Source: Candidatus Levybacteria bacterium RIFCSPHIGHO2_01_FULL_36_15
Lineage (GTDB): Bacteria > Patescibacteriota > Microgenomatia > Levybacterales > GWA1-39-11
DNA: 37,210 bases
Assembly: GCA_001782015.1 (NCBI GenBank)
Contig: MFNJ01000036.1
Location: 14,044 to 51,253, forward strand
Direction of reading: 5' to 3'
Made by a program: the position numbers and the translations under genes
The notes under the pieces: model-generated
Told to the model about the DNA's origin: nothing
Database searches by the model: none
Seen by the model: only the letters and a program-made list of their open reading frames with translations
Shown: positions 1 to 37,210 of the stretch, in pieces
How the letters are laid out: each line of letters starts with the position of its first letter
Position numbering within the stretch: position 1 is the stretch's first letter

Positions 1-425
1 GCCAAACCTGAAAATAACAGTACAAGGAGTATTTCATCAGGTATAATTCCAAACTTAAGATCCGTGAAAAAAATAACTATTAAGCAAAAAGCTATAACAG
101 AGAACAGGAAAAATAAGACAACATTAATTATTCCTGAAAAGAAAAGAAAAAAAAGATAGGCAAAAATTGTGCCGGTTATAAGTTCAACAAAAAAAATTCT
201 TGCGGGAATAATGCTTTTACAATACCTGCATTTCCCAAACAAAAAAAGATAAGAAAAAACAGGGAATAAGTCATACCATTTTAGTGTCTTTTTGCAGCTT
301 TCACACCTTGATCTTGATATCAAAAGGGGCAGATTATTTGGCAACCTATCAATTACTACATTTAAAAAACTACCAAATGAAGAACCAAATATAAAAACCA
401 GAAAATAGACAATAGTAGATATCAT
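1..425 (-). CDS. pilD: Prepilin peptidase (A24 family), N-terminal part, cut by window edge
   Basis: This is the membrane aspartic peptidase that removes the leader from type IV prepilins and N-methylates the new first residue. About 141 residues are visible, from an ATG at 425 running off the left edge. The N-terminal helix is followed by the family motif GSFLNVVIDRLP, then the zinc-type pair CESC and CRYC about 25 residues apart, then membrane helices, then TDLKFGIIPDE, which matches the first catalytic aspartate region of A24 peptidases. The second aspartate lies outside the window. It sits 75 bases downstream of a pilin gene on the same strand and may be co-transcribed with it. An AGAGGT lies about 16 bases before the ATG, which is far for a ribosome site. 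The family call is firm; only completeness is unknown. Confidence 0.93.
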   Translation of the reverse strand, partial: MISTIVYFLVFIFGSSFGSFLNVVIDRLPNNLPLLISRSRCESCKKTLKWYDLFPVFSYLFLFGKCRYCKSIIPARIFFVELITGTIFAYLFFLFFSGIINVVLFFLFSVIAFCLIVIFFTDLKFGIIPDEILLVLLFSGL

Positions 426-500
426 TAACTATAGATTACAATTTTACCTCTAACAAAGCAATATGAATATTAATTTCAAAGAAGTATTAAACTTTTTAAA

Positions 501-1061
501 TTACTGTTTCGCGTTCCAAGTTTGAGCTCCCACACCTGGAGCAGCAGGTAATATTGTGCAAACGAGTCCGGCTCTTCCATCTGTTGAGGACCAGACAAAG
601 AATGGAGTCATTGTTGCAGGATTTGTACATTTCGCATACTCATTTCTAGACTCAAGCCTTAAATAAACTATCGCATCCGGAGGATTAGCACCATTCATTA
701 CATAACAAAAATTATTCTGATTTGCAGCTGCAGCGGCACAATTAGGACCTCCAGCAGCATAATTAGGATTTACAGGAATAGTTCTAATGTCTCCTGAACC
801 GGCTGGCGCAGGACCAATTGTATTCATCCAGGTGGCACTTTGCACAGGATATGTTGCGCTTTGACTAGTATAGTAAGCAGACAAAGCACGACCAAGTTGT
901 CCTACGACTGTTTTTCTTGACGCATCTCTTCCTCTTGCAAATTGTTCCAAAGGATCAACTGCTACCAAAATCACGGTTGCCAGAATTCCAAGTACAGCAA
1001 TAACAACTAAAAGCTCAACAAGTGTAAAACCTTCTCTTAGCTGTTTATTGAATAATTTCAT
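501..1061 (-). CDS. Type IV pilin, major-pilin-like
   Basis: A 186-residue prepilin. An 11-residue basic leader (MKLFNKQLREG) precedes FTLVELLVVIAVLG, with cleavage expected between Gly11 and Phe12 and the conserved Glu5 of the mature protein at residue 16. The hydrophobic helix runs to about residue 34. It is followed by DPLEQFARGRDASRK, a DPxxxFAxxR pattern also present in the pilin at 25393-25869. Four cysteines in the C-terminal half (NCAAAA, NFCYVM, KCTNP, VCTI) could make disulfides outside the cell. It lies directly upstream of pilD on the same strand. Its size and the complete N-terminus fit a major pilin, but which pilin dominates the fibre cannot be read from sequence. Confidence 0.9.
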   Translation of the reverse strand: MKLFNKQLREGFTLVELLVVIAVLGILATVILVAVDPLEQFARGRDASRKTVVGQLGRALSAYYTSQSATYPVQSATWMNTIGPAPAGSGDIRTIPVNPNYAAGGPNCAAAAANQNNFCYVMNGANPPDAIVYLRLESRNEYAKCTNPATMTPFFVWSSTDGRAGLVCTILPAAPGVGAQTWNAKQ

Positions 1062-1070
1062 ACTTATTGA

Positions 1071-1099
1071 TGTTAATCAAAACTTTAAATGCTTGTCAA
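1071..1099 (-). promoter_or_regulatory. Probable promoter of the pilin gene
   Basis: On the minus strand, TTGACA (1094-1099) is separated by 17 bases from TTAACA (1071-1076). The -10 is weak but the -35 is perfect. The -10 ends 9 bases before the ATG at 1061, so the transcript would have almost no leader. Confidence 0.5.
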
Positions 1100-1197
1100 C
1101 CACCATTTTCTTATGGGACTCGATAATCATATAATCTATATGCATTAAGTAATATTAGAGGATTATTTATGCTTATACCCAATTCTAAAGTTCAAGT

Positions 1198-1893
1198 TCA
1201 AATAAAGCCAGACCTTGACTCTGTGCCTCTTATCAAACACTCCAGGAATATTTTTTCCAGGACAATTTTTTTATTTAAATTATTGTTTAAAACGTAAGGA
1301 TATATAGCACAAGTAGCAGATAGCAAATTGTAAATAGCAAAGATATTATCCTCATTTTTATTGCCTGATATTTCTTTAAAAAGTAATTTTCTGAGTGTAA
1401 GAATAAAATTTTCAAGCTCTTTATCATTGGGAGAGGCAGATATCTTCTCGGAGAGCAACATTGCAAAATATATCATTTCTTCTTTTTTTGCGCCTATTAG
1501 TTTAAGAAAAGCATCATCGTGTCCATAATGTTCTTCTTTTGAGATGCCACTTACCTTTAAATTAACAATAAAACTCCTTGATATAATTGTTGGAAGAAGA
1601 TTTTCTTTGTTGCTGCATAAAATTATTACGTCAGTATTTTCCGGCAGTTCTTCAAGTGTTTTAAGTAAAGCATTCTGGGCTTCAATAGTCATGTCTTCAG
1701 ATAAAACCACCAGTCTTTTTTCAGTTACCGCTTCTTTTATTGCCAAAATTTTTTTAATTATGCGAACATCGGAGATTTTTATTTTTTTGTCAAATTTAAG
1801 AACATTGAAGCTTTTAACTTTTTTGTCTTTTATAAAATTCTGTACATATTCGTTTCTTTCCTCTTCTGCCCCAAGTAAAATCAAGCTTTGCAT
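1198..1893 (-). CDS. DNA polymerase III delta'-like clamp-loader subunit, short form
   Basis: A 231-residue protein related to the delta' (HolB) subunit of the clamp loader, which loads the sliding clamp at replication forks. The segment AQNALLKTLEELPENTDVI at roughly residues 72-90, then LLPTIISR, match the core of delta'/DnaX AAA+ modules, including the SRC-like region (here ISRSF). There is no P-loop, which fits delta', a subunit that does not hydrolyse ATP. The family is usually above 300 residues; the collar domain is mostly reduced here, as often happens in small genomes. A -10 box six bases before the ATG suggests leaderless transcription. A truncated DnaX-like paralogue is the alternative. 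Confidence 0.8.
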   Translation of the reverse strand: MQSLILLGAEEERNEYVQNFIKDKKVKSFNVLKFDKKIKISDVRIIKKILAIKEAVTEKRLVVLSEDMTIEAQNALLKTLEELPENTDVIILCSNKENLLPTIISRSFIVNLKVSGISKEEHYGHDDAFLKLIGAKKEEMIYFAMLLSEKISASPNDKELENFILTLRKLLFKEISGNKNEDNIFAIYNLLSATCAIYPYVLNNNLNKKIVLEKIFLECLIRGTESRSGFI

Positions 1894-1899
1894 ATTGAC

Positions 1900-1905
1900 A
1901 TTATA
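1900..1905 (-). promoter_or_regulatory. -10 box of the delta'-like gene (leaderless)
   Basis: TATAAT on the minus strand, six bases before the ATG at 1893. No Shine-Dalgarno sequence can fit between. The -35 region (TTTAAT about 17 bases upstream) is weak. Confidence 0.6.
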
Positions 1906-1930
1906 ACAACTTTTTTAATACGATTAAACT

Positions 1931-2054
1931 AGCGTTCAGTTGACTACTGTCATTCTGAACGTAGTGAAGAATCCCATTCGTTTTTATAATTCGTTTGAGA
2001 TCCTTCACCCCGATTAAATCGGGGCTCAGGATGACATTACCAGACGCTGAACGC
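1931..2054. repeat. Dispersed palindromic repeat, copy A
   Basis: The core at 1948-2036 begins TGTCATTCTGAACGTAGTG and ends CTCAGGATGACA, so its ends are inverted repeats. It contains the perfect palindrome CCCCGATTAAATCGGGG. Outside the core lies a further perfect inverted pair, AGCGTTCAG (1931-1939) and CTGAACGCT (2046-2054). The same family occurs at 3847-3915 and 12606-12725. It separates the divergent delta'-like and pilB genes and may fold into a long hairpin. Confidence 0.85.
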
Positions 2055-2074
2055 TGACAACTAGAAGCTTAAAT

Positions 2075-3796
2075 ATGGATAACAACCAACCATCTAATGA
2101 AACTAAAACTGTCGCGGATATTCTACTCAGAGAACACGTACTTGATCAATCAAAATATACCCAGCTTAAACTTGAAGCCATAAAGAAAAATATTGACATA
2201 GACAAGTTGCTGCTTGAATCAAAAGCTGTTAGTGAAGAAAAGTTTTATGAAGCAAGAGCAAAATTAATCGGTATTCCTTTTATCTCTGTGGCAACTCTTC
2301 CTTTTATGCCCGAGGCCTTAAGCAGTGTTCCCAAAGCACTGGCCGAAAAATTTAGTCTGGTGCCTTTCTCATTTGACAAAGAAAATAACACACTCTCAGT
2401 GGCTATGATTGATCCTTTGGACATTGAAGCGGTTAATTTCTTAAGGCAAAAGACAAATCTTTTGGTAAAAGTTTTTCAGGGAATACCTTCGGAAATAGAT
2501 ACCGCTATACAGGCAGAATATAACATTGGCCTGGTTGGTGAAGTGAAGGAAGCGCTAAGGGAAACAGAGCAGGCCGTAAAAACCTTTGATAAGGAAAGCA
2601 TTAATCAGGTAATCAAGGAAGCCCCTATTGCCAAAATAGTTTCAACAATACTTGAGTACGCGATGAAAAGCAGAGCTTCCGATATACATATAGAACCGCA
2701 GGAGGATAGAGTAAGAGTAAGGTACAGAATTGACGGAATATTATATGAAAGGTTGTCTTTGCCAAAAGGCGTGCAGGAGGCAGTTACCTCAAGAATCAAA
2801 ATACTTTCAGGCATGAAAATAGATGAACACAGGATCCCTCAAGACGGCAGGTTTAACTTCAAAATAAGCAGTCAGGAAGTAGATTTAAGGGTAAGTGCGC
2901 TTCCAATTGTATTTGGGGAAAAAATAGTTATGAGGTTGCTAAGTAAATCCGGAGGAATCCCTACACTTGTAGAACTGGGACTTAGAGGATCTTCGCTGAA
3001 AAATCTCCAGGATGCAATTTTGAGACCCCATGGAATAATCATTGTCTGCGGACCTACGGGTTCCGGAAAAACCACAACTCTTTACTCAGTACTTTCAAAA
3101 ATAAATACCACAAAGGTAAATATCTCAACGCTTGAAGATCCTGTTGAATATCAGCTTCCAGGCATAAACCAGGTGCAAATAAACACAGATGTAGGACTTA
3201 CTTTCGCAAACGGACTAAGGTCTTTTCTGCGGCAAGATCCAAATATTATATTGGTTGGAGAAATAAGAGACAAGGAAACAACAGAACTTGCTATACAGGC
3301 AGCCTTAACGGGGCATTTGGTTTTTTCAACCGTTCACACGTCAAGCGCGGCAGGTACTCTCCCAAGGCTCATTGATATGGGAGCAGAAACTTTCCTTCTT
3401 GCATCAACTATGACGGCGGTTCTTGCACAAAGGATAGCAAGAAAGATTTGCACCAATTGTAAAATTGAATATATTCCTCCTCAGGAAATTATACTTGAAA
3501 TAAAAAAGAACCTTGGAGATTTATTGCCAAAAGACAAAAGTGAAGAATTTAGATTATATAAAGGAAGGGGCTGCGACTCCTGCGGGAATTCAGGATACTA
3601 TGGAAGAGTTGGAATATTTGAACTTATGGTAATAAGTGAAAAAATAGAAAAATTAATTTTGCAAAAAGCGGACGCCCTGACTATTGAAAATATGTCAAAA
3701 AACGAAGGAATGATTACTATGAAACAGGACGGATATCTTAAAGCAATTGAGGGGGTTTCTACAATAGATGAAATTCTGAGAGTAGCACAAGAATAA
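2075..3796 (+). CDS. pilB: Type IV pilus assembly ATPase PilB (first copy)
   Basis: A 573-residue hexameric secretion ATPase that powers pilin polymerisation from the cytoplasmic face. An N-terminal GspE/MshEN-type domain spans about residues 10-150, followed by the N2 domain with SRASDIHIEP (199-208) and the RecA-like core. The Walker A motif is GPTGSGKT (326-333), the Asp box is STLEDPVEY, Walker B is IILVGEIRD (391-399) and the His box is TGHLVFSTVHT (412-422). The zinc-binding Cys pairs CTNC (459, 462) and CDSC (500, 503) are complete. It leads a pilB-pilT-pilC cluster. No clear ribosome site precedes the ATG; palindromic repeat copy A ends just upstream. Confidence 0.96.
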   Translation: MDNNQPSNETKTVADILLREHVLDQSKYTQLKLEAIKKNIDIDKLLLESKAVSEEKFYEARAKLIGIPFISVATLPFMPEALSSVPKALAEKFSLVPFSFDKENNTLSVAMIDPLDIEAVNFLRQKTNLLVKVFQGIPSEIDTAIQAEYNIGLVGEVKEALRETEQAVKTFDKESINQVIKEAPIAKIVSTILEYAMKSRASDIHIEPQEDRVRVRYRIDGILYERLSLPKGVQEAVTSRIKILSGMKIDEHRIPQDGRFNFKISSQEVDLRVSALPIVFGEKIVMRLLSKSGGIPTLVELGLRGSSLKNLQDAILRPHGIIIVCGPTGSGKTTTLYSVLSKINTTKVNISTLEDPVEYQLPGINQVQINTDVGLTFANGLRSFLRQDPNIILVGEIRDKETTELAIQAALTGHLVFSTVHTSSAAGTLPRLIDMGAETFLLASTMTAVLAQRIARKICTNCKIEYIPPQEIILEIKKNLGDLLPKDKSEEFRLYKGRGCDSCGNSGYYGRVGIFELMVISEKIEKLILQKADALTIENMSKNEGMITMKQDGYLKAIEGVSTIDEILRVAQE

Positions 3797-3846
3797 CTTA
3801 ATACTCAAAACATGAAACAGTTAGTATTCAGTTCTTACCAGCGAGT

Positions 3847-3915
3847 TGTCATCCTGAGCGTAGCGAAGGATCTCAAAATTGATGAGATTCTTCGGCTTTC
3901 AGCCTCAGAATGACA
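3847..3915. repeat. Dispersed palindromic repeat, copy B
   Basis: It starts TGTCATCCTGAGCGTAGCG and ends CCTCAGAATGACA. AGGATCTC and GAGATTCT in the middle also pair, so the whole 69 bases can fold into one long imperfect hairpin. It lies between pilB and pilT and could limit read-through or stabilise the pilB transcript. Just downstream (3967-3993) is an AT-rich stretch bounded by two ATCATG hexamers. Confidence 0.85.
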
Positions 3916-4007
3916 TGTTTACTGGGGAAAGGTGAATAGTTACATGAAACAAAAAATAATTTTAATATCATGTATTATGTATTAAGTATCATGTTTTTAT
4001 TTTTGTT

Positions 4008-5075
4008 ATGGAAATAAAGGAGTTATTGGATAAAACTATACAAAATAATGCCTCTGACTTGCACTTTTTAGCTGGAATGCCTCCAATACTAAGAGTAGAT
4101 GGAAGATTAATGCTTTTGGCGTCTATTCCAGCCCTCACAAAGGTAATTATAGAAGACATGTTATTTTCCATTCTTACTGAAGACCAGAAAGAAATACTTA
4201 TAACCAATAAGGGCATAGATTTTTCTTTTGGCTACGGAGGCGGGAATTACGGTGACAAAGGCAGATTCAGAATAAACCTTTACTATCAGCGGGGAACGCT
4301 GGCAGGAGCCTTCAGACTTCTTCCTCCCAAAATCAAAACCATAGAAGAATTAAAGCTCCCTAAAATTTGCCACAAGTTTGCGGAATTAAAGCAAGGTTTT
4401 GTTTTAGTAGCAGGCCCTACAGGACACGGAAAATCAACCACAATTGCATCCATCGCAAATGAAATAAATATGAGTAAATCCGCGAATATAATTACAATCG
4501 AAGATCCCATAGAATATGTATATCCAAAAGGGAAAAGTATTATCTCCCAAAGAGAACTCGGAGTAGATACGCTTTCCTGGGATGAAGCTTTAAGATCTTC
4601 TTTAAGAGAAGATCCGGACGTTGTTATAGTTGGAGAGATGCGGGATCCGGAAAGTATCGCATCAGCAATTACCATAGCAGAAACCGGTCATTTGCTCTTT
4701 TCAAGTCTTCATACAAACTCGGCAGCACAAAGTATCGACAGAATGATTGACGCTTTCCCGGAACATCAGCAAAATCAAATTAGAGCACAGCTTTCAAGCA
4801 CAATCGAAGGAATAATATCGCAAAGACTGCTTCCCAAAATTGACGGCGGAAGAATAGTTGCAACGGAGGTACTTATAGGGACAAACGCGGTAAGATCAAA
4901 TATCAGAGAAGGTAAGACTCATCTCATAGATTCTGTCATAGAAACCTCGCAGGATGTTGGAATGATACCACTTGAGGCGTCTCTGGCGCACCTTGTTAAA
5001 GATGGACAAATAACCCTTGAGGCAGCCAGAGGCTACTCAATGAGAGAAAAAGAATTATTAAGACTTATTGGATAA
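4008..5075 (+). CDS. pilT: Pilus retraction ATPase PilT
   Basis: A 355-residue retraction ATPase of the PilT/GspE superfamily that disassembles the pilus. The N-terminal PAS-like domain contains NASDLHFLAG at 14-23. Walker A is GPTGHGKS (136-143), the Asp box is TIEDPIEY, Walker B is VVIVGEMRD (206-213) and the His box is TGHLLFSSLHT. The C-terminal AVRSNIREGK (294-303) corresponds to the AIRNLIRE motif that marks PilT and is needed for retraction. Length is normal for PilT. It is the only PilT in the window, although there are two PilB/PilC pairs. The start has no strong ribosome site; the upstream DNA is T-rich. Confidence 0.96.
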   Translation: MEIKELLDKTIQNNASDLHFLAGMPPILRVDGRLMLLASIPALTKVIIEDMLFSILTEDQKEILITNKGIDFSFGYGGGNYGDKGRFRINLYYQRGTLAGAFRLLPPKIKTIEELKLPKICHKFAELKQGFVLVAGPTGHGKSTTIASIANEINMSKSANIITIEDPIEYVYPKGKSIISQRELGVDTLSWDEALRSSLREDPDVVIVGEMRDPESIASAITIAETGHLLFSSLHTNSAAQSIDRMIDAFPEHQQNQIRAQLSSTIEGIISQRLLPKIDGGRIVATEVLIGTNAVRSNIREGKTHLIDSVIETSQDVGMIPLEASLAHLVKDGQITLEAARGYSMREKELLRLIG

Positions 5076-5113
5076 ATAACCTGATATTTTCTTTTTGTCC
5101 TCCAAGACGAGGA

Positions 5114-5140
5114 AAAGATATTCCACTTGTGGAAATCTTT
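5114..5140 (+). other. Hairpin between pilT and pilC
   Basis: AAAGAT-A-TTCC-ACTTGT-GGAA-ATCTTT forms a 10-bp stem with one bulged base and a six-base loop. It is followed by GAAAATG rather than a T-run, so it is not a canonical terminator; it may protect the upstream mRNA or attenuate. Downstream, AGGAGGT (5154-5160) is too far from the pilC ATG, while GGTGGT (5169-5174) is well spaced. Confidence 0.45.
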
Positions 5141-5180
5141 GAAAATGTAAGATAGGAGGTTTTTATTTGGTGGTAAAATT

Positions 5181-8391
<3,211 letters not shown>

Positions 8392-8425
8392 ATTTATCTA
8401 GAAGGGGGTGAATTTATTTTAATTT

Positions 8426-8938
8426 ATGGATAAAGTAAGTGCAGGAAAAAATCCGCCTCAGGAAGTAAATGTTTTGATTGAAATTCCAAAAGGCAGCTCG
8501 GTAAAATACGAATTAGATAAAGAAAGCAACGTAGTATTTGTTGATAGATTTCTTTATACCGCAATGTATTTTCCATTCAATTATGGTTTTATTCCTAATA
8601 CCTTAAGCCCGGACGGCGATCCGTCTGATGTACTGGTTCTTTGTGAGCATACAGTCGCCCCAGGAGTAGTCATTCCGGTTAAGCCCATTGGAATGCTTGA
8701 GATGGAAGATGAATCAGGGCTTGATGCAAAAATAATTGCAGTACCAACTCTTAAAATTGATCCGTTTTTTGGAGCATACCAGGATATTACTGAAATACCG
8801 GAAGCTTTGAAAAATAAAATTAAGCATTTCTTTGAAAATTATAAGACGCTTGAGCCTGGAAAATGGGTGAAATTGAAAGAGTGGAAAGATAAAGAAGTTG
8901 CGTTCAAGGAGATAAAAAAGGCGTTTAAGAACAAATAG
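8426..8938 (+). CDS. ppa: Inorganic pyrophosphatase, family I
   Basis: A 170-residue soluble cytoplasmic enzyme that hydrolyses pyrophosphate to two phosphates and so drives nucleotide polymerisation. The metal-binding signature DGDPSDVLV occupies residues 63-71. Other family features are [11 protein letters not shown] (19-29), the [12 protein letters not shown] block (48-59), and [21 protein letters not shown] followed later by a basic C-terminus. Length matches bacterial family I enzymes. A strong purine-rich ribosome site (AAGGGGGTG, 8402-8410) lies 15 bases before the ATG, a little long. It sits between gyrB (34 bases) and gyrA (111 bases to its ATG). Confidence 0.95.
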
Positions 8939-8953
8939 AAAGTTAAAAGGCAA

Positions 8954-8970
8954 TCCCGATTAGATCGGGA
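8954..8970. repeat. Short palindrome TCCCGAT-TAG-ATCGGGA
   Basis: A perfect 7-bp stem with a 3-base loop between ppa and gyrA. Nearly the same palindrome (CCCCGATTAAATCGGGG) is nested in repeat copy A at 2008-2024, so this appears to be a separate small mobile or folding motif. No T-run follows. Confidence 0.6.
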
Positions 8971-9049
8971 CAAAAGTACAGGTTGAAATTAAAAAGTTTT
9001 GGCTTTTGAATTGTCTTTTTGTTTTTTTATTTTTGATATTTTATTTATT

Positions 9050-11569
9050 ATGGCTGATATCGGAAAACTGGAATATATAGAAATAACCATAGAAGCAAAA
9101 AAAGCATATCTGGATTATGCCATGTCTGTTATTGTGGCACGAGCATTGCCTGACGTCAGGGACGGCTTAAAACCGGTTCACAGAAGAATCCTTTACGCAA
9201 TGCATGAGATGAATCTTGCACCTTCAGCAAAATACGCAAAATCGGCAAAAATAGTAGGGGAGACTATGGGAAAATACCATCCGCACGGGGATATGGCTAT
9301 TTATGATACCCTTGTAAGACTTGCTCAGGATTTTTCCATGCGCTATCCACTGGTTGACGGACAGGGTAACTTTGGCTCAATGGACGGAGATCCTGCGGCC
9401 GCAATGCGTTATACGGAAGCAAAACTCACCCCAATAGCCATGGAGATGCTCTATAACATAGACAAGGACACTGTTGATTTTATTCCCAACTTTGACGGAA
9501 CTATGGACGAACCCGTTTATCTCCCGTCTAAAATTCCAAATCTTCTTCTTGCCGGATCTGAAGGAATCGCGGTTGGAATGGCCACAAAAATTCCCCCGCA
9601 TAACTTAAGCGAAGTAATTGATGCCGTGTTTTTTACAATGAAAAAAGCAGGCAGTATTCCAATACCTAAGCACAGCAATGGTGAGCTGGAAAATACTAAG
9701 AATGAAGCATCTTTTTTTCCCTTTACTTTTGATACTACAGTAGATGATCTTCTTGAATACATTAAAGGCCCGGATTTTCCAACGGGAGGAGCAATTTATG
9801 ACATCAATGAAATTAAAAATGTGTATAGAACCGGCAGAGGAAGAATTATTATAAGGGGAATTTCCGAAATTGAAGATATAGGACAGGGCAAAAACGCAAT
9901 CATAATACGGGAAATCCCTTATCAGGTTAATAAAGCTTCACTGGTCGCAAAAATTGCAGAACTTGCAAAAGACAAAAAAATTGAAGGAATAACAGACCTG
10001 CGGGATGAATCAGACAGGCACGGAATAAGAGTTGTTGTAGAACTTAAACGCGACGTTGCACCAAAAAAAGTATTAAACAATATTTACAAACATACATTCC
10101 TGCAAACGTACTTTCCCGCAAACTTTGTAGCCCTTGTTGACGGTGTACCAAGAACACTTAACCTAAAAACGATCATTGAGGAATATATTAAACACAGATT
10201 CAGCGTTGTAACCCGAAGGTCACAGTTTGAATTAAAACAAGCGCAAGCCAGGCTTCATATTCTGGACGGATTACTCATTGCCGTTTCTAATATTGACGCG
10301 GTCATTGAAACTATTAAAAAAAGCGCTGACGCGGATCAGGCAAAAAAGAATTTAATTGCACGCTTTAAACTTTCTGAAGTTCAGGCAACGGCAATTTTAG
10401 ACATGCAGTTGAGGCGCCTGGCCGCGCTTGAGCGGGAGAAAATTGAAGACGAGTGGAAAATGATCAAGGAAACAATTGATTACCTTATGTCCATTTTGGG
10501 AGATCCAAACAAAGTACTTAAAGTAATTCATGAGGAACTTACGAAAATAAAAGAAAAATATCAAGATCCTAGAAAAACCAGAGTTTACAAGTCAAAAGTT
10601 GACGAATTCAGCGAGGAAGATCTCATACAGAATGAGCCCACGGTTATCACAATAACCAAAACAGGTTATATTAAACGGCAGAACATGTCAAGCTTCAAAT
10701 TACAACACAGAGGAGGAAAAGGAGTAAGTGGAATGACTACAAAAGAAGATGATATTATAGAACATATTCTATATTCCCAAACCCATGACCAAATACTTTT
10801 CTTCACTAACCTTGGGAAAGTTTACCAAACAAAAGTATATGAAATAAATGAAGGATCACGTATATCACGCGGTCAGGCAATCGTAAATCTTTTAGACATG
10901 CAAAGCGGGGAGAGTATAAGTTCGATTCTTGTTTATAACCCCAAAGACAAAGCAAGCAACAAATACATACTCATGGCAACCAAAAAGGGAGTTGTCAAAA
11001 AAACTTCTATTGAGCAGTTCAAAAATATCAGAAAAACCGGAATAGTGGCTATAAAAATTGACAAAGATGACAGTCTTTCCTGGGTTAGGTTTACAGCTGG
11101 TACTGACGACGTGCTTCTTGTAACCAGAAACGGCAAAATAATCTGTTTTGGTGAAGCGCAAATCAGGTCTACCGGCCGTTCAAGCATGGGAGTAAGAGGA
11201 ATAAAACTTACGCAGGATGATAAAGTTGTTGGTATGGATGCAGTAAAAAAAGGCGATAAAACCGCGGCTATACTAATTCTGGCAGAAAACGGCCTGGGCA
11301 AAAGAACAAAAGTTGATGAAGTTAGAAACCAAAATAGGGGAGGACAGGGAGTAAAGATTGCTAATATAACGGCAAAGACAGGAAAAATAGTTTTTACAAA
11401 CGTATTATCACCAGAGTCCAAAGAAATAATTATAACCTCTGAAAAGGGCCAGGTTGTAAAAATTACCACAAATTCACTCCCGATACTTTCAAGAAATACC
11501 CAGGGCGTAATACTTATGCGCTTCTCAAAAAGCGGAGACAGAGTAGCCACCGCAACCTGTATAGGATAA
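9050..11569 (+). CDS. gyrA: DNA gyrase subunit A
   Basis: An 839-residue breakage-reunion subunit of gyrase. The ATG at 9050 gives [20 protein letters not shown], the usual N-terminus; the in-frame TTG at 8999 would add an unlikely hydrophobic stretch. The catalytic tyrosine is Tyr121 in [27 protein letters not shown] and the [10 protein letters not shown] segment (77-86) are in place; the position equal to E. coli Ser83 is Met82. The C-terminal beta-pinwheel carries QHRGGKG, the GyrA box needed for DNA wrapping and supercoiling, plus a related QNRGGQG near the end. This separates it from ParC. It is the third gene of a gyrB-ppa-gyrA run. Confidence 0.96.
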
Positions 11570-11703
11570 AATCCCAAGAAGAAAATTTGCTCATGAGATT
11601 AATCGCTGGCTATGTCAGAAAATAATATCACGATGAAAAGTATATTTTGATTTTAATAGACCTACGAGAAAACGCCTATTCACTATCTGTTTTTTTTCTG
11701 TAG

Positions 11704-11709
11704 TATAAT
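11704..11709 (+). promoter_or_regulatory. -10 box of folD (leaderless)
   Basis: TATAAT, seven bases before the ATG at 11717. Transcription would begin at or next to the start codon. No convincing -35 lies in the T-rich upstream stretch. Confidence 0.6.
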
Positions 11710-11716
11710 AGCAAAT

Positions 11717-12565
11717 ATGATAATAAGGGGAAAAGAACTCGCGGAAAAAGTAATAAACCAAATTAACCAGGACTTAACCCTGCTACTAAAAAACGGTATA
11801 GAATCTAAAATTGTTATTATCACTTTGGGGCCTGAAAGTGTGTGGAAATCCTACGTTGACCAAAAACTGAAACTTGCGGAAAAACTTAAGATTAAAGCCG
11901 AACATATCAATCTGTCCCACACAAGCGAAGAGATCTTGTTAAATCTTCTTGAAAAACTAAATCAGGACAAAAAGACTCACGGAATAATCGTTCAACGTCC
12001 ACTACCCATAAACATTAATAAAGAAAAAATTATAAAAGCAATAAATCCCCAAAAAGATATCGATGGCTTTAGACCTGATTCAAAATTTGAATTGCCAATC
12101 TTTCTTGCGATTGAAGACATTTTAAAAAAGGCAAAAACTTTTGATAAGCAAAAAATTGATTTTATTTTGTGGCTTCGTTCAAAAAATATTACTGTAGTTG
12201 GAAAAGGCGAAACAGGCGGAAAGCCGATTATAGAAAAACTTAGTAAACTTGGAATAAATCCGGCAGTAGCTGACAGTAAGACAAAACATATTTCCGAACT
12301 TCTAGAAAAAGCGGATATTATAATAAGCGCAACGGGAAAGGAAGGAATCATACGAAAAGATAATATTAAAAAAGGAGCCATACTTATTGGAATAGGCATG
12401 CATAGAGGAGGAGATGGTAAATTGAAAGGAGACTTTGATGAAAAGGAAATTGAAAGCATTGCTTCATTTTATACTCCAACCCCGGGCGGAGTAGGGCCGC
12501 TGAATCTTGCTTATCTATTTAAAAATTTAACAGAAGCCGCACAGTTTAATCAAATATCTAGTTAA
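11717..12565 (+). CDS. folD: Methylene-tetrahydrofolate dehydrogenase/cyclohydrolase FolD
   Basis: A 282-residue bifunctional enzyme interconverting 5,10-methylene-, methenyl- and 10-formyl-tetrahydrofolate, supplying one-carbon units. The catalytic Tyr46 and Lys50 are in SYVDQKLKLAE; IIVQRPLP carries the active-site Gln; KDIDGF holds the conserved Asp-Gly; PTPGGVGPLNLAYL is the C-terminal signature. The nucleotide loop reads VVGKGETGGKP where most family members have a G(R/A)Sxx(V)G pattern, so the serine that often contacts the cofactor is a glycine. VQRPLP instead of the usual VQLPLP is another departure. The family call is clear, but cofactor preference should not be assumed. A -10 box seven bases before the ATG suggests a leaderless transcript. 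Confidence 0.93.
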   Translation: MIIRGKELAEKVINQINQDLTLLLKNGIESKIVIITLGPESVWKSYVDQKLKLAEKLKIKAEHINLSHTSEEILLNLLEKLNQDKKTHGIIVQRPLPININKEKIIKAINPQKDIDGFRPDSKFELPIFLAIEDILKKAKTFDKQKIDFILWLRSKNITVVGKGETGGKPIIEKLSKLGINPAVADSKTKHISELLEKADIIISATGKEGIIRKDNIKKGAILIGIGMHRGGDGKLKGDFDEKEIESIASFYTPTPGGVGPLNLAYLFKNLTEAAQFNQISS

Positions 12566-12605
12566 AACTTCCTGACAAAACATTTTTTCACACGACTTTC
12601 GCAGT

Positions 12606-12725
12606 TGTCATTCTGAGCGTAGCGAAGAATCTCTTGCTCGCCTCGCTGAAGCGAGAGCGAAGCGGGCGAATGCAAGACTGAAATAAGTTCAGAGATCCTT
12701 CGTCGTTTCACTCCTCAGGATGACA
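12606..12725. repeat. Dispersed palindromic repeat, copy C, in the folD-MFS gap
   Basis: Ends are TGTCATTCTGAGCGTAGCG and CCTCAGGATGACA, as in copies A and B. The centre holds an extra insert with its own stem (CTTGCTCGCCTCGCT against AGCGGGCGAATGCAAG). It occupies most of the 330-base gene-free gap 12566-12895. The rest of that gap is AT-rich, with the MFS promoter at its end and no other recognisable feature. Confidence 0.85.
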
Positions 12726-12883
12726 GGATGTGCGAAACTCGTATTTCAGATAAAATTGTGTTAATTTCATCAATTACTGCATGTCTATAACCAAAAAATA
12801 TATCAACGCAAATATTTTGTGTCAGCAATGTAATACTTAAAAACAATGCTTAATTCAAGAATATAAAACAAAAAATATGCTAG

Positions 12884-12889
12884 TATTAT
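12884..12889 (+). promoter_or_regulatory. -10 box of the MFS gene (leaderless)
   Basis: TATTAT, six bases before the ATG at 12896. There is no ribosome site. The -35 is not obvious. Confidence 0.5.
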
Positions 12890-12895
12890 TTATAT

Positions 12896-13510
12896 ATGCT
12901 AAAAGAGGTATTTTTAGGAAGAAACCCATCACACTTTCAAGTTAATTCCGTAGTTAAATCTTTTATAGCCTCAGAAGCATTCATCTGGTCCGCATGGAAT
13001 CTTGTAACTCCAATATATGCAATTTTTGCTGCCAATAACATAGCAGGCGGAAATATTGAAGTGGCCGCTTCAACATACAGCGTGTATCTTGTAGTAAGAG
13101 TAATATTTGAACTAATAAGCGGAAGATTTCTTACAAAAACAAATGAATCAAATAAATATGTCATGGCAATACTTGGAATAATTTTCATAAGCTTGTCATA
13201 TTTGGGTTTTGCAACTACCACTACTATCATGCCTTTATACTTTTTCTATGCTATTACGGGAATAGGTATGGGAATTGCAACACCGGCAAAAAACTCTCTT
13301 TTTTCAACGCATCTTGATAAAAATAAAGAGCCGGCAGAATGGGGAATGTATGACGCAACCGTGTTTATAGGTATGGCACTTGCTGCAACACTGGGCGGAT
13401 TCATTGCTCATCAGTACGGTTTTAAACCCCTTTTTATCCTTACGGCAATAATAAATATTCTGGGTATAATACCTTATCTTTTATATATAAGACGGGACAG
13501 TGATTATTAA
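12896..13510 (+). CDS. Half-length MFS-type membrane protein
   Basis: A 204-residue protein with about six hydrophobic helices, roughly at 25-50, 60-80, 88-106, 110-130, 150-172 and 176-197. The pattern resembles one half of a major facilitator transporter: a glycine-rich GIGMGIATPAKNSLFS helix and a short basic loop SGRFLTKTNESNK between helices. Normal MFS proteins have 12 helices and about 400 residues. No second half lies downstream, since the next gene encodes a CAP protein, so it may work as a dimer or be a truncated relic. The reading frame is clean and has its own promoter, which favours a functional short form. Substrate unknown. Confidence 0.75.
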   Translation: MLKEVFLGRNPSHFQVNSVVKSFIASEAFIWSAWNLVTPIYAIFAANNIAGGNIEVAASTYSVYLVVRVIFELISGRFLTKTNESNKYVMAILGIIFISLSYLGFATTTTIMPLYFFYAITGIGMGIATPAKNSLFSTHLDKNKEPAEWGMYDATVFIGMALAATLGGFIAHQYGFKPLFILTAIINILGIIPYLLYIRRDSDY

Positions 13511-13552
13511 CTGAAGTTTTTCTGCAATCTTAAGCTTTATATAAATCAAGCG

Positions 13553-13561
13553 TGCTATAAT
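13553..13561 (+). promoter_or_regulatory. Extended -10 promoter of the CAP-domain gene
   Basis: TGCTATAAT is an extended -10 element (TGn followed by TATAAT at 13556-13561), 16 bases before the GTG start, leaving a leader of roughly 10 bases. Confidence 0.6.
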
Positions 13562-13577
13562 ACAAAACATTAAGAGT

Positions 13578-14270
13578 GTGATTAAAAAACAAAAAGAAGC
13601 AAAAAATTACCCCAGACTTAAACAGCCTGTTTTATCCATCGTCTTTTTAATAATTTTAGTTGTTGGTTATTTTCTTAATCCACCCCTATTATTTCCAAAA
13701 AGGGCGGGAAAACCAACTTTAAAAACAAAAGACATGCCCTTTGCGCCTACTTTAACTTCCGTTCCTACTCAAACGCCTCAAATAATATATAAACCAAAAA
13801 TAAACCCAGCTGCAACTACGGAAGAATGGGGAGTGTCAAAACAAATAGCGACGGACACCTGGTCCATGCTTGTTGGAGAAGACAAACGAATGGCAACACC
13901 GCAGGAAATATTTGAAGCATTAAATATTTACAGGCAACGGCATGGAAAGAATGCTCTTTCTTATGATCAAAAACTTGCGGACTACGCTCAAAGCAGAGCG
14001 GAAAGCTTTAATCAGGCAGGAAATATTGATGCTCATTCAGGCTTCAAAGATTTTATAAACAATCAGGACGGGTTTAAAAAACTGGGTTTTTCTGCTCTGG
14101 GAGAAAATTCAAGTTTTGGTTATAGACTATTTGGCGTTCACATAATTGAATGGGTTTATGCCGGAGACAAGCCACACGATGATAATCAGTTAAGTTCTTC
14201 CTGGTCTCATGTGGGAATAGGCGTAAAAGGCACCGCAACTAACCTTATTTTTGGCGGCAACAAAATGTAA
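13578..14270 (+). CDS. Membrane-anchored CAP/SCP-domain protein
   Basis: A 230-residue protein with a basic N-terminus, one membrane helix (about 18-37, LSIVFLIILVVGYFL), a Pro/Thr-rich linker and a CAP domain from about 105 to the end. The four residues usually placed in the CAP cavity are all present: His in DAHSGF, Glu in ALGENSSF, Glu in HIIEW and His in WSHVGIGV. The orientation puts the domain outside the cell. Bacterial CAP proteins are secreted and poorly understood; some bind lipids or act on the cell surface. The start is a GTG, and no ATG or TTG fits better. It lies alone between the MFS gene and the signalling operon. Confidence 0.88.
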   Translation: MIKKQKEAKNYPRLKQPVLSIVFLIILVVGYFLNPPLLFPKRAGKPTLKTKDMPFAPTLTSVPTQTPQIIYKPKINPAATTEEWGVSKQIATDTWSMLVGEDKRMATPQEIFEALNIYRQRHGKNALSYDQKLADYAQSRAESFNQAGNIDAHSGFKDFINNQDGFKKLGFSALGENSSFGYRLFGVHIIEWVYAGDKPHDDNQLSSSWSHVGIGVKGTATNLIFGGNKM

Positions 14271-14294
14271 CTCATCTAAAATTACACTGCAACC

Positions 14295-14324
14295 TTGACA
14301 CTTGTGTTTCCCAAGTCTTAGAAT
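14295..14324 (+). promoter_or_regulatory. Promoter of the sensor/kinase operon
   Basis: TTGACA (14295-14300), 18 bases, TAGAAT (14319-14324). A ribosome site AAGGA (14333-14337) lies eight bases before the ATG at 14346. This is one of the few clearly leadered genes in the window. Confidence 0.65.
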
Positions 14325-14345
14325 AAATTGATAAGGATTTATTAA

Positions 14346-15296
14346 ATGAATTTTCAGGAATTAGTTGCCAAATTAAATAAGTCTTCTTATTTCAAAGCTT
14401 TGTTAATAATATTAACATTCCTTGCATCTGTCTATACAACGTCATCTTTTCTTCAAAATGTAATTAATAAAAATTCAGGAACCGACTTGAAGAGCTTAAC
14501 TCAAGAGAAAGAGGTACACAATCTCAGTTCCAGCAACATAACAGCCACACCATTTTCAACCGTTGAAGTACTATTTCTAATTCTGTGCTTAATTGTCATT
14601 GCTTACTTAATTTTCAAACAAAAATCCAAGATGAAAAACTTAGCAAAAACGACAACTCTTAGACTTGAAAAACAGGAAAAACGCATGCGTTATTTATATG
14701 AAATAATAAAAAAGCAAGAAGCGGATAAAAATGAACTTCTTGACTCAGTAATTCAAGATTTAACAATATCTCTTCAGATGGACATCGGTGTTATTTTTCA
14801 AATGGATAAAAATACTTATTCCGTTCTTCATTCATTCGTTCAAAAAGAAGATATGGATAAAGAAAAAATTTTACAAATAGGTAAAACCTGCTGCGGAATT
14901 ACATTCTATGCAAAAGATATAGTGTCAATAGACCAAATGGAAGCATCTGTATTCAACGAACACCCCTGTTATAAAACATGTAAAGTAAAGTCATATTTGG
15001 GTACGTTGTTAACTGTTGGAGGAAAAAAATTCGGCACATTGAACTTCTTAGGTTTCAAGCCGCAAGTTAACGGAATAAGTCAAACCGATAGAGATTTTGT
15101 GCAATTAATTGGGCGTCTAATCGAAATTGTATTAGAAAATAAACAAACAGAGGAAAAAATGAAAGAAACAAATACAGAACTAGAGTGGTTGAATAAAATA
15201 AAGATCGGAAGAGAATTGAGAATGATTGAACTTAAAGACCAAATTAGTAAACTTAATAAAAAACTGGGGGAAGTATCGGGAAAAAAATCTGAATAA
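14346..15296 (+). CDS. Membrane GAF-domain sensor protein
   Basis: A 316-residue protein with two membrane helices (about 18-36 and 72-91) enclosing a short outside loop, a coiled-coil linker (95-130), a GAF-like domain (about 130-265) and a C-terminal signalling coiled coil with the KIGRELRMIELKDQI motif often seen before kinase domains. The GAF part shows KSYLGTLLTVGGKKFGTLNFLG. It holds cysteines in TCCGI and HPCYKTCK, which could bind a metal or respond to redox state. There is no kinase domain of its own. The next gene, 31 bases downstream, is a histidine kinase, so the pair probably acts together. The ligand is unknown. Confidence 0.8.
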   Translation: MNFQELVAKLNKSSYFKALLIILTFLASVYTTSSFLQNVINKNSGTDLKSLTQEKEVHNLSSSNITATPFSTVEVLFLILCLIVIAYLIFKQKSKMKNLAKTTTLRLEKQEKRMRYLYEIIKKQEADKNELLDSVIQDLTISLQMDIGVIFQMDKNTYSVLHSFVQKEDMDKEKILQIGKTCCGITFYAKDIVSIDQMEASVFNEHPCYKTCKVKSYLGTLLTVGGKKFGTLNFLGFKPQVNGISQTDRDFVQLIGRLIEIVLENKQTEEKMKETNTELEWLNKIKIGRELRMIELKDQISKLNKKLGEVSGKKSE

Positions 15297-15327
15297 TTAA
15301 ACGCATAATATTAACAAATCTAAATAA

Positions 15328-17421
15328 ATGGAAAAAATCTACATTAACAAAAGAGTTTTTATCTACACAGCCGCCGCTTTCTTTCTCTTTTTTTTAAGAA
15401 TTGTTGCTACCTTTTCCTTTTCATGGTTTCTGAGCGGAAAACTCCAGGAAATTATTCAAATTATTTCAGCTGTACTTGCTCTAATTATCTGCGTAATGGC
15501 GCTAACTCGATATTATGCTAAAAAAGACACTACATTCCTTTTTATTGCTACCGCTTTTTTGGGAACATTCATTTTTGACAGTTACAACGCTATAATAGCC
15601 AATTCATCTGGTGGCTTGAACCTATTCCCGCTACCAAAATCTCTTGGTTATTTAAGCTGGATCAGTTCAAAACTTTATTTATCCTTAATTTTATTTTTAA
15701 GCTGGTGGTTGTGGAGAAGGGAAGAAAAAGATTCTAAACAAAGAAAAATAAGCGAGTCTCATATCTATCTAACTTCATCAATATTAATACTTGGTATTTT
15801 TATTTTTTTCAATTTTACTCCACTTTTAATCAAAAATCATTTTATAATTTCACAACCACATGAACTTTTAGAATTAATACCGGCTTTATTGTTTTTACTT
15901 TCCTTAGCTGGATATATAAACAAAAAATATTGGAAAGCTGATTATTTTGAGCATTTTTTAATACTTTTCATAATAATAAATCTGGCAGTTCAGACAATAT
16001 TTATACCGTTTTCTACAGAGTCTTTTGATGTGTACTTTTATTTTGCCATCCTTTTGAACATCGTAGGATATATTATTGTCTTAATTGGACTAATAACTGA
16101 TACCTACAAACTTTATAAACAAACTGAGCAAAGTGAAGAACTTTTAATTTCACAAAATTTAAGCTTGAAAGAAACCAGAATCCAGTATGAAGAAGCATTG
16201 AAAAATTCTTTGCTGAAAGAAACTGAACTTTCATCAAAAATACAAGATCTGGAAAACACAAAGAAAGCAATATTTAATCTCAATCAGGACTTAAACGAAG
16301 AAAATCTAAAGGTTGAAAAAGCAAAAGCAAAAGATGAAGCTTTTTTATCAAGTATCGGAGACGGAATGATTATTGGTGATGAAGAAGGAAATATTTTAAT
16401 GACGAACGACCAGGCAAAAAAAATGCTGGATTATAATGAGACAGATCTCGTTGGGAAAAAATTATCTGAAGTGATACAAATGAAGGATGATAAAGGTGAT
16501 ATCGTACCGCCTGAGAAACGTCCAATACAACTTGCATTATCATCCGGTAAAAAAATCGTCAACAATGCGTATTCTTATATACGAAAGAACGGAACAATAA
16601 TTCCGGTAGCCATTACCGCATCACCAGTCATACTGAATAACCAAATAGAAGGTACAATAATAGTTTTTAGAGATATCGCAAAAGAAAAAGAAGTTGACCG
16701 TATGAAAACGGAGTTTATCTCTCTTGCATCACACCAACTCAGAACTCCACTTTCGGCTATAAGATGGTATTCTGAAATGCTGTTGGACGGAGACGCGGGA
16801 CAACTTAATAAAGAACAGAAAGAATTTACCAGAAATATTGATGAATCTACAAAAAGAATGTTTGAACTGATAAACGCGCTCCTTAATATTTCAAGAATTG
16901 AATCAGGAAGAATCATTATTGATCCAGAACCTACAGATCTGGTCCAACTTGTACACGACCTTCTAAATGAACTTAAACCTAAGCTTGAGCTGAAAAAACA
17001 AAAGCTTATTATAAGCCAGCATGAAAACTTACCTAAAATAAATATAGATCCAAAACTAATAAGGCAGGTATATTCAAATTTACTAACTAACGCAATTAAA
17101 TACACCAAAGAAGAAGGGGAAATCTCTGTTTTTATCTCAAAAAAAGATAACGAAATTATTTCACAGGTGAGTGATAATGGTTACGGAATACCTGAAAAAG
17201 ATATTAATAAGATATTTCAAAGGTTTTACCGGGGAGAAAATATTGTTAAGATAGAAACTGATGGAACAGGACTTGGTCTTTATCTTATAAAAGCAATAAT
17301 CGAATCTTCAAAGGGCAGGATTTGGTTCAAAAGCGAGGAAGGAAAAGGTACAACCTTCTGGTTTAGCCTGCCGATCTCCGGAACGCCACCTAAAAAAGGT
17401 GAAGTTACGATAGATACTTGA
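15328..17421 (+). CDS. Seven-helix PAS histidine kinase
   Basis: A 697-residue membrane sensor kinase. About seven hydrophobic helices occupy residues 10-258, resembling integral-membrane sensor modules of the MASE type, though the exact family is not recognised. A coiled coil follows (265-335), then a PAS domain (about 335-450, ending [15 protein letters not shown]), HisKA with the phospho-accepting His469 in [16 protein letters not shown], and HATPase_c with the N box [10 protein letters not shown] (Asn588), G1 DNGYGIP (616-622), F box FQRFYRG and G2 GTGLGLYL (646-653). All catalytic boxes are intact. It is flanked by a GAF protein and two receivers, its likely partners. No output domain is attached, so the signal must leave through the receivers. 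Confidence 0.92.
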
Positions 17422-17454
17422 TATTCCAAGTAAAAGATTGTAAATTATAAGCAG

Positions 17455-17859
17455 ATGGATAATCAAAAATATACAGTAATGGTTGTTGAAGATGAAGCAT
17501 TGCTTCTTCAGGCAATCGAGAAAAAATTGAGATTAAGCGGTATCTCAGTGATTTCCTGCGCAGGCGGCAATCAAGCAATAGAGTACTTGCGGACTTTCCA
17601 GAAACTGCCCGATGCCATCTGGCTCGATTATTATTTAAGAGACATGTCAGGATTGGATTTGGTAAATGAGATCAAAAAAGATGAAAAACTCATAAAGATT
17701 CCAATAGTAGTTATCAGCAACTCCGCCAGCGAAAACAAGGTCAAAACATTACTGGCGCTGGGAGTAAAAAAGTATCTGCTTAAATCAGAGTACAGACTGG
17801 ATGATATAATCGAAATTGTACGCAAAATAATAGATGAAAAAGGTAAAGTTGTTTCTTAA
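17455..17859 (+). CDS. Stand-alone response regulator receiver
   Basis: A 134-residue CheY-like receiver without an output domain. The acidic pair is in VVEDEA (Glu12, Asp13), the phospho-acceptor is Asp58 in AIWLDYYL, the switch serine is Ser88 in VVISNS and the conserved lysine is Lys110 in KKYLLKSE. It starts 33 bases after the histidine kinase and is followed by a second receiver. Lacking DNA-binding or enzymatic output, it probably works by protein contact, as CheY or PilG/PilH-like receivers do. The neighbouring pilus ATPase pilB2 is a plausible target, which is inference from position only. Confidence 0.9.
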   Translation: MDNQKYTVMVVEDEALLLQAIEKKLRLSGISVISCAGGNQAIEYLRTFQKLPDAIWLDYYLRDMSGLDLVNEIKKDEKLIKIPIVVISNSASENKVKTLLALGVKKYLLKSEYRLDDIIEIVRKIIDEKGKVVS

Positions 17860-17902
17860 AAATGCTTTATATTTTTTATTCTGAGTTTTCAAAATAATCA
17901 AA

Positions 17903-18271
17903 ATGAAAAAAATACTGGTCGCAGAGGATGATAAATATCTGGCAAATGCGTATAGGGTAAAACTGACCAAAGCAGGATACGAAGTCAAGATTGTAGGAGA
18001 CGGACAAGAAGCCTTATCTGCCCTAAAAGATTTCGTTGCAGATATCATTCTTCTTGATCTTGTCATGCCTGTAAAAGATGGTTTTACTACGCTGGAAGAA
18101 TTAAAGGGAAATGAAAAATGGAGATCCATTCCAGTAATCATTGCTTCAAATCTTGGACAAAAAGAAGATCTAGAAAAAAGTTTGAAACTTGGTGCAAATG
18201 ATTTCATAATAAAAAGCGATATGACTTTAAATGATCTGATTTCCAAAGTCAACTCCATACTTGGCGGCTAA
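17903..18271 (+). CDS. Stand-alone response regulator receiver (second)
   Basis: A 122-residue CheY-like receiver: acidic pair in VAEDDK (Asp9, Asp10), phospho-acceptor Asp52 in ILLDLVMP, and conserved lysine in DFIIKSD. PVKDG after the acceptor and the IASN switch region are typical. No output domain. It differs clearly from the receiver just upstream, so this is not a recent duplication. Two single-domain receivers beside one kinase suggest either a phosphorelay sink or two separate targets, as with paired CheY or PilG/PilH proteins. pilB2 starts 69 bases downstream with its own promoter. Confidence 0.9.
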   Translation: MKKILVAEDDKYLANAYRVKLTKAGYEVKIVGDGQEALSALKDFVADIILLDLVMPVKDGFTTLEELKGNEKWRSIPVIIASNLGQKEDLEKSLKLGANDFIIKSDMTLNDLISKVNSILGG

Positions 18272-18323
18272 AAACCTACAAAATATTTTAACGTAAAACT
18301 AATACTCAAAATATGTAAAAATA

Positions 18324-18332
18324 TGCTATTAT
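18324..18332 (+). promoter_or_regulatory. Extended -10 promoter of pilB2 (near-leaderless)
   Basis: TGCTATTAT, an extended -10 (TGn plus TATTAT at 18327-18332), eight bases before the ATG at 18341. No ribosome site lies in between. Confidence 0.55.
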
Positions 18333-18340
18333 AAACTTAT

Positions 18341-20041
18341 ATGCTCGCTTATAATGACCAATCGCTTTACGGAGTTTTAAAAGAACTGGGAATAATTGAT
18401 CAAAAAGAACTGGATCAAGCACTTCTAGAAAGCAAAGGCCAAAACACCACGCTTTATAATATATTACTTACAAAAGATCTTATATCTGACGAGAATCTAG
18501 GCAAAACAATTTCCGAACTGTTATCCATACCCTTGTCACGCCTCTCTGAAATTTCTATTCCAAATGATGTTCTAAATACAATTCCCGAAATTGTAGCAAG
18601 AAAACAAAAAATCATCGCATTCAAAAAAGATAAAGATGGTCTGCATCTTGCTATGGCCAACCCAAATAATCTGGAAATGGTTGAGTTTGTGAAAAAAAAG
18701 GTTGGACTTCCGGTAACGGTATATTATGCGACCGAACGTGACATAGAAAATGCCTTTCCTCTTTACTCCAAAGAAGTTACTGTAGCTTTTGATGAAATAA
18801 TTGCCAAAAACGTACAGCAGGCAAAAGGAGTTGAAAAAGCTGAGCCTCCTATCATTAATATCGTAGATACAATAATTAGCTACGCCTATCAAAATAAAGC
18901 TTCGGATATTCACATAGAACCCCTAAAAGACACGTCCTTGGTCCGCTTCAGAATTGACGGCATTTTACATGATATTGTTAACCTGCCGCTTGAACTGCAT
19001 CAGCGAATGGTGACAAGAGTAAAAGTTCTTTCCAAACTTCGTACAGATGAGCATCAGGCAGCTCAGGATGGAAAGTTTCAGTACAATACGCAAAATGAAA
19101 ATCTGGATATCCGTGTATCCATTGTTCCTTCAACACATGGAGAAAAAATAGTTATGAGACTTCTATCTGAAAGATCCAGACAATTTTCCCTTCTTGATCT
19201 GGGATTTTCTGGATACAATTTGGTAAAAATGAAAACAGCTTATGAAAAACCATACGGCATGATTCTTTCTACCGGCCCCACAGGCTCAGGTAAAACAACA
19301 ACAATGTATGCCATCCTAAAGCTTCTTAACAAAAGAGATATTAACATTATGACTATAGAGGACCCGGTAGAATATGAAATTCTGGGAATAAATCAAATAC
19401 AGGTTAACCCAAAAACCAATCTTACCTTTGCAGACGGCTTAAAAAGTATTCTTAGACAAGATCCTAACGTTATTTTAGTAGGAGAAATCAGAGATAATGA
19501 AACAGCTGATATTGCGATCAACTCCGCAATGACGGGACATTTAGTGCTTTCAACGCTACACACCAATGATGCCACAACTGCTATTCCAAGACTCGTAGAT
19601 ATGCAGGTTGAACCTTTTTTAATGGCTTCAACAATTAATATTATTATTGCCCAAAGGTTAGTAAGAAAAATTCATACAGTCTGCCGCGTAAGTCGCGAAG
19701 TGACAATAGAAGAAATTTCTAAAGAGTTAAACGAAACAACTCTGAAAAAAGCTTTCAGCAACTTGATCATCAACAAAGAAGGTAAAAAAACAATCAGAAT
19801 TTATCAGGGCAAAGGATGCCAACTGGACCACGATACAGGATATGAGGGTAGAATAGGCATATTCGAGCTGTTGATAATTGATGATGAAATAAGACAAGCA
19901 ATACTGGACAAAAAAGACGCATCTACTGTTAGGAAAATCGCCATAAAAAACGGAATGATAACAATGCTTGAAGACGGACTTGAAAAAGTAAAGGAAGGCG
20001 TAACAACAATTGAGGAAGTAGTTCGAGTAACAAAGGAGTGA
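18341..20041 (+). CDS. pilB: Type IV pilus assembly ATPase PilB (second copy)
   Basis: A 566-residue paralogue of the PilB at 2075-3796. An N-terminal MshEN-like region (1-145) is followed by NKASDIHIEP (185-194), Walker A GPTGSGKT (312-319), the Asp box TIEDPVEYE, Walker B VILVGEIRD and the His box TGHLVLSTLHT. The zinc site is altered: the first pair reads HTVC (His445, Cys448) and the second CQLD (Cys493, Asp496), where the first copy has CxxC and CxxC. His and Asp can also bind zinc, so a site may survive. It leads the second pilus locus, with pilC2 33 bases downstream, and lies just after two receiver genes. Confidence 0.95.
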   Translation: MLAYNDQSLYGVLKELGIIDQKELDQALLESKGQNTTLYNILLTKDLISDENLGKTISELLSIPLSRLSEISIPNDVLNTIPEIVARKQKIIAFKKDKDGLHLAMANPNNLEMVEFVKKKVGLPVTVYYATERDIENAFPLYSKEVTVAFDEIIAKNVQQAKGVEKAEPPIINIVDTIISYAYQNKASDIHIEPLKDTSLVRFRIDGILHDIVNLPLELHQRMVTRVKVLSKLRTDEHQAAQDGKFQYNTQNENLDIRVSIVPSTHGEKIVMRLLSERSRQFSLLDLGFSGYNLVKMKTAYEKPYGMILSTGPTGSGKTTTMYAILKLLNKRDINIMTIEDPVEYEILGINQIQVNPKTNLTFADGLKSILRQDPNVILVGEIRDNETADIAINSAMTGHLVLSTLHTNDATTAIPRLVDMQVEPFLMASTINIIIAQRLVRKIHTVCRVSREVTIEEISKELNETTLKKAFSNLIINKEGKKTIRIYQGKGCQLDHDTGYEGRIGIFELLIIDDEIRQAILDKKDASTVRKIAIKNGMITMLEDGLEKVKEGVTTIEEVVRVTKE

Positions 20042-20074
20042 TCCTTTTAAAAAATAGTTTTTAATTTTATTGAT

Positions 20075-21151
20075 ATGAAACAAGCTGCTCAAATTCATTT
20101 TTCTTCAAAAGTAAGCTTTTTAGAAAAACTATTATTCACAAAACATTTATCTATAATGACCAAAAGCGGTATCACGCTATCTGAAGCAATATCAACACTC
20201 GTCAATCAGGCAAAATCAAGCAAGTTTAAAAAGGTTTTACAAGATGTACTGGCAGACATAGAAAACGGACAATCATTTGCCAAATCTTTAGCAAAATATC
20301 CTAAAATTTTTGACCAATATTACATAAGTTTGATCGAGGTTGGTGAGGAAACGGGAAAACTTGACAAAAATCTTGATTTTTTAGTCCAGCAACTTGGAAA
20401 GGATTACACCTTGCGTAAAAAAATTCAAGGCGCACTGCTTTATCCTGGGATCGTGCTTTTTACCACTCTTATAATGGGCTTTTTTATTTCAATTTTCATT
20501 TTGCCTAAACTTGTTGATTTCTTCAATGCTTTTGAAATGGACTTGCCCATTACAACCAGAATATTAATCGCAGGCGCAAATATTTTCAAGAACTACGGTA
20601 CCTTAATTGTTGCGGGTTTAGTGGCAACATTTTTTATCGGTTCGATGCTTTTCAATTTGCCTAGCATAAAACCTAAATGGCATGAATTTATACTCAAGCT
20701 TCCATTTTTGGGCAATTTACTTATATACAGTCAGTTGACCCGTTTTTCAAGAAATCTGGGGGTACTCATTCAAAGCGGAATTCCAATTGTACAAAGCCTG
20801 GATACGACCGCCAATACAATTTCAAACTTAAAATTCCAAAAAGATCTTCAGGAAGTTGCCAAATCCGTAACCCGCGGTAAAAATATTTCTGACGTTCTTT
20901 CAGAAAAAGGGTTCGATGAGTTTCCAATAATGGTAGTCAAAATGATAGAAGTAGGTGAAAAAACCGGAAAACTTGATGAAACATTACTGTATCTGGGAGA
21001 TTTTTATGAAGATGAGATTGATGACGTGTCTAAAAATCTGTCAACTCTTATTGAGCCAGTATTACTAGTTTTTATAGGACTAGTTGTGGGATTCGTAGCA
21101 CTGGCAGTTATAGGCCCGATTTATCAATTTATGGGAGGTATGGGCCGATAA
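20075..21151 (+). CDS. pilC: Type IV pilus platform protein PilC (second copy)
   Basis: A 358-residue GspF-family platform protein, shorter than the first copy because it lacks most of the N-terminal extension. Two GspF domains are visible: EKLLFTKHLSIMTKSGITL with ENGQSFAKSLAKYP and VGEETGKLD, then LTRFSRNLGVLIQSGIPIV with VTRGKNISDVLSEKG and VGEKTGKLDE. Three membrane segments lie near 122-147, 170-193 and at the C-terminus (LVFIGLVVGFVALAVIGPIY). It pairs with pilB2 just upstream and precedes four minor-pilin genes, so the locus contains a full assembly motor of its own. Confidence 0.95.
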   Translation: MKQAAQIHFSSKVSFLEKLLFTKHLSIMTKSGITLSEAISTLVNQAKSSKFKKVLQDVLADIENGQSFAKSLAKYPKIFDQYYISLIEVGEETGKLDKNLDFLVQQLGKDYTLRKKIQGALLYPGIVLFTTLIMGFFISIFILPKLVDFFNAFEMDLPITTRILIAGANIFKNYGTLIVAGLVATFFIGSMLFNLPSIKPKWHEFILKLPFLGNLLIYSQLTRFSRNLGVLIQSGIPIVQSLDTTANTISNLKFQKDLQEVAKSVTRGKNISDVLSEKGFDEFPIMVVKMIEVGEKTGKLDETLLYLGDFYEDEIDDVSKNLSTLIEPVLLVFIGLVVGFVALAVIGPIYQFMGGMGR

Positions 21152-21202
21152 CTCCACGTAAATTTTTTAAACAATATTTCCCTTGTACAGAATATTTATA
21201 AC

Positions 21203-21739
21203 ATGAAGGAATTTATAATAAAAAAGCTTTCCGGAAAACAACTTTTTCAATACTCTTACTCTCTTTGCCAATACCTGCATAAACTCAGTTACAGAGTAAG
21301 CCGCGCGGTTTTAAATACTGGATTTACCCTTGTTGAACTGCTTATTATTCTGGCAATAATTATGACCATAGGGTTTTCAACAATACCTTTTTCCACGAAC
21401 TTCTTAACAAGAAGCGATTTGAGTAATAAAACACACGAACTATCACTTCTGCTTAATACAGCAAAACTGAATAGCATTTCCGCAAAAGAGAACAGCAACT
21501 GGGGAGTGAATATTTTGTCTAGCACATTTACCCTATATAAGGGAAATTCATTTATGAATCGTGATCCTGCCTTTGACCAGTCTTTCGGTATCCCGATAAA
21601 TATTACTATTACCCAAAATGACATTAATTTTGAAAAATTGACCGGAAATACTAATTCTGTAAATTTAGTGTTAAGAAATGCTATAAACGAAACTCACACT
21701 GTAACTGTTAACCAGGTTGGAACAATCGACATACAATAA
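21203..21739 (+). CDS. Minor pilin / pseudopilin, GspH-like, with long leader
   Basis: A 178-residue pilin-like protein. The cleavage motif is NTG-FTLVELLIILAI, with Gly40 before Phe41 and Glu5 of the mature protein at residue 45. The leader is 40 residues, much longer than the usual 5-15, and carries several Lys/Arg. No ATG, GTG or TTG lies between 21203 and the cleavage site in this frame; only a CTG at codon 25 could shorten it. The mature part resembles GspH/FimT (NKTHELSLLLNTAKLNSISAKENSNWGV). It is followed after three bases by the next pilin gene, so the minor pilins are translationally close. Confidence 0.82.
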   Translation: MKEFIIKKLSGKQLFQYSYSLCQYLHKLSYRVSRAVLNTGFTLVELLIILAIIMTIGFSTIPFSTNFLTRSDLSNKTHELSLLLNTAKLNSISAKENSNWGVNILSSTFTLYKGNSFMNRDPAFDQSFGIPINITITQNDINFEKLTGNTNSVNLVLRNAINETHTVTVNQVGTIDIQ

Positions 21740-21742
21740 AAT

Positions 21743-22621
21743 ATGAGATCTGAACCTAACGACCTAAGAGGGCAATCATTGATAGAAATTATTATTGCGG
21801 TTTCAATCCTAATTATTGTGGCAACCTCACTCATATTTACAGTTTCGGGATCTTTTTCAACTACACGTTTAGGAAAAGAGCAGACTCAGGCTACTTTTCT
21901 TGCAGATGAAGGAATGAACGCGGTCAATTCAATAAGAAACCAGAATTTTAATAGTCTTATAAATGGAGATCATGGCTTATCTAATTCAGGCGGCATATGG
22001 TCTTTTTCAGGAACTTTTGATAAGGATGCAAGTGGAAAATATACCCGGATAGCAACAATTTCTGATGTATTAAGAGACGGTAACGGAGATATTGCTGCAA
22101 GCGGAGGGACTATTGATCCTTCCACAAAGAAAATAACACTAAGAGTTTCCTGGTATTTTACTCCAACAAGAAATAACAATGTTCAACTTGAGCAATATTT
22201 CACTAACTGGCAAACATCAGAATCCAAAGGAACAAATGGCCACTGCAGCTTACAGGCCAATTGTTTGGCTTTAAACACTTCTTCCGCGCATCTTATAACA
22301 AACGGAACTCAGATAGCCGGGATAACTCTTGGTAATTTTGACCCTACAGCAAGCATAAACCTAAACAGGATTACAGCTTCCTGGACCGGGAGTGCTAGCA
22401 TAAGAATGAATAAAATCAGAATAAACGGAATAGACGTCTGGACGGGCTCGGTAAAATCGGGAAATACGGTAACTATTTCTAATGTTTCTTTAAATCCGGA
22501 TACCAGGAACGTTCCCATAGATTTTATTCAATTTTCAAGAAACATAACCGGCTCAACGGTAAACATTACATTTATAATGTCAGATAATTCGTCTTGGGCG
22601 GCGCCGGCGATTAATTTATGA
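21743..22621 (+). CDS. Minor pilin, GspI/PilV-like, with C-terminal domain shared with the next gene
   Basis: A 292-residue prepilin-like protein: leader MRSEPNDLRG, then QSLIEIIIAVSILIIV with Gly10 before Gln11 and Glu5 at residue 15. The first mature residue is Gln instead of Phe. A pilin-like body follows (to about 160), with a short Cys-containing linker (HCSLQANC). A separate C-terminal domain (about 184-285) contains SWTGS, RINGIDVWTGS and NITFIMSDNS, and aligns along its whole length with the C-terminus of the next protein. Its stop overlaps the next start (ATGA). It is probably exposed at the pilus tip, by analogy with minor pilins. Confidence 0.85.
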   Translation: MRSEPNDLRGQSLIEIIIAVSILIIVATSLIFTVSGSFSTTRLGKEQTQATFLADEGMNAVNSIRNQNFNSLINGDHGLSNSGGIWSFSGTFDKDASGKYTRIATISDVLRDGNGDIAASGGTIDPSTKKITLRVSWYFTPTRNNNVQLEQYFTNWQTSESKGTNGHCSLQANCLALNTSSAHLITNGTQIAGITLGNFDPTASINLNRITASWTGSASIRMNKIRINGIDVWTGSVKSGNTVTISNVSLNPDTRNVPIDFIQFSRNITGSTVNITFIMSDNSSWAAPAINL

Positions 22622-23502
22622 AAAAATTAAGACCAAAATCAGGTTTTACTTTAGTTGAACTTCTTATTTATATTAGTCTGGTCAGCATATTTGTCAGCGG
22701 GGCAATTTCTTTTATGCTGAATGTGCTTTCAACAAGAGAAAAAGTTTATCAACAACAGACTGTGGAACAAAATGCCCGTGCTGCTATTGCTCGAATAGCT
22801 TATGAAATAAGAAGAGCTAATAATATTCAAGGCATTTCTTCCGATGAATTAACCTTAAATAACGAATCTTCAAATACCATAATATCTTTGATATCTGGAA
22901 GAATCCAAATCACAACAGGAGGCACTGGGCCTTATTATTTGACCTCAAACCAAATTAATGTTTTGTCTCCACCTGATGCGCCCAAACCGCTTTTTACCAA
23001 TCTTAGCACAACAAACAAGAACAGCAAGAATATTCTAGTATCTGTTACAGCAAGCAATATTCCAAGTTTTTATGGTACAAGATATAAAGCCCTCATAACA
23101 TCAAACCAATCAACAGAGATAAATGGACAGTTTAATGCAGCTAGAATGCTTCTTATGAATGCATCAGGAGCTCTACTGTCCAATGATAACCGGCAAATAA
23201 CAAATACTACTTTGCAAAACTCAGGTAGTACGGATATAACTATCAGTAATATTACTATTTCCTGGACAGGCGGAGTAGCGGCAAGCAGATTAACAAGCGT
23301 GACGATAAACGGCAGTAATGCCTGGACTGGATCAGCCGCATCCGGAACTGCTATTCCCATTAATAATGGTATTATTAGAGCGAGTAATCCAGCGGTTAGC
23401 ATTATTTTTAATTTCAACAACAGCATGGCCGGAGCAGTTTTTAATATTATTTACACAATGACTGACTCTTCAACCAAAAATACGACTATTTCTTTTAATT
23501 AA
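22618..23502 (+). CDS. Minor pilin, GspJ/PilW-like, with the shared C-terminal domain
   Basis: A 294-residue prepilin-like protein: leader MKKLRPKSG, cleavage after Gly9, then FTLVELLIYISLVSI with Glu5 at residue 14. The EQNARAAIARIAYEIRRANNI helix region is typical of GspJ/PilW. The C-terminal domain (about 187-294) carries ISWTGGV, TINGSNAWTGS and NIIYTMTDSS, matching the preceding protein's C-terminus. The start codon overlaps the previous stop as ATGA, indicating translational coupling. The PilX-like gene follows after one base. Family by N-terminus and order is fairly secure; the function of the C-terminal domain is unknown. Confidence 0.85.
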   Translation: MKKLRPKSGFTLVELLIYISLVSIFVSGAISFMLNVLSTREKVYQQQTVEQNARAAIARIAYEIRRANNIQGISSDELTLNNESSNTIISLISGRIQITTGGTGPYYLTSNQINVLSPPDAPKPLFTNLSTTNKNSKNILVSVTASNIPSFYGTRYKALITSNQSTEINGQFNAARMLLMNASGALLSNDNRQITNTTLQNSGSTDITISNITISWTGGVAASRLTSVTINGSNAWTGSAASGTAIPINNGIIRASNPAVSIIFNFNNSMAGAVFNIIYTMTDSSTKNTTISFN

Positions 23503-23503
23503 A

Positions 23504-23911
23504 ATGATTAACAACAATAAAAGCAAAAACGGCTATATTGCTCTTATAAGCATTTTGATAATATCTACTGTTACCTCAGCAATAGCCCTATCTCTTTCGC
23601 TTCTGGGAATAAATGAAGCAAAAAACTCTTTAGGATTAAAAAAAGGATACGAAACACTAAAAATAGCTGAAGGTTGCGCAGAAGAAGCTCTTTACCGCCT
23701 GAAAAATAATCAGACTTACAGCGGTACCATAGCCCCGTTGAATGTGGGTAATGGTTCATGTACAATAACTATAAGCGGTGCCAATCCGACTTATACTATT
23801 TTGATAAATGCTGTGCTGCCAGAAAAACCAAGCTATGCTAAGAGCTTGCGTTTGACCGTAGTAGCAGTCGGGAAGGATATTAATATCACCAGTTGGCAAG
23901 AAATACAATAG
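23504..23911 (+). CDS. Minor pilin, PilX/GspK-like
   Basis: A 135-residue protein with leader MINNNKSKNG followed by YIALISILIISTVTSAIAL. The fifth mature residue is Ile instead of Glu. Lack of Glu5 is known for GspK, the pseudopilin that caps the tip complex. The AEGCAEEALYRLK segment (about 55-67) is typical of PilX proteins. It is the fourth consecutive pilin-like gene and starts one base after the preceding stop. The order H-I-J-K/X matches the minor-pilin order in type II secretion and type IV pilus operons. Confidence 0.8.
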   Translation: MINNNKSKNGYIALISILIISTVTSAIALSLSLLGINEAKNSLGLKKGYETLKIAEGCAEEALYRLKNNQTYSGTIAPLNVGNGSCTITISGANPTYTILINAVLPEKPSYAKSLRLTVVAVGKDINITSWQEIQ

Positions 23912-23922
23912 AACTTATACTT

Positions 23923-23928
23923 TAAAAT
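23923..23928 (+). promoter_or_regulatory. Possible -10 box of the PilM/GspL-LytR_C gene
   Basis: TAAAAT, six bases before the ATG at 23935, the same spacing as other leaderless starts in the window. In such AT-rich DNA this could be chance, and the gene may simply belong to the pilus operon. Confidence 0.3.
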
Positions 23929-23934
23929 TTTAAC

Positions 23935-25389
23935 ATGTTATCAATCGATATTTCTGAGAAATTTATTAACATCACAGATATTGGGAAAAACTACTTAGGA
24001 AAATACAACTTTAAACTTATAAAACAAATAGAAATAAAAGAGGGGGAGAAATGGGAAAGTAAAATTTCAGAATTACCAAAAAATGAAAAAGTCTCTCTCG
24101 TCGTACCGGATACCGAAGTATTTCTCTATCGTTTTGATGTAAACCCCAAATTAACAGGCAGACTACTGATCGCAACGATTTTAGACAAAATAAGTAAAGT
24201 TATCCCGGCTGCGCCAGATGACCTAGCATATGATTTTGAAATGAAACAAACCGGCCTCCAGTCATCATGTATCATCTTTATAGCTATAACGCGGGAAAAA
24301 CTATCTTTATACCAAAAGGCATTTAAAACAATTAATATTACGCCTGAATTAATAGTTCCTGAATCTTTAGTAAACTTTGAAGTTTTCAAAAATGACGATC
24401 CGGCTGACCAAGTTATTTTATATCTTGAAGTAAATGAAAAAATTTTAAAGTTTGCTTTTTTTGATAAATACGGGCCGTTGCTGACTCTTTTTGAAGTTTT
24501 AAATCCATTAACTATGGAGGAAATAATTAAAAAATCTATTCTTTTTTTTAAAGATAAATATGGGAAAAATGTTGACAAAATAATTCTTGGAGGAGACAAA
24601 GTCACCATTACAGATTCAGACAAACTGGGAAAAATTGTAAATGTTCCAATCATTAAAAGCAATCAAGTTTTTGAAAAAAAAGTCCAAGAACTAGGAATAA
24701 ACTTTAATAATCAACAACAAATGCTGTTTATTAAAGCTTTAGGCGTAAACTTATTACTCCTTCAAAAAGAAATACCAAATTTAGCCAAAAAAAGCGTTCT
24801 AACTTTTTCTGATAAATCAAAGGGTGAAACTGCAGTTCCTGATATGCTTTTGAAAAATAACATTGCAGATGAAAAACGTAAAGATTTGGCAAAAGAAACA
24901 TATTCTTCTGAAAACAAAAAGCCTGAAAACAAAAGGTTAATATTCTTAATTTTTATTTTTATAATTTCTCTTATTTTAACTTCAAGCGCTATTGCTTCAA
25001 AATTTTTAGTAAAGCAAAATACCGGTACCGTTCCCAAAATCAAAGCTAAATCGAAAGTTAAATCACCTTCCAAAAAAATTATTCCTTCCTCAACGCCCCC
25101 TTCTCTTGAAAAACAAAGTGTTAAAATCGAAGTCCTGAATGGAAGCGGTAAAGCGGGAAGCGCAACGGTTCTTTCAGACTATCTTAAAAACAAAGGTTAT
25201 GAAAACATAAAAACGGCCAATGCGGAAGATTTTTCCTACAAAGGTATAACTCTACAAATCAAGGAGGACAAAAAGAATTACCTTGAATCTTTAATAAATG
25301 ATTTAAAAGATCAATACCAGATAAGTACAGCCTCAGCTTTCATTGACAAAGACAGCGATTTTGATGTTATACTGATAGTGGGAGGATAG
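23935..25389 (+). CDS. PilM/GspL-like protein fused to a LytR_C domain
   Basis: A 484-residue protein of unusual build. Residues 1-280 resemble the actin-like cytoplasmic part of PilM/GspL: MLSIDISEKFINITDI at the first phosphate-loop position, SLVVPDTEVFLYRF, ITREKLSLYQKAF, a DKIILGGDK strand and FIKALGVNLL. The nucleotide loop is degenerate. A charged linker leads to one membrane helix (about 335-353), then a Lys/Ser/Pro-rich stalk, then a LytR_C domain (about 396-484) starting VKIEVLNGSGKAGSATVLSDYL. GspL has the same order with a ferredoxin-like periplasmic domain; here LytR_C takes that place. It follows the minor pilins, so it probably links motor to envelope. The PilM call is by pattern and is moderate; the LytR_C call is good. 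Confidence 0.78.
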   Translation: MLSIDISEKFINITDIGKNYLGKYNFKLIKQIEIKEGEKWESKISELPKNEKVSLVVPDTEVFLYRFDVNPKLTGRLLIATILDKISKVIPAAPDDLAYDFEMKQTGLQSSCIIFIAITREKLSLYQKAFKTINITPELIVPESLVNFEVFKNDDPADQVILYLEVNEKILKFAFFDKYGPLLTLFEVLNPLTMEEIIKKSILFFKDKYGKNVDKIILGGDKVTITDSDKLGKIVNVPIIKSNQVFEKKVQELGINFNNQQQMLFIKALGVNLLLLQKEIPNLAKKSVLTFSDKSKGETAVPDMLLKNNIADEKRKDLAKETYSSENKKPENKRLIFLIFIFIISLILTSSAIASKFLVKQNTGTVPKIKAKSKVKSPSKKIIPSSTPPSLEKQSVKIEVLNGSGKAGSATVLSDYLKNKGYENIKTANAEDFSYKGITLQIKEDKKNYLESLINDLKDQYQISTASAFIDKDSDFDVILIVGG

Positions 25390-25392
25390 AAA

Positions 25393-25869
25393 ATCAATTC
25401 CAACAACTTAATCAAAAAACCTGCCGGTTTTACTCTTATTGAACTTCTTGTTGTTATGGGAATAATAACAACTCTAACAACATTTATTGTTGTTTCCCTA
25501 GATCCTGTAACTAGATTTGCCCAAGCAAGGAACAGTAGACGAATAACAGATATAGATTCCATTTTAGTGGCGATTCAAGAATATATTGTTGACAACAACG
25601 GAGATCTTGCTTCAACCGGAGTTACCACCACGGAAAAACAGCTTGGAACGTGTCTGTCCGGAGGAAACACGGCTTGTAGTGACGCGGCGGCGGATTGCCT
25701 TAATCTCACAAGTACTCTTTCCAAATATTTAAAGTCTATTCCTATAGATCCAAACGGCACAAGCGAGTTCACAGGTTATTCAGTAGTCACCGACTCAAAC
25801 AATATTATTACAGTCACAGCATGTAAAACCGAAGCACCGGAAACGACTCCTCTTTCAGTCTCAAGATAA
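25393..25869 (+). CDS. Type IV pilin with apparent ATC start codon
   Basis: A 158-residue prepilin if translation begins at the ATC at 25393. The leader would be MNSNNLIKKPAG, then FTLIELLVVMGIITTL, with Glu5 in place. The frame is open from the TAG of the preceding gene (25387-25389), but no ATG, GTG, TTG or CTG occurs before Met at 25456, which lies inside the hydrophobic helix and would destroy the signal. GGAGG at 25381-25385 is seven bases before ATC, an ideal spacing. After the helix come DPVTRFAQARNSRR and four cysteines (GTCLSGG, TACSD, DCLN, ACKTE), as in the pilin at 501-1061. Sequence error or read-through of the TAG are the alternatives. Confidence 0.82.
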   Translation: MNSNNLIKKPAGFTLIELLVVMGIITTLTTFIVVSLDPVTRFAQARNSRRITDIDSILVAIQEYIVDNNGDLASTGVTTTEKQLGTCLSGGNTACSDAAADCLNLTSTLSKYLKSIPIDPNGTSEFTGYSVVTDSNNIITVTACKTEAPETTPLSVSR

Positions 25870-25886
25870 ATTCAAATCAGCCGATT

Positions 25887-26609
25887 CTATTCTGATGGAG
25901 TAGTGCCATAAATTGTTATCGGAGTACCGGGATTGCTGTCTGAAGCATAAGTGGTTGAATTGGAAACTTGGGGATCTGACCAACGGTATATTTTTTCAGC
26001 ATCTTCAGTCTTCATGTTAACGCACCCATGACTCATGGGGTGGCCAAAATTATCATGCCAGTATGCTCCATGCAAACCAAAACCCATTGTTTTTGGAATT
26101 TCATCATTATAAAAATACATTGTATAGGGAACATTGGGCAGATTATAATATGTACCCAGAGCCGAATCCCCTCCTGCCATACGGGTGTATCTAAGCTTAA
26201 TCCAAATATTAAAGCGTCCGGTTGGAGTATGGCGCCATTTTCCGGAAGAAATTAAGAAACTATAAATAAGTTTATTTCCTTCATATGCGTATAAGACTTG
26301 ATTTGTAAGATCAATATAAATGTGCTTATTTTGATCGGTGCGCGTCCCAAGCAAAGCGCTTCCTTTTAAAATATTAGTCGCAAGAACAGGAGATATAACT
26401 TTTTTCCCCATAAAATTACCCATACTATCAGTACTTGCTTTTCCTGATAAATCCTTGATGCAACTTATTGAATTAGCGCATTCTTCTTTTACAGGAACTT
26501 TAATTGCGGGAGAAAAAAGCATTAAACTACCCAAGAGTAAAACAAGCGCTGGAAGTGCAATCAGCAAAATTAAACGCTTAGAAAAAAATTTCTCTTTTAT
26601 GTTCTGCAT
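25887..26609 (-). CDS. L,D-transpeptidase (YkuD family), membrane-anchored
   Basis: A 240-residue cell-wall enzyme that cross-links peptidoglycan stems through 3-3 bonds or attaches partners to them. An N-terminal helix (12-33) anchors or exports it. The YkuD domain covers about 96-235, starting KHIYIDLTNQVLYAYEGNK. The active-site motif is HGAYWHDNFGHPMSHGC, with His180, Ser193, His194, Gly195 and catalytic Cys196. PTGRFNI and the SSGK strand are also typical. It is convergent with the ATC-start pilin and divergent from the VanW-like gene. The start at 26609 gives a basic-hydrophobic N-terminus, as expected. Confidence 0.94.
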   Translation of the reverse strand: MQNIKEKFFSKRLILLIALPALVLLLGSLMLFSPAIKVPVKEECANSISCIKDLSGKASTDSMGNFMGKKVISPVLATNILKGSALLGTRTDQNKHIYIDLTNQVLYAYEGNKLIYSFLISSGKWRHTPTGRFNIWIKLRYTRMAGGDSALGTYYNLPNVPYTMYFYNDEIPKTMGFGLHGAYWHDNFGHPMSHGCVNMKTEDAEKIYRWSDPQVSNSTTYASDSNPGTPITIYGTTPSE

Positions 26610-26720
26610 ATTCTCTAATTATTAAATCATAAAAAAGGAGAAAGTTCATCCCTAATCTACAACCTTATGAATGGATGTATGGACGCGGAAAAGATGTCTG
26701 CCAAAACAACGGTATTATGC

Positions 26721-26749
26721 TTGATTTGAGTCTTATAGTGTGATATAAT
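26721..26749 (+). promoter_or_regulatory. Promoter of the VanW-like gene
   Basis: TTGATT (26721-26726), 17 bases, TATAAT (26744-26749), with TG one base before the -10 (TGATATAAT). The ATG is at 26788, leaving a leader of about 32 bases. One of the best promoters in the window. Confidence 0.7.
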
Positions 26750-26787
26750 CATACTCTTATCGAGATAGGCATAAACCTATATTAAAT

Positions 26788-27456
26788 ATGGTAAACGAAG
26801 CTATTTTTACAGTAGCCGCTTTTTCACTCCTCACTTTCAATACATACCTAATAACCCCACCAGAGGCTCCCACCGTACAGGAGCGTGTTCTGGTCACGCG
26901 TGAGATTTCTTTGGAAGAAAGATATGCTGATAAATTCGTGAATGATGTATTCAAGGACAACATCCTTTTGACCATGGCCTATCTTAGAGGTGAGAAGATA
27001 GACTCCACCAACGTTGACTGGAACTTGGTGAAAAAACCTTTTAGCTTCAAAATGGGGCTAAAACCGGGAAAAACTTTTGCTTTTCATGAAGATATCCTGC
27101 CTGAGTATCTGGATAAGGTAACTAAAACCACAGGATCTCGCTTCAATTACCAGGATGGATTCAAGTCTGATGGCTATTTAACAGGTGATGGCGTGTGCCA
27201 TCTGGCCTCACTCATAAACTGGGCCGCAGCTGATGCAAACCTAAATGTAAAAGCTCCCACCAATCATGATTTTGCTGTTATACCCGGCGTTCCCGGAAAA
27301 TTCGGTACATCTATTTATGTAGGGTCAAACCAAACCGGTGCGAATGCCCTGCAAAACCTTTATGTAACCAATAATTATAATAAGCCGATTATTTTTGCAT
27401 TCAGTTATGACGGGAAAATACTCAAGCTTAGCGTTGCTGAGGTAGCCTTTAATTAA
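26788..27456 (+). CDS. VanW-like exported protein
   Basis: A 222-residue protein with a short hydrophobic N-terminus (about 4-22) likely to be a signal or anchor. The VanW-like core shows LKPGKTFAFHEDI (about 90-102), GYLTGDGVCHLASLINWAAADANL and NHDFAVIPGVPG, matching the family pattern PGxxFSF ... GGGVCQxST ... H. Variation from GGGVCQ to GDGVCH is noted. The molecular role of VanW is not established; it is found with cell-wall genes, and here it is next to an L,D-transpeptidase. Own promoter, no co-directional neighbour downstream. Confidence 0.83.
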   Translation: MVNEAIFTVAAFSLLTFNTYLITPPEAPTVQERVLVTREISLEERYADKFVNDVFKDNILLTMAYLRGEKIDSTNVDWNLVKKPFSFKMGLKPGKTFAFHEDILPEYLDKVTKTTGSRFNYQDGFKSDGYLTGDGVCHLASLINWAAADANLNVKAPTNHDFAVIPGVPGKFGTSIYVGSNQTGANALQNLYVTNNYNKPIIFAFSYDGKILKLSVAEVAFN

Positions 27457-27498
27457 TTTTAATTTACCCAATTGAATCCCCGCTCTTTTCTGTCTTTT

Positions 27499-27690
27499 TT
27501 ATCTTTTCAAAACAGTGTAAAGCAAAGCGAAAGCAATTATGAACAAATATACTGTTCCTGCAACAACTGGCGTAACTATAGAAAAACATCCGAATTGCTT
27601 TTTCACCTCATCCACCATTTTCGATGGGGGTCCGCCTGTTGGTTCAGGTTCTTGTTTAAGAATGCTCGTATTTGGCAAACGTTTTTTCAT
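27499..27690 (-). CDS. Possible small single-helix membrane protein
   Basis: A 63-residue frame starting at ATG 27690: a basic, proline-rich N-terminus (MKKRLPNTSILKQEPEPTGG), a short charged part, then one C-terminal membrane helix (VTPVVAGTVYLFIIAFALLYTVL). In-frame starts further up (TTG 27726, ATG 27711) would add 12 or 7 residues. The composition is protein-like, but no family is recognised. A plus-strand frame overlaps it almost fully and looks less natural. It lies between the VanW-like gene and the recombinase. Confidence 0.4.
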   Translation of the reverse strand: MKKRLPNTSILKQEPEPTGGPPSKMVDEVKKQFGCFSIVTPVVAGTVYLFIIAFALLYTVLKR

Positions 27691-27772
27691 ATTTTGAGAT
27701 ATTAATACCATTTTGAGATTAAACAATGGTAAGACGAGGATAATAGAAAAGTAAGGTTTCTTCTGGACTGAA

Positions 27773-28708
27773 TCATCTCTTATTTCCCTGATGGAATTTT
27801 TTATGAACTTCTTTTAGCTGAGGATTAGTAACGTGGGTATAAATCTGAGTTGTTGAGATATTTTTGTGCCCCAGCATTTCCTGCACAGATCTTATATCTG
27901 CTCCATTTGAAAGAAGATCCGTTGCAAATGAATGGCGCAAAGTATGAGGAGTTGCCTTGATCGGAAGTTTTGCTTTTTTGACATATTTTTCTATCAAACG
28001 CTCAATACTTCTTGTTGTAAGTCTCATTTTTTCTCCTCCGTTTTCCGGAGTAATTTCTTTAGAATACCTGATAAACAAGGGCTTAAAATCATCTGCTCGC
28101 ATTTCCAAATATTTTGTGAGCCAAAAAGCAGCACTGTCAGAAAGAAAAACAATTCGGGCTCGACCGCCTTTTCCGATTACACCAAATTCACGCGTTTCAA
28201 AATTTATCTGATCACGATTTAATCTTGCAAGTTCGGAGACCCGAAGCCCGGTTGAAAAAAGAGCTTCAAGTATTGCCCTGTCTCTTAAACCCGCCTCAGA
28301 TGAAATATCTACTGTATTAAAAAGCGCACGCAGATGATCTTTTTCCAGGAACTTCAAGGATTTTGATTCACCCTTAGGAAGATCAATCTTTTCCGGCGGC
28401 AGGGTAGTGTAGTCATTGCGGATTAAGAACCTTAAAAAAGAACGCAGCGCGATTATGTGGTAACTCTGAGTAACTCTTTTTAAAGTAATCCCACCCTCAT
28501 CCACAAAATCCGAAAGATAGACTCGGAAACGCCTTACCATGTCAACGTTTAAATCTTCTATGCCTTTTGTTGGACATTCCTTATTGTACCAGTTTCTGAA
28601 TCTTCCCAGATAAAACTTATAGTTTCTGACTGTAAGCTTGGAACAGTTTCTCTCAATCTCTAAATATTCAAGAAATTTTATTATCAGAACATCAAGGTTT
28701 TCTTTCAT
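27773..28708 (-). CDS. Tyrosine recombinase, XerC/XerD type
   Basis: A 311-residue site-specific recombinase. The N-terminal SAM-like DNA-binding domain spans about 5-95, and the catalytic domain about 118-300. All catalytic residues are present: Arg156 in STGLRVSEL, Lys180 in IGKGGRAR, His255 and Arg258 in PHTLRHSF, His281 in LGHKNIS and the nucleophile Tyr290 in TQIYTHV. It is of normal length for Xer proteins. It may be the single chromosome-dimer resolvase of a small genome. Close upstream lie copies of a GTGCGACATAA-type repeat and a transposase, so a role in integrating mobile DNA is also possible. Upstream of the ATG is GACAT-GAAA-ATGTC (28737-28750), a small palindrome. Confidence 0.93.
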   Translation of the reverse strand: MKENLDVLIIKFLEYLEIERNCSKLTVRNYKFYLGRFRNWYNKECPTKGIEDLNVDMVRRFRVYLSDFVDEGGITLKRVTQSYHIIALRSFLRFLIRNDYTTLPPEKIDLPKGESKSLKFLEKDHLRALFNTVDISSEAGLRDRAILEALFSTGLRVSELARLNRDQINFETREFGVIGKGGRARIVFLSDSAAFWLTKYLEMRADDFKPLFIRYSKEITPENGGEKMRLTTRSIERLIEKYVKKAKLPIKATPHTLRHSFATDLLSNGADIRSVQEMLGHKNISTTQIYTHVTNPQLKEVHKKFHQGNKR

Positions 28709-28784
28709 TTTAATAGAGTAAATAGTTCATCTTACGACATGAAAATGTCTTAAAATGTGTAAAACAAAATCAGATAGCCTCTTT

Positions 28785-28797
28785 ATTTTGCGACATA
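28785..28797. repeat. GTGCGACATAA-type repeat, copy 1
   Basis: ATTTTGCGACATA, differing from copies 2 and 3 mainly by T for G at the fourth base of the shared block. It is followed by GGGTATT. It lies 77 bases upstream of the recombinase start. Confidence 0.55.
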
Positions 28798-28843
28798 GGG
28801 TATTTTTTGTCAATAAAAAAAATATTGCCAAGATGTCAAGTGT

Positions 28844-28858
28844 CAAGGTGCGACCTTG
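28844..28858. repeat. Left hairpin of the RAYT element
   Basis: CAAGGTGCGACCTTG: 6-bp perfect stem, GCG loop. The identical 15 bases occur at 29588-29602. Confidence 0.85.
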
Positions 28859-28868
28859 TATAATAATC

Positions 28869-29546
28869 CTAGAATTCATCCTCAAGCTGCAAGTCTCCCA
28901 ATATTCTACAAGAATCATGCTGATATTCTTTAATAAAATTTTCATAAGATATTAAATTTCCAAGATCTTTTGCTTGTGTTGTCTTGAAGTAACTTAAAAT
29001 TTCATCAGGTTTTATCCAACTTGACTTTTTCTCTCTAAGATAATAGGGATAGCTTGAAAAGTTTAAAAAATTAATCGGCGATTTAACAACGTGCATCGGA
29101 TTTAGGTGTATATAACGGGACAAATGAAGAAGATAGTGATCCGTTCGAACTAAAGTAGCTTTATACCTATTTTGAAACAAGGCTCCAACTCTTTGGTATT
29201 TTTTATTAAAATACATTACATAACTTGTAGATAATCGTCTCATAAGCTTTATAATCCCATCTCTGGTATATTGTTTTACCAAAAGATGAATATGGTTAGG
29301 CATCAAACTAAATGAAAGTAAACTTAACTCTTGGGATAAATTATGTAACAAATATCTGTTTATTCTTAAACCACTTGTTTTTAATTGCAATATGTCCGCT
29401 TTTGGGGAAAGATATATTTTCAGATAAAAAAGAAATAATTTGCAATCTTGTTCGTCGATAAAAATATCTCTTTTTTCAACACCACGGTTGTAAATATGAT
29501 AATAACCATCTGCTACATAAGTTTTAATTATATTTCTCGATGGCAT
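28869..29546 (-). CDS. REP-associated (RAYT) Y1 transposase
   Basis: A 225-residue single-strand DNA transposase of the Y1/IS200-like superfamily, RAYT branch. The metal-binding HUH motif is His85-Ile-His87 in LMPNHIHLLV. RYIHLNPMHVVKSP (144-157) is the RAYT signature, with Tyr145 a candidate for the nucleophile. YHIYNRGVEKRDIF at the start and FQNRYKATLVRTDHYLLHL are also typical. I start it at the ATG at 29546, because TTGACA-17-GATAAT ends seven bases upstream; a longer frame from 29582 would start inside the repeat. All motifs are intact, so it may be active. It lies between matching hairpin repeats. Confidence 0.92.
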   Translation of the reverse strand: MPSRNIIKTYVADGYYHIYNRGVEKRDIFIDEQDCKLFLFYLKIYLSPKADILQLKTSGLRINRYLLHNLSQELSLLSFSLMPNHIHLLVKQYTRDGIIKLMRRLSTSYVMYFNKKYQRVGALFQNRYKATLVRTDHYLLHLSRYIHLNPMHVVKSPINFLNFSSYPYYLREKKSSWIKPDEILSYFKTTQAKDLGNLISYENFIKEYQHDSCRILGDLQLEDEF

Positions 29547-29553
29547 AGTTTTT

Positions 29554-29582
29554 ATTATCAACAAGGTCACACCTTCTGTCAA
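29554..29582 (-). promoter_or_regulatory. Promoter of the RAYT transposase, built from the end repeat
   Basis: TTGACA (29577-29582), 17 bases, GATAAT (29554-29559) on the minus strand; the -10 ends seven bases before the ATG at 29546, so the mRNA is probably leaderless. The -35 is part of the right-end direct repeat. Confidence 0.65.
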
Positions 29583-29587
29583 GGTGT

Positions 29588-29602
29588 CAAGGTGCGACCT
29601 TG
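29588..29602. repeat. Right hairpin of the RAYT element
   Basis: CAAGGTGCGACCTTG, identical to 28844-28858, with the same upstream flank TGTCAAG(G)TGT. Confidence 0.85.
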
Positions 29603-29729
29603 ATAAAGCTTGATAAAGACAAGATCTGGGGAATAAAATTCAAGACAGATTAAAGTTCCTGTTGCAACATACGGCGCTATAAGCATATTAATATGCCATA
29701 AATAAAAATAAATGACAAAGCAATAAAAT

Positions 29730-29743
29730 ATTGTGCGACATAA
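29730..29743. repeat. GTGCGACATAA-type repeat, copy 2
   Basis: ATTGTGCGACATAA, identical over 14 bases to copy 3 at 30258-30271. It is followed by AGAATACACAGACAATA. Together with copy 1 it brackets the RAYT element. Confidence 0.65.
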
Positions 29744-30257
29744 AGAATACACAGACAATATTGGATTTCCTGTCTTACTAAAAATGATTTATTAATTTGA
29801 GAATATCAAACCTATAATGCAAACAGTACTTTGATTGTCATAACATTAAAAAAATATCTCCGGAAAAGCAATTGAATTAATTAACCAATAATACATAGCT
29901 TAACCCAAGCTTCTATAAGGAATATTAATCCAACCAACTCAGCCTCAAAAAGAAGGCCTCCAGGATGCGATTCTAGACACTTTTACTGGCGGGGTGTATA
30001 TATGTATCCTGATCAACCAAATTAATTACAAAAAATAAAATATAAAAAAAATTTAAACAAAGTTTATTGTGAAAATATTTATTGTCCTATAGTAGAGTAG
30101 TGGGCATGTGGTTTGAATTGATAGTTTTGCCAGCAGAATAATGGAGTAAATATGCGTTTAAGATATGCAAAAACAGTTACAATAATTATAAAAAATAAGA
30201 TGTTGAAATCAGCAAAGAAAATAAGGCTAACCCCTCTCTTCACGTCGTAAAAGTATT

Positions 30258-30271
30258 ATTGTGCGACATAA
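30258..30271. repeat. GTGCGACATAA-type repeat, copy 3
   Basis: ATTGTGCGACATAA followed by TGTATTACC. 528 bases from copy 2. The start resembles the XerC arm and centre of dif sites (TGCGCATAATGTATA in E. coli) with one extra A, but the second arm is not conserved. Confidence 0.65.
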
Positions 30272-30584
30272 TGTATTACCGCTTTCTGGAAGAAGAGTAA
30301 GAGCCTTTAGCGCTTCCAAAAGGATACGAAAAAGAGAAAGAAAGAACAGCTTGAACCAAGATCAAAATAAAGACCGCTTGCCACTTCTCCGGGTAGTGAC
30401 CTGAAGGATCTTACAGTAGAGCTCAGAAGATGACTCTAGCAGTTGGACAACAAGAGCAATAAATTATCAAAGAATCGTTTTATTTTAGATTGATTTATCA
30501 ATCCAATGTGAAGTTTTTGAGGCTAAACTTATAAATTCATCATTATTATTTTAACCATATAAATATGGCTTTCGTGTTTTTTTC

Positions 30585-30768
30585 TTATCTCCCACTCTTC
30601 CTGTATCCCGCCTTTAAACCCAGCATTCTACTAAAGCTGAATTTCTTATGCAACGCGGGCAAAGACCTAGAAACAGGAGTACCTTTGAATTCAAAAGCAT
30701 GTTTTGTAAGAATAAACTCGTGAAAAGTCTTGTGTTTTTCCGTGAAAACTTATCCACATTTCAGTCAT
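30585..30768 (-). pseudogene. Small frameshifted gene with a leaderless promoter
   Basis: TATAAT on the minus strand (30775-30780) ends six bases before ATG 30768, the same spacing as intact genes here. The frame reads MTEMWISFHGKTQ and stops after 23 codons. Removing one A at about 30751 would join MTEMWI to a frame open to 30585 (KHKTFHEFILTKHAFEFKG, then KFSFSRMLGLKAGYRKSGR), giving about 60 basic residues. No family is recognised. It may be a decayed gene, a base-call error, or chance. Confidence 0.35.
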
Positions 30769-30898
30769 ATTATTATTATAGGCTGTTATTTTAATTACTA
30801 TATCAAACTATATCAAGCCTTCTGGAAAAATATACCCCTCTACTCTGTCTCTTCTAATAAGGAAATATTAAATAAGATTCTTTGCAAATTTTCTCAAA

Positions 30899-31468
30899 TT
30901 ACGTTTTAGGGAATTGTTTAGAAGTATCTACGCGGTCAAGAATATCAATTGCTTCTTTTGCTTGTTCCAATTTGCGAAAGGGAATATACTCACCATTTCT
31001 TCCATGCGTTTTTTCCCATGCAGCCCTTTTAACCGTATCTGGACATTCGGGATTAAATCCGTAAATATCAGAGTCCTGGAATTCCCCACTGCTATCTATA
31101 TATCCATATACACTGTCAGTGTAACCGAAACTGCCTCCTGAAGAGTTATATGTTCTTTTACACAGAATTTCAATACCATCACGGGGGATTACCTCAACAA
31201 CACAAAAAGAGTTAAATTCTACCGTTCTCCAACTCAAATGCCTTATTGTGTGATCTGCGGAAAGAATTCTGCCGCCAGGCAATTTGAAACGTGCCTCATA
31301 TTTTTCATCATGATCTAATACTGACAATTCTGCTTGCCAAGGATATTGTTTTAAAGGAGTAATTGTTTTTTTACCTAATTTTGCCAAGCCAGTTACTTTT
31401 TGATCAAAAGTTCTTTTGGCTTCCTTACTACCAGGAACTGTTTGCTCAACCATCTTATATTCGATCAT
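30899..31468 (-). CDS. Unrecognised soluble protein
   Basis: A 189-residue protein with no family I can name. No signal peptide or membrane helix. The middle is beta-rich (YEARFKLPGGRILSADHTI, WRTVEFNSFCVVEVI), followed by a Gly/Ser/Tyr-rich section (YNSSGGSFGYTDSVYGYI) and a charged helical C-terminus (RKLEQAKEAIDILDRV). Three cysteines. The start could be the ATG at 31468 or the one five codons later (31453). TTTAAT lies seven bases before 31468. The reading frame is long and clean between two decayed regions, which suggests that it is a real, perhaps horizontally acquired, gene. Confidence 0.6.
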   Translation of the reverse strand: MIEYKMVEQTVPGSKEAKRTFDQKVTGLAKLGKKTITPLKQYPWQAELSVLDHDEKYEARFKLPGGRILSADHTIRHLSWRTVEFNSFCVVEVIPRDGIEILCKRTYNSSGGSFGYTDSVYGYIDSSGEFQDSDIYGFNPECPDTVKRAAWEKTHGRNGEYIPFRKLEQAKEAIDILDRVDTSKQFPKT

Positions 31469-31514
31469 ATAATCTATTAAATTTCACATAATATATCATA
31501 CTTATCAGGTGAAA

Positions 31515-31704
31515 TCAATTTTGCTGGGCTCTTCTTTCCGGAGAAGAATATATGGCCTCTACCCTATTTTTTCTTAGAACCTTAACTAACTTTTGTGCTT
31601 GCATGTTTCCCTTTCTTATTCAAATTAACTGAATCGCCAGTTTTATGAATTGAGCCTTTAATGTTAGTTTCGGTTTCACCATCTCTTATAAATAATATCC
31701 TCAT
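31515..31704 (-). pseudogene. Broken histidine phosphatase (phosphoglycerate mutase-like) gene
   Basis: From ATG 31704 the frame reads MRILFIRDGETETNIKG, then HKTGDSVNLNKKGK, which is the start of a histidine phosphatase (normally IRHGETxxN ... LNxxGxxQA). The catalytic RHG is RDG, so the phospho-accepting His is lost. After about 34 codons a one-base shift is needed, and the next frame continues MQAQKLVKVLRKN, then VEAIYSSPERRAQQN and a stop; AIYSSPxxRAxQT is the second family motif. The rest of the domain is missing. Three separate defects make this a pseudogene. Confidence 0.82.
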
Positions 31705-31742
31705 CCAGTCTGTTTAATATTTTATTTTTTATATTTGATATT

Positions 31743-32531
31743 CTAAATTCCCCAATGGGAAAACAAAAATAAAACCAAGATTGATAGAAATCCTACCCAA
31801 ACATATTCCCATAAAATGCCTTTAAATAACCTTTGTTCAAACCATTGGTGGGAAAGACCTGAAAATGAGTAAAATATACCTGTAAGGCTTATTGAGTAAA
31901 TTGTGGAATTTACCGGCCAGATAGCCAGAACCACTGAAAGCTCTGTTAAACAGAAGGAATTTAGAAGCGCATATACAGTTATTTCCTTTAAATCTTTTTT
32001 CTCAAGACTGTAAAACCAAAATGACTGGAAGTTGAGAATAAAAACCATTAAAAATATCGCAACCGGCACAAGAAAAAGACTGATATGCATAGAAAACAGT
32101 ACGTTAGTCAAAAAGAATAATATGATAATGGTAATTACAAAAGAAACAATTCTTGCGCTTCTTAAAAGATTGATTGTCCTTATGGAAGAAATAGCAAATA
32201 TATTCTGAGTTAAAAATAGAGAATATAAACCAAAAGAATATATGCCGGTTAATAAAATCCTGGAAATAAATCTGGAAGGAAATAACAGATAAAAAAGGCT
32301 GAAAGAAAGTGTATATAAAAAAGGGAGTATAAAAACAGGATAAAAAAATGTCTTTTTTATATCTTCTTTTAATATTAGATAGAGAATAAGATCCGTCATC
32401 AGGGAGAGGAAAACGCTAAACAGGATTCCTTTTATTCCAAAAAACTCAACAATAAACATTCCCAATGAAAGAAAAAAAACAGATAATACAAATTTTTCCC
32501 TCTTACTGAGACTTAAAAACTTTTTATTCAT
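31743..32531 (-). CDS. Polytopic membrane protein of unknown function
   Basis: About 262 residues with some eight hydrophobic helices and few charged loops. I start at ATG 32531 (MNKKFLSLSKREKFVLS) because the upstream frame uses a TTG and adds only five residues. Helices come in pairs with short turns; conserved-looking features include a basic cytoplasmic N-terminus, LLFPSRFISRILLTG, a loop SLEKKDLKEI and the C-terminal HQWFEQRLFKGILWEY. No catalytic motif or transporter signature is visible. It is followed by a decayed region and preceded on the same strand by yebC (82 bases), so it may be co-transcribed with yebC. Confidence 0.75.
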   Translation of the reverse strand: MNKKFLSLSKREKFVLSVFFLSLGMFIVEFFGIKGILFSVFLSLMTDLILYLILKEDIKKTFFYPVFILPFLYTLSFSLFYLLFPSRFISRILLTGIYSFGLYSLFLTQNIFAISSIRTINLLRSARIVSFVITIIILFFLTNVLFSMHISLFLVPVAIFLMVFILNFQSFWFYSLEKKDLKEITVYALLNSFCLTELSVVLAIWPVNSTIYSISLTGIFYSFSGLSHQWFEQRLFKGILWEYVWVGFLSILVLFLFSHWGI

Positions 32532-32613
32532 TCGTTTTTCTTTCAAAACAATATAAATTTTCCATCTTATTTAAATATATATAAACCATGCAATGTGCAA
32601 TATGGGAAATAAA

Positions 32614-33375
32614 TTATGCTGTTTTTAGCTCACTTAGTAAATTATAAGAGATGTCAAAGTTAGAATACACTTTCTGCACATCATCTAAACCTTCAAGTTT
32701 GTCCATAAAAGAAAGTATTTTTTCAGCTTTTGCCCTATCTATAATCTGTACAGTATTCAAAGGTTTTCTAATAAGTTCCGCTTCATCAACTCTTAACCCT
32801 TTTTCCGTTAATGAATCCTTTACCCTCTTAAGATCCTGTATCTTTGTATATACAAAGATATCCTGACCAGCGTCTTCAATGTCTTCTGCTCCGCTATCCG
32901 CAGCAAGCATGAAAATATCATCGTAAGATTTATTGTCTTTATGGACAATAATCTGGCCTTTTTGAGCAAATAAGTATGATACGGCACCCTGTGATGCCAG
33001 AGCTCCGCCATTTTTATCAAAAACATTTTTAACTTCTGTTATTGTCCGTTGCTTGTTATCCGTTACCGCTTCAACAATTACAGCAACTCCTTCTGGACCA
33101 AAACCTTCATATAAAGCCTCCTCAAAACCGGATTTGTCCGCGCCTCCGCTACCTTTCTCTATGGCTCTTTCTATATTCTCCTTGGGCATGTTCTCCGCTC
33201 TTGCTTTATCAATAGAAAGTCTAAGCTTGAAATTAGAATTAGGATCCGCGATGCCCCCGCCGTCTCTTACAGCAATCGTTATAGCTTTTGCCAGCTTTGT
33301 GAACATCTGACCTTTCTTTACATCGGCTACGCCTTTTTGTCTTTTTATCTGAGCCCATTTGCTGTGTCCACTCAT
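32614..33375 (-). CDS. yebC: YebC/PmpR family protein
   Basis: A 253-residue protein of the TACO1/YebC family. The N-terminal signature MSGHSKWAQIKRQKG is complete, followed by RAENMPKENIERAIEKGSG (58-76), YEGFGPEGVAVIVEA (88-102) and GGALASQGAVSYLFAQKG. Length is normal. Members have been described as transcription regulators and, for some, as factors that help ribosomes through proline stretches; which applies here is unknown. It is transcribed from a leaderless promoter that overlaps the divergent promoter of the TPR gene. Confidence 0.95.
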   Translation of the reverse strand: MSGHSKWAQIKRQKGVADVKKGQMFTKLAKAITIAVRDGGGIADPNSNFKLRLSIDKARAENMPKENIERAIEKGSGGADKSGFEEALYEGFGPEGVAVIVEAVTDNKQRTITEVKNVFDKNGGALASQGAVSYLFAQKGQIIVHKDNKSYDDIFMLAADSGAEDIEDAGQDIFVYTKIQDLKRVKDSLTEKGLRVDEAELIRKPLNTVQIIDRAKAEKILSFMDKLEGLDDVQKVYSNFDISYNLLSELKTA

Positions 33376-33382
33376 GCGTCTT

Positions 33383-33412
33383 ATTATATCCTAACTTACT
33401 TGACTTTTTCAA
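33383..33412 (-). promoter_or_regulatory. Promoter of yebC (leaderless)
   Basis: Minus strand TTGAAA (33407-33412), 18 bases, TATAAT (33383-33388), seven bases before the ATG at 33375. Overlaps the opposite promoter at 33400-33428. Confidence 0.65.
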
Positions 33413-33428
33413 TAAAAAGAACTAAAAT
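33400..33428 (+). promoter_or_regulatory. Promoter of the TPR gene
   Basis: TTGACT (33400-33405), 17 bases, TAAAAT (33423-33428). The gene has a leader with ribosome site AGGTGA (33453-33458), five bases before the ATG at 33464. Confidence 0.6.
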
Positions 33429-33463
33429 TACAAGATCTTTATTAGACAAATTAGGTGAATTAA

Positions 33464-34120
33464 ATGCTACCTCTAAAAGACCTTGCTATTAAAAAGGCGC
33501 TCGAGAACAATTGGAAGGAAGCATGTGACATTAACAAAAAGATCTTAGAAGATAATTCCAGTGACATTGACGCTCTAAACAGACTTGCATTTTCCTACAT
33601 TAAGCTTGGTAAATATTCAAAAGCCCGCTCCATATATAAGCAGGTAATAAAAATTGATGACAGTAATCCCATCGCCCTTAAAAACATAAAAAAAATTGAT
33701 TCCATGTCCAAACAGGATATAAAAAATCCAAAACTGACAATTCATGACAGTACTGTTGTTATAGAAGATCTATTTATTGAAGAAGCAGGTAAAACAAAAA
33801 CAGTAGAGCTTAAAAATATAGCGGATAGAAGAACACTGTCTTTTCTTCAGGCAGGAGACATGGTATCACTGGTCATAAAAAGATCCAAAATATTTGTCCA
33901 AGCAGAAGAAAAGAAGTACATTGGTATGCTACCGGACAACGTCAGCATGAGACTTATACCCTTTATGAAGGGCGGTAACGAATATCAGGCTTATATAAAA
34001 TCCGTGAACGATAAGAATGCGTCCATTTTTATTAAAGAGGTAAAAAAAGTCGGAAAATTTAAAAATCAACAATCTTTTAACATCTCAGGTGTTTCTTATC
34101 AGGTATTTGGAGATGATTAA
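33464..34120 (+). CDS. TPR-repeat protein with C-terminal beta domain
   Basis: A 218-residue cytoplasmic protein. Residues 5-75 form about two TPR units (AFSYIKLGKYSKARSIYKQVIKIDDSNPIA is the clearest stretch, seen here in parts: LGKYSKARSIYKQ and IDDSNPIALKN). From about 90 on a beta-rich domain follows, with DRRTLSFLQAGDMVSLVIKR, KKYIGMLPDNVSMRL and NDKNASIFIKEVKKV. The C-terminal part resembles small beta-barrel domains such as HIRAN, but I cannot assign it. No signal or membrane helix. Divergent from yebC with overlapping promoters, suggesting joint control. The role is likely protein-protein or nucleic-acid contact, which is inference. Confidence 0.75.
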   Translation: MLPLKDLAIKKALENNWKEACDINKKILEDNSSDIDALNRLAFSYIKLGKYSKARSIYKQVIKIDDSNPIALKNIKKIDSMSKQDIKNPKLTIHDSTVVIEDLFIEEAGKTKTVELKNIADRRTLSFLQAGDMVSLVIKRSKIFVQAEEKKYIGMLPDNVSMRLIPFMKGGNEYQAYIKSVNDKNASIFIKEVKKVGKFKNQQSFNISGVSYQVFGDD

Positions 34121-34131
34121 AAAACTCTGTT

Positions 34132-34281
34132 TTATTTTGCCCTGAATATCACTCTCTCCCGTGACAATTCTCTTTTTGCATGTTCTATTTCTTTTGGCTT
34201 TGAAAGCTCTTTGCCAAGTCCAAAAAGCGCCGCCATAAATGAGATTAAAAGCAAAATAACTATAATCATCCAAAACTGCAT
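34132..34281 (-). CDS. 49-residue single-helix membrane protein
   Basis: A short protein starting at ATG 34281: MQFWMIIVILLLISFMAAL, then FGLGKELSKPKEIEHAKRE and a basic end (LSRERVIFRAK). One N-terminal membrane helix with a charged, helical cytoplasmic tail. TATAAT with TG one base before it (minus strand) ends eight bases before the ATG, matching other leaderless genes here, which supports expression. A longer minus-strand frame overlapping it has no such features. No family recognised; it is convergent with the TPR gene. Confidence 0.65.
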   Translation of the reverse strand: MQFWMIIVILLLISFMAALFGLGKELSKPKEIEHAKRELSRERVIFRAK

Positions 34282-34289
34282 ATAGAGAA

Positions 34290-34298
34290 ATTATATCA
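34290..34298 (-). promoter_or_regulatory. Extended -10 of the 49-residue protein gene
   Basis: TGATATAAT on the minus strand (TATAAT at 34290-34295), eight bases before ATG 34281. Confidence 0.6.
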
Positions 34299-34406
34299 TG
34301 TTCTGTCCTTGCCTTTTAAAATGCTACGGGTAAACTTCATTTCGCCTGATCACAGTAAGACTGGGATGAAATCCAAGAAGAGCATATATTTGCCTAACAT
34401 TGTGCA

Positions 34407-35264
34407 TTATCTTAATACAGGCAGGATAAATTCTGAAGCATAGTCCTGCCCTATGACAATTGTTATATCGGAAACTGAAACCTCATTTCTCTGCTCAACC
34501 GGCATGCTGAGATAATTTTTTAATTTCTTGGCTGTGTAGCTGTCTTTGTCAATTCTTACTATCATTTTTGAAGACATACTGTCTTCTGATGTTCTTATTG
34601 CAATCACATTACAACCCATGTTTTTAAGCATTTGGGCAAGTTTATTTCCCGCACCGCTCACATTTGAAGAGTTAACTACTTCAATGGTTATTTTTTCATT
34701 TATTATTTCATTATCTCTAAACAAATCATTAATTTTATTAAGTTTTTCCTCATTCTCGTCATTGATCACAAAAGACTGATCTTGAAAATCAAAAGAATTC
34801 AATAAATTTGTACTTAAATACATTTTAATAATATCAAAACTGTTAAGACCTGATATTTTCACTGAAGAATTATTGGATGCCAAAATAGAGAGATTTTTGA
34901 GTGAAAAAAAGTTCTTTATATCCGGGGATTGGCCATTTTTATATACAATAGTAGAATTCACGGGAACTTTAAAATAGTAGCCTAGTGTTTCTTTCGGATA
35001 ATTTAATATTTTTTTATCTACTTTTTCAAATCTAAGAGTGGAAATAAGAGAGTGATTTTTATTGATATTAATAAAATAAATATTTTTTCCAACCACAAGC
35101 AAGTTAAAATAATCATCGGAAAATTTGCTATTTTTTATTATAGAAGCTATCCGTAAACCTAAGGAAATAAATATAACCAAAACAAAAAAAAATAAAAATA
35201 TTTTAAGAATAAAATAATTGTTGCTGGCCGGAATTATTCTATGCGAAGTTTTATTTCTTTTCAT
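34407..35264 (-). CDS. Membrane-anchored LytR_C-domain protein
   Basis: A 285-residue protein with a basic N-terminus, one membrane helix (about 19-43), an extracytoplasmic region (45-190) of unknown fold and a C-terminal LytR_C domain (about 192-275) beginning ITIEVVNSSNVSGAGNKLAQML and ending VSDITIVIGQDY. The LytR-CpsA-Psr catalytic domain, which usually precedes LytR_C, is not recognisable: the middle part shows none of its arginine motifs. The start lies eight bases after the stop of the KefB-type gene, so the two form an operon. It shares the LytR_C domain with the PilM/GspL fusion at 23935-25389. A cell-wall-linked role is likely. Confidence 0.8.
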   Translation of the reverse strand: MKRNKTSHRIIPASNNYFILKIFLFFFVLVIFISLGLRIASIIKNSKFSDDYFNLLVVGKNIYFININKNHSLISTLRFEKVDKKILNYPKETLGYYFKVPVNSTIVYKNGQSPDIKNFFSLKNLSILASNNSSVKISGLNSFDIIKMYLSTNLLNSFDFQDQSFVINDENEEKLNKINDLFRDNEIINEKITIEVVNSSNVSGAGNKLAQMLKNMGCNVIAIRTSEDSMSSKMIVRIDKDSYTAKKLKNYLSMPVEQRNEVSVSDITIVIGQDYASEFILPVLR

Positions 35265-35272
35265 AAAGCAGA

Positions 35273-36976
35273 TTAAGCCAAATGCTCTTTTCTTAATTTT
35301 TTAACCAGATATGTCACCGATTCTTCCGGCAGACCAAATAACTGCAGAACTTCCGTGCCTATTTTTATGCCAGCTTCAAACTCAGGGCTAACTACAGAAT
35401 TAACGCCAAGATTTATAAGGTCAAACCTGTCTTCTTCAAGATGTGACCGGCAAAATATCACTACCTTAGGATTCAATTCCAATGCGGCTCTGATAATTCT
35501 TGACTGAGTTGTTTTATCAGGAACGGCTAAAATCAAAACTTTTGCTTTTTGAATTTTTGCGGAAATCAGTACTTCATCATCTGAAGGATCTCCATAAATC
35601 ACCATCCTGTTTTTTTCTGTTAAGCTAGATATTATATTTCTGTTATAATCAACAACCACGTATTGTATGCCTGCGCAATCCAAAAGTGACCTTATTTGAC
35701 TGCCTACCCTGCCATGTCCGCAAATTATCACATGATTTTCTACATCTGCAACCTGGAAATTATTAAAAGAATATGACTCATCACCCAGGATTTTTCTCAA
35801 AAATTTAAAATGCATAAAAAAGTTTCCTGCTCTCAGAAAGTATTTTGTCCAGAAAGGAATAAAGATAAGGGAAAAAATAAATACGGAAAGCAGAACATTA
35901 TACATCCCCTCACCAATATACCCGGATAGAAGACTAAACTGCGCGATTATTACTGCAAATTCGCCTACGTTTGTAAGATATGAAGATATGAAAACCGATG
36001 AAGAAGGTACAAAGTTGGAAAATCTCAACAGTAAATAAATTGAGGAAAATTTTGCAAAGAGTAAAATTACAGACAAAACCAAAATCAAAATCAGATTCGA
36101 GAAGACAAAGGATAAATTTAAAAGCATACCGGTAAGTACGAAAAACAAAACCAGAAGTATATCCCTCAATGGCCGGATTTCAGCAAGAGGAGCAAGATTT
36201 TTACCTTCCTCCGAAATCAGAACTCCCGCAAGAAACGCAGCTATCGTCTGCGGAAGACCAATACTTGTCAAAAGACCTATTGACAAGACTGAGATAAAAA
36301 TTGTCGCAAGAATATTTAACTCATGGGAAGGATATTTAAAAATAATATTTGCCACTTTTGGTAAAAAATATTTACTGAAAAAAAAGACCAGGGCAAAGAT
36401 TACTACAGTTTTTAAAAGTGAGACAAAAAATAAACCAAAATCTGTTAAAGTTATTGCAGTTTTTGAAAAAAGAATGGGTAGAAAAAATATTACTGGAACC
36501 ACAAATATATCCTGCATCAGAAGGATTACGAAAATATTGTTTCCCGGAAAATCACTCAACAAACCTTTTTCTTCCAGCAGTTTTATAACAACAGCTGTTG
36601 ATGAAAAAGAAAAAACTACAGAAAAAAGAATGGAGCTTTTAAGTGAAAAATTAAAAACTGCAAGAAGCGGAATAAATACCATTGTACATAAAAGAACCTG
36701 CAGCACTCCAAGCGCGATTATATTTTTGTTGATGTTTTTTAGCTTGGCGGGAGAAATCTCAAAACCCAACGTAAAAAGAAGAAGAGTAATTCCAAGTTGG
36801 GATAAATCAAGAAGAGCCGAATAGGAGGGGAAAAGCGCTTTTCCGACAGCTCCAAAAACTATTCCGCTTACAATATAACCCAGAATAGGAGGAAGAGAAA
36901 GAGATCTGGCTGCAAAACCGCCAATAAACGCGGCAATTATAAGAAGCAATATTTCTCTTAATATATGAGCATCCAT
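35273..36976 (-). CDS. KefB/CPA2-type cation:proton antiporter with TrkA-N domain
   Basis: A 567-residue membrane antiporter. Residues 1 to about 385 hold around 12 helices of the monovalent cation:proton antiporter-2 fold, with LGYIVSGIVFGA near the N-terminus, LLLFTLGFEISPAKL (65-79) and TIAAFLAGVLISEEG (about 244-258). The cytoplasmic RCK_N/TrkA-N domain starts at about 412: VENHVIICGHGRVGSQI is the nucleotide-binding Rossmann loop (GxGxxG), with VVDYNRN and YGDPSDDEVL following. It probably exports K+ or Na+ in exchange for protons under control of NAD(H) or a similar ligand. No C-terminal RCK_C domain is present. First gene of an operon with the LytR_C gene. Confidence 0.93.
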   Translation of the reverse strand: MDAHILREILLLIIAAFIGGFAARSLSLPPILGYIVSGIVFGAVGKALFPSYSALLDLSQLGITLLLFTLGFEISPAKLKNINKNIIALGVLQVLLCTMVFIPLLAVFNFSLKSSILFSVVFSFSSTAVVIKLLEEKGLLSDFPGNNIFVILLMQDIFVVPVIFFLPILFSKTAITLTDFGLFFVSLLKTVVIFALVFFFSKYFLPKVANIIFKYPSHELNILATIFISVLSIGLLTSIGLPQTIAAFLAGVLISEEGKNLAPLAEIRPLRDILLVLFFVLTGMLLNLSFVFSNLILILVLSVILLFAKFSSIYLLLRFSNFVPSSSVFISSYLTNVGEFAVIIAQFSLLSGYIGEGMYNVLLSVFIFSLIFIPFWTKYFLRAGNFFMHFKFLRKILGDESYSFNNFQVADVENHVIICGHGRVGSQIRSLLDCAGIQYVVVDYNRNIISSLTEKNRMVIYGDPSDDEVLISAKIQKAKVLILAVPDKTTQSRIIRAALELNPKVVIFCRSHLEEDRFDLINLGVNSVVSPEFEAGIKIGTEVLQLFGLPEESVTYLVKKLRKEHLA

Positions 36977-36977
36977 G

Positions 36978-37050
36978 ATGCGTTAACGATTTAAGATTTA
37001 CGATATATGATTTATGATTCTTAAATCATTATTCATAATTCATAAATCAA
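36978..37050. repeat. AT-rich degenerate repeat upstream of the antiporter gene
   Basis: A run built from variants of ATGATTTA and AATCATAA in both orientations (ATGATTTATGATT followed by TTAAATCATTATTCAT). It can form alternative hairpins. A weaker stretch of the same flavour lies before pilT (3967-3993). Confidence 0.45.
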
Positions 37051-37066
37051 TTAGTATATTTTCAGT

Positions 37067-37210
37067 TTATGTTAATGGGGAAAGAAAATCAACGAGTTCC
37101 TGAGGTAACGGTGATTCGAATTCCAAAATTTCCTCACTTTGAGGATGATAGAATTTTATTTTTTCCGCATGAAGGAAATGGCGGTTCAATAACTTTCTGT
37201 CATTTTTAAA
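37067..37210 (-). CDS. RluA/RluD-type pseudouridine synthase, C-terminal end, cut by window edge
   Basis: The last 47 residues of a protein that runs off the right edge. LLNRHFLHAEKIKFYHPQ followed by EEILEFESPLPQELVDFL matches the end of the RluA/RluD family, where R(Q/H)xLHA and a late PLPxD(L/F) motif are conserved. These enzymes convert uridines in rRNA or tRNA to pseudouridine; which RNA cannot be told without the catalytic part. It ends 91 bases before the antiporter start on the same strand. Confidence 0.85.
   Translation of the reverse strand, partial: FKNDRKLLNRHFLHAEKIKFYHPQSEEILEFESPLPQELVDFLSPLT

Follow-up and report, generated by a model that had tools for sequence, protein, structure and literature searches.

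In the window, the whole stretch of 37,210 nucleotides from Candidatus Levybacteria bacterium RIFCSPHIGHO2_01_FULL_36_15 that was analysed, a single gene encodes a protein of 484 residues in which a PilM-like actin fold, one membrane helix and a LytR_C domain are joined, and this gene takes up, in the operon of a second type IV pilus, the slot that PilM, PilN and PilO occupy in the canonical pilus cluster. Our preferred reading, to which we assign a probability of about 0.55, is that the fusion is the PilM plus PilN substitute or equivalent of the second pilus and would couple PilB2/PilC2 to LytR_C proteins of the envelope or to the wall. How monoderm pilus machines are anchored in the wall has been stated as an open question, with PilO as a speculated anchor (PMC6916266). 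Our literature search found no paper in which LytR_C and PilM occur together and none on LytR_C in Patescibacteria; the arrangement of PilM-like actin fold, helix and LytR_C appears to be new, whereas a PilM-PilN fusion and paired pilus systems were already known.

Architecture of the fusion protein

The reading frame of the fusion has exact boundaries and no internal stop. LytR_C, an envelope domain, was the only domain detected by Pfam (PF13399; E=3.1e-8, 34.9 bits versus a cut-off of 22.2), and no catalytic LCP domain was found. The N-terminal 390 residues of the single sequence matched no Pfam family, PilM_2 (PF11104) reached 8.4 bits, which is below its cut-off of 27, and the single sequence found no PilM in a sequence comparison. 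When a profile of 17 fusion proteins was used, the best four PDB matches were all PilM, from Myxococcus (3jc8, E=3.9e-14), Pseudomonas (5eox, 5eou) and Thermus (2ych), and the next ones were both solved LytR_C domains. A profile built on the N-terminal parts of five relatives, of which four are pilus-linked and none is the window fusion, also matched 3jc8 (E=3.7e-5).

The entire fusion was modelled with AlphaFold2 on an alignment of 61 rows, drawn only from the related loci that had been found. The model (mean pLDDT 78, mostly 80–90 in the actin part and about 92 in LytR_C) consists of the actin fold, a disordered linker, the helix, a further linker and a LytR_C domain that is well defined. 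Foldseek searches with this model returned PilM chains as PDB matches 1 to 10 (E 5e-16 to 8e-13), followed by FtsA and by GspL, the latter with its cytoplasmic part. The LytR_C domain modelled alone (pLDDT 94) matched Cei (6q10) and VirR (2m5y) with no other notable match. The idea that it is a disguised GspL/PilN ferredoxin domain, given a similar strand and helix order, was ruled out, as Foldseek found no match of the domain to GspL, PilN or PilO. The original prediction had claimed a PilM/GspL-like actin fold joined through a membrane helix to an outer LytR_C domain, in the order known from GspL, and had proposed structure prediction and a fold search as a check; Pfam, the profiles, AlphaFold2 and Foldseek bear out all of these points.

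The phosphate-1, phosphate-2 and adenosine motifs (DIGxxSIK, IGxxTT and GGxAKLPG) are absent from the window fusion and from 29 other aligned fusions, whereas most of the canonical PilMs encoded in these genomes keep them. GspL is likewise known to have lost its nucleotide-binding motifs. Degenerate versions of these motifs were also seen in four standalone Roizmanbacteria PilMs located beside PilN/PilO (L203, L205, L206 and L207).

Table 1. Features of the fusion protein, the second pilus operon and the canonical pilus genes in the window.
Feature	Position	Strand	Basis or remark
PilD prepilin peptidase, canonical, partial (continues left)	1..425	-	Relatives beside canonical pil genes in L193, L199-L201
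PilB1, canonical	2075..3796	+	
PilT, canonical	4008..5075	+	
PilC1, canonical	5181..6383	+	
Membrane PAS histidine kinase	15328..17421	+	Same position in L056
Response regulator	17455..17859	+	By sequence
Response regulator adjoining PilB2	17903..18271	+	PF00072; conserved in L056, L093, L264
PilB2 assembly ATPase	18341..20041	+	In clade of fusion-linked PilBs
PilC2 platform protein	20075..21151	+	Pfam
GspH/FimT-like minor pilin	21203..21739	+	
GspI/PilV-like minor pilin	21743..22621	+	
GspJ/PilW-like minor pilin	22618..23502	+	
PilX-like protein	23504..23911	+	Position and N-terminus; no informative Pfam match
Fusion gene, PilM-like actin fold - membrane helix - LytR_C	23935..25389	+	484 aa
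Fusion residues 1-277, PilM-like actin fold, nucleotide-binding motifs lost	23935..24765	+	AF2/Foldseek, profile, motif comparison
Fusion residues 278-331, low-confidence cytoplasmic linker	24766..24927	+	pLDDT <50
Fusion residues 332-359, single membrane helix	24928..25011	+	AF2; KKPENKR N-side of helix
Fusion residues 395-483, LytR_C	25117..25383	+	Pfam, AF2, Foldseek
Prepilin directly 3' of fusion	25390..25869	+	Homologous position in L056, L054, L093, L264

The second pilus operon and the canonical pilus set

The window belongs to a contig of 51 kb in a genome of 1.37 Mb. The second operon runs from a histidine kinase and response regulator through PilB2, PilC2 and four pilins to the fusion and a last pilin. 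Its slot after FimT-PilV-PilW-PilX holds the fusion alone, and no PilM, PilN or PilO gene lies within the operon (FimT-PilV-PilW-PilX-fusion-pilin), in contrast to the canonical cluster with its order FimT-PilV-PilW-PilX-PilM-PilN-PilO. The PilBs from fusion-linked operons, together with the PilB of a paralogous operon on contig C60, form one clade separate from PilB1 (98/98).

The contig of the fusion also carries a complete canonical pilus set, of which PilM/PilN/PilO (L038, 6624-8894) are located just left of the window and the canonical prepilins likewise outside it. The claim that no PilN or PilO gene is nearby is thus correct for the second operon but not for the contig, while the claim that no secretin gene is nearby extends to 12 genomes (this one and 11 relatives), in none of which a secretin was found. 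The suggestion that the fusion replaces the alignment complex agrees with its place in the PilM-PilN-PilO slot; however, canonical PilM, PilN and PilO and a second PilN-PilO pair are also encoded in the genome, which limits the suggestion to the second pilus.

The paralogous operon on contig C60 of the same genome (L264, 5115-13476) repeats this arrangement, with a LytR_C protein in the PilM-PilN-PilO slot: a response regulator, PilB, PilC and four pilins are followed by a LytR_C protein of 362 residues and a prepilin. In this protein the actin fold is reduced to its first half, followed by a membrane helix and LytR_C (E=1.8e-7), which indicates that a complete PilM-like interface is not always needed.

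An orphan PilN2-PilO2 pair was found on contig C50 of the same genome (L271, 4434-5659) beside murJ, the gene of the lipid II flippase. Further orphan PilN-PilO pairs were found at L272-L278 and L281; murJ and rpsT adjoin most of the pairs, most carry an INLLP-type N-terminus and none is adjoined by a PilM gene. The PilN2-PilO2 pair could be a partner of the fusion. As its specific partner it is not supported, because the PilO2 profile, some matches of which may be canonical PilO, has matches in 363 of 374 Microgenomatia genomes, whether or not a fusion was found there.

Three further observations concern the surroundings of the fusion gene. The prepilin 3' of it has no ATG, GTG or TTG ahead of its prepilin signal (25381-25456, KKPAGFTLIELLVVM); its frame is shared with the TAG of the fusion, and GGAGG stands 7 bases 5' of an ATC, so that there is either an unusual ATC start or a base error. 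Genes for an L,D-transpeptidase (YkuD) and a VanW-like protein (25887-27456) adjoin the second operon; no such pair was found beside the pilus operon at L056, L051 or L093. A second LytR_C membrane protein is encoded in the window at 34407-35264 (LytR_C E=2.5e-11), and Microgenomatia genomes often encode one or more LytR_C proteins, about 200 residues long, that consist of a helix, LytR_C and little else.

Distribution, descent and gene neighbourhoods of the family

A full-length fusion was found in about 60 of 374 Microgenomatia genomes, a set that includes Roizmanbacteria, Woesebacteria and Levybacteria; the count is a lower bound, since weak members (L050, L264) were recovered by other routes only. 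Outside Microgenomatia, the fusion occurs in at least 18 genomes in a survey of 380 genomes across the phylum, in which family f85 accounts for 16 genomes with unbroken matches and three with split ones, and f49 for two. In genome G369 the actin part and the helix-LytR_C part are in two reading frames (L097, 9257-9760 and 10137-10790), which is either a natural split or a frameshift. Three LytR_C proteins of comparable length near smpB (L044, 8167-9579; L047, 4184-5533; L048, 3992-5386) were left out because their N-terminal part is not PilM-like; by eye, this part looks like a PP2C-type phosphatase.

Canonical PilM was present in 22 of 22 genomes checked, which rules out the fusion as a stand-in for a missing PilM, and PilN and PilO adjoin the canonical PilMs whose neighbourhood was read, often along with PilB, PilT, PilC or PilD. 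A stand-in for a missing FtsA is likewise ruled out, as FtsA and FtsZ have separate genes in the genome of the window fusion (L210).

Two trees of the actin domain were calculated, with 30 and 36 fusions, 19 and 16 canonical PilMs, and two FtsAs. All fusions formed one clade on the PilM side, apart from canonical PilM and from FtsA (99/99 and 100/99, respectively); the actin domain of the fusion descends from PilM. The window fusion and L039, which are 30% identical, fall together close to the mraZ-linked group. Pilus-linked fusions stand on both sides of the basal split, and the pilus neighbourhood may therefore be ancestral for the family, although the support of the basal splits reaches only about 90/83.

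A possible trace of PilN is found immediately before the membrane helix. The motif N-[LIVM]-[LIM]-P stands there in 14 of 18 f85 fusions, which are relatives and not 14 independent events, versus 0.6% of random windows, and the canonical PilNs of these bacteria start with a similar INLLP-type motif. In the solved complexes 2ych and 5eou, PilM holds the PilN N-terminus that carries such a motif. This likeness suggests that the fusion took in the N-terminus and helix of PilN, and that LytR_C would have replaced PilN's outer domain. The motif is clear only in f85; the linker of the window fusion contains IPNLAKK, which resembles a PilN N-terminus weakly. A PilN-like docking peptide in this linker was not supported; the best match (GVNLLL) belongs to the actin fold, of which it occupies the final helix.

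Four kinds of neighbourhood were seen. The first is the pilus operon, in Microgenomatia at the window, L056, L054, L051 and L093, and outside them at L229, which belongs to another class (PilB2-PilC2-fusion), and at L267 (a PilX-like gene, then the fusion); in other Patescibacteria, too, this domain order is thus found next to pilB or to genes of the pilB operon, and at least four other genomes have the fusion in the order of the second-pilus operon. In the second kind, which corresponds to group f25 (L040, L041, L055, L106 and others), the fusion is located shortly 5' of the mraZ-rsmH-ftsL-ftsI-mur genes (L040, L041, L043, L055, L101, L102, L104, L106). In the third (L045 and most of f8, f38 and f43; mainly Roizmanbacteria in a contig scan), it heads a series of prfB, a small membrane protein, ftsE, ftsX and an EnvC/PcsB-like hydrolase, opposite dnaG-rpoD. 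The fourth is that of f85, where the fusion follows ftsA-ftsZ (L270, L268) or rodA/ftsW (L238, L239, L269) on their 3' side, or stands 3' of ileS, 5' of RNHCP-rplU-rpmA. A few fusions are solitary (L039, L050, L103). Pfam confirmed FtsW/RodA, FtsZ, FtsX, MraZ, MraW and PBP among the division and wall neighbours.

The majority of members adjoin division or wall-synthesis genes and not pilus genes, so the family as a whole is not a pilus-specific anchor. The chief rival to our reading follows from this distribution: the fusion would belong to a division or wall-growth family that works with FtsZ, FtsEX or a septal synthase, its place in the pilus operon being secondary, and the window copy would link pilus placement or the septal envelope to the divisome, or merely sit there. 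The division-linked groups f85, f8/f38 and f25 form three separate clades, a point in favour of this rival. However, the pilus-linked loci, the window included, have only two-component, PilB/PilC and pilin genes as neighbours, in conserved order and with no division gene, the genome has its own FtsA and FtsZ, and pilus-linked members occur in both basal branches of the tree, as would fit a pilus context that is ancestral. A division role is accordingly stronger for the whole family than for the window copy, for which we consider it unlikely.

Known systems and the proposed role of the fusion

The fusion shares with PilM (PF11104; 5eox, 2ych, 3jc8) its actin-like fold, the slot after a PilX-like gene and its descent. 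It nevertheless falls outside the PilM family, because it scores under the cut-off, misses the motifs, has no adjacent PilN/PilO and carries its own membrane helix and outer domain, whereas PilM is soluble. With GspL (1yf5, 4pht) it has in common the order of a cytoplasmic actin-like domain, one helix and an outer domain, and also the expected task of holding the assembly ATPase; it is outside this family as well, since its outer domain is LytR_C, of a fold unlike GspL's, and a secretin context is absent. As far as anatomy can tell, the fusion works like GspL, an arrangement that was apparently reached independently, starting from PilM.

A comparable construction is the PilM-PilN fusion of Clostridioides difficile (PMC6916266), also a monoderm, in which PilM is joined to the PilN end. 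The f85 fusions keep the PilN-like NLLP before the helix, but the fusion described here has LytR_C instead of the outer domain of PilN. TM7x has two pilus systems (PMC12206443), and its T4P-2 is, like the window operon, a second, PilT-less pilus of a patescibacterium; it differs by the separate pilM2, pilN2 and pilO2 genes that are reported for it. The solo LytR_C proteins Cei (Rv2700) and VirR (Rv0431) have a membrane helix and an outer LytR_C of the same fold, without a PilM-like domain. LCP (LytR-CpsA-Psr) proteins share LytR_C with the fusion, which does not contain their catalytic domain. FtsA has a related actin fold, and some relatives of the fusion stand beside ftsZ; however, FtsA has neither membrane helix nor LytR_C and the fusions group with PilM instead.

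The analysis shows the domain order, both folds, the descent, the loss of motifs, the slot and its recurrence; for the partners, topology and anchoring of the fusion as PilM plus PilN equivalent, we infer the following. The actin-like part would lie against the cytoplasmic side of the membrane, with PilB2, PilC2 or both as its expected binding partners; PilM and GspL bind comparable partners in their own machines. The single helix would span the membrane, and LytR_C would be located outside, where PilN and GspL have their ferredoxin-like domain, and could tie the machine either directly to the wall or to further proteins of the LytR_C/LCP type. The sole LytR_C interaction found in the literature is that of VirR's LytR_C with the LytR_C of LCP proteins (PMC11832169), which is why the anchor may be indirect. 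Several findings cast doubt on the fusion as a PilM plus PilN substitute: the canonical PilM-PilN-PilO and the orphan PilN2-PilO2 could serve the second machine, most family members stand beside division genes, the linker of the window fusion is modelled at low confidence and has no clear PilN peptide, and the C60 copy lacks the second half of the actin fold.

The same VirR interaction fits another explanation, in which the fusion is an accessory envelope scaffold whose LytR_C binds other LytR_C domains and whose degenerate actin part is no more than a sensor or plug on the cytoplasmic side, possibly one that the two-component system close by reads out. In favour of it are also the many short TM-LytR_C proteins, the window's other membrane protein with LytR_C, the loss of the nucleotide motifs and the loss of half the actin fold in the C60 copy. 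A plug alone, however, should not have kept a PilM fold that is still recognizable over long divergence and still in the PilM slot, and we regard this explanation as rather improbable. A merger of two genes by an assembly or sequencing error, which would have undone the original prediction, has virtually no probability left, as the architecture recurs in independent assemblies of Microgenomatia, of other classes and of two other families, and nothing in favour of an error was found.

The fusion brings a PilM descendant and a wall-associated domain together in one chain, which bears on the question of how monoderm pili are anchored. In three clades its relatives recur beside ftsZ, mraZ-ftsI and ftsEX, which suggests that pilus-type machinery and division are linked, in an as yet unrecognized way, in a very large and mostly uncultured group of bacteria. 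The fusion type has evidently been transferred between pilus and division neighbourhoods, which fits a general coupler, and the fusion may generally tie a membrane machine to the cell wall. We put forward only tentatively, with the odds somewhat against it, that one PilM/PilN-derived, LytR_C-tipped family works in the second type IV pilus as well as in the divisome or elongasome of Patescibacteria; if true, this would be a septal use of the PilM/FtsA actin fold besides FtsA itself.
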